This document shows, one piece after another, positions 1-64,000 of a stretch of DNA of 64,000 bases. The first letter of the stretch is position 1. Every line of letters starts with the position of its first letter. Position numbers and translations under genes: made by a program. Below the pieces are notes generated by a model. The model worked only from the letters and a program-made list of their open reading frames with translations, did no database searches and had not been told where the DNA came from. The stretch covers positions 141,001-205,000 of the forward strand of contig JAQGDQ010000399.1 in the NCBI GenBank assembly GCA_030141605.1. The letters run 5' to 3'. Origin of the DNA: Tubiluchus corallicola (taxonomy: Eukaryota > Priapulida > Priapulimorpha > Priapulimorphida > Tubiluchidae).

Positions 1-75
1 TAGGGCAGAATGCCCGTAAAGTGAATCAATATTGACGGATATTGTCATTATAACTGCATTTAGCGTTTCAAGCTG

Positions 76-1019
76 TATAGAGAGTAGACTTACATTGTTA
101 TAGAGAGTAGACTTACATTGTTATAGAGAGTAGACTTACATTGTTATAGAGAGTAGACTTACATTGTTATAGAGAGTAGACTTACATTGTTATAGAGAGT
201 AGACTTACATTGTTATAGAGAGTAGACTTACATTGTTATAGAGAGTAGACTTACATTGTTATGGAGAGTAGACTTACATTGTTATAGAGAGTAGACTTAC
301 ATTGTTGTAGAGACTAGACTTACATTGTTGTAGAGACTAGACTTACATTGTTATAGAGACTAGACTTACATTGTTGTAGAGACTAGTCTTACATTGTTGT
401 AGAGAGTAGACTTACATTGTTATAGAGAGTAGTCTTACATTGTTATAGAGAGTAGACTTACATTGTTATAGAGAGTAGTCTTACATTGTTGTAGAGACTA
501 GACTTACATTGTTGTAGAGACTAGACTTACATTGTTATAGAGAGTAGACTTACATTGTTGTAGAGACTAGACTTACATTGTTGTAGAGACTAGACTTACA
601 TTGTTATAGAGAGTAGTCTTACATTGTTATAGAGACTAGATTTACATTGTTATAGAGAGTAGACTTACATTGTTGTAGAGACTAGACTTACATTGTTATA
701 GAGAGTAGACTTACATTGTTGTAGAGACTAGACTTACATTGTTGTAGAGACTAGACTTACATTGTTGTAGAGACTAGACTTACATTGTTATAGAGAGTAG
801 ACTTACATTGTTGTAGAGACTAGACTTACATTGTTATAGAGAGTAGACTTACATTGTTATAGAGAGTAGACTTACATTGTTATAGAGAGTAGACTTACAT
901 TGTTGTAGAGACTAGACTTACATTGTTGTAGAGACTAGACTTACATTGTTATAGAGAGTAGACTTACATTGTTATAGAGACTAGACTTACATTGTTATAG
1001 AGAGTAGACTTACATTGTT
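76..1019. repeat. 23-bp minisatellite, about 41 copies
   Basis: The unit is 23 bases long and reads tatagagagtagacttaca followed by ttgt. Variants swap tatag for tgtag and gagtag for gactag, and they are interspersed rather than blocked, which suggests repeated local conversion. It lies to the left of the first visible NTAQ1 exon. The plus strand of each unit ends in TTGTTATAG or TTGTTGTAG, a weak acceptor-like string. No open reading frame of interest is present. Confidence 0.95.
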
Positions 1020-1771
1020 TATCTTATTACTGGTAAATTATTGTGCAAACAAGCGCCATTTGTGATGTGATGATTTTAGAAAAATTGTTAGTATGTGTTG
1101 TGTTTTTAAGAATCTTGAATCAAAAAACCAGGAGGACGAGTAAAGAACTACATAAGCCTTTGTAAAAAATCAATAAAAATTTCTTCCATAAAATAATTGC
1201 ATATACTATGAATGATACCAAGTTTTAAATTAAAAATAGAAAATTTGGAGATTTTAATGCATTTAAATAAAAAAGTTCAAATTTTCTTAAGTAAAAATAT
1301 AATTTATCCTTTTTGTTTTTATTTGGCTTAAAAACTGTTGAATTTTTTCCTGACATTTCACTTAATTTTCTCACTCAAGGCCTGAATTCATATATCTTTG
1401 TTGACAATACAATCTTACTAAACAAACAAACAAATAAACGAATAAACAAAAGCAATCTAAACTATATTGACATCTAATTGTTTTTATTTTGATAATATAT
1501 CATCATCATCTCATTAACTCTTCATTGTCGTTTCCTTATCCTTACTACGACCCTTGCATTTCATTTTTTTCTTCTGAAACTGTAAAAAATCTCGGAGCAA
1601 CTTTTGATACTTGTTGTACTATGTCAAACTTTGTAGCAAACCTTAGTCGGTGAGAATCATTGGGTTTTCGGAAAATTGGAAAAATTATAAGCATTCTGAA
1701 GCATGAAAAACTTCTACATTCCTTCAAAATGTCCAAACTTGATTATTCTAGTGGTTTAATGGTTTACTTTT
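1020..1771. other. Unassigned AT-rich interval
   Basis: This stretch is AT-rich with short homopolymers and a small aaac/aata-rich patch near 1420-1450. I see no exon, RNA gene or clear repeat boundary until the LINE-derived coding remnant starts near 1772. Confidence 0.5.
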
Positions 1772-2460
<689 letters not shown>

Positions 2461-2948
2461 CATTTTTTTATTTTGTACATTTTACGTTTTCTCTTTCCAT
2501 TTTAAAAACTTCTGCTCAATGTTGTACAAGTTTAACCTGAACTGATATATGAATATGAATATCGGATGAACTTAAACTTTGTTTTGATTTGCAGTAGTAA
2601 CAGCTTGTTTTGTAAAGTTGTGTAACAATGTACTATTCGTGGCATTTTGGAAATAAAATCAGCATAAGCGCATAGCATAAAACGTTTATCTCTTTAACTC
2701 TCTCAGTAAAGTACAAAAATGTTTCTAGTTTACTAGTAAATTTATATACAAATTTGGTGAAAATTCTCAGCATTTAAAAAGGGCTGAGCTTTATTATGTC
2801 CACCCTGTAATATACTGTTAATTGCGGTGCGTTAGATCATTACGTAACTATTTAAAAAAAATTCACTCTTTAAGGCTCACTCAAGGTCGTAATTACATAT
2901 TATGTTTTCCTTTCTCAACTTTCAGGTTTGTTGCTCTTATACCATTTA
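2461..2948. other. Unassigned, probable LINE 3' region leading into the 136-bp array
   Basis: The segment from about 2915 (ctttcaggtttgttgctc) is repeated near 30500, immediately before the second copy of the 136-bp unit, so it belongs to the same dispersed element. The earlier part shows no recognisable feature. Confidence 0.4.
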
Positions 2949-4588
2949 ATATTATTACATCATTTACTTCATCCTTATTTACATTAAATTATCTACAGAA
3001 GCATGCATAACTATAATCATTATTTCATTTAAGTAAGGTGAGTGTGTTAATGACCGTATGGTCGTACACTCACCTCGCACTACTCAAATTATTACATCAT
3101 TTACTTCATCCTTATTTACATTAAGTTATCTACAGAAGCATGCATAACTATAATCATTTTTCATTTAAGTAAGGTGAGTGTGTTAATGACCGTATGGTCG
3201 TACACTCACCTCGCACTACTCAAATTATTACATCATTTACTTCATCCTTATTTACATTAAGTTATCTACAGAAGCATGCATAACTATAATCATTTTTCAT
3301 TTAAGTAAGGTGAGTGTGTTAATGACCGTATGGTCGTACACTCACCTCGCACTACTCAAATTATTACATCATTTACTTCATCCTTATTTACATTAAGTTA
3401 TCTACAGAAGCATGCATAACTATAATCATTTTTTCATTTAAGTAAGGTGAGTGTGTTAATGACCGTATGGTCGTACACTCACCTCGCACTACTCAAATTA
3501 TTACATCATTTACTTCATCCTTATTTACATTAAGTTATCTACAGAAGCATGCATAACTATAATCATTTTTTATTTAAGTAAGGTGAGTGCGTTAATGACC
3601 GTATGGTCGTACACTCACCTCGCACTACTCAAATTATTACATCATTTACTTCATCCTTATTTACATTAAGTTATCTACAGAAGCATGCATAACTATAATC
3701 ATTTTTTCATTTAAGTAAGGTGAGTGTGTTAATGACCGTATGGTCGTACACTCACCTCGCACTACTCAAATTATTACATCATTTACTTCATCCTTATTTA
3801 CATTAAGTTATCTACAGAAGCATGCATAACTATAATCATTTTTTCATTTAAGTAAGGTGAGTGTGTTAATGACTGTGTGGTCGTACACTCACCTTGCACT
3901 ACTCAAATTATTACATCATTTACTTCATCCTTATTTACATTAAGTTATCTACAGAAGCATGCATAACTATAATCATTTTTTATTTAAGTAAGGTGAGTGT
4001 GTTAATGACCGTATGGTCGTACACTCACCTCGCACTAGTCAAATTATTACATCATTTACTTCATCCTTATTTACATTAAGTTATCTACAGAAGCATGCAT
4101 AACTATAATCATTTTTTATTTAAGTAAGGTGAGTGTGTTAATGACCGTATGGTCGTACACTCACCTCGCACTAGTCAAATTATTACATCATTTACTTCAT
4201 CCTTATTTACATTAAGTTATCTACAGAAGCATGCATAACTATAATCATTTTTTCATTTAAGTAAGGTGAGTGTGTTAATGACTGTGTGGTCGTACACTCA
4301 CCTTGCACTACTCAAATTATTACATCATTTACTTCATCCTTATTTACATTAAGTTATCTACAGAAGCATGCATAACTATAATCATTTTTTATTTAAGTAA
4401 GGTGAGTGTGTTAATGACCGTATGGTCGTACACTCACCTCGCACTAGTCAAATTATTACATCATTTACTTCATCCTTAGTTACATTAAGTTATCTACAGA
4501 AGCATGCATAACTATAATCATTTTTTCATTTAAGTAAGGTGAGTGTGTTAAAGACCGTATGGTCGTACACTCACCTCGCACTACTCAA
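2949..4588. repeat. 136-bp tandem repeat, about 12 copies, with internal palindrome
   Basis: Units of 135-137 bases repeat about twelve times with few differences. Each contains a 40-base palindrome (first copy 3036-3075) with perfect 10-base arms AGGTGAGTGT / ACACTCACCT and an inner GACC-GTAT-GGTC stem. Each arm reads AG|GTGAGT, a consensus splice donor, and because of the symmetry this is true on both strands. Two further units stand at 30526-30808 in the same orientation, and a diverged one near 19996, so the unit belongs to a dispersed element. The copy is followed by an AATAAA-containing tail at 4594-4670. Confidence 0.92.
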
Positions 4589-4727
4589 ATCATTTTATTT
4601 AAAGTTTATTAATGTGTTTGATATTGTATTTTTTGATGTGTGAAAATAAATTCATAGGTCATAGGTCATAGTACGTCATCTTAATGTTGTTTTAATGTCA
4701 TCTTAATGTCGCAATCCGTGTTTTTAG

Positions 4728-4873
4728 GATTATCATGTAATACTGGTCTATAGTGAACAAGCTGGAAGTTTGGTTTATGATCTGGATTCACTTTTGCCGT
4801 TTCCGTATTCATTTCGAAAATACGCATCTCAGACATTCAAATCAGATCTGCTTCTCTTACCCCCCTATCACAG
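4728..4873 (+). CDS. NTAQ1: NTAQ1 exon with catalytic His and Asp
   Basis: The exon follows the acceptor ccgtgtttttag and starts in phase 0 with GAT TAT CAT (DYH), so the preceding intron should end after the conserved Trp codon. The catalytic His codon is at 4734-4736 and the catalytic Asp at 4779-4781, in the motif YDLDSLLPFP. It encodes 48 full codons and ends in phase 2 at the donor CACAG|GTATGT. A 26-base tandem duplication just downstream copies this donor (4900). Using the second donor would add 26 bases and put the next exon out of frame, so the first donor is preferred. Confidence 0.9.
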
Positions 4874-4901
4874 GTATGTCTCTTACCCCCCTATCACAGG
4901 T
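4850..4901 (+). promoter_or_regulatory. Tandem-duplicated 5' splice site of NTAQ1
   Basis: The string ctcttacccccctatcacag followed by gtatg occurs twice in a row at 26-base spacing. The first copy gives the donor at 4874 and the second an equivalent donor at 4900. With the next exon's acceptor at 6387 only the first keeps the conserved YHR-KFR junction in frame; the second fits only with a different acceptor at 6401. Confidence 0.75.
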
Positions 4902-5102
4902 ATGACATTTTAGCTCATTAGTGATTTTTTTTCTAGGATATTTATTGTAAATGACTGTTTGCGAACTGCCAAACACTGGCCAGTAGCATTTTTTCTTTAT
5001 TTTATCAGGTATAAATGTTTTAGATATAGATATAGTTTAAAGTTATTGTTGGCATGCTTCTGTCTCGGAAGACAATGGAGTGTGCGCCAAGAGAGTCAGT
5101 TA

Positions 5103-5503
5103 CGTAAAATAATAATAAAATTATCATTATGCCAGGAAAAATACGCATACCAACTACAAAGTTAAAATTTTGTTAGCAATTATAATGCAGCGTCGAATTA
5201 CATTGTTACTTACGTTTTATCACGTTATGAAATTTCGAATTATTCAAATAAAAAAGTTTGACTTTTAACTTTGCAAAGCTTTTCAAGGTAAACAAAGTGC
5301 CTACTACAAAAATGATACTATATGTATATTAATTATTGCTGACATGCCTTAGCGTTTCAATCAATGTCACCAGTTTCTCCCTATATATATATATATATGA
5401 TAAATATTTTGTCACAGGGAGAAACTGATTACAAAAGCTTTGGGTTACACATTCGCCATTAACTGTCCAGAAGAGTTCACAGCACATAAAATCAATTTCA
5501 TTA
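5103..5503. other. Insertion splitting the SINE, with hairpin
   Basis: This segment is absent from the two sister SINE copies. It contains perfect 12-base inverted arms, CAGTTTCTCCCT and AGGGAGAAACTG, around an AT-rich centre at about 5369-5428. I cannot assign it to a family. Confidence 0.5.
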
Positions 5504-5868
5504 ACATTGATGGAGCTGCAGCGTCGACTGTGGCTGAGCAGTGCGATCCTTGAACGTCTCCAGGGCGCACGCCTGGGCAAGGTGTTTGGAGATCCTGTGT
5601 TGCCCAGACCGCAGGAACCCCCTCTCTTCCTCCCTGGTGTAGTCCAAAGGAAAGCGGGGCGATACGTTTGGCACCAGGTTGGCTGCAGGAGCTGCAGGAG
5701 TCAGTGAGCATGCTGTACTGATCCGCCTTCAGGGCTGCACTCCTGATTTGGAAGGTTTACTCCTCTACACATGGCCGTTGGGTCACTTGACCTCCTCCAC
5801 CCTCTAGCCGTTGGCTGCTTGTGCCGCTCCTCCGCCTAGTGTCGAGATACAATGTGGGCATCCCGCAA

Positions 5869-5975
5869 ACCTACAGCACCTAGGCGGTCGCCCATCCAAG
5901 TACTAACCAGGCTCTGCGTTGCTTAACTTCGGTGATCAGACGAGAACCGGTGTTTTCAACGTGATATGGCCGTAG
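5869..5975 (-). pseudogene. 5S rRNA-derived SINE head
   Basis: The minus strand matches 5S rRNA from TACGGCC through AAAACACCGGTTCTCGTC, ATCACCGAAGTTAAGCAAC and TTAGTACTTGGATGGGCGAC to TGCTGTAGG. About ten bases near the 3' end of the 5S moiety (GGAATACC region) are deleted. The internal control regions used by TFIIIA/Pol III are largely kept. It is the head of a SINE rather than a free 5S gene, because the same head is joined to the same body at 26338-26454. Confidence 0.85.
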
Positions 5976-6387
5976 TTTTAAGGATGGATATGGATATCCA
6001 TATATGAGCGTAGATATATATGTAGACGTAAATGTACTTGTCGACATAATAGATACAGATGTAGATAGTAGACATCAATGCATTAATAGTACTTACTAAA
6101 TAGCCACTTTATAGTTTACACCTAACAACTATTGTGACACGTTTCAAGCAGCAGTGCTTCATTGTCTCGTGTTTTTGTTTCTTGATGAAGCATCTTTCTT
6201 TTTGTTTTATGAAAACATGGCTGTTGTCCTTAGTTATACGAAAGTTGACTTTTGATCTTTTGGAACCACGTCTTTCATCTTTTTTGGTTCTTGAAACGTA
6301 ACTTTTCTTTCTTTGGAAACATCACTTTTGTCTTTTTTATTTCATTTCTCCAGAGTACAAATTTTTGAAACGGTATTGATTTTGTAG
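5976..6387. other. NTAQ1 intron sequence
   Basis: No repeat or coding feature is recognised. T-rich imperfect repeats of the type cttttgtctttt occur at 6180-6350, ending in the acceptor gattttgtag at 6378-6387. Confidence 0.4.
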
Positions 6388-6509
6388 AAAATTTCGAGCA
6401 GTTTCAGCTCAAATGTACTTGGGCACATTTGCATCGGACAGGACGCATATGATCCGCGATGGCCGCTACATGATGGAGCCACCTACCTACCCCTGCATAC
6501 AAACATCTG
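6388..6509 (+). CDS. NTAQ1: NTAQ1 exon, FASDR...EPPTYPCIQ segment
   Basis: The exon begins in phase 2 after gattttgtag and encodes KFRAVSAQMYLGTFASDR and then MMEPPTYPCIQTS, closely matching the human KFRVIRADSYLKNFASDR and EPPPPYPCIETG segments. It ends in phase 1 at TCTG|GTAAGG. A second acceptor at 6401 (cgagcag) would fit only if the downstream donor copy at 4900 were used, which would break the conserved KFR block. Confidence 0.92.
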
Positions 6510-6573
6510 GTAAGGTTCTTCACGTCCTCACATATTTCATTTTTTACTATTATTTATCATAAATGATATTATT

Positions 6574-7267
6574 GGGCGCCGAGTAACCCACTAGCCGAAG
6601 TAGGACAATTGGCGTACATGGGCTGCCCAAGTACGACACTAGAAACAGGTCGCGAATTGAGTCGTTAAGCGTACTGTCCGTTGTCCTTGTTTATGGAATA
6701 ATAATAATTAAAAACGTCAATATACGTTAAACAATTTATTATACATCTGATAAAATGAAATTTTTTTATTCTGAGCTAGAAGAATTAATACTTGCCAATA
6801 TTAATCTTCTTTAAAGTGAAATAGCACTCTTTTCAGGCGATCCAACATTTGTTTAAGGTATATCATTTTTTGTCTCGCTGCACAGACAGGTGACCCGTTT
6901 CACTACCTCTTGGACAAATAATTGTTTTCTACTAAGTAAACGGGTTAGCGAGTTATGTGCCCTACATAGTTTCTCTCTTTAAAGCATTAGATACTTAGTT
7001 TACTGTTATGATGATATTAATGGAACTAATAATAGTGATGATATTGTTGTAAAAAATACATTTGTAAATTGTCAAAGACTATCCATCATTGTTATAAAGT
7101 TACTTCTTTTCTAAAACAAATTTACTTTTATGTTTTTGTATGTCATAAATCTTGATTCTCGACAGAAATCGCTAGTGTCCTATTTGGGCTGCCCGTGTAC
7201 GACACTGCTTTAGCACACGGGTTTTGCCGGAAGTGTCCTACTTCGGCTAGTGGGTTACTCGGCGCCC
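6574..7267. mobile_element. Non-autonomous DNA transposon with 34-bp perfect TIRs
   Basis: The ends GGGCGCCGAGTAACCCACTA and its exact inverse form terminal inverted repeats that are identical for at least 34 bases, continuing as gccgaagtaggaca. A subterminal motif (gggctgcccNNgtacgacact) occurs near both ends in direct orientation. The 694-base interior is AT-rich and has no coding capacity. I could not define a target duplication, so the superfamily is unassigned. Confidence 0.85.
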
Positions 7268-7324
7268 TACAATATATCATATTAGTACTTGCAGACAAAC
7301 CACATGTTCACATGCTCTGATGAC

Positions 7325-7906
7325 TAGGGGTGAGTGATTCGAAGGGTCGAATTCGATTCAAATGAGTTTTTTTAGTTCGAATTCAATTTGAACCTGAAAT
7401 TATAGATTCGAATGATTCCGCACTTCAGCCACGTACGTTCTTTATCATCAAAATGTTTGAAGCAGCAAGCAATTAGCGCAATTTAGCTGCAGTTTCTGCA
7501 CAACATTTTTAACAAACTATTAGTGGTTTTCTGCAGAACAAAATCAAGTACTGTGCATGATCTTTGTAAGACCACTTTTTACTAGTGGTTCCAAAACTTG
7601 TTTGAAAACCTTTTAAAACTCAATTCGAATTCGAAATACTGAAATTTGGTTTGATTCAAATCCGAAAGTCACAAATTTGATTTGAAGTCGCTTTCTGGTA
7701 GAGAATGCTCACTGTTACACGTTACAATAATATTAGCAACCAGACAAATGCGTGCATAATAAAGTAGCATTTATTAAACTAATTAGGAATTTAAACAAAG
7801 AAAATCAGAGCAGCATGACAGTCTAGAATGCAGAACACTGCTAAGCAATCACCAAGATCTTTGATCTACACAAACCATATCTATGGTATTGGTACACTCA
7901 CCCGTA
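7325..7906. mobile_element. hAT-type MITE with 8-bp target duplication
   Basis: The termini are TAGGGGTGAG and CTCACCCGTA, flanked on both sides by the exact 8-base duplication CTGATGAC (7317-7324 and 7907-7914). An 8-base duplication and TAGGGGTG-type ends are diagnostic of hAT elements. The interior has several ttcgaattc-like motifs and no transposase. Confidence 0.9.
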
Positions 7907-7914
7907 CTGATGAC

Positions 7915-8704
7915 TGATCTAGTTTCTACAGTGTGCATATGAACAAGAACGCCTCTAGAAAGCACCTGTAGGCCTTTTAAAAGTGTGGTGCTGAAAATTT
8001 TGTTTGTTGGAAGCTAAACTGTTATTGGTAAATTGTCTTTTATAGCATTAATAGTTTGCCATTCATACTTTCATAAGTTTTTGTTGTTTAAGTCAAATGA
8101 TCGCATGCTGTATGTAGTTCTGTTCATTTCTGTCTGCTGCTCTAGGAACCATATTGTATCCAAATTATAATTGATTACTGCATCATTGCTAGGCGACTGC
8201 TATCCCTTATTGGGTGTTTTAGATCATTTACACATAAATTATTGACTCTGTTGCTCCATCTCTTTGTCATTATTTTCTAGGCAACTGGACTGTGGTCATT
8301 TAGCTTGTGTTTGGGCATATGCCACTGTTGCTGTTTGTGAAAAACCTTTCTCTTGCTTATAACAGTTTGGTGCTAATTTGCATAAATTGTCACAAACAAT
8401 TTACTTTAAAAAGAGTGTAATTTGGCATTCGATGTTAAATTCAGCAAAAATTGTGTCCACGTACCAGAATTTTACATTGATCGAGCATGGAACAGAATTT
8501 CCCATATTACCAAATACCAATAGTTGCTCTCAATACAAGTAATCCATCATCTGAATAAATCAAAATGGCTGCAGAGGGAGGTGTGAAAGAATGTACCCTC
8601 ATTAAATTATCCATACATTATTATCTTATCTATCATTGTTACAGTAATAGTAATACTAAAGTTTATTCAGCTTCATGAACTTATTACAGTAGTTAAGATG
8701 TTAG
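7915..8704. other. NTAQ1 intron sequence, no feature seen
   Basis: This interval is AT-rich, shows no tandem structure, and I recognise no exon or transposon ends. It leads into the 76-base array. Confidence 0.4.
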
Positions 8705-11155
8705 TGCGACGTGATGAAAGACCATACGGTCACCCAGTCAGTCACCTCTGATTGGATGCATATGATACAGATAAATACGAGCGGAGGTGATGAAAGACCA
8801 TACGGTCACCCAGTCAGTCACCTCTGATTGGATGCATATGTTACAGATAAATACGGGCAGAGGTGATGAAAGACCATACGGTCACCCAGTCAGTCACCTC
8901 TGATTGGATGCATATGATACAGATAAATACGGGCGGAGGTGATGAAAGACCATACGGTCACCCAGTCAGTCACCTCTGATTGGATGCATATGATACAGAT
9001 AAATACGAGCGGAGGTGATGAAAGACCATGTGGTCACCCAGTCAGTCACCTCTGATTGGATGCATATGATACAGATAAATACGAGCAGAAGTGATGAAAG
9101 ACCATACGGTCACCCAGTCAGTCACCTCTGATTGGATGCATATGATACAGATAAATACGAGCGGAGGTGATGAAAGACCATACGGTCACCCAGTCAGTCA
9201 CCTCTGATTGGATGCATATGATACAGATAAATACGAGCGGAGGTGATGAAAGACCATACGGTCACCCAGTCAGTCACCTCTGATTGGATGCATATGATAC
9301 AGATAAATACGGGCAGAAGTGATGAAAGACCATACGGTCACCCAGTCAGTCACCTCTGATTAGATGCATATGTTACAGATAAATACGAGCGGAGGTGATG
9401 AAAGACCATATGGTCACCCAGTCAGTCACCTCTGATTGGATGCATATGATACAGATAAATACGAGCAGAGGTGATGAAAGACCATGTGGTCACCCAGTCA
9501 GTCACCTCTGATTAGATGCATATGATACAGATAAATACGGGCAGAGGTGATGAAAGACCATATGGTCACCCAGTCAGTCACCTCTGATTAGATGCATATG
9601 TTACAGATAAATACGGGCAGAGGTGATGAAAGACCATGTGGTCACCCAGTCAGTCACCTCTGATTGGATGCATATGATACAGATAAATACGGGCAGAGGT
9701 GATGAAAGACCATGTGGTCACCCAGTCAGTCACCTCTGATTAGATGCATATGATACAGATAAATACGAGCGGAGGTGATGAAAGACCATATGGTCACCCA
9801 GTCAGTCACCTCTGATTGGATGCATATGATACAGATAAATACGAGCGGAGGTGATGAAAGACCATGTGGTCACCCAGTCAGTCACCTCTGATTAGATGCA
9901 TATGATACAGATAAATACGAGCGGAGGTGATGAAAGACCATATGGTCACCCAGTCAGTCACCTCTGATTGGATGCATATGATACAGATAAATACGAGCGG
10001 AGGTGATGAAAGACCATACGGTCACCCAGTCAGTCACCTCTGATTAGATGCATATGATACAGATAAATACGAGCAGAAGTGATGAAAGACCATGTGGTCA
10101 CCCAGTCAGTCACTTCTGATTAGATGCATATGATACAGATAAATACGAGCAGAAGTGATGAAAGACCATGTGGTCACCCAGTCAGTCACCTCTGATTAGA
10201 AGCATATGATGCAGATAAATACGAGCGGAGGTGATGAAAGACCATACGGTCACCCAGTCAGTCACCTCTGATTAGATGCATATGATACAGATAAATACGA
10301 GCAGAGGTGATGAAAGACCATACGGTCACCCAGTCAGTCACCTCTGATTAGATGCATATGATACAGATAAATACGAGCGGAGGTGATGAAAGACCATATG
10401 GTCACCCAGTCAGTCACCTCTGATTGGATGCATATGATACAGATAAATACGGGCAGAAGTGATGAAAGACCATATGGTCACCCAGTCAGTCACCTCTGAT
10501 TGGATGCATATGATGCAGATAAATACGAGCGGAGGTGATGAAAGACCATACGGTCACCCAGTCAGTCACCTCTGATTGGATGCATATGATACAGATAAAT
10601 ACGAGCAGAGGTGATGAAAGACCATGTGGTCACCCAGTCAGTCACCTCTGATTGGATGCATATGATACAGATAAATACGAGCGGAGGTGATGAAAGACCA
10701 TACGGTCACCCAGTCAGTCACCTCTGATTAGAAGCATATGTTACAGATAAATACGAGCGGAGGTGATGAAAGATCATACGGTCACCCAGTCAGTCACGAG
10801 CGGAAGTGATGAAAGACCATACGGTCACCCAGTCAGTCACCTCTGATTGGATGCATATGATACAGATAAATACGAGCAGAGGTGATGAAAGACCATACGG
10901 TCACCCAGTCAGTCACCTCTGATTAGATGCATATGATACAGATAAATACGAGCAGAGGTGATCAAAGACCATGTGGTCACCCAGTCAGTCACCTCTGATT
11001 GGATGCATATGATACAGATAAATACGGGCAGAGGTGATGAAAGACCATGTGGTCACCCAGTCAGTCACCTCTGATTGGATGCATATGATACAGATAAATA
11101 CGGGCAGAGGTGATGAAAGACCATGTGGTCACCCAGTCAGTCACCTCTCATTAGA
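8705..11155. repeat. 76-bp minisatellite, about 32 copies, with internal palindrome
   Basis: Units of 76 bases repeat about 32 times in the NTAQ1 intron. Variable sites include cATACggt/cATGTggt, gagcgg/gggcag and ttgg/ttag. Each unit has a 39-base hairpin-capable segment (for example 8785-8823) with arms AGGTGA / TCACCT and inner GACC-ATAC-GGTC. One unit near 10790 is shortened by about 40 bases. Confidence 0.95.
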
Positions 11156-11485
11156 TGTTAGTGACATTAACATTGTGCTAGTAGCAATTAATCAAAGTCT
11201 TAATTACATTAATAATTCATAAAAAGGCAAACATGTCTATATACGTACATAACCTACGCGCATACTTATACACATCAATTGAGAATGAGATTAGATAATG
11301 TAGTGATAATAATAAAAAGAGTGAGAAAAATAATAGAGTTTTAACAGAAATTTGTGGGGGGGATGTTAAAGGAATAAAATTGAAGGATGAAATGTCAAAA
11401 TCTTAAACCAAAGACTGTAAGGACAGAGCTAATTTGGAGTGCTTAAATGACTTTTTAGATTTTTGAGTATATTGAATAGGTACAT

Positions 11486-11620
<135 letters not shown>

Positions 11621-11867
11621 TATTTTACATAAGTGAAGTAAAGTGAAGTGATGTTTAGTAATTGTAAGTTCTCAACTATATGATTGAAGTAATTTGTTTC
11701 TATATTTTTGAGTAAATTGAGTAGGTATATAACATATTTTACATAAAGAAAGTGATGTTTAGTAATTGCAAGTAATTAACCATGTGACTGAAGTAATTTG
11801 TTTCTATATTTTAATATTATTATCGTAATGGATGTAGAGAGTTTCACAACTGAGTTTAGCGTGAAAT

Positions 11868-12638
11868 GTTACTTTGTTACAGCGTATTGTTACTTTGTTT
11901 CAGCGTATTGTTACTTTGTTACAGCGTATTGTTACTTTGTTTCAGTGTATTGTTACTTTGTTTCAGCATATTGTTACTTTGTTTCAGCGTATTGTTACTT
12001 TGTTTCAGCGTATTGTTACTTTGTTTCAGCGTATTGTTACTTTGTTACAGCGTATTGTTACTTTGTTTCAGCGTATTGCTACTTTGTTACAGCATATTGT
12101 TACTTTGTTACAGCGTATTGTTACTTTGTTACAGCATATTGTTACTTTGTTACAGCGTATTGCTACTTTGTTTCAGCGTATTGTTACTTTGTTACAGCGT
12201 ATTGCTACTTTGTTACAGCGTATTGTTACTTTGTTTCAGCGTATTGTTACTTTGTTACAGCGTATTGTTACTTTGTTACAGCGTATTGTTACTTTGTTAC
12301 AGCGTATTGTTACTTTGTTTCAGCATATTGTTACTTTGTTACAGCGTATTGTTACTTTGTTTCAGTGTATTGTTACTTTGTTTCAGCATATTGTTACTTT
12401 GTTACAGCGTATTGTTACTTTGTTTCAGCATATTGTTACTTTGTTTCAGCGTATTGTTACTTTGTTTCAGCGTATTGTTACTTTGTTACAGCGTATTGTT
12501 ACTTTGTTACAGCGTATTGTTACTTTGTTACAGCGTATTGTTACTTTGTTACAGCGTATTGTTACTTTGTTTCAGCGTATTGTTACTTTGTTTCAGCGTA
12601 TTGTTACTTTGTTACAGCGTATTGTTACTTTGTTTCAG
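11868..12638 (+). repeat. 21-bp minisatellite made of 3' splice-site copies
   Basis: About 37 units of the form ttactttgttWcagcgtattg run directly into the acceptor of the last NTAQ1 exon, which reads ttactttgtttcag|CG. Every unit therefore carries a pyrimidine-rich tract, a CAG acceptor and the first two exon bases. W is T or A, so some copies have TTTCAG and others TTACAG. The period of 21 keeps all three frames open, which produces long but meaningless reading frames. Confidence 0.95.
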
Positions 12639-12748
12639 CGTGCACTAATAATCTTCAGCAGTTCATCAGTATGGATGGAACAGCTGGAGTTGGCGAAGTT
12701 TTGACACTTCCAGAGTTTCTGAGGAAATTTTCTGGTGCAAAAAGCTGA
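12639..12748 (+). CDS. NTAQ1: NTAQ1 terminal exon
   Basis: The exon starts in phase 1 after tttgtttcag and encodes CTNNLQQFISMDGTAGVGEV, then LTLPEFLRKFSGAKS and TGA at 12746-12748. The equivalent human segment is MNLNDFISMDPKVGWGAV, LSEFTHRF and a similar short tail, with the same spacing from PYPCI. The acceptor is the last member of the 21-base array, so which copy is used in the transcript matters; upstream copies would add in-frame multiples of seven codons. Confidence 0.92.
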
Positions 12749-12859
12749 TGTCTTGGGAACATTTGATTATTGCGGTCTGAACGTTTTGTACTTGTTCGAG
12801 AACTTATTGATCTGTACCTCGTCTGCATTATTTTCATGTAGATTTATTTGTGACCGTGG

Positions 12860-13580
12860 CAGAGATGGGCGGATATCGCTTTCTCGTTTATCCACAACCA
12901 TGAAATCCGCAACTGTACATATCCGCATCCGCAAAATCCGCGGATTGAGTGAAATTTGAATATCCACGTATCCGCAGAAATGTAGGCAAGAAATTGACTA
13001 GGTTTGCTATTGGTGCTCTATTGTTAAAAACCGTTTCTTTGTAGCTGAAGCTAGGAGTTATAACCTCAAATCAATAATGACTTACTAGCGAGACCCCAAT
13101 TTTGCTTGTAAACCTTCAACGACAACTCACACAGCACGATGTACGTAGTACATCACTCGACCAAATCGTGCCAATCACATCACACCACAAATCATAATAG
13201 GCTCGAGTAAAAAACTATAATATTTGTAATTATAAGTAATGTTTTGCGTCTAGGAATTTCCAGGTAAATTAGTGAAAAGTAGCAAAAAAGCAAGGGATCT
13301 TGAGAACATCTTACAATAAACTAGTGATGAAAGGCATTTAATGTGGCAACAAGCCTTTTATTGTACAAGGAAATGCTTGACGAACTGACATTGTGTAAAC
13401 TTTTTGTGCAACACTTGAAAATTTAGAAACGTGACTTTTGCTTGCTGCAGTTTCGCGTGAAATCTACAATTTTAGGCATTAAAAATCCGCAGCCCCAATA
13501 ATTCACTATATACAATCCACAAAATTATTGCGGATTCCGCAACCGCATGACCGCAAATCCACTATATCCACCCATCTCTG
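12860..13580. mobile_element. hAT-type MITE
   Basis: The ends CAGAGATGGGCGGATA and TATCCACCCATCTCTG are inverted, and the flanks GACCGTGG and GATTGTGG match at six of eight positions, as expected for an old hAT duplication. Subterminal atccgc repeats occur at both ends. It lies about 110 bases after the NTAQ1 stop codon. Confidence 0.85.
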
Positions 13581-13744
13581 GATTGTGGTCTATCATCACT
13601 TGCAATGTGTGTGTGTCCATGTGCTAAATGTAAGGAAATCTTCATTTTTGGCTTTTATTCAAAAATTTTAAAGCAATTGTAATTCTAAAGTTTGTTTTTT
13701 CCAACAGTACAGTTACAAATAATTTTTTGTTGTAAAAATAGATA

Positions 13745-14580
13745 CAGTCATACCTCGGTTGTCAAACGTCTCCGTACTCGTACAAATCGGTTTTGTTTCC
13801 TTTATAACTCTGAGCTCTGGACATTAAAAGCAAATCATAAAGCTGAAATCGATGCATTTCAAAGGCGAAATTACAGAAACATTTTGGGTATCAGATGGCC
13901 AAAGAAAATTTCAAACAAAGATCTGTATGAAAAAATAAAAGAAGAACCTTGGACAAGAAAAATAAAAAGATGCAGTTTAAGATGGATTGGGCATATGCTT
14001 AGACTACCTGATGATATTCCAGTGAAGATAGCTCTTCAACAAGCCATAGAACCAGCTAAAAAACTTGCAGGAGGACAAATGTTAACATACTTAGATTTTG
14101 CACAGAAAGATTTAAACACATCAGCATTGATCCTTAGAAATAAATCTGCTTGGGGCATTGCAGCGTGTAGGGAGTCCTGGCATAGGGAGGTGAGCAGAAT
14201 CATGTCACTGGACGTGTGATTCATTGGATGATGATGATGATGACCGCGCCCGAGAGTAGTTACACACGTGTTTCTACTCTTGTTTACATATACACTGCTA
14301 CCAGCACGTAAAGTTTTTTCATGCAGGAATAATTATGTTTTTCTTTCTAAGGAATTCTATTATGTTTTTCTTATCAGTAATATCACATCTACTTTTTGAA
14401 TAAGCATTTTTGCATTATTATATTTCGTTTTAGTAATACTTTACAGTTCATAACGTGCTTGAGAACGGATTATTTGGTTTTAAGTCATTTCTCATGGGAA
14501 TAAATGATTCGGTACTCAACCAAATCGGTTTTCAAACACTTTTTAGGAACGAATTATGGTCGAAAACCGAGGTATGACTG
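13745..14580. mobile_element. Tigger/pogo-like MITE carrying a nested LINE
   Basis: Terminal repeats CAGTCATACCTCGGTT and its inverse AACCGAGGTATGACTG are flanked by TA, the pattern of Tc1/mariner-pogo elements. The interior is split by a LINE fragment at about 13795-14243. A related uninterrupted piece lies inverted at 53537-53780. Confidence 0.88.
13795..14243 (+). mobile_element. Non-LTR retrotransposon 3' fragment nested in the MITE
   Basis: The translation SELWTLKANHKAEIDAFQRR, NILGIRWPKKISNKDL and LRWIGHMLRLPDD matches the conserved C-terminal region after the reverse transcriptase in RTE/CR1-group LINEs (the usual forms are LDAFEMR, RILGI and RWLGHVLRM). It ends in a (gat)n tail, typical of such elements, at 14226-14243. 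It is 5'-truncated and dead. Confidence 0.85.
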
Positions 14581-14582
14581 TA

Positions 14583-15376
14583 CAAGGGAGGTTTCCAGGA
14601 AATTCTAATAGAAATCCATGCTGTTGTTTTTGCTGAACTAACCAAACTGTCAGTATTGAAATGTTTCAAGAATGTCTTCTGCATTTTACACACATTAAAC
14701 CATTCGTTTTAATGTACAGGCGTCCAGATACCAGAGTTTTTAATTTTTTTATAGTCAAAAATTGCATTTTGCACAAGGTATTCAAAAGATTTGTGATGCT
14801 GTTCTCTGCTTAAAATTTGAAAAGCACAAGGTATTTAAAAGATTGGTGATGCTGTTCTCTGCTTAAAATTTGAAAAACTATATCAAAACACGAGTTTCTT
14901 GTAAATAACAATAATATATTTTCTTTAACAAATCTGCATAGCACTTCCTGCATCTGTCAAAGTCATAATGCCTTCGCATCACAACAAGCTTCCAACAACA
15001 CGAATACACATGAAGGCTGAATCAGTCTATATGCTAAAATCAGCATTCAGTTTACAAACTAAAAATTGTCGCTAAACATATTCATGCTCTAATTACCAGT
15101 CTAATAAAAACGGTGTTTCCCCTTTCAATTCGCCAAGCGATACTCGGTGACCAGACATATGATCTCTGGCTACCAGATCTGTTGCGTAATGCATAGGAGT
15201 CATACTCCACAGCGCCGTGTATGTACATAAAATAGTAAAAAAGCTGCTCAAAATGTGAAAGTACAATATTACACAATAAAAAATTTGATGTAAAACTATG
15301 TACAAATGTTACAAACGAAGCAATGCATACTTTTAGTGTACAAGCGGAACTGTTAGAATGTCCAAATATTATTAAA
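14583..15376. other. Intergenic, possible minus-strand coding remnant
   Basis: A 46-base imperfect tandem duplication lies at about 14773-14878 (gcacaaggtatttaaaag). On the minus strand at 15093-15235 the DNA is less AT-rich and has two overlapping open frames, one reading TPMHYATDLVARDHMSGH; I cannot assign it to a gene. Confidence 0.35.
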
Positions 15377-15833
15377 CAGGGTTCCCACCATCAGAGAATA
15401 TCCTAGAAAAACAGGCTATCCTGGAAAGTCATGGAAAAAGATAGTTTGGTAAAAAGTCAGGGATAATGATGAAAATGGGGCGAAGAGTCAGGGAAATTGG
15501 AAAGGGTTGCAAAAATAATCACCGTGAACCGATATTTTTCCAAACATATTTTTCAGGGATTCGTGTTCCAATAGAATTTTGCTATGGCAGGCTCCCAATT
15601 TCGACTTCTGTTCCAAAAGTAGTGATTGGATTAAGATAGTTTATTCAATGTGATTAGTGTAATTTCGTTAGCGCTACTGCAACTTGTCATGACACATTAT
15701 ATATCAGTATATGTATGAATGTCCGTACACAAAAATGTTTGAATGTGTATACTGGTAATGAAATTTCTGGAAAATCAATATTTGGTCAGGGAAAAGTCAG
15801 GAAAATTTATTTTAAAATTCTGTGGGAACCCTG
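15377..15833. mobile_element. hAT-type MITE (CAGGGTTCCCAC ends)
   Basis: The ends CAGGGTTCCCACC and GTGGGAACCCTG are inverted and belong to a widespread non-autonomous hAT type, with internal ggaaa/gtcagg repeats. The flanking eight bases do not clearly match, so the target duplication has decayed. Confidence 0.8.
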
Positions 15834-16512
15834 ATTTTAGCAAAATTGAGTAGTACACTTAAATAAAAATGAATGATTTGTTTCATAAATAAATTTTCAA
15901 TTATTTGCTTACAGACAATAACAGTACAGCCTTCTTGAACTCGAAATGGATAGTCTATATATAAACTGATCAAAATTCATTATGCAAAATATGCAATTAC
16001 TTGTATATTTAAAGGATTACATACAAAATCAGTAAATTTCAATGAGCAATCCTTCAAAAACACACGAGTACGTTAAAAACAAAAGAAAAATATACATATC
16101 GAAAGACAATTGACTTACATAGTCATTAATATCTAAAAGATGCATCAATAAGAGACATTGTCTAAATCTCACGCGTGTAAATAGTTGTGCACATAAAACT
16201 GTACCATCTGTACAAGTATAAGATGAACATTAGATTTATGAAAAAATACGTCTATGTACAATTCAGCATGCTCATCTATGCATATAGTGCACTGTATCAC
16301 AATACGCTATCATAATTATTCACTCTGTTGATCTGAAGCTTAGGCTTAAAAGCAAAATAAAAGTTGTGCATATAATATGAAATGATCATGTAAAAAGACA
16401 GGTGGACAAATAAAATTCATAGAATCTCTTCATCAAAAATGATTTTAAATTTAGTAAACGTGTGCAGATTTGTGCAAACTTTACAAACGAATTGTTAGTA
16501 TAAAATTAAATG
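15834..16512. other. Intergenic AT-rich sequence, no feature seen
   Basis: No repeat boundary, coding region or RNA gene is recognised here. Confidence 0.4.
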
Positions 16513-17149
16513 TGTGCTTGCATAGCAAAATCGTCCATAAGACGGCAATTAAGTTTTTCTAGTTATTCACATATCCTGAATCTCCATTTCATGAGGATCA
16601 TTTTGATACCAAGTTCATCTCTCTATGTTATTTCTAAGGTGAGATAATCCACGTTGAAGTTGACGCTATGCAGTTGAAAACAATTTTGAGAAAATCGTTG
16701 TTAAGTCAGCCATTGTTTTTTGTCGCGTCTCGAAATACGAAAGTGCGGTTGTTACAGACTTTACAAGAACACATTAAAGTTATGTTTAAGTCCAGTAGAT
16801 GGCTCTTCCTGACGAAGATTTGGGCTTGACAGAAAAAACCCAAAGCAAAATGACTGCTTCCAAGAGAGCTACTATTGGAGTTTGAAAATACAAGTTTTTT
16901 ACATTTGCAGTACTAGTTTCTATGCAGGAAAGTGGGTACGGGGTTATATAATAAGATTTTTAGTATTTTTTGGACATTTTCTTGATAATATGATGCTAGA
17001 ATATAAAAGTCCAATATATTTAGCGTCTGTTTTTATAAAAAACAAAAAATTAACATTAGACCAAAATTTTGGTGCATTCTACTTTGAAGCATCATAACGT
17101 AATTTTAACTGTGCCGACTCGTGAACGGTTTTGGTTTGCAAGCAGCACA
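16513..17149. mobile_element. Dispersed MITE family M1, copy A
   Basis: Imperfect inverted ends of about 35 bases (tgtgcttgcatagcaaaatc and the inverse of gttttggtttgcaagcagca) bound a 637-base element. Four more copies or pieces occur in the window, at 34876-35290, 39222-39855, 40150-40222 and 60793-61448, in both orientations. None encodes a protein. Confidence 0.8.
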
Positions 17150-17649
17150 TACTAAGGGGTTATTAGTAATGTATAGTATGTATATCAAGTTTATGAATAA
17201 ATGATTGAATTGAAAAATTCTAATACCATTCAGTACCAGTTGTATAACACTATAGCACTATTTCATACACGACTAAGTAATATTGTATTTCCCGTATGTA
17301 CGAAAGTTCTGGTACGAAGTAATCCAGACTGCAAAAAAGCAGCAATTCCATGCAAGGGATAAATAAAAAAATTTGCACAACTGATCAAAAAATTAGATGT
17401 AAGTATAAAGCCATATCAAAAATTTTGTCTGGCTTGTCAAATTTTGCATTGCTTACAAAATCCAACAACAGTAACAGTAAAATCTAGCTTCATCGTTTCA
17501 AATGCATGCCAGTGCTCTTTCAGGATTGAAAACAAATAGGAGCCCATATTGAGCAAATCTGTGATGTACTGGTATCTCAATGCACTTTTACAATCAATTA
17601 CATTTTGATATTTTAACTCGAATTTTGGAGGCAGCTAAGAACTTTTTTG
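17150..17649. other. Intergenic AT-rich sequence, no feature seen
   Basis: No feature is recognised between the two MITEs. Confidence 0.4.
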
Positions 17650-18196
17650 TTAAAGGAAGACCGGATGATTGTTTAGTCTCAATCTCATTTTAATTTACTG
17701 TCCAAAATAAACATTTTCTTGCTTATAAAAGTTAACATTGTTCCTTATATTTGAATAATTAGCTTAGAAAGTTAATTAACGGCAACCGAACACAACTGCT
17801 GCTTACGTCAGAAACTAAACACAGTTTGCGCAATGGCAGGTGTCTTCCCTTGCGCATCAAACACATTTGCATAAGTACTGCTTAAATGCGTGATGTCACG
17901 AATAATGGGGTCTACGTCATATGACGTCACAAACTAACACTGCAGTTCGTGATCATGCTTATCAAGGTACCGCCTTGTATTTGTCTGCCAAGCGAATATG
18001 GCAAAAAGGCGCCGTTGCCAGTCTTAGTAGATTCACTGACCCGCGCGTAGCTTTGAAAGTTTAACAAAATTTAACTATCCGAGATAATTATTATTTAATC
18101 TAAGCTTTGATATAAAAAAGCTATTGTAGTTTTCAATATTTTAGAGCATTCTTTATTCTGAACTCATGTTTTCACAATCATCCGGTTTTTCTTTAA
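17650..18196. mobile_element. TTAA-flanked MITE (piggyBac-like)
   Basis: The ends TTAAAGGAAGACCGGATGAT and the inverse of ATCATCCGGTTTTTCTTTAA form inverted repeats bounded by TTAA, the target of piggyBac transposases. The 547-base interior includes a perfect cAMP-response-type palindrome TGACGTCA near 17922 and a nearby tgatgtcac. A second copy with the same left end is at 30104-30503 and lacks its right end. Confidence 0.8.
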
Positions 18197-19017
18197 CCTC
18201 AAAATTTTCTGCATAAGATGTACAGCAACTTAATATTTTTTATCAGCACAATGATAAATTAAAACTGCTACCATAATTATATTAAATTACTAACTCACTA
18301 TCTGTTTTCAACAAACTAATAATAATAATAATAATAATAACATTATTTCGTTTTTCTTTTGGGCATCAGTTGAAACTTCCTGCAATGTACCAAACACAAT
18401 CTAACAGATATCGATCATGCTAGTTTATTCTTACTTCTGCCTCTCATTTAAAAAACTTGGAAGTAAGCATAGCGGTTTCAAACAAAAGAACCTGTTAACA
18501 TTTCTGATCTGAACCACCTTCTGTCGAGATTCTTTTGGCTCCATCTGTTGACAGATTACCTAAACGAATGCAAAAAAACGTGGTACATGTGGTTAAGACA
18601 AACTTAGTTAAACTGTAGGTATCGAGTTAAACCTGAACAATTATAAACCTTTTTTCCAAGGCTGATTAACTGAGCTGGTCAGATCAAGCAATTGTCTAAT
18701 GACTGCAAGCTCAAAATTCAAGCTTAATTTTCTGACTCGGCGTCATCTTTAGGTAAGGCACATTTGCTCATGCAATGCCTAGGTGGCTCTTTGACGAAAA
18801 GGAGAAATGAGTCGACTACAGTACGATAAAGTTACATACATGTTAAGCAGCTGCATCTGGCTGCCGGGCTTGTAATCCCCCAGGAAATGAGAACTGAATG
18901 GGAACGAACAGCCTGCAAAGTTGTGCAAACACACGGGTAGCGCAGACCTATAAATCTTTTTTTACATGCATACTGAACTTGACTCGACTCGTATGCACAT
19001 GCACTCCTTCACCGAAG
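18197..19017. other. Probable 3' flank or UTR of the minus-strand receptor gene
   Basis: A short (aat)n run lies at 18319-18341. On the minus strand AATAAA occurs at 18423-18428, which could serve as a polyadenylation signal for the receptor gene. No coding feature is recognised. Confidence 0.35.
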
Positions 19018-19440
19018 CAAATACCCAAAGGCAGCAAGATAGAAGAAACCACTCAGAACAACTACTGAATGTGATGGCTACCATCCATTTACTGGCCAGG
19101 CTCACTGCTGCTTAATTTTGGTTGCTAGAAATACCCAAAGGCAGCAAGATAGAAGAAACCACTCAGAACAACTACTGAATGTGATGGCTACCATCCATTT
19201 ACTGGCTAGGCTCACTGCTGCTTAATTTTGGTTGCTAGAAATACCCAAAGGCAGCAAGATAGAAGAAACCACTCAGAACAACTACTGAATGTGATGGCTA
19301 CCATCCATTTACTGGCGGTTGTGTTTTTTGGTTCAAGATAGAAGAAACCACTCAGAACAACTACTGAATGTGATGGCTACCATCCATTTACTGGCTAGGC
19401 TCACTGCTGCTTAATTTTGGTTGCCAGAAATACCACATGA
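19018..19440 (-). repeat. About 120-bp tandem repeat, 3.5 copies, at the 3' end of the receptor gene
   Basis: The unit begins aatacccaaaggcagcaag and ends tttggttgctag. The third unit is shortened and altered at 19315-19335. On the minus strand two units contain a good acceptor, tatttctag|CAACC, preceded by a pyrimidine-rich tract; joined to the phase-1 donor at 19555 this gives seven codons and a TGA. The array therefore appears to duplicate the receptor's last-exon acceptor, although the true terminal exon is not certain. Confidence 0.85.
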
Positions 19441-19454
19441 CTGATTACTTCGAC
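19411..19454 (-). CDS. Candidate terminal exon of the receptor (uncertain)
   Basis: After the weak acceptor accttgatag a phase-1 join gives GRSNQSCGISGNQN and TAA at 19411-19413. Competing short terminal exons exist in the repeat units (19222-19244 and 19102-19124, each ending in TGA). All would add only a few residues after the exon at 19555-19839. Confidence 0.3.
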
Positions 19455-19554
19455 CTATCAAGGTAAGTACTAATTTTTGTTTTCACGTGTTCACATTGAA
19501 ATTTCACAGTAAACAAGAACAAAACCCATTGACATTATCAGCTGTAGCACTTAC

Positions 19555-19839
19555 CTAATGAAAATGAATAATCACAATCGGAAGCTGCGGCTCCTCCTCC
19601 TCCGACGGATCGATCGTACATTCCGTGCGACGTCTCCTGGAGATAGTCCGGTTCCGTGTAGATGGCGTCGACTTCGCAGAACGCTTCGGCCGGCTGCTTG
19701 CCAAACGACGACGAGTAGCCGGATTCCATCGATTCCATTCTGGGAGGTGGGAAAGGCGGGCGGGATTGGTAATGATCAGGACGAGACGGAATGTCAGGAA
19801 ATGCCACAGGAATCTCTTCATATTTCGGATGTTCTTGAC
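19555..19839 (-). CDS. Receptor exon, cytoplasmic tail with tyrosine motifs
   Basis: It starts in phase 1 after ttctttag and ends in phase 1 at TTAG|GTAAGT. It encodes KYEEIPVAFPDIPSRP, SGYSSSFGKQPAEAF, DAIYTEPDYLQETS, GMYDRS and CDYSFSL. YEEI is the classic Src-family SH2 ligand when phosphorylated, and the region is proline- and tyrosine-rich like other engulfment-receptor tails. If the donor were ignored the frame would end after five more codons at 19538. Confidence 0.88.
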   Translation of the reverse strand, partial: VKNIRNMKRFLWHFLTFRLVLIITNPARLSHLPEWNRWNPATRRRLASSRPKRSAKSTPSTRNRTISRRRRTECTIDPSEEEEPQLPIVIIHFH

Positions 19840-19926
19840 CTAAAGAAGTATTAAAGGAATTGGTGCATACGCAAATTTTACGTATTGTTTACCGAGTACA
19901 AAAATTAATTAGCACAATATTTAGTT

Positions 19927-20120
19927 CAGGGGTGTGCAAACTGAGGCCCTACTACGTTACATTACATTACATTATATTATAGTATTTTTTCTATTAAGGT
20001 GAGTGCGCAAATGACCAAAGAGTTGTACAACATTCTCACACAACTGTTTTATTTCAAATTTCACTGATGTGTTTGTTAATGCATTTTGTTTTGTGAAATA
20101 AATTTCACCGTTCATATTTA
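19927..20120. mobile_element. Fragments: hAT end and diverged 136-bp-unit relative
   Basis: At 19927 caggggtgtgcaaactgagg resembles the left end of the hAT element at 24985. At 19996-20110 aaggtgagtgcgcaaatgacc and the following tail with aaataaatttcac match, with divergence, the palindrome and 3' tail of the 2949-4670 and 30526-30880 elements. Confidence 0.55.
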
Positions 20121-20203
20121 GCTAGCCTGTAATGGCATGCATCTCAGTTTAGTCTATGTTTACTAACGTCAACCAGTCATAAGTTATTCTACTTGTAACT
20201 TAC

Positions 20204-20371
20204 TTAGGCTACTAGTCTCGCTCTCACTAGGTAGCAAATCATTTGGTTCAGTTGGCACAACTACAGCCTGCTTCTTGAAATCCATGCTCTGATAGATGTT
20301 AGGATCAGCTCTTTGTAGAGATTCAAACTTTAAGTTACAACTTGCATTGTCGTCTTCTGAGTCGGATATAT
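20204..20371 (-). CDS. Receptor exon, acidic cytoplasmic segment
   Basis: Phase 1 at both ends, after cgcatttttgcag and ending CTAA|GTAAGT. It encodes ISDSEDDNASCNLKFESLQR, ADPNIYQSMDFKK and a Ser/Glu-rich end. NIYQSM is one potential phosphotyrosine site. Confidence 0.87.
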
Positions 20372-20496
20372 CTGCAAAAATGCGATTTTAAAAATACCAA
20401 AAAAACACGAAGTTACAGTGACAATAATAATGCAGAATTCTTACACCGGAGAAGCAGTTTACAGTTTTCACGTATTATGCCATACACAACATTCTT

Positions 20497-20918
20497 GAAC
20501 ATGCTCACACGCACATTGAACATGCTCACATGCATATTGAACATGCTCACACGCACATTGAACATGCTCACACGCATATTGAACATGCTCACATGCATAT
20601 TGAATGTTCTCACATGCATATTGAACATGCTCACACGCACATTGAACATGCTCACACGCATATTGAACATGCTCACATGCATATTGAACATGCTCACATG
20701 CATATTGAACATGCTCACACGCATATTGAACATGCTCACACGCATGTTGAACATGCTCACACGCATGTTGAACATGCTCACACGCATGTTGAACATGCTC
20801 ACACGCATGTTGAACATGCTCACACGCATATTGAACATGCTCACATGCATATTGAACATGCTCACACGCATATTGAACATGCTCACACGCATATTGAACA
20901 TGCTCACATGCACTTCGA
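20497..20918. repeat. 21-bp minisatellite, about 20 copies
   Basis: The unit cacacgcatattgaacatgct varies at cac/cat and at the ata/aca/atg position. It lies about 125 bases upstream (in gene sense) of the exon at 20204-20371. Open frames on both strands are by-products of the period of 21. Confidence 0.95.
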
Positions 20919-21144
20919 TGAATGATATGCTGGCGCTATTTAACTCTACACTGCAAACTATACAAGAGATTTACAACGGAAAATTAAAAACTGACCCTCG
21001 ACCACCGGAAACCTTTGATGGTCACGTGAATATTGGTAGTGGCGTAATTGCATACTGTCCACAAAATACAGAAGAATCACTCCTGTGTCTCTTCCATTTG
21101 TCACTAAACTTATGTCTTACCCTTGATAACTTTTCACTTGGGTA

Positions 21145-21200
21145 CAGTCAAAACTCGTCATAACGCTCCCCCTCGCTTAACGCTCAAATTTGTACATAAG
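21145..21200. mobile_element. Single end of a Tigger-like element
   Basis: TA followed by CAGTCAAAACTCGTCATAAC and cgcttaacgctc resembles the left terminus of pogo-type MITEs. No matching right end is seen before the 53-base array. Confidence 0.5.
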
Positions 21201-21513
21201 TAAAATATCTATATTTGCGTAGACATGAATATATGTAGGCGCCTCTTTGTAATGCCAACATTTCTTACAGTCCATAAAGTAGGCAGCATAAAGAGGTTTG
21301 TCTGTAGGTTGTGTTAAGTTTACACACGAAAAATTATAAGAAATTCGTCAGAAGGCATGTTTTTAAATAGTGAATAGCATTATTTTACTTAATTAGATCT
21401 CCTAGGCCTAATAAGGAGACCTAATACAGGCCATTATTCCACAACAATGCCTAATTTCAAAGCCAACTAAAATGTACTACAAAAATTTCTCATTTCTGCC
21501 AATAGAGAAAGTC

Positions 21514-23603
21514 AATATGATGGCAGCACTGGTGATAGCACCACATACTGACTGATGATAGCAGTCAGTAAGATGGCAGCACTGGTGATAGCACCACATA
21601 TTGACTGATGATAGCAGTCAGTATGATGGCAGCACTGGTGATAGCACCACATACTGACTGATGATAGCAGTCAATATGATGGCAGCACTGGTGATAGCAC
21701 CACATACTGACTTATGATAGCAGTCAGTAAGATGGCAGCACTGGTGATAGCACCACATACTGACTGATGATAGCAGTCAGTATGATGGCTGCACTGGTGA
21801 TAGCACCACATACTGACTTATGATAGCAGTCATTAAGATGGCAGCACTGGTGATAGCACCACATACTGACTTATGATAGCAGTCATTAAGATGGCAGCAC
21901 TGGTAATAGCACCACATACTGACTGATGATAGCAGTCAATATGATGGCAGCACTGGTGATAGCACCACATACTGACTTATGATAGCAGTCAATATGATGG
22001 CAGCACTGGTGATAGCACCACATACTGACTGATGATAGCAGTCAATATGATGGCAGCACTGGTGATAGCACCACATACTGACTTATGATAGCAGTCATTA
22101 AGATGGCAGCACTGGTGATAGCACCACATACTGACTGATGATAGCAGTCAATATGATGGCAGCACTGGTGATAGCACCACATACTGACTTATGATAGCAG
22201 TCATTAAGATGGCAGCACTGGTGATAGCACCACATACTGACTGATGATAGCAGTCAATATGATGGCAGCACTGGTGATAGCACCACATACTGACTTATGA
22301 TAGCAGTCATTAAGATGGCAGCACTGGTGATAGCACCACATACTGACTGATGATAGCAGTCAGTATGATGGCAGCACTGGTGATAGCACCACATACTGAC
22401 TTATGATAGCAGTCATTATGATGGCAGCACTGGTGATAGCACCACATACTGACTTATGATAGCAGTCAATATGATGGCAGCACTGGTGATAGCACCACAT
22501 ACTGACTTATGATAGCAGTCATTAAGATGGCAGCACTGGTGATAGCACCACATACTGACTGATGATAGCAGTCAATATGATGGCAGCACTGGTGATAGCA
22601 CCACATACTGACTTATGATAGCAGTCAGTAAGATGGCAGCACTGGTGATAGCACCACATATTGACTGATGATAGCAGTCAGTATGATGGCAGCACTGGTG
22701 ATAGCACCACATACTGACTTATGATAGCAGTCATTAAGATGGCAGCACTGGTGATAGCACCACATACTGACTGATGATAGCAGTCAATATGATGGCAGCA
22801 CTGGTGATAGCACCACATACTGACTTATGATAGCAGTCATTAAGATGGCAGCACTGGTGATAGCACCACATACTGACTTATGATAGCAGTCATTAAGATG
22901 GCAGCACTGGTGATAGCACCACATACTGACTTATGATAGCAGTCATTAAGATGGCAGCACTGGTGATAGCACCACATACTGACTGATGATAGCAGTCAAT
23001 ATGATGGCAGCACTGGTGATAGCACCACATACTGACTTATGATAGCAGTCATTAAGATGGCAGCACTGGTGATAGCACCACATACTGACTGATGATAGCA
23101 GTCAGTATGATGGCAGCACTGGTGATAGCACCACATACTGACTTATGATAGCAGTCAATATGATGGCAGCACTGGTGATAGCACCACATACTGACTTATG
23201 ATAGCAGTCAATATGATGGCAGCACTGGTGATAGCACCACATACTGACTTATGATAGCAGTCAGTAAGATGGCAGCACTGGTGATAGCACCACATATGTT
23301 GTGGTTTGTGGGTGGTGTGTTGTTGTGGTATATGATGGCAGCACTGGTGATAGCACCACATACTGACTTATGATAGCAGTCAATATGATGGCAGCACTGG
23401 TGATAGCACCACATACTGACTTATGATAGCAGTCATTAAGATGGCAGCACTGGTGATAGCACCACATACTAACTTATGATAGCAGTCAGTAAGATGGCAG
23501 CACTGGTGATAGCACCACATACTGACTGATGATAGCAGTCATTAAGATGGCAGCACTGGTGATAGCACCACATACTGACTTATGATAGCAGTCAGTATGA
23601 TGG
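21514..23603. repeat. 53-bp minisatellite, about 39 copies, hairpin-forming
   Basis: The unit contains gatggcagcactggtgatag and caccacatactgac with two alternating endings (gatgatagcagtcaatat and ttatgatagcagtcattaa). Inside it CTGACTG/CAGTCAG and GGTG/CACC form inverted arms. One unit near 23295-23330 is replaced by a GT-rich foreign segment. It lies in the receptor intron between exons 23843 and 20371. Confidence 0.95.
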
Positions 23604-23842
23604 TGCTGGGGTGAAAATGCCACTGACTTGTAATTAACATTATAATGAAAGTAAATAAAGCATAAAAAGTCAAACGACATCTGCTTATAGTAGACAGATA
23701 ATCATTTGAACACAGAAGAGGACAGACAGCGGAGGCTTCATGGCAAAATGATACAACAAACACGTTTGGGGTCCCCATGTTTTTGCACCTATTTCAAGTG
23801 ACCAAGGGTTAAGTACTGCTGAACTTAATCACAAACGATTAC

Positions 23843-23906
23843 CTTTCGCTTTGCAAGTGTTCAATTTCTTCTGTTCATCAGTACCACAAGCTCCATACAA
23901 TTTTGC
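23843..23906 (-). CDS. Receptor exon, short cytoplasmic segment
   Basis: Phase 0 start after acattctag and phase 1 end at AAAG|GTAATC. It encodes AKLYGACGTDEQKKLNTCKA. Short, but both splice sites and both phases agree with the neighbouring exons. Confidence 0.8.
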
Positions 23907-24984
23907 CTAGAATGTAAAAATTAACGATAGTATTTAAAAAGTTAACATAGCAGTTGTTATATTATCACATAAGACAACAAGTCCATAATTTGGTGAATGG
24001 TAGCTAACACCTCACTCAGTGGGTTAAAACTATCAAGGCAATGAAGTAACTAGTCTGGAATGCAAAGCATTGAATTACTTGGTTACTGATTTTTTCCTGC
24101 AGAAACACCTAGCTTTGACTACTGTTTAGCATTGCTGTGGAATCTATTGCGTGAATATGTTATTTAGAAAGCCATTTGCCATTGTCGTTGTGCTGATTTA
24201 AACTTGTGTTGCCCCCTCTTTTCTGTTATAAACTGGTTTCCTTTTAAACAGGTCATGTGACTAGTCTTTTACCTGTACACTTACCTGTAGATTGGAGTAA
24301 CTCAGGCGTTCACACACTGCAGTGACAGATTGTTTAGCGTCATTTATTGATTCGTTGTTATAATTTCACAATTACACTTATAGAAGATCACCATGTAAGT
24401 TGATTTCTTAATTTCTTAAATCTTGAACCTTTGTTTATTAAAAAGACTAGAGATTAGATTTTATCATTTGCGTAAAACTTTGTTAAAGTTAATTAGATCA
24501 ATTTGGTTTAGATTTCGCCGTAAAATTGAGCAAAATTATATAAAATTATCTTATTTGTTTTCAGATTAAACGATACAAGATACACAATTATGTTGTTGGA
24601 GATTTTTTATAAGAAGGTAGCACAGTCGTAGATCTGTTTTATCCCATATGAAATGACTCTATAATGATGTCACAATATAAATGTTGGCTAAAACGTATTA
24701 CATGAACAAACAGAATGAGAACAAGACCAGTTTCACGGTGAAACACACCTCTTTATAAAGTTACATCGTAAGTACTTAACCAAAAAACATATTGAACTTC
24801 AAAAGAGTTACTAGAATAATAAGCCACTAGCAAAAAATAATTTATTTACTGAGGCAAGATAGAGCTGTCATGCGAGATTAAACAAAACTGTCAGTATTTA
24901 AAAATTAGAATTTGAGTCAAGTTTCGTATTTATTTTCCAAAAATTTACTGCCCACAGTACCAGTTTTTGGTAAAGGCTCTACGG
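23907..24984. other. Receptor intron, no feature seen
   Basis: Ordinary AT-rich intron sequence. I found no exon, repeat ends or RNA gene before the hAT element. Confidence 0.4.
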
Positions 24985-25466
24985 CAGGGGTGTGCAAATT
25001 GCGGCCCGCCGAGAGAATTTGTGCGGCCCGCGAAGTGATTTGTCAACCTAATGAAAGTACGGCCCGGGCGATTAATTGAGTGTATCCAGCTGAAGTCCGT
25101 GCCACGGTCCCAAAGATAGTGCGGGTAGTTTTTTCTACTAGATCGGATGCCATTAACCCTTACAAGACTGTTGTAGCTTAATGTCACTGTACTACACAGA
25201 CTGTGTGATACACATTACTAATATGCATTGTAATGAAATCACCACTATCTGTCCTGAAATTAGAAATATATGGTTTGTAATATAAATTTTAATAACTTCT
25301 AAAATAGTTTCTTGAGTGTAGTAGTAATGATGTACGCAGATCGGATGCAAAAAAATCGTTATTAGGCCTTTCTGTACTTGGCTTCTTGATCAAACTGCCT
25401 GTGGCCCGCAGGAATTGCGGGAAAGTTTAATGTGACCCGGCTAGTCAGATAATTTGCACACCCCTG
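24985..25466. mobile_element. hAT-type MITE with perfect 8-bp target duplication
   Basis: Ends CAGGGGTGTGCAAATT and AATTTGCACACCCCTG are perfect inverted repeats flanked by identical CTCTACGG (24977-24984 and 25467-25474). The subterminal gcggcccg repeats are typical of this widespread hAT group. Confidence 0.93.
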
Positions 25467-25577
25467 CTCTACGGAATATGAGTATCAAAAAATCATATTT
25501 AGATCTGACATATCTCAAATTCCCTCCGCCAGCAAAAGGTTAAAAATATTAAGCTAGAAGTTGAGCTTTGAACTCAC

Positions 25578-25734
25578 GTGTTCCAGATTCTTCGGAGCGG
25601 AAAAAATATCGTTTTTCACCACGTTGACATTATTCAGTGGTTTGACTACAGCAGAATTGCCACAGGTGTTGGTGAAGAGCGGATTCTCGGCAGAATGATT
25701 ACCAGCAGAATCCGGAAGAGGTGCTGCAACATAC
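25578..25734 (-). CDS. Receptor exon, juxtamembrane cytoplasmic segment
   Basis: Phase 2 start after cctaattacag and phase 0 end at CAC|GTGAGT. It encodes YVAAPLPDSAGNHSAENPLF, TNTCGNSAVVKP and NVVKNDIFSAPKNLEH. NPLF is close to the NPXY/NPXF adaptor motif (GULP/CED-6 type PTB binding) that engulfment receptors carry; this functional link is inference. Confidence 0.87.
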
Positions 25735-25902
25735 CTGTAATTAGGAGAACTCGTTATTGCAATTGATATGAAATCACAGTGAAGAAGAATAAGAGGAAAA
25801 AAGTTATTTGAATGAAAATTCTGAAGGAAACACAATGTAGCACCTGTCAAAATTTGTCTAGACGAGAAAACAGGTTTCAGAGTTGGGCACGATTCAGACA
25901 GT

Positions 25903-26454
25903 TGTTGTTATTGTTGGCATCCTTCTGTCTCGGAAGACAATGGAGTGTGCGCCAAGAGAGTCAGTTATTGATCACATTGATGGAGCTGCAGTGTCGACTG
26001 TGGCTGAGCAGTGCGATCCTTGAACGTCTTCAGGGCGCACGCCTGGGCAAAGTGTATGGAGATCCTGAGTTGCCCAGACAACAGGAACCCCCTCTCTTCC
26101 TCCCTGGTGTAGTCCAAAGGAAAGCGGAGCGATACGTTTGGCACCAGGTTGGCTGCAGGAGCTGCCGGAGTCAGTGAGCATGCTGCACTGATCCGCCTTC
26201 GGAGCTCCACTCCTGGTTTGGAAGGCTTACTCCTCTACACATGGCCGTTGGTCACTTGACCTCCTCTGCCCTCTAGCCGTTGGCTGCTTGTACAGCTCCT
26301 TTGCCTAGTGTCGAGATACATTGTAAGCATCCCGCAAGCCTACAGCACCTGGTATTCCTAGGCGGTCACCCATCCAAGTACTAAGCAGGCTCTATGTTGC
26401 TTAACTTCGGTGATCAGACGAGGACCGGTGTTTTCAACGCGATTTGGCCGTAGT
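25903..26454 (-). mobile_element. 5S-headed SINE, full-length copy with target duplication
   Basis: The element reads on the minus strand: 5S-derived head (26338-26454), body, and a tail of aac-type repeats after ggatgccaacaa. It is flanked by the exact duplication ATTCAGACAGT (25892-25902 and 26455-26465), which shows reverse-transcriptase-type insertion. A 5S-derived Pol III head defines the SINE3 class; the specific family name is not known to me. It lies in the receptor intron. Confidence 0.9.
26338..26454 (-). pseudogene. Complete 5S rRNA-like SINE head
   Basis: All 5S segments are present on the minus strand, including AAAACACCGGTCCTCGTC, GAAGTTAAGCAACATAGAGC, AGTACTTGGATGGGTGACC and GGAATACCAGGTGCTGTAGG. 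At about 117 bases it is nearly the length of a real 5S RNA. It is joined to a SINE body, so it is a retroposon promoter rather than a ribosomal gene. Confidence 0.87.
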
Positions 26455-26584
26455 ATTCAGACAGTAAACCCTATTAAACCCTATTATGCTTCTTATTATC
26501 TACTAATACACACTATACTACTTAATTACTATACTAATTAATTAACAGCTCTTAACTGATTAAGTATGAAAACAACCAACTTAC

Positions 26585-26765
26585 GAAACAGGTGGCAAGT
26601 TTCTCTTTAAGCGTTGTATGCGTCGTCTATAGTATATGATGATGATGAGAATGATGAGCAAGATGATGATTCCTGCAATGATGCCGCCGATCATTCCAAC
26701 ATTGACTGATGATTCGTCCTCTGCAGAACCTGCAACGCGATACGACCCACCAGCTGGTAATACTT
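26585..26765 (-). CDS. Receptor exon, transmembrane segment
   Basis: Phase 1 start after tttatttgcag and phase 2 end at TTTC|GTAAGT. After a short acidic linker (GSAEDESSVNV) it encodes the hydrophobic helix GMIGGIIAGIIILLIILIII followed by the stop-transfer string YYRRRIQRLKR. This orients the EGF exons outside and the remaining four exons inside the cell. Confidence 0.92.
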
Positions 26766-26802
26766 CTGCAAATAAACAAACTCTAATATCAATACTAGTA
26801 AT

Positions 26803-27085
26803 GTTGTTGGCATCCTTCTGTCTCGGAAGACAATGGAGTGTGCGCCAAGCGAGTCAGTTATTGATCACATTGATGGAGCTGCAGCGTCGACTGTGGCTGA
26901 GCAGTGCGATACTTGAACGTCTCTAGGGCGCACGCCTGGGCAAGGTGTATGGAGATCCTGAGTTGCCCAGACAACAGGAACCCCCTCTCTTCCTCCCTGG
27001 TGTAGTCCAAGGGAAAGCGGAGTCATACGTTTGGCACCAGGAGCTGCCGGAGTCAGTGAGCATGCTGCACTGGTCTGTTTGTAAT
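26803..27085 (-). mobile_element. 5S-SINE, 5'-truncated copy beside a splice acceptor
   Basis: This copy keeps the tail and about 280 bases of the body but has lost the 5S head, as expected of 5' truncation. Flanking duplications AATACTAGTAAT are exact (26791-26802 and 27086-27097). Its tail lies only about 37 bases from the acceptor of the transmembrane exon. Confidence 0.9.
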
Positions 27086-27097
27086 AATACTAGTAAT

Positions 27098-27680
27098 ATT
27101 ATTATTAATAGTAAAATACATAAAAGAATTCTTTCTTATAAATAAACTCAGAAAGTATATACCATAGGAGCTTTACCATTAAATGAAATGCTGATCAAAT
27201 TAAATAAATAAAAAATGTGAGATTAGATTCTATAATTAAAGTTAAAAAATTAAAGCACAAGACAACCTCCACTTACATACTGCCTATTGCATACAGGGCT
27301 TGCGTCCACCGTAGCACTGTATAAAACGTGTAAATTTAAACTTCCGCGATGATCATTAGACGCAGCCATTTTGACAACAGGTCATTTGAAAGAAGTTTAG
27401 ATAATGTGTTTAGACAAGTTATATCATATATATAACAATGAGTAAAGTTTGAAAAATAAGTAGAGCTTTCGTAGCGCGCACCTCACTAACTAAGTAAAAT
27501 TTACTGTATTTTGTCAATAAGATTAAAAATACGTTTTTGGTTAGTGAGTGATGCACCCCGGAGGGAGAGTCAGCGACATTTTACCAATTGGTGAAAGCAC
27601 TTTAAATAATTAATAATTTCCTTTTCCAATTACATAAGTCTTTCAAGCAGGTAAGCGAAATGCTAAGTAATATAACTTTA
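27098..27680. other. Receptor intron, no feature seen
   Basis: AT-rich intron sequence. A weak inverted pair ctcactaacta / ttggttagtgag at 27481-27548 may be the remains of a small element. Confidence 0.35.
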
Positions 27681-27848
27681 TACTGCAATGCATCTGTGAC
27701 ATTTTGGACAAATACTGCAATGCATCTGTGACATTTTGGACAAATACTGCAATGCATCTGTGACATTTTGGACAAATACTGCAATGCATCTGTGACATTT
27801 TGAACAAATACTGCAATGCATCTGTGACATTTTAAACAAATACTGCAA
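27681..27848. repeat. 32-bp minisatellite, five copies
   Basis: The unit ctgcaatgcatctgtgacat ttggacaaata repeats five times with minor changes, just after the donor of the exon at 27916-28041. Confidence 0.93.
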
Positions 27849-27915
27849 CTTTTTAACCTCCCACTTATTTACCCATTTCTTCCACCTTTGTTAAATGAAT
27901 ATAAAACGTTTGTAC

Positions 27916-28041
27916 CATTTTCACAGTCTGGTCCGGTGTAATCCTCCTGGCAGACGCATCCTCTCTCTGCATCGCAATGCTGCCGTTCCGTACACCTGCA
28001 AACTTCCTCACAATCATTTCCGTACGTGCCATCCGGACAAC
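27916..28041 (-). CDS. Receptor exon, last EGF-type module
   Basis: Phase 1 at both ends (after gcatcttag; AATG|GTACAA). It encodes CPDGTYGNDCEEVCRCTE, QHCDAERGCVCQEDYTGPDC and EN, an eight-cysteine-type EGF/laminin-EGF half-pair. It is the last extracellular module before the transmembrane exon. Confidence 0.92.
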
Positions 28042-28689
28042 CTAAGATGCACAATTACTAATCAACATTGTTATGATGGCTACATTACTACCATCAATTA
28101 TATTTAAATGTTCTATACAATTATAGCTATTACTACAAGTATAATGTAAAATTTAATCTCTTCTCCCCCACTTAAATTTGGTTACATATATGTGTATATG
28201 TATATCATTGTATATCCAAGTAAGCAATATGGTGCATGATTTTCTTATACTTATAATTCTACCTTGGTGATTTATAAAAGAGGCAATATGGTACAAATGA
28301 GTTATTTGCAAACAAATTACGGAAGTTCAATTTTGCACTTTTTGCTTGGTAGATGATGTTGAAAGATGAAAAAGCCCCTAACTACAACATAGCTGATTGC
28401 ATCGTCGCTAGCTTTTTGTGTACTTTACATGGCCATTTCTGTCTAGTCCACTGCTGCATAATGTAAACTAGGTAGATAGACATCCGGTGCTTGCAAAAAT
28501 AGGTAACGCAAAGCAGGCAAACACTATCATTATCGCTGAAGTCACTCAATCATAAGTGTCTTTATATTCGGCTGTTTAATTGACGCAGCCAAGCAAATAA
28601 CTAAAGTGATCCATTAGATACAAACAATTGTCACCTAATAGTAAACGTGACACAGTTTGGCACCAGAGGTCTGGCAAGGCACTTTCAAA
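28042..28689. other. Receptor intron and upstream region of the nested receptor gene
   Basis: No repeat is recognised. This is the only space for a promoter of the plus-strand IR gene that begins at 28690; I see no strong TATA box, only TTTATATTC at about 28560. Confidence 0.35.
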
Positions 28690-30061
28690 ATGTTTTTCGT
28701 GCATCTCAAGCTTTGCGTTTTCATGGTTTTGACTTTAGTAGCTCTAGGTGCAACAAAAGACGTGTGCAAAGATCAGAACTGTCAATGGAAATTACTCCTG
28801 GCAAGGAAGTGTTACAAAGAATGAAATAATAAGCTACCACAATATTTTTCAACCAAATTGCAGTTCGTTAGAAGGAAAACAGCTTCAAATAGGCATGGCA
28901 ATGGACGAATCACGCCCGTTTCTAGAGAAATTACTTCTGATGCTCAGTAAAACTCAAAATTTCACATACTCCATCAAAGAAGTTGGAAGTTTACGTGATC
29001 CTAATATTGTACTCAGCAATGAAAACATTGACGTGCTTTTTGGTTTGTTCACCATGCTTCCAGAAAGAACAAAATACATGACATTTCTTCACCCAATTAT
29101 CTATTTACGCCGTATCTTTATAATAAAGAGACACGACTTTCAAGGATTTAGTTTGTTGGACCCTTTTCCCAGAAATGTATGGCTGCTTGTGCTAACATAT
29201 GTCATATTGAGTGGGATATTTTTAACTTGTATCTGTTGGCAGAAAACAGAAACACGAAGAGAGAATGATGGCATCGAGACAGATAATGAGAAAACAGCTG
29301 ATTACTTCATTTTGTACACATTATCCTCACTTCTTCAACAAGGTGGAAACTACATACCCTGCCGTTTATCTGCAAGGATGCTAATCGGATGGTGGTGGAT
29401 TTTTGCTCTTATAATGACGGCATTGTACACTGGCACTTTAGTTAGCAAACTGTTTGTAAGCAAATGGCAGCATCCGTTCACGTCACTGCAGGAGCTAATT
29501 GATGGAGATGTAACGCCTGTAACAATAGGAAACTTCTCCTCGACAATATTACTAAAGAATAGCCCCGCTGATACAGAATATGGGAAACTGTGGAAGAAAA
29601 TGGAAGCTGATGGAACGGTACCTGTCAGTACAAATGTCGAAGCACAGGAAAAAACTTTTTCGGGAAAATATACTATGCTTGATACTGACTTTTGGGCAAA
29701 ATTTCGAATCAATGAAGATTACAAGTTACACGGGACATGCAGGTTTTCAGTTGCTCCAGTTTCTTCTCTGCCCGTACCTGCATCAGCTGTCATTCCGAAA
29801 GGCGGCAAAGAGGCAGAACAGTTAAACTACGGACTGGCCACTTTATTGGAGAATGGGATAGCAGAGCAGCTCTTACAGGAGCATTCAGAACAAACATATG
29901 ATTGCCTTGATCCGGTTACTCAAACTGCGAATGCTCAGCCAGTCAACATAGAGTACATTGATGTTGTATTCTGCGCTCTGCTGCTTGGACTAAGCATTGG
30001 TTTAGTTGTATTTGTAGGTGAATGTCTCTACATAAAAGTAATGCGATTAATGAGCAGCTAA
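28690..30061 (+). CDS. Ionotropic receptor (IR)-type glutamate receptor, intronless, with a frame break
   Basis: A ligand-gated ion channel of the iGluR/IR family, nested on the opposite strand in the receptor gene's intron. From 28748 the open frame (437 codons) has S1 (residues 46-130, with the ligand Arg in LPERTKYMTF at 107), M1 (WLLVLTYVILSGIFLTCIC), a pore loop (FILYTLSSLLQQGG), M3 (WWWIFALIMTALYTGTLVSK), S2 with an acidic residue in MLDTDFWAKF, and M4 (VVFCALLLGLSIGLVVFVGE). M3 has ALYTGTLVSKL where canonical iGluRs have SYTANLAAF. No amino-terminal domain precedes S1, as in IRs. The signal peptide MFFVHLKLCVFMVLTLVALG starts at ATG 28690 but in another frame, which ends at 28822; the main frame has a TAG at 28745. 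One extra base, perhaps in the AAAA run at 28755-28758, would explain it. Confidence 0.85.
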
Positions 30062-30103
30062 GAAAAATTCAAAAACATTGTGCTTGTTAAAAACTCTTGG
30101 TGC

Positions 30104-30503
30104 CTTAAAGGAAGACCGGACGATTGTTTAGACTCAATCTCATTTTAATTTACTGTCAAAAATATACATTTTCCTACCTATAAAAGTTGACAATTGTTCC
30201 TTATATTTGAATAATCAGCTTACAAAGTTAATTAACGGCAACCGAATACAGCTGTTGCTTATGATAGAAACTAACCACAGTTTATTCAATGGCAGGCATT
30301 TCCTTGAGCGTCAAGCACGTTTACATAAGTGTTACAGTACTGTTTAAACGCATGATGTCACGAAAATGGGCTCTACATCATACGACGCCAGAAGCTAACA
30401 CTGCAGTTCATGATCATGGTTATCATGGTACCACCTTCTATTTGTCGGCCACGCGAATGTGACAAAAAGGTGCCGTTGCCAATCTTAGTGGACACACTGA
30501 CTT
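30104..30503. mobile_element. TTAA-type MITE, right end missing
   Basis: The left end ttaaaggaagaccggacgat and the next 390 bases match the element at 17650-18196, but the right terminal repeat is replaced by the 136-bp-unit element from about 30503. It begins about 40 bases after the stop codon of the IR gene. Confidence 0.75.
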
Positions 30504-30885
30504 TCAGGTTTATTGCTCTTATACCATTGCTATTATTACATCATTTACTTCATCCTTATTTACATTAAGTTATCTACAAAAGCATGCATAACTATAATCA
30601 TTTTTCATTTAAGTAAGGTGAGTGTGTTAATGACCGTATGGTCGTACACTCACCTCGCACTACTCAAATTATTACATCATTTACTTCACCCTTATTTACA
30701 TTAAGTTATCTACAGAAGCAGGCATAACTATAATCATTTTTTCATTTAAGTAAGGTGAGTGTGTTAATGACCGTATGGTCGTACACTCACCTCGCACTAC
30801 TCAAATTATTTTATTTAAAGTTTATTAATGTGTTTGATATTGTATTTTGATGTGTGAAATAAAATTCACAGTTCAACATCAAAAC
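30504..30885 (+). mobile_element. Second copy of the 136-bp-unit element, two units
   Basis: After ctttcaggtttattgctctt come two 136-base units and then the AT-rich tail with aaataaaattcacag, the same order as at 2915-4680. That copy has about twelve units, so unit number differs between copies of one dispersed element. Confidence 0.8.
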
Positions 30886-31153
30886 AATCACACAAATTAG
30901 TAACTATACTATGTGATTCAATTCAGTAAGAAAACAACAATCTCCTTAGTAAAAATGTGCGACCTTTAACTAAAAACCATTTGTTTGTCCATTTCATCAG
31001 TAGATTCTGTTGGATTGGTTTTGGAAATCAGTTTCAGTGAACACTGTCACAATGAAAGTTTTAACATCAGCTTTAATATAAGCCCGTGAGGAGAATAGCT
31101 TACTGGTCACATTGCACACTTAGCAACCCAAGTTAAGTAAGATCGATTCTGCT

Positions 31154-31747
31154 TAGTGGCGACTTGTAGCTAAAATTAGTGGGGGGGGGGGCTGTATCAG
31201 AAAAATTTTAGCCTTTGTTTTAATACTGTGTAGAACGTAACAAACATACGTAATTTTAACGTTGTAGTTTTATTTGAATATCGCGTGTTGAACAACCTCT
31301 TTTCTTAACTGCAACTTTCTCATGGAGAGACAATTGTGAAAAATTAACCTGTTGTAGTCGACTTACAGTCACAAAACTTATTTCTTGGAGATGCAAGGCG
31401 TCCATTATTAAATCGTTTATGTTTTAAGCACACACGTTAAGTTTACACTTTATCATATTCAAGAATATGACGGTACACGGTAAGCACATGGCAAATGTTA
31501 CTGTGATAGAGACAGTACTTTTCCAAATAGCAACAGACGCTTGTGTACAGCGTGTTATCTCAGATGTGTTATAACAGCCAAACACCATGTTGCTTGGGCA
31601 GCAAATTGTACTTTCCTTGCAAGCTCCGGTTCAGCACGAGTATAAAAAAACTAAAGAACAGACTTATAATATTGAATATTATCGATAATAATGAGTGAAA
31701 ATAGGGGATGCTGCAGTACCACAGCACCTATACATAAGCCGCCACTG
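31154..31747. mobile_element. hAT-type MITE (CAGTGGCGGCTT ends)
   Basis: Ends TAGTGGCGACTTG and CAAGCCGCCACTG-type (taagccgccactg) are inverted, and the flanks ATTCTGCT and ATCCTGGT match at six of eight positions. A G-run (10 bases) lies near the left end. Confidence 0.7.
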
Positions 31748-31755
31748 ATCCTGGT

Positions 31756-32278
31756 TAGAAAATGGATAGATGATTACAGAAAAATTCTTTCTGGGCAGTT
31801 ATCGTATACCATACAGTTCTCGGTTGTTTATTTCAACAAACAAGCACAGATATGCATCGTTACGTAGCTAAAACAATTCTACCAGTTCAGCGTCAGAGTT
31901 CAGACTATCATGCTTAGAAAGGAGTTGGTTTTCTAGCTGCCGCAACGAACTGGCACTGAGGGCTGGATTCAAGACCTGCAGAGACCTGAGCCATAAATTT
32001 GCAGGAAATAATGTGCAGCTCGAGCCACTTTGTTTACACATGTTGATGATGAAATTTGAAACAATCACATATTTTTCCAGAAAAGTACATAAGACAACTA
32101 ACCTAATCTGTGCCCAGCTATATTTACAGTTACTGCCAAACTATGATGCTTCAGGCAGTCCAGGCAAGAAAAGGTTTTTTTTTAATGAAACTTGAATTAT
32201 AGTTCAATAGAAACTACACAGAATTCATGCAAAATAAACTAACAATACTGTCAACATTGGTAGACACAAAACAGCATA
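31756..32278. other. Receptor intron, no feature seen
   Basis: No coding, RNA or repeat feature is recognised. Confidence 0.4.
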
Positions 32279-32602
32279 CAGTCAACCCTTGTTAAACCGG
32301 ACTATTTGGGGGGGGCGGGGTCCGGTTTAGCCGATTGTCCGATTTATCCGATATGCCTATATATGGTCTATATTATACAGGAATAATCACCTTAATAAGG
32401 CCTATATACATTGCACTATATACTGTATATTACTGTAAAATAGTTAACCTGTGAGGATAAAGAAATTATTGTACAGTTGGTAGGCCGTGTTGTGTTTAGC
32501 GCTCAGGCTCAGACGGAAATCTGTCAGTTTCCTTTACCACGGATGACGTCCGTCTTATCCGATATCCGGGCTAACAGGGTCCGGTTCAACGAGGGTCGAC
32601 CG
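32279..32602. mobile_element. Tigger/mariner-like MITE next to a splice donor
   Basis: Ends CAGTCAACCCTTGTTAAACC and the inverse of GGTTCAACGAGGGTCGACCG are flanked by TA. Internal tccgatat/atatccg motifs extend the inverted symmetry. Its right end is only about 25 bases from the donor of the exon at 32630-32758. Confidence 0.85.
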
Positions 32603-32629
32603 TATAGGAAAAGTAGCAGTAATACATAC

Positions 32630-32758
32630 GTATGTCACATATTCGGCCAGTCCATCCCGGGGTGCACGTGCATTTTCCAGTTACGAAATGACAGTAGGCG
32701 CCATTCTTACAGTCGCATTGCGATGCACACATCAGTCCGAAAGTACCATGAGGACATG
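32630..32758 (-). CDS. Receptor exon, EGF-type module
   Basis: Phase 1 at both ends (after ttctactatag; ATAC|GTATGT). It encodes CPHGTFGLMCASQCDCKNGA, YCHFVTGKCTCTPGWTGRIC and DI, with the standard module cysteine spacing. Confidence 0.93.
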
Positions 32759-32979
32759 CTATAGTAGAAAAACAGGCATGGTGTGTTAGTAAGAAGAGAA
32801 TTTTATTAGTAATTGTTGAAATTAAAGTCCAAAAGGATGAAAAAGTCAAATACTCGATGTATAACAAGGAAGCGAAGGAACAGTACAGCAAGTATTACGT
32901 AACTGGTGCTGATATTACTTCGTTTTCTAGCAACTGAAATAAAATCATCTAAGGAAGACAAACTTGCTGAGCCTTGTAT

Positions 32980-33117
32980 AAATGTTCACACCCGTATAAA
33001 CGTTCACACCCGTACGTTCACACCCATATAAACATTCACACCCATACGTTCACATCCGTACGTTCACACCCGTACGTTCACACCCGTACGTTCACACCCG
33101 CACGTTCACACCTGTAC
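32980..33117. repeat. 14-bp minisatellite, about ten copies
   Basis: The unit cgttcacacccgta occurs with single-base changes and one longer variant (cccatataaa). Confidence 0.93.
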
Positions 33118-33282
33118 TTTACTCATAATTTCTTGAAAAACAAAGAAGTACACTAAGATGTAGAACACTAAGTACAACCGCGTAGAAAGGTTTGTCACAA
33201 AAATATCATGTAAATATAACACAAAAACAATGAGTAAACAATGAGTAAATAGTAAATAAACGAAGTAAATGTTACGTATTGC

Positions 33283-33480
33283 TCCTTTTAGCATTTCTTC
33301 TATGTGTTTGTGGAGAAATTCAGACAGAAGAGCATTTTTTGTGCGAGTGCCATGAAAATGCACTTTATAGATCACTGTACGCGTTAAATTATAGTAATAT
33401 TGCAAATTTATTTGACGGAGAATTAATGTCAATTGGAAATTTCATTTACGACTGTATGCATAGATTTTTGAATTAAATAG
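33283..33480 (+). mobile_element. LINE C-terminal fragment
   Basis: The translation LCVCGEIQTEEHFLCECHEN followed by ALYRSLYALNY and a final NFIYDCMHRFLN carries the CxxxExxEHFLxxC motif found after the reverse transcriptase in many LINEs. It is truncated on the left. Confidence 0.65.
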
Positions 33481-33801
33481 TATAGCTTTGTTAGCGGACA
33501 TATAACCGCATCACTGTGATTATCATATAGGTAAAATATTTGTTTATCACATGTGTACAAATGCTTAGTAAATAGTTTTTTTCGCTTCATAAAGTTTACA
33601 ACTAAATTTGTATATCTGTGTATATACCTTGTGCAGCTATGTTGAGTCAAATTGTTAGTATGATCTGGAAATCATTACCCGAGCTTTGCCCGCTGATAAA
33701 ACCATCGGGTATGCGTCGAGTTTGTCATTTTCGTGTAGGAAATTTGATTTTCAGAAATAATATGTCTATCTATCTATCTAAACAATCAAAATTGTCTAAT
33801 A

Positions 33802-34518
33802 CAGTAAGTCCTCGCTTAACGACTTCCCGTTTTGTGACGTTTTGTTTTAATGATGCTGAACATTTGACACTGATGACACCTTTTTCTCATTTAACGATGC
33901 ACGCTTCATTTTAACGACGATTTCTTTACTTTGCTCACAGCCATTTTTTATTTTATCAACAACTTTCTCTGCTTAATTTGAAGTCAGAAAGCGGTACATA
34001 CTGCGTTATTCTGTTCTAAAAACACATTAGTAATCTAAACAGTGCAATTGTTATAACGCCTTTGCTTCCCGACTGACTACGTATTAAATTCTAGCTGTTA
34101 GTATCAAGCGAGACCCGAGTTTAAACATTATGCTGAGGAATCTTGTCTGTAACTTGTTACTGTAACAACCAGATTAGTACTACCTGAAATTGTCTCAAGG
34201 TCACTTCATGCAGGGCTTGGCTTTCACTAGGCAGTGTTTAACCACTAACTGTCTAAATACAGGCTTCAAGAGACCGCCAGCAAGTCTAGCTAGATATTGC
34301 CAAGACAGATAGATGGTTTCAAGCAAACAGAAAGAAATTAATCAGTAGAAATATGAATGAAACTCATAAAATGTTTAATTTATATGATTAAGCAGCATTA
34401 ATTTTTTGCTTCTGGGACGTATCTCAATTTTTTTACATTATGTTGTATGGAAATTTTGGTTTCGTTTAACGACGTTTCGCTTAGCGTCGCATTAGCGTCG
34501 TTAAACGAGGACATACTG
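33802..34518. mobile_element. Tigger-like MITE (CAGTAAGTCCTCGCTTAACG ends), compact copy
   Basis: The left end CAGTAAGTCCTCGCTTAACG and the inverse of cgttaaacgaggacatactg form terminal repeats beside TA. It ends about 40 bases from the donor of the exon at 34558-34713. The copy at 58853-60447 is the same family expanded by an internal minisatellite. Confidence 0.88.
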
Positions 34519-34557
34519 CACCTAACATTTTATAACCAACATTGAAATCCCACTTAC

Positions 34558-34713
34558 TGATGTTACACTTTGCACCAGTGAAGCCAATGTCACAGATACA
34601 TCCTCCGGTCACATGATGGCAGTCCTCATCATGCGGACAATCACAAGTGTTGAGGCAATCCAAACCCCACGTGAATTCTGGACACATTTCTGAACAAGAT
34701 GGGCCCATCCAAC
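34558..34713 (-). CDS. Receptor exon, EGF-type module
   Basis: Phase 1 at both ends (after aaattatttcag; ATCA|GTAAGT). It encodes WMGPSCSEMCPEFTWGLDC, LNTCDCPHDEDCHHVTGGC and ICDIGFTGAKCNI, completing the preceding module and starting the next. Confidence 0.93.
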
Positions 34714-34875
34714 CTGAAATAATTTGCGTAATATTCGCATTGATAAGGCAGTATAAAAAATTGACCCGCGGACGTCTCTAGCGAATGCGAACTGACGGGC
34801 TATTTAATGCAGCGAAAAGAACAACTTCCCTAAAATGGCTGCTAGCAACTGTCAACATCACAGTATGTTAACAAT

Positions 34876-35290
34876 TGTGTGCTTGCAAACCAAAATCGTC
34901 CATAAGTCGGCAGAGTTAAAACTACGTTTTGAAGCTTCAAATTAGAATGCACCAAAAATTTGGTCAAATGTGAATTTTTGTTTTTTATAAAAACAAATGG
35001 TAAATATATCAGACTTTAATATTCCCGCACCAAATTATCAAGAAAATGTTTAAAAACTACTAAATATCTAATTTTATAAGCCCATATCCACTTTTCTGGC
35101 TAGAAATTAGTGCTATAATTGTGAAAAACTTGTATTTTTTAAAACTCTGATAGTATCTCGTGGAGGCAATCATTTTGCTAGGGGTTTTTTCTGCTTCTAA
35201 GCCCAGATTTTCATCAGGAAGAGCCATCTACTGGATTTAAATATAACTCTAATGTGTTTTTGCAAAGTCTGTAGCATCAGCATTTGTTAT
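34876..35290. mobile_element. MITE family M1, copy B (truncated)
   Basis: It matches the inverse of copy A from its right terminus (gtgcttgcaaaccaaaatcg) inward and stops near 35290 without the other end. Confidence 0.75.
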
Positions 35291-36150
35291 ACTCATTAAA
35301 ATAGTATGCTAAATATCTGCATTTTAAGCAAAACTGGACCCAGCCTTAAACTGTGGCTCAAAACAATCTACTACTTATAATATTGAAAGGAAACATACTG
35401 TTTTTTTTTCAAAAATGACTTACATGAAATAATTATTACCACACAAACACAATTTCACGTTCGTGCCACTAGTTCTTCGCTGTTACATGCACTTCACCAT
35501 TCGCTACTTAGACGGACACTAGCGCCTGTATTTCGGAAACGCATTGCACAAAAAAGCAGGTGCTGTACCTCTCAGCTCAGATGTGTTAGTTTGTGAGAAA
35601 ATATACATGTTTGACAGCTCATGTGTGAATACAGCAGTAAATGTGAAATTTGAATTTTAAAACTTGCCTAGTTTTACTACAACACACTGAATATCTTACA
35701 GCAGCACTGAACTTCAATTTTCGCTTTTGCAAACACGTGCAACACGCTCGTGGCATATTTTTGATGTTGAAAATTATGTTAGTTTGTGACGCCATCAATA
35801 ACTGGGCTCACCCATCGTTAATTAAGTTTTTAATCTATTATTTAATTAACAGAAACGCTTTTGCAGTATTAATCGTATAAATGTATACTTTTTATCAGAC
35901 TTGAAAATGGGGTAGTATACGAAAAATCATCCCGTCTTCCTTTAAGGGAAAGAAAACCTATTTCACATTGTAATTGTTTTAACTTTGTAAGTATCCCATT
36001 GTTTACATGGACATTTTAAAACACGCACATGTAACGCCTAGTTCCAGAAGTTCCATTAAACAATTCCAATTTGTGAAAAAATTACACACTAGTAAAGCTG
36101 AGAACAATCTAATTTCTCACTAGGAACAAAGCATAAAGATCGTAACAAAC
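35291..36150. other. Receptor intron with a possible TTAA-MITE right end
   Basis: tcatcccgtcttcctttaa at about 35927-35945 matches the inverted right end of the TTAA-flanked MITE, but I could not find the left end. Otherwise no feature is recognised. Confidence 0.4.
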
Positions 36151-36252
36151 CTGAACGGCAGATGCAAAGTCCGTCTTTCGCTCGGCACGTTGCTTCATTG
36201 CTACAACTGCACTTGTGACTGCAGTTAAATCCGTATGTGCCTTGCGGACATT
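36151..36252 (-). CDS. Receptor exon, EGF-type half module
   Basis: Phase 1 at both ends (after aattttttag; TCAG|GTTTGT). It encodes CPQGTYGFNCSHKCSCSNEA and TCRAKDGLCICRS. Confidence 0.92.
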
Positions 36253-36364
36253 CTAAAAAATTAGTTTGGATAATAAACTTTTTACTGATAATAAATAATA
36301 ATATAAGCAAGAAGTATGTTATAAGAGGTTGATTGCCATTGTTGTTGTTGATTGCAGTTGTTGT

Positions 36365-36614
36365 TGTTGTTGTGTGTGTGTATGTGTGTGTGCACGTGTG
36401 TGCGTGCGTGTGTGTGTGTGCTATGCGTGTGTGTGTGTGTGTGTGCACGTGTGCATGTGTGTGCACGTGTGTGTGTGTGTGTGTGTGCGCGTGTGCGTGT
36501 GTGTGCACGTGTGTGCGTGTGTGTGTGTGTGTGTGTGCACGTGTGTGCCATGCGTGTGTGTGTGTGTTTGTGTGTGCATGTGTGTGTGTGTGCGTGCATG
36601 CGTGTGTATGTGCT
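36365..36614. repeat. Interrupted (GT)n microsatellite
   Basis: GT dinucleotides alternate with gcacgtgt and gcgtgc interruptions over about 250 bases, leaving open frames on both strands that are not genes. Confidence 0.97.
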
Positions 36615-36980
36615 GTATGTTGAAAAAATGACAAAAAGTCTCAATAATGACACTTGTCCAGTGGACACAATGCAGCAAGGGTACAAAATAGTAATTGCTA
36701 TAGCTCTGCCCATGCTCCTGGTTGCTACACTACACACACATTTTCATGAACCTGGTCTAATCTAAACTAATCCAGTCTAATACAATCCACCGTCTTGCTC
36801 CACTGTAATCATTCAATTGATTCAGTCCAATCCAGTTCAATCCAGTTTATACATTAATAAGCATGTTTCACACACTTCAAACGCTCGATGTAATGTTCAC
36901 AAAAACTCTGCTTAAGACTAAGACACGATTACAAAAGCAAACTTAAACTTTTATTATGAAATAAAGATGACTAACTCTAC

Positions 36981-37109
36981 CTTGCGTGCAGTGGGTTCCT
37001 GTCCATCCAGGTAAACAGTGACATTCTCCGGTCACGTGGTCGCATCTCGTATTGGGAGCACAATTGCAAATGTCCTTGCATTCTTCACCATACTGACCAC
37101 TCGGGCAAA
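36981..37109 (-). CDS. Receptor exon, EGF-type module, with an amplified acceptor
   Basis: Phase 1 at both ends (after actgtctatag; CAAG|GTAGAG). It encodes CPSGQYGEECKDICNCAPN, TRCDHVTGECHCLPGWTGTH and CTQ. Its first 19 bases and the adjoining acceptor are repeated nearly 30 times in the upstream intron. Confidence 0.93.
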
Positions 37110-37141
37110 CTATAGACAGTATAAGCAATATTATAGACAAA

Positions 37142-38495
37142 ATAAACACTGCTGTACTGACCGCTCGGGTAAACTACAGACAGTATGACAATTATTATAG
37201 ACAAAACAAAAACTGCTGTACTGACCACTCGGGCAAACTATAAAAACTGCTGTATTGACCACTCGGGCAAACTATAGACAGTATGACCAATATTACAGAC
37301 AAAATAAAGACTGCTGTACTGACCACTCGGGCAAACTATAAACACTGCTGTACTGACAGCTCGGGTAAACTATAAAAACTGCTGTACTGACAGCTCGGGT
37401 AAACTACAGACAGTATGACAATTATTATAGACAAAACAAAAACTGCTGTACTGACCACTCGGGCAAACTATAGACAGTATGACCAATATTACAGACAAAA
37501 TAAAGACTGCTGTACTGACCACTCGGGCAAACTATAAAAACTGCTGTACTGACCACTCGGGCAAACTATAAAAACTGCTGTACTGACCACTCGGGTAAAC
37601 TACAGACAGTATGACAATTATTATAGACAAAACAAAAACTGCTGTACTGACCACTCGGGCAAACTATAAAAACTGCTGTACTGACCACTCGGGCAAACTA
37701 TAGACAGTATGACCAATATTACAGACAAAATAAAGACTGCTGTACTGACCACTCGGGCAAACTATAAAAACTGCTGTACTGACCACTCGGGCAAACTATA
37801 AAAACTGCTGTACTGACCACTCGGGCAAACTATAGACAGTATGACCAATATTACAGACAAAATAAAGACTGCTGTACTGACCACTCGGGCAAACTATAAA
37901 AACTGCTGTACTGACCACTCGGGCAAACTATAAAAACTGCTGTACTGACCACTCGGGCAAACTATAGACAGTATGACCAATATTATAGACAAAATAAACA
38001 CTGCTGTACTGACCACTCGGGCAAACTATAGACAGTATGACCAATATTACAGACAAAATAAAGACTGCTGTACTGACCACCCGGGCAAACTATAAAAACT
38101 GCTGTACTGACCACTCGGGCAAACTATAAAAACTGCTGTACTGACCACTCGGGCAAACTATAGACAGTATGACCAATATTATAGACAAAATAAACACTGC
38201 TGTACTGACCACTCGGGTAAACTATAGACAGTATGACCAATATTACAGACAAAATAAAGACTGCTGTACTGACCACTCGGGCAAACTATAAAAACTGCTG
38301 TACTGACCACTCGGGCAAACTATAGACAGTATGACCAATATTATAGACAAAATAAACACTGCTGTACTGACCACTCGGGCAAACTATAGACAGTATAAGC
38401 AATATTATAGACAAAATAAACACTGCTGTACTGACCACTCGGGCAAACTATAGACAGTATAAGCAATATTATACACAAAATAAACACTGCTGTCA
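37142..38495 (-). repeat. Minisatellite built from an exon start plus its acceptor
   Basis: Each unit carries, on the minus strand, the acceptor (tatag or tacag, or its altered form tttatag) followed by the first 19 bases of the exon at 36981-37109 (TTTGCCCGAGTGGTCAGTA), then a linker. Units come in short (about 35-base) and long (about 64-base) forms mixed along 1.35 kb; I count about 28 exon-start copies. The long form also carries ccaatattatagacaaaata from the intron. The direction of copying is clear because the coding exon is part of a conserved module. Confidence 0.93.
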
Positions 38496-38888
38496 TAAGG
38501 CATTACGGCTTTTTAAAAGAAAGTGAAATTGAAGAACTACCATGTTTCCTGTTTTTGCTCTTTATCCGGGGGAATGACCCGATCAATACTCTCTTTGCTA
38601 CTTTTAATGCAGAATGGGTAAGACTTATTTTCTCACGTACAGAAGTAGAATTTCACCTGCTATTACTGTGCAATTGTAACAATACAGGCTACCACTTTTT
38701 CTCTATAGTAAGAGCTATGTTACTACTATAGCTGTGTTAATAATAGTAATAACTAAACTATCAAAAAAACTGTTTAATCAAAATGAAACTCCAAAAAAAT
38801 TAGAAGTTTTACTATCAATGAAATGCTTAAAGCCACGTTTATTAATCCAAGCCAATTTTATTACAGGCACATAGAAATATAAGTAGTT
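38496..38888. other. Receptor intron, no feature seen
   Basis: Ordinary AT-rich sequence. Confidence 0.4.
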
Positions 38889-39140
38889 AAAAACGACACA
38901 ACTTTATTAAAAACGTTTGCATTAAAAAGTTAAAATCATATTAAACGTCTCGACTAGCTGCTGCTGTCATCATCAGTGTTAAATTTACAAACGTACAGCC
39001 AGTTTATATAGGTTCTAAACTGCTTATATGTTTGTAAATTTACCACTGATGATGACAGCAGCAGCTAGTCGAAACAATTGGCACGAGTTTAATTTTTAAC
39101 TTTTTAATGTAAATGTTTTTAATAATGTTCTGTTGTTTTT
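38889..39140. mobile_element. Foldback element with long inverted arms
   Basis: Arms of about 110 bases pair around a centre near 39010. The inner part is almost perfect (cgactagctgctgctgtcat continuing catcagtg, and its inverse), the outer part (aactttattaaaaacg) less so. Such a transcript would fold into a long hairpin. No coding capacity. Confidence 0.8.
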
Positions 39141-39221
39141 AATCATGTTTATTAACTCTTATTATATTAACAAATCAAGCAAAGCAATAATTCTGCAAGA
39201 TAATGTCAAGATAATGCAAAT

Positions 39222-39855
39222 CTGCACAGTTAAAACTACGTTACGATGCTTCAAAGTAGAATACACCAAAAATTAGCTCAAATGTCAATTTTTTGTTTTT
39301 TTATAAAAACAAATGCTAAATATATTAGACTCTTATATTCTATCATCAAATTATCAGGAAAATGTTCAAAATATACTAAAAATATAATTTTATCGCCCCG
39401 TACCAACTTTTCTGGATAGAAACTAGTAATGCAATTGTAAAAAAGCTTGTATTTTCAAACACCGATAGAACCTCGTGGAAGCAGTCATTTTGCTTCAGTT
39501 TTTTTCTCTTGTAAAGCCCACACCTTTGTCAGGAAGAGCCATCTACTGGATTTAAACATAACTTCACTGTGCACTTGCAAAGTCCATAGCAACCAACATT
39601 TGTGCCGTTGCTAAGTGTTTTGTAGAAACGCGACAAAAAAACAATGGCTGACTTTAACAGTGATTTTCTCAAGATTATGCTTTTCAGTGCACAGCCTGCA
39701 CCTCAATTTCAATGTGGATTATCTCAGCTTAGAAATAACATAGAGAGATGAACTTGGTATCAAAATGATCCTCATGAAATGGAGATTCGGGATGTGTGAA
39801 TAACTAGAAAAGCTTAATTGTCGATTTATGGACGATTTTGCTATGCATGCTATGT
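39222..39855. mobile_element. MITE family M1, copy C (inverted)
   Basis: Matches copy A in inverse orientation and ends at ggacgattttgctatgcatg; the left terminus is short of the full inverted repeat. Confidence 0.75.
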
Positions 39856-40149
39856 AATTACAATTTTGAGCGAGTCACGTATAATGAATATTTGAAAATT
39901 TTAAGTTTTCCAAACACTTTTCCAAGCAAGCACATGTTATTGACAGAGTAAAATAAAAGTAAAAGAAAACGAAATAAAAAAAACTTTTATAAATAAAAAA
40001 TACATTTTGCATTTTCACGTTTTGCATTGTCTTGGTCCCAGTAAACATTGTGTTCGGTCTTTTTCTTGATCTTGGACGCAAAAGCTTAGTCTGGGATTTT
40101 CCAGCAGAATAAAACACCTTTTCTACTCGAGCTTTGGTGTACAGCTTAA

Positions 40150-40222
40150 ATATTCACGATATTTGAATAACTAGACAAACTTAACTGCCGACTTGTGGAT
40201 GATTGTGCTATCCGTGCACACA
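40150..40222. mobile_element. MITE family M1, terminal fragment E
   Basis: tgaataactagacaaactta and gccgacttgtggatgattgt match one end of the M1 family. It lies about 70 bases from the donor of the exon at 40292. Confidence 0.65.
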
Positions 40223-40291
40223 TTTACATTGAATAAGAAAGAACAATAAATAAGAAAGAACAAGAATAAGAAAGAACAATAAAATACCTAC

Positions 40292-40426
40292 CATCAGTGC
40301 AATCGAAACCTGTATACCCTGCAGCACAAGGGCATTTGCCACTGACGGGGTCACATGTTCCAGTTTTTTTATCACATACAGGACAGCGAAGTTTGCATTC
40401 TTCACCATAAAAACCATCTGGACAAG
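40292..40426 (-). CDS. Receptor exon, EGF-type module
   Basis: Phase 1 at both ends (after atgcatctttcag; GATG|GTAGGT). It encodes CPDGFYGEECKLRCPVCDKK, TGTCDPVSGKCPCAAGYTGF and DCTD. Confidence 0.92.
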
Positions 40427-40443
40427 CTGAAAGATGCATAAAA

Positions 40444-42592
40444 TTATTTCACTCCAATCTCTTCCTCACACATGTCATTGTTTCACTCCTATCTCTTCCT
40501 CACACATGTCATTGTTTCACTCCTATCTCTTCCTCACACATGTCATTGTTTCACTCCTACCTCTTCCTCACACATGCCATTGTTTCACTCCAATCTCTTC
40601 CTCACACACGTCATTGTTTCACTCCTATCTCTTCCTCACACATGCCATTGTTTCACTCCTATCTCTTCCTCACACACGTCATTGTTTCACTCCTATCTCT
40701 TCCTCACACATGCCGTTGTTTCACTCCTATCTCTTCCTCACACATGTCATTGTTTCACTCCTATCTCTTCCTCACACATGCCATTGTTTCACTCCTATCT
40801 CTTCCTCACATGTCATTGTTTCACTCCTATCTCTTCCTCACACATGTCATTGTTTCACTCCTATCTCTTCCTCACACACGTCATTGTTTCACTCCTATCT
40901 CTTCCTCACACATGTCATTGTTTCACTCCTATCTCTTCCTCACACACGTCATTGTTTCACTCCTATCTCTTCCTCACACATGTCATTGTTTCACTCCTAT
41001 CTCTTCCTCACACGTCATTGTTTCACTCCTATCTCTTCCTCACACATGTCATTGTTTCACTCCTATCTCTTCCTCACACACGTCATTGTTTCACTCCTAT
41101 CCCTTCCTCACACATGTCATTGTTTCACTCCTATCTCTTCCTCACACACGTCATTGTTTCACTCCTATCTCTTCCTCACACATGCCATTGTTTCACTCCT
41201 ATCTCTTCCTCACACATGTCATTGTTTCACTCCTATCTCTTCCTCACACATGTCATTGTTTCACTCCTATCTCTTCCTCACACATGTCTTTGTTTCACTC
41301 CTATCTCTTCCTCACACATGTCATTGTTTCACTCCTATCTCTTCCTCACACATTCATTGTTTCACTCCTATCTCTTCCTCACACATGCCATTGTTTCACT
41401 CCTATCTCTTCCTCACACATGCCATTGTTTCACTCATATCTCTTCCTCACACATGCCATTGTTTCACTCCTATCTCTTCCTCACACATGCCATTGTTTCA
41501 CTCCTATCTCTTCCTCACACATGCCATTGTTTCACTCCTATCTCTTCCTCACACACGTCATTGTTTCACTCATATCTCTTCCTCACACACGCCGTTGTTT
41601 CACTCCTATCTCTTCCTCACACATGTCATTGTTTCACTCCTATCTCTTCCTCACACATGTCAGTGTTTCACTCCTATCTCTTCCTCACACACGTCATTGT
41701 TTCACTCCTATCTCTTCCTCACACATGTCATTGTTTCACTACTATCTCTTCCTCACACATGTCATTGTTTCACTCCCATCTCTTCCTCACACATGTCATT
41801 GTTTCACTCCTATCTCTTCCTCATACACGTCATTGTTTCACTCCTATCTCTTCCTCACACACGTCATTGTTTCACTCCTATCCCTTCCTCACACATGTCA
41901 TTGTTTCACTCCTATCTCTTCCTCACACATGTCATTGTTTCACTCCTATCTCTTCCTCACACATGCCATTGTTTCACTCCTATCTCTTCCTCACACACGT
42001 CATTGTTTCACTCATATCTCTTCCTCACACATGTCATTGTTTCACTCCTATCTCTTCCTCACACATGCGATGTTTCACTCCTATCTCTTCCTCACACATG
42101 TCATTGTTTCACTACTACCTCTTCCTCACACATGTCATTGTTTCACTCCTATCTCTTCCTCACACACGTCATTGTTTCACTCCTATCTCTTCCTCACACA
42201 TGTCATTGTTTCACTCCTATCTCTTCCTCACACATGTCATTGTTTCACTACTATCTCTTCCTCACACATGTCATTGTTTCACTCCTATCTCTTCCTCACA
42301 CAAGTCATTGTTTCACTCCTATCTCTTCCTCACACATGTCATTGTATCACTCCTATCTCTTCCTCACACATGTCGTTGTTTCACTCCCATCTCTTCCTCA
42401 CACATGTCATTGTTTCACTCCTATCTCTTCCTCACACAGGTCACTGTTTCACTCCTATCTCTTCCTCACACATGTCATTGTTTCACTCCTATCTCTTCCT
42501 CACACATGTCACTGTTTCACTCCTATCTCTTCCTCACACATATCATTGTATCACTCCTATCTCTTCCTCACCACACATATCACTGTTTCATA
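40444..42592. repeat. 34-bp minisatellite, about 63 copies
   Basis: The unit tgtcattgtttcactcctat ctcttcctcacaca repeats over 2.15 kb starting about 18 bases beyond the acceptor of the exon at 40292-40426. Changes are single bases or losses of one to three bases. Because 34 is not a multiple of three, all three plus frames stay open for 700 codons; the unit simply lacks stops. In gene sense the array is purine-rich and lies in the intron. Confidence 0.96.
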
Positions 42593-43418
42593 AGACTGGA
42601 TACATATTTATTATTAGCTCCACAATACATTCCGTTTCTAACACAACCGTACACAGTCAGTTCGTGCTGCATCGTCAACTCTGAACGATATGCGAGTACC
42701 GTTAAACAAATGAATTTAAATTGAACTTAAACAACCGTATCAAAACACCATGTTTGTAATAAAACAGATAGCAAAGCACAGCATTGTATTACACTAGCAT
42801 CTCTATCTACAGTCTGATAACAATGCTCACACGTATCGTTGAATTTATTTATCGGGACATGTTGTTTATTTGTCAACAGCCAGGAGGAAGATCAAGATAA
42901 AATCTCTGTTATTTGCACAAAGACTGTACAAATATCTGCTATCACGGATGGGTTATTATTCACTATTAAAACTCCCTACTGTGTAAAACGAGTTTAGCTG
43001 TTTGAAAATAAGTAAAAATATAACAAGATTCTGTTTTTTACTTACACTTACATAGTTACACCTGCCCACTGCAGTACAATTACTCTTTTATGTTAACGAT
43101 AGTGTATGAAACATAAGAATTTAATACAGTAGATGTAATCATTTTGATGTCACTGTGTGCTTAATGTCATTATATTGTACTGAATGTGATAATAATAGTA
43201 AATAAAAGTACAATAGGTGACGTTAATCAGTGTCATGTCAGACATGTTTGCTTATTGCTTTGAGTAAGGTTCTATACTAACCAAATCTTAAAATGTATGT
43301 ATATAAAACAAATATATCCTTTTCACTTATTTTTGTTTTTCACGTATATCGCAATAACTGTGCATAACATGCCTACAGTGATAACGCAGTAACGAGATGT
43401 GTCATTTCACATCACAAC
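42593..43418. other. Receptor intron, no feature seen
   Basis: No exon or element boundary recognised up to the solo LTR. Confidence 0.4.
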
Positions 43419-43486
43419 TGTTGTGTTTTGTTTCTCTCGGAAGGCTCGTAGAGAAAACCGGAAAACACTTCGTCAAATTAAACTAG

Positions 43487-43492
43487 TTTATT
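43487..43492 (-). promoter_or_regulatory. Polyadenylation signal of the solo LTR
   Basis: AATAAA on the minus strand, about 175 bases downstream of the TATA box, as expected at the end of the R region. Confidence 0.7.
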
Positions 43493-43661
43493 AAGCGAGA
43501 ATTCTACGATACAAAAGTATGAAGGAACGCGAAATGATTACAGTAAACGTGAAAATCTGGAAAACGTTTGAGTGTATCTGAATATACAAGTACACAAGAG
43601 AATGCGTAAGTGTGCGTCCGTGTGAGTCTGCGTGCGTGTGTGTGTCAGCGGCCAGCTTCGC

Positions 43662-43669
43662 CTTATATA
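43662..43669 (-). promoter_or_regulatory. TATA box of the solo LTR
   Basis: TATATAAG on the minus strand, within ctatataaggcg, about 11 bases downstream of the heat-shock element cluster in transcription sense. Confidence 0.75.
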
Positions 43670-43679
43670 GCGTGCCAGG

Positions 43680-43697
43680 GAACATTCCAGAAGTTTC
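43680..43697. promoter_or_regulatory. Four-box heat-shock element
   Basis: GAAcaTTCcaGAAgtTTC is a perfect alternating array of four in-register HSF pentamers, with a further GAA out of register at 43704. A second, imperfect three-box element (GAAcaTTC, then TTC in register) lies at 43738-43755. HSF binding is expected from the known consensus; activity is inference. Confidence 0.8.
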
Positions 43698-43797
43698 TTT
43701 CTAGAACACTCTACAAGGTAAGACGATTATTCTAATGGAACATTCTGCAATGTTCTATTTAATTCTAATAGATGCCAGCGATCTCCACAACAACAAC

Positions 43798-44150
43798 CAA
43801 CTATTTACAGTAAATACATTGACCTTTGGACTATGAATCTGTCAGTATGCAAAGAAAGTGCATTTATACGTGGAACGCCTGGACTAAAATTTCTATTTGC
43901 AATATTGTGTCTTGGATAGTTTTTGCAAAACCAAACGAACGAAGATTTGCCAGTTCACAAAGCATGTGAGCTTATTAAAAGGCTGAAATGTAATGTTCCA
44001 AAGTGCAAACAAAGAGTAATCTAAAGTACAGTCTGATGATATTTGGTATGTTTGAGCAAATTCATTTGTTCTTCAGACATTATTTCTCTGTACTACAGTA
44101 CTGACAGTTATTTAATAATTGTGTGTTTACTTTTTCGTTTATCAAATAGT
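43798..44150. other. Receptor intron, no feature seen
   Basis: Nothing recognised between the LTR and the pentanucleotide array. Confidence 0.4.
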
Positions 44151-44319
44151 TTAGTTTAGTTTAGTTTAGTTTAGTTTAGTTTAGTTTAGTTTAGTTTAGT
44201 TTAGTTTAGTTTAGTTTAGTTTAGTTTAGTTTAGTTTAGTTTAGTTTAGTTTAGTTTAGTTTAGTTTAGTTTAGTTTAGTTTAGTTTAGTTTAGTTTAGT
44301 TTAGTTTAGTTTAGTTTAG

Positions 44320-44347
<28 letters not shown>
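44151..44347. repeat. (TTTAG)n pentanucleotide array, about 39 pure copies
   Basis: An uninterrupted run of tttag with no substitutions over nearly 200 bases. Its purity suggests recent expansion or active slippage. Confidence 0.98.
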
Positions 44348-44350
<3 letters not shown>

Positions 44351-46240
44351 ATTATCACATTCAGTACAATATAGTGACATTAAGCACACATTGACATCAA
44401 AATTACTACGTCATACTGTATTAAATTGTTATGTTTCATACGCTATCGTTATTATAAAAGAATAATTGTACTGCAGTGGGCTAGAGAAGCAAAGGCTTGT
44501 ATAAGCCCACTGTCATGTGAACCCGATAAAAAGAATGGATGAGTAAGCAAAAAAAAGACCTGGGAGAAACGTTAGATCACACAGGAAGGGTAGAAGGATG
44601 TGTTAGTGGAGATGGCAGGAAGAAAGATAATAGATTGCGCTATGTTGACATCAGCTCTAAAGATTTATCAATGACGCCTTGTTTTGCATAATCTATACCA
44701 GGATTTAATGCTTTAATTTAAAGCAATAAATTAAAGAATTGTCATAAAATTACCAGTTGATTTTGTGCTCTTCCATTAAAATAAACTAAATTTGGGTTTC
44801 TGCTGTAATTATTTTAGTCGACTGAAAACACAGTACAAACTTAGTTCACGTTCTGATCACCTATGCCATGCACTGTTAAGCACAGACACATGTAGACGTT
44901 GTACATCTTTTCTAAATTCTAAAGTTAATTTTAATAATTTTTTAGTCAATTTAATTTTGGTGAAAATATGATAATTTTACTATGTAAGGTAAAAGTTTTA
45001 ATGACGTTGCATTGTTTTAACTATAAATGTTTTAAAGTGCTTGTAATTAAAAAAAATGACTTATAATAATTTAATATGTTAGGAAGTCGCTTTTGAGGTG
45101 CTATTACAGTGGTCACTGGTAACCACTGGTAATTAGTCGGGCAGTTAGTCAAGTGGTGTTCTGTCACTTTTCACTGAAAATCAACATGGAATTTGTAAGC
45201 ATCATTGGAGGTTTGAGTATTTGTAGAAATCAACTGATCACTTCATTTCTGTAATTTAAATCTTTGTTTTGTTGCTCAAAATACATATCTTGTTTTTTAT
45301 TATATTCTGTAATGGTCTCACGCGGGTTGGATACATGTCATGCCATGGTAAGAAAAAAGTTTAGCGATATTTGCCTGACTGACAAATACGATTCACAAAA
45401 TTCTGGACGTGTTTTTTCATACTCATAGCAACTCACTACACATTTTTATACAAACACACGTACAATTGTTTTTTATGCTTTAATCTGTTTGGCAGAAATT
45501 GAAAGATGACAAAACTTTAGTTTAACACCTCTGATGCAAAAAGTCAAAGTCGAAAAATTGCGTCTCGGATGCAGCATCTCATGTCATCAACTCTTATTCA
45601 TGAATCTAATAAGCTATTCATAGAGTCCAGAGCCGCGCTGTTTCAGCCGAGCTCCAGCCGCTTTATTTTTACAGTCGATCTAGCCTCAGCTTTAGTCGCA
45701 CCAGCCGCTCAGTGCTGGGAGTCGAGCTAGCTGACATTTTTGCCGGCTGCGAAGATTTTCGCTCTTGCCCTTGCAAGATCACGTGACACTGCAAATCACT
45801 AGTTGAAATATGGCAAACGCAATGCGGATTCGCAGTCAGTTTGTGGTGACAGAGACACTAAACTTTAGAAATTTTTGAACAATAAAGCTGGCCAATTCAA
45901 AATTAAATACACAAATAGGCAACGTTTGTCACATGTATGGCATCATTTTGGTGTTTTGGTATTTATTTGTCGGTAATCAAGATAAGCCTCACCAAGAATT
46001 GGATTTAAATTATATTTGCAATAAATCCACTGCTTTTTTATAACAATAAAAAATTGATCTCTAATGCATTATTTGAATTTGTACATCAGCTTTTTTCTGT
46101 GTATAAGTAACACTAATTATTTTGTCTTCAAAATTTAACAGTTAACTAACAATTTATCATTTATTTAGTTAACAAAAAATTTGTAGCTTTAGCTGACTTA
46201 GTTGATTTTTTCTTTAAGCAAACTCAGCTGAAAAATTAGT
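44348..46240. other. Receptor intron, upstream of the 60-bp array
   Basis: AT-rich intron sequence. From about 45640 motifs such as ccgagctccagccg and gagctagctgac resemble pieces of the 60-base unit, so this may be the ancestral seed of the array. No coding feature is recognised. Confidence 0.4.
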
Positions 46241-47805
46241 CAACCTCGGCCGAGTTAGCTGATTTACTGTGCGAGTCAGCTGATGTAGCAGCAATTGACT
46301 CAGCTTCAACAGAGCTAGCTGATTTACAGTGTGAGTCAGCTGATGTAGCAGCAATTGACTCAGCTTCAACAGAGCTAGCTGATTTACTGTGCGAGTCAGC
46401 TGATGTAGCAGCAATTGACTCAGCTTCAGTCGAGCTAGCTGATTTACTGTGCGAGTCAGCTGATGCAGTAGTAACTGACTCAGCTTCAGGCGAGCTAGCT
46501 GATTTACTGTGTGAGTCAGCTGATGTTGCAGCAATTGACTCAGCTTCAGCCGAGCTAGCTGATTTACTGTGTGAGTCAGCTGATGTAGCAGCAATTGACT
46601 CAGCTTCAACAGAGCTAGCTGATTTACTGTGTGAGTCAGCTGATGTAGCAGCAATTGACTCAGCTTCAACAGAGCTAGCTGATTTACTGTGCGAGTCAGC
46701 TGATGTAGCAGCAATTGACTCAGCTTCAGTCGAGCTAGCTGATTTACTGTGCGAGTCAGCTGATGCAGTAGTAACTGACTCAGCTTCAGGCGAGCTAGCT
46801 GATTTACTGTGTGAGTCAGCTGATGTTGCAGCAATTGACTCAGCTTCAGCCGAGCTAGCTGATTTACTGTGTGAGTCAGCTGATGTAGCAGCAATTGACT
46901 CAGCTTCAACAGAGCTAGCTGATTTACTGTGTGAGTCAGCTGATGTAGCAGCAATTGACTCAGTTTCAACAGAGCTAGCTGATTTACTGTGTGAGTCAGC
47001 TGATGTAGCAGCAATTGACTCAGCTTCAACAGAGCTAGCTGATTTACTGTGCGAGTCAGCTGATGTAGCAGCAATTGACTCAGCTTCAGCCGAGCTAGCT
47101 GATGTTGCAGCAATTGACTCAGCTTCAGCCGAGCTAGCTGATTTACTGTGTGAGTCAGCTGATGTTGCAGCAATTGACTCAGCTTCAGTCGAGCCAGCTG
47201 ATTTACTGTGTGAGTCAGCTGATGCAGTAGTAACTGACTCAGCTTCAGACGAGCTAGCTGATTTACTGTGTGAGTCAGCTGATGTTGCAGCAATTGACTC
47301 AGCTTCAGCCGAGCTAGCTGATTTACTGGGTGAGTCAGCTGATGTTGCAGCAATTGACTCAGCTTCAGTCGAGCGAGCTGATTTACTGTGAGTCAGCTGA
47401 TGTAGTAGCAACTGACTCAGCTTCAGCCGAACTAGCTGATTTACTGTGAGTCAGCTGATGTACTAGCAACTGACCCAGATTCAGCCGAGCTAGCTGATTC
47501 ACTGTGCAAGTCAACTGATGTAGTAGCAACTGACCCAGATTCAGCCAAACTAGCTGATTCACTGTGCAAGTCAACTGATGTAGTAGCAACTGACCCAGAT
47601 TCAGCCGAGCTAGCTGATTCACTGTGCAAGTCAACTGATGTAGTAGCAACTGACTCAGCTTCAGCCAAACTAGCTGATTCACTGTGCAAGTCAACTGATG
47701 TAGTAGCGACTGACTCAGCTTCAGCCGAGCTAGCTGATTTACCGTGTGAGTCAGCCGATGTAGCAGCATTTGACTCAGCTTCAGCCTCTAGCTATTCACC
47801 GATAA
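46241..47805. repeat. 60-bp minisatellite, about 26 units, with AP-1/CNC-type motifs and a higher-order repeat
   Basis: Units of exactly 60 bases contain gagctagctgatttactgtg, tgagtcagctgatgtagcag and caattgactcagcttcaac. Each has two bZIP-type sites (TGAGTCAGC and TGACTCAGC, the AP-1/NF-E2/antioxidant-element core) and an E-box CAGCTG. A five-unit, 300-base block is repeated at 46381-46680 and 46681-46980. Past 47383 the units diverge (gtgcaagtcaactgatg, gacccagattcag). It ends about 150 bases before the start codon of the cGLR gene. Minus-strand open frames of about 390 codons (SADSHSKSASSAEAESIAAT repeats) follow from the period of 60. Confidence 0.93.
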
Positions 47806-47958
47806 TGCTACACGAATAAGCATTGCACTTTCCATGCAGTGTTCTGCAGCATTGAACATTTATAGAGAGTAAATGTCATTCATGTTTGTAAGTTTTTATA
47901 AGTGTTTGAACTGTCTCTCAATTCTTACTTCAGTATGTTACACTCTTTCAGCTTCATC
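47806..47958 (+). promoter_or_regulatory. 5' region of the ankyrin-cGLR gene
   Basis: Between the 60-base array and the start codon lies a short unique stretch. ctctcaattcttacttcag at 47915-47933 is a good 3' splice site, so a 5' untranslated exon may lie upstream. An in-frame ATG at 47935 precedes the better-context ATG at 47959. Confidence 0.5.
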
Positions 47959-50464
47959 ATGGACGACATAGAAAAACTGATTAGTAATTTGCCAGCCGCC
48001 AGTCAAAAGACAGAACTTGAGGAGTTAAAAAACAGTTACATGAACTCTGACACTGAAACAACGAAGATACAATGTCTCAACAAGATGCTACGCGCCGCAA
48101 CCCGATTTAACATGCCTGAACTTGTTGATCAAATACTCGACAGTGGTGCAGAAATCGACAGTGCAATAGAAACGACTAGAAGTGGCCGTTTCTCCTTCTT
48201 AAAAGACTACGAACCAGAAACGCCGCTGGAAATTACTTGCTTTCTTGGACACACTTCTCTTGCCCAAAAACTGATTTCACGAGGATGCAAAATCAACTAT
48301 CTTAGGCAAGGGAAAGAATGGTCCGCCCTTACGCATGCGGCTAGAAAGGGCAATGCGGAAATTTGTAAAATTTTGCTGGATCACGATGCAGATGTTGACG
48401 GTGCAAGTGTTGATGGTGCAAACGTTGATGGTGCAAGTGTTGATGGTGCAAACGTTGACGGTGCAGGTGTTGATGGTGCAGACGTTGGCGGTGCAGATGT
48501 TGACGGTGTTGCAAAGCCCTTTGTTGTAGAAAAAACAAGCCCTTTAGAACACGCAGTGCTGGAAAACCAATTCAAAGTTGTAGACTTGTTGATAAAGTAT
48601 GGTGCAAAGGTCAACAAACCGGGCGCTGCGGACGGAGGGGGTTATACGGCTTTAATGGCAGCAACAAGGCACGCACACACCGGAATGATCGCTTACTTAC
48701 TCTTGAAAGGTGCAAACATGTTTTACAGAAACAGACATGGCAACACTTCGTTGCATTTAGCAGCTTGGGAAGGGCATGCTGACGCAGCTGCTTGCCTCAT
48801 ATTTGCAGGAGCTGACATTCTGGCAGAAAACAACAATGGCGATACACCGCTTTCCTTTGCATGTACCAAGGCCAACTTAAGCGTTGTAAAACTTTTACAC
48901 GAACATATGAGAACAAGGCATTCAGACGAAGAGGTACTACAGGTGTTGAACAAAGTGTATACAGGAGGTAACAGTCTAATCCATTTGACTTGTCTCAATG
49001 CACATCTGACAAAAGACAGCGTAAAAACTGTTATGTATCTTATTCATGCAGGTGTTCGGGTGGAAATATTAAATCACGAACACAAAACGGCTTATGATGT
49101 GTGCTTACGAACAGGCTTCAAATAAAGCGTATAAACAGATTGCAGGGATTTTTCTCACTTACACACACTTTCAAAACTTCGAAAAACACACGAACAGCCA
49201 AGAAAACGAAGCGCCGGGACAAGACGAAACTCTGCCCGAAAACTTCTGGAACGGGTTTCCGGTTACGGATTTGCTTTCGATTCCGGGACTGGGTTTAGTT
49301 TCCAAACAGCCGGATTTCGAAACTTTTCGAAACAGAATAATTGACTTACTGCAGTCCGCATGCAGCTTGTTTGAGAAAATTGACGACACCTTTCTAGAAT
49401 GTAGACCCATACTTGTGGGAAGCTCATCATGCGGAATTAAGATTGGACGTGCAGATGAGTATGACTTTTTCGTAGTCGTGAAACAACACAAAGATTATAC
49501 CATAGAGAATTTCCTCAAAAGCCCCACACTGCCGATTGTGGTGAAATTAAAGGAGAGGTTTTCTCGGTGCTTGTGCAAAGCCATGGAGATCGCTTTGCAA
49601 AATCACAAGACAATTCTGCCAAACGATTTCCCGCATATAGTAGAATGGAACAAAGTATGCACTTGTTTCAACTTACGTCTTTTGTCGGAGAGCGGTCGAT
49701 GGAACGAAGTCTCTGTCGACGTGACTCCGTGTTTCGAGAATTTGGAAAAGCCTGCTAATGCAAACGAGAATTGGCCAAGAGACGTCGGTTACCATTATGT
49801 GCTTAAAGTAACAAACCCCAAAAGTACAAAGGAAAACAGTAGTCTGGTCACAATTGTCCCAACTTTTGGCGTAGCCGAATGTCACTTTATACAAAACTTG
49901 GATGACAACCATAAGAGTGCTGGCGCTCTAATCAAGTTACTGGTAAAACCTGATCTGTATGGATTTCAATTTCGAAACCAGGCTTGCCCCGATTTTATCG
50001 CTTATCACAACATTCTTGTCAAGGCTGAAATAAACTGGAATGACCTCCAAAATGCCGTAAAATATCGACCAAACAAAGCGATAGATTCATATTTGCTGAA
50101 AATCGCCTTCCTACACGAAGTGATTACGGTACCTAAAACAGAGGATTGGTGTGGAGACAATTTGAAAGCACGAGCCATTTCAATATTTCGATACATTGCA
50201 GGCTGCTGTAGAACACAAGAAATGTATCATCCACTGTTAAACGACATCAACATCTTGAAAGACTTAAAATCAAAAGACATGAGCGGCATTCCATTATTAA
50301 CGCTAGCCGAGGAGTCGGCACAAGCCATTGCTGACAAGCTGGTTGACGGTACCATACCCTCACAATCCGGTCTGAGGGAACTAGACTTTGAAAAGTACAA
50401 GAACATAATAACAGCGCAGGCAGTAAATAAGCTATTGGCAAAGCGGAACAAGGTCTTTGTTTAA
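47959..50464 (+). CDS. Ankyrin-repeat cGAS-like receptor (Mab21/cGLR), with one frame break
   Basis: The N-terminal half (47959-49122, 388 codons, start ATGG in good context) has about seven ankyrin repeats, such as TPLEITCFLGHTSLAQKLI and GNTSLHLAAWEGHADAAACL. The C-terminal half (open from 49094 to TAA 50462-50464) is a Mab21/cGAS-type nucleotidyltransferase: LVGSSSCGIKIGRADEYDF gives the GS and the E-x-D pair (codons at 49457 and 49463), and WNEVSVDVTPCF the third acidic residue (49718). Enzymes of this family make cyclic dinucleotide signals on sensing nucleic acid; the ligand here is unknown. The cGAS zinc-thumb H/CC/C motif is not seen. The halves are out of frame: the first stops at 49123 in TTC AAA TAA. 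One extra A at 49120-49122 would explain it, giving the expected KAYKQIAGIF continuation of the last repeat. It is intronless over its coding part and nested in a receptor intron. Confidence 0.9.
48394..48510 (+). repeat. In-frame 15-bp coding minisatellite within the ankyrin region
   Basis: Eight or so units of gatggtgcaaRtgtt encode VDGAS, VDGAN, VDGAG and VDGAD, inserted at the loop after an ankyrin helix (ILLDHDADVDGA). The period of 15 keeps the frame, so the receptor has an expanded acidic, flexible loop. Confidence 0.9.
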
Positions 50465-50496
50465 AGCTTTCAATGGAAACTAGCGAATGAAGAAAT

Positions 50497-50502
50497 AATA
50501 AA
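50497..50502 (+). promoter_or_regulatory. Polyadenylation signal of the cGLR gene
   Basis: AATAAA lies 33 bases after the stop codon, a short but plausible 3' UTR. Confidence 0.6.
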
Positions 50503-50660
50503 ATGAACTCTGCATAAACGTTTTAAGCAAGGTTATAGTGTGTGTACGTATATTTTATTAATAATATATATATATATTGCCATATGATTCCAATTGAAGG
50601 ATGAACTGGTTTATGAGTATAGATTAAACTGATACTAAATATACCATAGAGAAAGGGATA

Positions 50661-51237
50661 CAGGGCCAGTTTTACCCCTAGGCAAGCTACCTAGGGTGCC
50701 AAATTGTCGAAATAATTCCTTAATTTTTAAGTTTAGCATAAGTGATAACATAGTGACTAATGTGTTACCAAGTTCTTGTCCACAGTTTATATTGTAGGCT
50801 GTTATATGACCAGACCAGAGTTATATGATTGTGAAGATGGTGATATGAATGAAATGGATGTATATGTTTAGAAGAGTTAGACAAAGTGAAAAATTTGAAA
50901 AATTTAACCATTAAGGGAAAATCTAACCACGAGTATGTAGATGAAGACTGCGCGACAGAAACTGTAGAAATTTTAATTACCGCTGAAGACCCAGGACGTA
51001 CAATCATAAATGCAGTGAGGTCAACTCCAAATATAGCTGTCGACAGGTAATTACCTTCAGTTAATTATTACACTACAACACATGTATAGGTCTAACATAC
51101 AAAATACCATTATACTGTAATATATGCACAATTCAATTTTTTAGATGGGTGCATGGGACTGTTGGAAAGGGGTTGATCGTGTGGATGGGCTAAAAATATT
51201 TCTGCCTAGGGCGTCAAACTACCTAGAGCCGGCCCTG
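50661..51237. mobile_element. hAT-type MITE (CAGGGCCGG-type ends)
   Basis: Ends CAGGGCCAGTTTTACCCCTA and the inverse of CTACCTAGAGCCGGCCCTG are inverted; flanks AAGGGATA and GAGGGCTA match at six of eight positions. A ctagg motif occurs subterminally on both sides. Confidence 0.78.
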
Positions 51238-51356
51238 GAGGGCTAGCATAAAATACGCTGATCCAGTACACAAAGCAGAAGATCTACTTGGTATCTTTAC
51301 GATTGTTATCAAAATGATTGCAACTACTTGCAAACTAAGCAAAGAAGAGCATTAAG

Positions 51357-53259
51357 TCAAACCAGACACGGCAACTCTATGACACAGTGTCACCAACAAA
51401 CCTCATTTAAGACTGACTGTTCTCTCTCTTCCAGTTTGAACAAACAGACACGGCAACTCTATGACACAGTGTCACCAACAAACCTCATTTAAGACTGACT
51501 GCTTTCTCTTCCAGTTTGAACAAACAGACACGGCAACTCTATGATACAGTGTCATCAACAAACCTCATTTAAGACTGACTGTTCTCTCTTCCAGTTTGAA
51601 CAAACAGACACGGCAACTCTATGACACAGAGTCACTAACAAACCTCATTTAAGACTGACTGCTTTCTCTTCCAGTTTGAACAAACAGACACGGCAACTCT
51701 ATCCAGTTTGAACAAACAGACACGGCAACTCTATGACACAGTATCACCAACAAACCTCATTTAAGACTGACTTCTCTCTCTTCTCTTCTAGTTTGAACAA
51801 ACAAACACGGCAACTCTATGACACAGTGTCACCAACAAACCTCATTTAAGACTGACTGCTCTCTCTTCCAGTTTGAACAAACAGACACGGCAACTCTATG
51901 ACACAGTATCACCAACAAACCTCATTTAAGACTGACTGCTCTCTCTTCTCTTCCAGTTTGAACAAACAGACACGGCAACTCTATGACACAGTATCACCAA
52001 CAAACCTCATTTAAGACTGACTGCTCTCTCTTCTAGTTTGAACAAACAGACACGGCAACTCTATGACACAGTGTCACCAACAAACCTCATTTAAGACTGA
52101 CTGCTCTCTCTTCCAGTTTGAACAAACAGACACGGCAACTCTATGACACAGTGTCACCAACAAACCTCATTTAAGACTGACTGTTCTCTCTTCCAGTTTG
52201 AACAAACAGACACGGCAACTCTATGACACAGTGTCACCAACAAACCTCATTTAAGACTGACTGCTCTCTCTTCCAGTTTGAACAAACAGACACGGCAACT
52301 CTATGACACAGTGTCACTAACAAACCTCATTTAAGACTGACTGCTTTCTCTTCCAGTTTGAACAAACAGACACGGCAACTCTATGACACAGTGTCACCAA
52401 CAAACCTCATTTAAGACTGACTGCTTTCTCTTCCAGTTTGAACAAACAGACATGGCAACTCTATGACACAGTGTCACCAACAAACCTCATTTAAGACTGA
52501 CTGCTCTCTCTTCCAGTTTGAACAAACAGACACGGCAACTCTATGACACAGTGTCACTAACAAACCTCATTTAAGACTGACTGCTCTCTCTTCCAGTTTG
52601 AACAAACAGACATGGCAACTCTATGGCACAGTGTCACCAACAAACCTCATTTAAGACTGACTGCTTTCTCTTCCAGTTTGAACAAACAGACACGGCAACT
52701 CTATGACACAGTGTCACTAACAAACCTCATTTAAGACTGACTGCTCTCTCTTCCAGTTTGAACAAACAGACATGGCAACTCTATGGCACAGTGTCACCAA
52801 CAAACCTCATTTAAGACTGACTGCTCTCTCTTCCAGTTTGAACAAACAGACACGGCAACTCTATGATACAGTGTCACCAACAAACCTCATTTAAGACTGA
52901 CTGCTTTCTCTTCCAGTTTGAACAAACAGACACGGCAACTCTATGACACAGTGTCACTAACAAACCTCATTTAAGACTGACTGCTCTCTCTTCTAGTTTG
53001 AACAAACAGACACGGCAACTCTGTGACACAGTGTCACCAACAAACCTCATTTAAGACTGACTGCACTCTCTCTTCCAGTTTGAACAAACAGACACGGCAA
53101 CTCTATGGCACAGTGTCACCAACAAACCTCATTTAAGACTGACTGCTTTCTCTTCCAGTTTGAACAAACAGACACGGCAACTCTATGACACAGTGTCACT
53201 AACAAACCTCATTTAAGACTGACTGCTCTCTCTTCCAGTTTGAACAAACAGACAGCAAC
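51357..53259 (+). repeat. 80-bp minisatellite, about 24 copies, with acceptor-like motif on the plus strand
   Basis: The unit begins tttgaacaaacagacacggc and ends gactgactgctctctcttccag. On the plus strand it contains a branch-point-like ctgac, a pyrimidine tract and CAG, followed by an open stretch of about 19 codons (LNKQTRQLYDTVSPTNLI) and TAA. It also contains the palindrome TGACACAGTGTCA. It lies in the receptor intron about 100 bases beyond the donor of the exon at 53362, in the opposite sense to that gene. Some units are fused or shortened (51690-51720). Confidence 0.94.
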
Positions 53260-53361
53260 AATTTTGCCAATAACAAAAATGTACAACAAAAAAGCTATTG
53301 CCAGAATCAACTGAATAAGAAATTTTTGTAAACGCGTTAATATGATCGTAAAATAGCTTAC

Positions 53362-53508
53362 ATTCTGTGCAAGTACTCCCCGTCCAACCTGGTTGACATA
53401 TGCACTTTCCAGTTTGCCGATCACACGATCCATTGTGCTTGCACTGACACACGTTTTCACACTGCCCACCCCAGAAACCATCATCACACTGGCTAGAACA
53501 AGTCACAC
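53362..53508 (-). CDS. Receptor exon, EGF-type module
   Basis: Phase 1 at both ends (after atttttgcag; GAAT|GTAAGC). It encodes VTCSSQCDDGFWGGQCENVC, QCKHNGSCDRQTGKC and ICQPGWTGSTCTE. Confidence 0.94.
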
Positions 53509-53536
53509 CTGCAAAAATATTAGCTAATTACAATAG

Positions 53537-53780
53537 TGCCTCTGTTTTCGACCATAATACGTTCCTAAAAAGTGTTTGAAAACCGATTTGGTTGAGAACC
53601 GAATCATTTATTCCCATAAGAAATAATGTAAAAGCAAATAAACCGTTCTCAAGCACCAAATGAACTGTAAAGTATTACTAAAACGAAATATTATAATGCA
53701 GAAATGTTTATTCAAACAGTAGATGTGATATAATTGATAAGAAAAACATAATAGAATTACTTAGAAATTAGAATTACTTA
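53537..53780. mobile_element. Tigger-like MITE fragment (inverse of 14330-14575)
   Basis: ttttcgaccataatacgttc and gtttgaaaaccgatttggtt match the right half of the element at 13745-14580 in inverse orientation; the other end is not present. Confidence 0.8.
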
Positions 53781-54080
53781 GAGATCCATCGTCTCACAGC
53801 TTATAAATTAATCGGCGATATCTACAAATGTAGCCAAAAGCCAACAGCTAATTTTAATTGTAATCATCAGAAAATTTAGAAAAAAAGACCAACTTTTCCT
53901 TCATTTATTGGTGTGTTGTAAAAAAACACTGGCTCATCAATTTGAACAATGACTTTTTCACACTAAATTATCTGTTTAAAAGTTGTCTTCAAAATTTGCA
54001 CTGACAGAAACGTAATGCCTGACACACAGAAAGTCAATGTATTTTCTCATATAACAGTGCCTGTGTCAAGTCAACTAGTG
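53781..54080. other. Receptor intron, no feature seen
   Basis: No element or exon recognised before the long array. Confidence 0.4.
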
Positions 54081-56815
54081 CTCACTGTACCAATTGTTAC
54101 GTATCTACAGTACACTCTACAGCTGTAGCTTGAATTGATTATTACATATCTACAGTACACTCTACAGCTGTAGCTTGAATTACTTCACTAATTGTTAGGT
54201 ATCTACAGTACACTCTACAGCTGTAGCTTGAATTACTGCACCAATTGTTACGTATCTACAGTACACTCTACAGCTCCAGCTTGAATTGATTATTACATAT
54301 CTACAGTACACTCTACAGCTGTAGCTTGAATTACTTCACTAATTGTTAGGTATCTACAGTACACTCTACAGCTGTAGCTTGAATTACTTCACTAATTGTT
54401 AGGTATCTACAGTACACTCTACAGCTGTAGCTTGAATTACTTCACTAATTGTTACATATCTCTACAGTACACTCTACAGCTGCAGCTTGAATTACTTCAC
54501 TAATTGTTACGTATCTACATTACACTCTATAGCTGCAGCTTGAATTACTTCACTAATTGTTACGTATCTACAGTACACTCTACAGCTGTAGCTTGAATTA
54601 CTTCACTAATTGTTACGTATCTACAGTACACTCTACAGCTGTAGCTTGAATTACTTCACTAATTGTTACGTATCTACATTACACTCTATAGCTGCAGCTT
54701 GAATTACTTCACTAATTGTTACGTATCTACAGTACACTCTACAGCTGTAGCTTGAATTACTTCACTAATTGTTACGTATCTACAGTACACTCTACAGCTG
54801 CAGCTTGAATTACTTCACTAATTGTTACGTATCTACATTACACTCTACAGCTGCAGCTTGAATTACTTCACTAATTGTTACATATCTCTACAGTACACTC
54901 TACAGCTGCAGCTTGAATTACTTCACTAATTGTTACGTATCTACAGTACACTCTACAGCTGCAGCTTGAATTACTTCACTAATTGTTACGTATCTACAGT
55001 ACACTCTACAGCTGCAGCTTGAATTACTGCACCGATTGTTAGGTATCTACAGCACACTCTACAGCTGCAGCTTGAATTGATTGTTACGTATCTACAGTAA
55101 ACTCTACAGCTTGAATTACTGCACCGATTGTTACGTATCTACATTACACTCTACAGCTGCAGCGTGAATTACTGCACCGATTGTTAAGTATCTACAGTAC
55201 ACTCTACAGCTGCAGCTTGAATTACTGCACCGATTGTTACGTATCTACATTACACTCTACAGCTGCAGCGTGAATTACTGCACCGATTGTTAGGTATCTA
55301 CAGCACACTCTACAGCTGCAGCTTGAATTGATTATTACATATCTATAGTAAACTCTACAGCTGCAGCGTGAATTACTGCACCGATTGTTACGTATCTACA
55401 TTACACTCTACAGCTGCAGCGTGAATTACTGCACCGATTGTTACGTATCTACAGTACACTCTACAGCTGCAGCGTGAATTACTGCACCGATTGTTACGTA
55501 TCTATAGTACACTCTACAGCTGCAGCGTGAATTACTGCACCGATTGTTACATATCTACATTACACTCTACAGCTGCAGCGTGAATTACTGCACCGATTGT
55601 TAAGTATCTACAGTACACTCTACAGCTGCAGCTTGAATTACTGCACCGATTGTTACGTATCTACAGTACACTCTACAGCTGTAGCTTGAATTACTGCACC
55701 GATTGTTAGGTATCTACAGCACACTCTACAGCTGCAGCTTGAATTGATTATTACATATCTATAGTAAACTCTACAGCTGCAGCGTGAATTACTGCACCGA
55801 TTGTTACGTATCTACATTACACTCTACAGCTGCAGCGTGAATTACTGCACCGATTGTTACGTATCTACAGTACACTCTACAGCTGCAGCTTGAATTACTG
55901 CACCGATTGTTACGTATCTACATTACACTCTACAGCTGCAGCGTGAATTACTGCACCGATTGTTATGTATCTACAGTACACTCTACAGCTGCAGCTTGAA
56001 TTACTGCACTGATTGTTACGTATCTACAGTACAATCTACAGCTGCAGCTTGAATTACTGCACCGATTGTTACGTATCCACAGTACACTCTACAGCTGCAG
56101 CTTGAATTACTGCACCGATTGTTACGTATCTACATTACACTCTACAGCTGCAGCGTGAATTACTGCACCGATTGTTACGTATCTACAGTACACTCTACAG
56201 CTGCAGCTTGAATTACTGCACCGATTGTTACGTATCTACAGTACACTCTACAGCTGCAGCTTGAATTACTGCACCGATTGTTACGTATCTACAGTACACT
56301 CTACAGCTGCAGCTTGAATTACTGCACCGATTGTTACGTATCTACATTACACTCTACAGCTGCAGCGTGAATTACTGCACCGATTGTTACGTATCTATAG
56401 TACACTCTACAGCTGCAGCGTGAATTACTGCACCGATTGTTACATATCTACATTACACTCTACAGCTGCAGCTTGAATTACTGCACCGATTGTTACGCAT
56501 CTACATTACACTCTACAGCTGCAGCTTGAATTACTGCACCGATTGTTACGTATCTACATTACACTCTACAGCTGCAGCTTGAATTACTTCACTAATTGTT
56601 ACGTATCTCTACAGTACACTCTACAGCTGCAGCTTGAATTACTGCACCGATTGCTACGTATCTACAGTACACTCTACAGCTGCAGCTTGAATTACTTCAC
56701 TAATTGTTACGTATCTACAGTACACTCTACAGCTGCAGATTGAATTACTGCACCGATTGTTACGTACCTACAGTACACTCTACAGCTGCAGCTTGAATTA
56801 CTGCACCGATTGTTA
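54081..56815. repeat. 53-bp minisatellite, about 51 copies
   Basis: The unit gttacgtatctacagtacac continues tctacagctgcagcttgaat and tactgcaccgatt. An earlier subtype ends tacttcactaatt (54081-55020) and a later one tactgcaccgatt, with the early subtype recurring near 56580-56710. The palindrome AGCTGCAGCT occurs in most units. Confidence 0.95.
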
Positions 56816-57690
56816 GATCTCTACAGTTGCATTACGTATCTACAGTACACTCTACAGTTGTGTTGCGTATCTACAGTACACTCTACTGTTGCGTTACGTT
56901 ACTACAGTACACTGTACAGCTGCAGCTTGAATTACTGCACCGATTGTTAGATCTCTACAGTACACTCTACAGTTGCGTTACGTATCTACAGTACACTCTA
57001 CAGTTGTGTTGCGTATCTACACTACACTCTACAGTTGCGTTATGTATCTACAGTACACTCTACAGTTGCGTTACGTTACTACAGTACACTCTATAGTTGC
57101 ATTACGTATCTACAGTACCCTCTACAGTTGCGTTACGTATCTACAGTACACTCTACAGTTGTGTTACGTTACTACAGTACACTCTACAGTTGCATTACGT
57201 CTCTACAGTACACTCTACAGTTGCGTTACGTATCTACAGTACACTCTACAGTTGCGTTACGTTACTACAGTACACTCTACAGTTGCATTACGTATCTACA
57301 CTACACTCTACAGTTGCGTTACGTATCTACAGTACACTCTACAGTTGTGTTACGTATCTACAGTACACTCTACAGTTGCGTTACGTATCTACAGTACACT
57401 CTACAGTTGCGTTACGTTACTACAGTACACTCTACAGTTGCATTACGTATCTACAGTACACTCTACAGTTGCGTTACGTATCTACAGTACACTCTACAGT
57501 TGCGTTACGTTACTACAGTACACTGTACAGTTGCATTACGTATCTACACTACACTCTACAGTTGCGTTACGTATCTACAGTACACTCTACAGTTGTGTTA
57601 CATATCTAAACTACACTCTACAGTTGTGTTACGTATCTACAGTACACTCTACAGTTGCGTTACGTATCTACAGTACACTGTACAGCTACA
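56816..57690. repeat. 31-bp minisatellite sharing its core with the neighbouring array
   Basis: The unit keeps the acgtatctacagtacactct core of the 53-base array but replaces the remainder with acagttgcgtt. About 27 copies follow, with one 53-type unit interspersed at 56901-56950. Long open frames (up to 255 codons) come from the repeat. Confidence 0.93.
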
Positions 57691-57978
57691 ACTTGAATTA
57701 CTTCACATCGTTTTCAACAACATATAGTCAAACGTGTTAATTTGCTAAGAACTCGGATTATCAAGATATGGGTGTACTTTGGCAACACGCATATTGTAAT
57801 AAATAATACGATGCATTGATACATCAACATATCGTTACAGGCCTAATAACTAATGTGTAACTTTTAAATTTGTCCCAATTTTTACAATACGAATCTCTCT
57901 GCATTGAATCAAAGGTAGGAATGCAGGTTTTCGGTAAAATTTACTTGTATAAAACATTTTTAAAAAATCTTTACCCAC

Positions 57979-58081
57979 CTTTCCAGCCAGGTAAACAGAT
58001 GCAGGTCCCTGTTTCTCCATCACAGCTATCGGCATTATCACAGTTACATTTCTGCTTACAGCCAAAACCATATGTCATGTT
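57979..58081 (-). CDS. Receptor exon, EGF-type half module
   Basis: Phase 0 start after tttgtgtttag and phase 1 end at AAAG|GTGGGT. It encodes [20 protein letters not shown] and [14 protein letters not shown]. Confidence 0.92.
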
Positions 58082-58852
58082 CTAAACACAAACAAACATG
58101 ACAAATAGAACAATAGTGAAATACCAGCAGTTTTAGAGGCTTGCTTCTCTCAACTCAAACTAAACTTAGGCAAAATTGATGAAAACATTATTTTATCAAA
58201 CGGAAGACTATTCACGCGAACAATGTTTCAAATAAGAATTCAACTACAGCAGCAAAACTGATAAATGCTTTTCTTACACCACAACTGATTTCGGATGTTT
58301 GTTGGCCAATATTTTTCAACTAATTGCGAAAACATCACGTGCGGCTATATATATAAGCCACCTTTCAATCAATCGTAAGTTTATTTCATACATAAAATGA
58401 ACGTAACAAATAAAAGACAATGTGAAAGTTGAAATTATAGTTTAAAGTAAAATACAATAAGAAGCAATCAAGTGTACATGCACATAGACTAAACTAAAAA
58501 AGAAAGTTAATGCTGAAAAAAGTAATAAAAATATAATAAAAGTAAAAAACTGTCGTGAAGAATTACGCATAGAATCTGAGAACAGCAAATCAAGGATTTG
58601 AAGACAAAAAAAATTATTATGCACATGATGTTTGTTGCTATGATACATGGTGCACATGGTGCTAAGGTGTTTGTTGCCATGGTTATGTATATCGTAAAGC
58701 TCGAATCTACAGCTTAGTGTTGAGCAATGCATATTAAATACTATAATAAATAACATACTAAAGTATCAATGAATAATAAAGAAATTGAATTTTTTAAATG
58801 CAGACCCAACATATGTCTGTTAGTTATTGTGAAGAGAACATAAACGACATTA
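58082..58852. other. Receptor intron, no feature seen
   Basis: AT-rich intron sequence with no recognised element. Confidence 0.4.
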
Positions 58853-60447
58853 CAGTAAGTCCTCGCTTAACGACTCCCCGTTTAGCGATGTTTCGTTTTA
58901 ACGACGTTGAACACCGATGACACCTTTTTCTTCACTTAACAACGCATGTTTCATTTCAACGACGATTTTTTTTACTTTGCTAAAAGCCAATTTTCGTTTA
59001 TCAACAAATATTCTACATAATTTGAAGCATTAAAATGGCACGTATTGCACTATTCTGTTTTAAAAGTGCATTAGTAACATAAAGACTGCAATTATTATAC
59101 ATGTTTTTGCTTTCCGACTGACTACTATACTAGCTGCCATTTCTATCAAGCGAGACTTGTGAACAAACTTTGTGAGAAGGAATTCTACCTGCAACCTGTT
59201 CCTATAGCAACCAGACTAGGTAGTAAATGATACAGTGTGAACAAACTTTGTGAGAAGGAATTATACCTGCAACCTGTTCCTATAGCAACCAGACTAGGTA
59301 GTAAATGATACAGTGTGAACACACTTTGTGAGAAGGAATTCTACCTGCAACCTGTTCCTATAGCAACCAGACTAGGTAGTAAATGATACAGTGTGAACAA
59401 ACTTTGTGAGAAGGAATTCTACCTGCAACCTGTTCCTATAGCAACCAGACTAGGTAGTAAATGATACAGTGTGAAAAAACTTTGTGAGAAGGAATTCTAC
59501 CTGCAACCTGTTCCTATAGCAACCAGACTAGGTAGTAAATGATACAGTGTGAACAAACTTTGTGAGAAGGAATTCTACCTGCAACCTGTTCCTATAGCAA
59601 CCAGACTAGGTAGTAAATGATACAGTGTGAACAAACTTTGTGAGAAGGAATTCTACCTGCAACCTGTTCCTATAGCAACCAGACTAGGTAGTAAATGATA
59701 CAGTGTGAACAAACTTTGTGAGAAGGAATTCTACCTGCAACCTGTTCCTATAACAACCAGACTAGGTAGTAAATAATACAGTGTGAACAAACTTTGTGGG
59801 GTTGGCCTGTTCCTATAGCAACCAGACTAGGTAGTAAATGATACAGTGTGAACAAACTTTGTGAGAAGGAATTCTACCTGCAACCTGTTCCTATAGCAAC
59901 CAGACTAGGTAGTAAATAATACAGTGTGAACAAACTTTGTGTGAAGGAATTCTACCTGCAACCTGTTCCTATAGCAACCAGACTAGGTAGTAAATAATAC
60001 AGTGTGAACAAACTTTGTGAGAAGGAATTCTACCTGCAACCTGTTCCTATAGCAACCAGACTAGGTAGTAAATAATACACCACTCTACTATGATAAAATT
60101 TCCAAGATCGCCTCATGCAGCACTTGGCTTTGAGTCTCTAGTGTTTATTGTTTAATGGCTGCCTAGGCTTAAACCTTAATGAAAGAGAAACCCTAATAAC
60201 TAGGTACGCATTGGTAAGAAAGATAGATGGATTCAAGCAAGTAGGAAGAAATTATTTAGTAGAAACCGTAAAGAAACTCATAAAACGTTTAATTCATATG
60301 ATTTAAGCAGGATTGATTTTTGTCTCCAGAACGTATCTCAATTGTTTTACATTACTTTCTACGGAAGTTGTGGTTTCGTTTAACGACGTTTCACTTAACA
60401 TCGCGTTTGCCTGGAATGCATTAGTGTTGTTAAACGAAGACTCACTG
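58853..60447. mobile_element. Tigger-like MITE expanded by an internal minisatellite
   Basis: Ends CAGTAAGTCCTCGCTTAACG and the inverse of cgttaaacgaa/gactcactg are flanked by TA on both sides. It is the same family as 33802-34518 but more than twice as long because of the array at 59150-60080. Confidence 0.88.
59150..60080. repeat. About 77-80-bp minisatellite inside the MITE, about 12 copies
   Basis: The unit gtgaacaaactttgtgagaa continues ggaattctacctgcaacctg, ttcctatagcaaccagacta and ggtagtaaatgatacag. The family member at 33802-34518 has a single diverged copy at the equivalent place (34120-34190), so the array arose after insertion from the transposon's own sequence. One unit near 59795 has an internal deletion. 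Confidence 0.92.
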
Positions 60448-60581
60448 TACCACCGTTGTACTTTAGCATGCATACATACTAACAGCAAGTTACATAAGAC
60501 ACAGCATATAAAAAAACTTTTTATATTCAAAAAAATGAAATATAATAAGAACGTTTAACTGAATTAAATGGCAATACTTAC

Positions 60582-60745
60582 TGGACATTTCAGGTCACAA
60601 ACTGTGCCTCGGTAGCCAGCACTGCAAGTACAAGCGCCGTCATATCTATTACAGGAAGCTCCATTTTTACATTTACATGTAGAATTGCAGTGTTCTCCAT
60701 AGTATCCAGAGGGGCAGGGAAGTTCACAGTGCAATCCTGTCCATC
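60582..60745 (-). CDS. Receptor exon, EGF-type module
   Basis: Phase 1 start after cactctcttttcag and phase 0 end at CCA|GTAAGT. It encodes WTGLHCELPCPSGYYGEHC, NSTCKCKNGASCNRYDGAC and TCSAGYRGTVCDLKCP. Confidence 0.93.
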
Positions 60746-60792
60746 CTGAAAAGAGAGTGAAAGGAAAGCTCAGTTGAGTGCAATAACTATGT

Positions 60793-61448
60793 GTGTACTT
60801 GCATAGCAAAATCATTCATAAGTCGGCAATTAGCTCCTCTGGTTATTCACATATCATGAATCTCCATTTCATGAGGATCATTTTGATACCAAGTTTATCA
60901 TTCTATGTTATTTCTAAGCTAAGATAATCAAAGTTGAAGTTGAGGTGCAGTCTGTGCACTAAAAATCACAATCTTAAGAAAATCGCTGTTAAAGTCAGCC
61001 ATTGTTTTTTGTCACGTTTCTTAAAAACACTTCGTAACCGCACAAATGTTGGTTGCTATGGACTTTGCAAGAGCAGAATGAAGTTACTCTTAAATCCAGT
61101 AGATGGCTCTTACTGACAAAGGACTGGGCTTCGCAACAGAAAAAAACTCGAAGCAAAATGACTGCTTCCGCGAGCTACTATCGGAGTTTGAAAATACCAA
61201 TTTACACAATTGCAGTACTAGCTCCTAGCACGAAAAATGGGTACAGTGTTATAAAATTAGATTTTTAGTATTTTTTGAACATTCTCTCTCTATATATATA
61301 TATATAAGTCGACTATATTTAGTGTTTGTTTTTATAAAAAACAAAAAATTGACATTTGACCAAATGTTTGGTACATTTTACTTTTAAGCATCATAACGTA
61401 GTTTTAACTATGCCGACTTATGGAAGGTTTTGGTTTGCAAGCAACACA
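60793..61448. mobile_element. MITE family M1, copy D
   Basis: Same orientation as copy A, from gtgtacttgcatagcaaaat to ggttttggtttgcaagcaac. It begins about 45 bases beyond the acceptor of the exon at 60582-60745. Confidence 0.8.
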
Positions 61449-62366
61449 TTTAGTAATACACAAAGCTCTAATTGACTGACCATTGCAATTATTGTTCATA
61501 CAAGCACTAACTAAAGCAAATTTAATACAATACATTAATGATTATTTGAATGGCCGCTGTGGCCAATCCTTTACCTAACTCCCTCGCGCTCCCTTTTCAG
61601 AGCTTGGACTTCCTATCCCTCTCTTTTCCATCCCCCTTTGTTCTCCTCACCCTCCCATTCTGTCCCTCTTCCTTCCCTTAATCTCCCTTTCTATTTAGCG
61701 TTTTTATAACGCGAATCATTTTCATTTTTACATTACACATGCAGTCCCCATAAATGAGGTTTTTCTTTGCACAGTTTACAGTACATAGAAGCAAAATATA
61801 AAATGATCAATATAAAAAATAAAGAACATCCTAATTAATATTACATAATATTACATAACATAATGGCGTTGAGTACTAATATTAAATATTAGTTTTATTT
61901 CTACACATGCGAGCACTCATACTTGCACTCACACATGCAAGTGCACACAATCATAAATAAGCATGTACTTATATTTAGAAACCAATTTTCACAAAAGACA
62001 CAATACTAATCATTTTATAAGAATGCAAAACAATCAACTAAACATATGTTTCATCAACCATCTACAAGTGATTTTGCATGAGAACATACCATACAGTACG
62101 GTATTGTGGAATGCACCTGGATTCAGATGCTGATTGGCTAGTTAGCATTACTTGTTGCAAAGCAACCGCTATTCCACGGCTGTTAAACTTTTCTACAATA
62201 TTTTTGCATGGCTGTAGCAGTGAAATAAACAGACCTGGGTGACTGCACTTAGTGCTGAGCTTGGGTGGCAGTCTACCGCCTTCCGTCCCTTGCATGAAAA
62301 ACATAAGCGGCAGTGTTCTGCCTTTCGTAGTGAAAGGGTTAAAACAAAAATTTCGTACATACATAC
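61449..62366. other. Receptor intron, no strong feature
   Basis: A CT-rich tract (61580-61700) is the only marked feature; no element ends or exons are recognised. Confidence 0.4.
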
Positions 62367-62479
62367 CAGCAGGACATAAGCAGAATCCACTTATATGTGA
62401 ACAGGTTGCATTTTGTAAACACCTGCATGTTTGTTGACAATTTTGACCAAATGTTCCGGCAGGGCAGATATCAGAACAT
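62367..62479 (-). CDS. Receptor exon, first visible EGF-type module
   Basis: It begins in phase 2 after ctgattatag and ends in phase 1 at GCTG|GTATGT. It encodes CSDICPAGTFGQNCQQTC, RCLQNATCSHISGFC and LCPA. A LINE 3' tail lies immediately upstream of the acceptor. The exon contributing the preceding two bases is outside the window. Confidence 0.88.
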
Positions 62480-62496
62480 CTATAATCAGATAATTA

Positions 62497-63110
62497 TTAT
62501 TATTATTATTATTGTGAGTTTATTTCGTATAAAAATATACAGTTTACAAAGATAAAGATGTTAGTAAAACAGGTAATGCGATGTTAGTAAAGTAACATAT
62601 CTACAGACATTCAACTTTATAATAACCACACATTGTAGTTCCCTTGTAATTATATTACATTATACAGTGTTGTAAGGAGCTATAATAGGTATCTTAAAAC
62701 ATAATCTTTAAATGAGTTCTTAACCTTTAATTTTACATTTTCGTTTAGATCTACAGTACAACCATATTTAAATCTTAAATTTACTTGACTGTTATTTACA
62801 TAGTAGCATAGCTTTGGAATTCTCAATGTGCAAGAGTTTACAATTTTTTTCACAAAGTTTAATTTTTGACTATTCGTTAAATAATTCGCAGGCATTGTGC
62901 CACAAAAATACATTAACAATTTGACGCTTTCATTTTGTCTAAAACCGTACATTTTTCTATAAGCTGTGTTCTATTTTACCCTAACGGCATTAACTGCATT
63001 GTTTGATACCCCCAATTTCGCATCCGTATAATAAAATGGGTAGATAATATGTATTGATCAGAGTTTTAGCTACTATGTCATAATGTGCAAATCATGTGCA
63101 TATATGAATA
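62497..63110 (-). mobile_element. LINE 3' fragment ending at an exon acceptor
   Basis: On the minus strand INTYYLPILLYGCEIGGIKQ at about 63055-62990 and then MYGFRQNESVKLLMYFCGTM and CTLRIPKLCYYVNN resemble the region after the reverse transcriptase of LINEs (the usual form is LPVLLYGCE). A stop or frame shift separates the two blocks. It ends in AATAAA and an (aat)n tail at 62497-62520, about 20 bases from the splice acceptor at 62480. Confidence 0.7.
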
Positions 63111-63367
63111 ACCAATCCTTAATGGTTTTATAACACCATTGACATACTACCAAATAATTACGTATCCAATTGTAACAATTTAAACTTCTTCTAAGTTTAG
63201 TTCGGACAAAAAAATCAATTGTACTTGTTTTATTATAATGGCAAAAACTTTCCTACAAACTGCAACAACAGAAAACATAAAAAAATTCCAGTTACAGATT
63301 GTATCATCTGTAATTTTTAAAGCGAAAACAAGAAATTGAACAAACGAAAATTCATGTCCTTTACTAA
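63111..63367. other. Unassigned, possibly more of the LINE
   Basis: No separate feature recognised. Confidence 0.35.
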
Positions 63368-64000
63368 AAATCTAAACCTTGAACTTACTAAAACCTGAAT
63401 CCTGAACTTACTAAAACCTGAATCCTGAACTTACTAAAACCTGAATCCTGAACTTACTAAAACCTGAACCCTGAACTTACTAAAACCTGAATCCTGAACT
63501 TACTGAAACCTGAACTTACTAAAACCTGAATCCTGAACTTACTAAAACCTGAACCTTGAACTTACTAAAAATCTAAACCCTGAACTTACTAAAATCTGAA
63601 CCCTGAACGTACTAAAACCTGAACCCTGAACTTACTAAAACCTGAACCCTGAACGTACTAAAACCTTAACCCTGAACTTACTAAAATCTGAACCATGAAC
63701 TTACTAAAACCTGAACCCTGAGCGTACTAAAACCTGAACCCTGAACTTACTAAAATCTGAACCCTGAACGTACTAAAACCTGAACCCTGAACTTACTAAA
63801 ACCTGAACCCTGAACTTACTAAAACCTGAACCCTGAACTTACTAAAATCTAAACCCTGAACTTACTAAAACCTGAACCCTGAACTTACTAAAACCTGAAC
63901 ACTGAACTTACTAAAACCTGAACCCTGAACTTACTAAAACCTGAACCCTAAACTTACTAAAACCTGAACCCTAAACTTACTAAAACCTGAACCCTAAACT
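63368..64000 (-). repeat. 23-bp minisatellite with donor-like motif, runs off the window
   Basis: The plus-strand unit is aacctgaaccctgaacttac followed by taa, with 16-base short forms. On the minus strand each unit reads TTTTAGTAAGTTCAGG, which includes GTAAGT, the consensus start of an intron. It lies in the receptor intron whose donor is beyond the right edge. Confidence 0.93.

What the first reader, a model, noticed from the sequence alone, without database searches (positions are those of the whole stretch)
36981..38495. An exon start and its splice acceptor amplified into nearly 30 upstream copies
The intron before the EGF exon at 36981-37109 is filled by a minisatellite whose units each contain the exon's first 19 coding bases (TTTGCCCGAGTGGTCAGTA) preceded by an acceptor-like tatag or tacag. 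The spliceosome would meet close to 30 near-identical acceptors before the real one. Either the copies are silenced as decoys, or they act as an acceptor reservoir that buffers mutation, or they allow alternative starts. A coding fragment with its acceptor amplified in place is not a standard minisatellite description.
Basis: partly seen in the sequence, partly recalled or inferred. Interest (0 to 1): 0.78.

Follow-up and report, generated by a model that had tools for sequence, protein, structure and literature searches.

The report
Splice-junction minisatellite, a known "mirage"
In an animal gene, the end of an intron plus the first 19 bases of the next exon has been copied head-to-tail 27 extra times; this is real, but repeats of this kind ("mirages") are already described in lancelet genes, where splicing appeared to carry on normally.

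Summary
On the minus strand, exon 36981-37109 of a Draper/MEGF10-like gene is preceded by a minisatellite at 37091-38492. It splits into 28 units, the last being the real boundary: 15 of 64 nt and 13 of 34 nt. All 28 have AG directly before the copied exon start, 20 of 27 upstream copies match its 19 bases exactly, and one copy matches the real boundary over the whole 64-nt unit.

The claim that this is not a standard description fails: amphioxus globin and Adh3 genes carry tandem repeats spanning exon-intron boundaries, called "mirages" (PMC3087553, passages). A two-copy human case is CBS 844ins68 (PMC2630376, passages).

"Reservoir" and "alternative start" are not supported: 27 of 27 upstream acceptors, read through into the exon, give a stop at codon 23-36. 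The part of the array that was folded shows no masking structure. Six of seven variant copies change the peptide. I read it as a neutral by-product of a minisatellite-rich locus (33% of the window), with splicing set by the real exon and its donor. No RNA data or relatives were available, so silence of the decoys is inferred. New member of a known kind.

The parts
36981..37109 (-). EGF-coding exon (129 nt, phase 1 at both ends) of a Draper/MEGF10-like gene; acceptor ctatag|TTTGCC, donor CGCAAG|gtagag
   Evidence: predicted; no transcript
37091..37109 (-). first 19 exon bases = the exonic part of the last repeat unit
37091..37154 (-). unit 28: the real exon boundary (45 intron + 19 exon nt)
   Evidence: identical to unit 2 over 64 nt
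37155..38492 (-). 27 upstream units: 14 long (64 nt) and 13 short (34 nt, lacking 30 nt of the intron-derived part)
38365..38428 (-). unit 2: exact 64-nt copy of the real boundary unit
40292..40426 (-). preceding EGF exon (135 nt); its donor would pair with the acceptor before 37109
36151..36252 (-). next EGF-coding exon (102 nt)
26585..26765 (-). exon with a transmembrane-like stretch, last exon of the modelled part

Best explanation
A 'mirage' minisatellite. A 64-bp segment made of the last 45 intron bases and the first 19 exon bases was tandemly duplicated, then expanded by unequal exchange or slippage into 28 units, with a 30-bp internal deletion giving the 34-nt unit type. In-register gain or loss of units always leaves one complete boundary against the body of the exon, so selection hardly sees the changes (inference). 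The 27 upstream acceptors are mostly silent because they lack the exon body and its downstream donor; the real acceptor is used by exon definition (inference from recalled splicing knowledge). Shown: the anatomy, the exact-copy unit, the edge pattern, the frame consequences. Inferred: how it expanded, silence of the decoys, neutrality.
For: Clean 28-unit parse, 64 or 34 nt. The copied part encodes CPSGQY, the opening of this EGF type, which recurs in varied form in sister exons, so the exon is the source and the array the derivative. Units 1 and 2 at the far edge and unit 28 at the exon share the intron variant GCTTATACTG, which 0 of the other 12 long units has: edges escape homogenisation, as PMC3087553 reports for BflGb6. 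27 of 27 decoys give a premature stop. Variable sites are 5 of 19 in the copied coding part against 9 of 45 in the intron part of long units, and 6 of 7 variant cores change the peptide, 5 of them losing the EGF cysteine: no sign that decoys are kept for coding. 16 merged arrays of period 10 or more make up 33% of the window. [quoted passage not shown] PMC2630376 says that in CBS 844ins68 the splicing machinery strongly favours the more distal of the two sites.
Against: No RNA evidence and no second haplotype or relative. AG is kept in 28 of 28 units. In a rough matrix from 8 sister acceptors, 26 of 27 decoys score within the span of those 8 (scored leave-one-out); the real site itself is only middling (16% of background AGs score as high), two decoys tie with it and 25 score lower. 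By local sequence at least unit 2 should work as well as the real site. The share of differing cells is lower in the copied coding part (12 of 513) than in the intron part of long units (52 of 630), which could hint at constraint, though the units are not independent.
Confidence: 0.82

Rival explanations
1. Unproductive-splicing rheostat: decoy acceptors are used at a measurable rate, and the resulting premature stops send transcripts to nonsense-mediated decay, so array length tunes gene output.
For: 27 of 27 decoys give a stop 104 to 1360 nt before the end of the extended exon, a geometry that usually triggers decay (recalled rule). Decoy scores overlap those of sister acceptors (26 of 27 within their span).
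Against: An array with unit length not divisible by 3 and stops in its frames does this without selection. RT-PCR in amphioxus mirages suggested regular splicing (PMC3087553).
Confidence: 0.1
2. Acceptor reservoir or alternative start sites that buffer mutation of the real acceptor.
For: AG kept in 28 of 28 units; one exact 64-nt copy of the boundary.
Against: 0 of 27 upstream acceptors keep an open frame through the exon; the nearest (unit 27, 37173) adds 64 nt and shifts the frame. Five of 27 copies have lost the cysteine codon.
Confidence: 0.02
3. Structure-masked decoys: the transcript of the array folds so as to hide the upstream acceptors.
For: None found.
Against: A 620-nt piece (37600-36981: the exon-proximal third of the array plus the exon) folds no better than shuffles (z +1.59; 19 of 20 shuffles at least as stable). 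The rest of the array was not folded.
Confidence: 0.02
4. Assembly artefact: the copy number is wrong or the array is an assembly error.
For: Long near-identical arrays are hard to assemble; no read data here. There are partial higher-order periods of 98 to 196 nt. PMC3087553 says one mirage in the amphioxus draft seemed wrongly assembled.
Against: Several unit types with interspersed single-base variants follow each other in an order that is not a simple loop, and similar arrays are common in the window. Copy number itself could still be off.
Confidence: 0.05

Closest known systems
'Mirage' minisatellites of amphioxus (globins BflGb6 and BflGb9; Adh3), PMC3087553, passages; boundary repeats in lancelet PGBD5 likened to them, PMC3902484, one passage
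   Same: [quoted passage not shown] BflGb6 repeats the intron 3' end plus the exon 5' part, the same geometry; many copies keep splice signals; cluster edges escape homogenisation.
   Different: BflGb6 has 6 and 3 repeat units of 150-160 bp on two haplotypes; here 27 upstream copies of 64 or 34 nt. This species is unidentified and no RNA was seen. Copy numbers at Adh3 were not read (paper not held).
[quoted passage not shown]
   Same: A duplicated junction of nearly the same size; the more distal site is strongly favoured, which removes the upstream copy and keeps the rest of the exon. (The passage says 'splice donor sites'; the title of its cited source, Romano 2002, speaks of 3' splice site selection.)
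   Different: One extra copy, not 27; a human polymorphism whose splicing outcome is reported.
Human CBS 31-bp VNTR c.1444_1467+7(16_21), PMC2630376, passages
   Same: 16-21 tandem copies of a unit that, by its name, spans an exon end and the first 7 intron bases.
   Different: Donor side, not acceptor side.
Internal tandem repeats at exon-intron boundaries of human segmental-duplication genes, PMC2812944, passages
   Same: Minisatellites lying at exon-intron boundaries (the gene-modifying repeats average 30-bp units).
   Different: On average 4 units; some are said to form novel introns, which is not shown here.

Membership tests
Mirage minisatellite | Tandem repeat whose unit spans an exon-intron boundary | tested here: met
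   each unit carries intron end plus 19 exon bases; last unit is the (predicted) real boundary
Mirage minisatellite | Splice signals present in many copies | tested here: met
   AG at the copied junction in 28 of 28
Mirage minisatellite | Edge units excluded from homogenisation | tested here: met
   units 1, 2 and 28 share a variant found in 0 of the other 12 long units
Mirage minisatellite | Regular splicing of the mRNA unaffected | not testable with these tools
   no RNA data; no hit above 50% identity among 70 proteins
Mirage minisatellite | Copy number differs between haplotypes or tissues | not testable with these tools
   no second haplotype; the genome search unanswered
Mirage minisatellite | Cephalochordate host (where the name was coined) | tested here: inconclusive
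   species not identified; closest proteins are unnamed or distant Draper/MEGF-type proteins
Draper/MEGF10-like gene | Run of EGF modules of this type followed by a transmembrane segment | tested here: met
   (by gene model, not transcript)

The most novel reading that the evidence does not exclude
The array is a reservoir of frame-neutral 12-nt microexons. In 24 of 27 upstream units the copied acceptor is followed 12 nt later by a donor-like site (GTGGTCAGT or GCGGTCAGT) with 6 of 9 matches to the U1 consensus, equal to or above 7 of this gene's 8 examined real donors (4 to 7 matches). Each inclusion would add four residues in frame (VCPS-VCPSGQY), giving length-variable linkers with an extra cysteine between EGF modules. 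Against it: the real exon carries the same donor-like site at the same place, and 12 nt is very short for an exon.
Probability: 0.03. Interest if true: 0.75.

Novelty: new member of a known kind. Interest (0 to 1): 0.27.

Why it matters
It is a clean natural experiment on how the splicing machinery picks a 3' splice site. Unit 2 repeats the last 45 intron and first 19 exon bases of the real site letter for letter, about 1.3 kb upstream, so any difference in use must come from what lies further out: exon body, downstream donor, distance. It also shows how a minisatellite can grow out of a coding exon while the predicted exon stays intact, and it holds a store of variants (5 of 27 lose an EGF cysteine) that gene conversion could copy into the exon.

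Tried and rejected
Whole-genome search for other copies or haplotypes: the genome search gave no answer in seven tries. Species identification through a Mab-21/ankyrin ORF (one hit, unnamed, 83% identity), the Draper-like protein (70 hits, none above 50% identity) and an ionotropic-receptor-like ORF (two hits, unnamed): not resolved. The 19-mer hit in a Campylobacterales MAG was taken as chance (one copy; about 2 expected by arithmetic); its surroundings were not read. RNA structure masking: not supported for the piece folded. Acceptor-strength matrix: 25 of 27 decoys score below the real site and 2 tie, but the matrix rests on 8 of 9 sister acceptors (one dropped because my coordinate was off by one base) and has little power, so I do not lean on it. 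Are arrays drawn to exons? No: 1 of 16 merged arrays overlaps one of ten exons or EGF-like stretches of this gene against a mean of 3.1 in circular shifts (share of shifts with 1 or fewer: 0.04, in which one exon end was one base off). The original mirage paper (Canestro 2002) is not held; what I say of it comes from passages of PMC3087553 and PMC3902484. A first literature query on CBS found no paper. One search (mirage minisatellite or amphioxus) listed general amphioxus papers only, none opened. An earlier count said stops fall in 22-36 codons; the right range is 23-36.

Full report
Observation. On the minus strand the exon 37109-36981 begins TTTGCCCGAGTGGTCAGTATGG after ctatag. A script parsed the stretch into 28 units: 15 long (64 nt) and 13 short (34 nt). 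It began at 38495, so unit 1 is printed as 67 nt with three bases of flank; the array proper is 38492-37091. Each unit ends in a copy of the exon's first 19 bases; the last is the real boundary. Of the 27 upstream copies, 20 have the identical 19-mer, and AG stands before all 28; 25 of 28 read TATAG and 3 of 28 TGTAG. The short unit is the long one minus 30 intron-derived bases. Unit 2 equals the real boundary unit over all 64 nt, and the identity runs 8 nt further into the neighbouring unit.

The gene. Joining GT-AG bounded ORF pieces gave eight consecutive exons (53508 to 26585). The first seven have lengths divisible by 3 and phase 1 at both ends, and carry EGF-type cysteine modules; the last carries a transmembrane-like stretch. 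Two further EGF-like stretches lie upstream at about 60.6 and 62.4 kb. The 367-residue product matched 70 proteins, including Drosophila Draper (47-50% identity over about 60% of the query) and MEGF10/11 and PEAR1 entries. I aligned it with 5 of those 70 hits: three (P0002, P0007, P0026) cover the module from this exon in full, P0032 in part and P0006 not; in the three it follows the previous module directly, without residues like those the array would encode. EGF modules are repetitive, so their register in such an alignment is not certain. The species is unknown; it is an animal by gene content.

Direction. CPSGQY is the opening of this EGF type and recurs in varied form in sister exons, so the array was copied from the exon. 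Units 1 and 2 at the far edge and unit 28 at the exon share GCTTATACTG; 0 of the other 12 long units have it. That is the edge pattern expected of unequal exchange inside an array.

Consequences. Splicing the previous exon to any of the 27 upstream acceptors and reading on gives a stop codon as the 23rd to 36th codon, 104 to 1360 nt before the exon end. Both unit lengths leave remainder 1 on division by 3, so every third copy keeps the frame by length, but stops occur in those too. Reservoir and alternative-start ideas therefore fail for read-through use. What remains untested is a 12-nt microexon: 24 of 27 upstream units, and the real exon itself, have a donor-like site 12 nt after the acceptor with 6 of 9 consensus matches, against 4-7 in the eight real donors.

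Selection. Among decoys, 5 of 19 sites in the copied coding part vary against 9 of 45 in the intron part of long units; by cells the difference is 12 of 513 against 52 of 630, which points the other way, but units share ancestry so neither comparison is strong. Six of the seven variant cores change the peptide and five lose the cysteine. I read this as no clear constraint. Acceptor scoring with a small matrix put 25 of 27 decoys below the real site and 2 level with it, yet 26 of 27 within the span of 8 sister acceptors. Folding 620 nt of the exon-proximal array plus the exon gave z +1.59. The window holds 16 merged arrays of period 10 or more, 33% of its bases; one of them overlaps an exon of this gene, fewer than circular shifts give (mean 3.1). 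The intron before the preceding EGF exon also holds an array, which stops 16 nt before that exon (40443-42571).

What is known. PMC3087553 (passages read) describes amphioxus globin genes with 'minisatellite-like tandem duplications' of boundaries, one comprising the intron 3' end and exon 5' part (BflGb6, 6 and 3 units on two haplotypes), cites Adh3 mirages with 10-72 bp units and somatic instability, and says Adh3 data and RT-PCR suggest regular splicing is not disturbed. PMC3902484 (one passage) reports boundary repeats in lancelet PGBD5, likens them to mirages, and says Adh and troponin C mirages do not generate aberrant mRNAs. PMC2630376 (passages) describes CBS 844ins68, a 68-bp junction duplication in which the more distal site is strongly favoured, and a 16-21 copy 31-bp VNTR whose name spans an exon end. 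PMC2812944 (passages) describes boundary tandem repeats in human duplicated genes.

Verdict. A real, large and clean mirage-type minisatellite in a Draper/MEGF10-like gene. New as a locus, known as a kind. Silence of the decoys is the likeliest outcome, by analogy and by exon-definition reasoning (recalled, not tested).

Noticed in passing
40443-42571: 34-bp minisatellite (about 63 copies) stopping 16 nt before the acceptor side of the preceding EGF exon; does not overlap the exon.
   Followed up: partly
2951-4594 and 30532-30810: Two separate arrays share nearly the same 136-137 bp unit, so the unit is dispersed as well as tandem, perhaps within a mobile element.
   Followed up: no
47902-50464: Ankyrin plus Mab-21-like gene on the plus strand within the modelled 12.9-kb intron of the EGF gene; two overlapping frames where an 83%-identical unnamed relative has one 800-aa frame.
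   Followed up: partly
28748-30061: ORF of 437 codons with a ligand-gated ion channel domain (ionotropic glutamate receptor type) on the plus strand inside another modelled intron of the EGF gene.
   Followed up: partly
46252-47786: 60-bp repeat open in several frames on both strands.
   Followed up: no
5329-5756, 25812-26234, 26865-27145: Dispersed repeat whose translations resemble one another; three copies seen by eye in the ORF lists.
   Followed up: no
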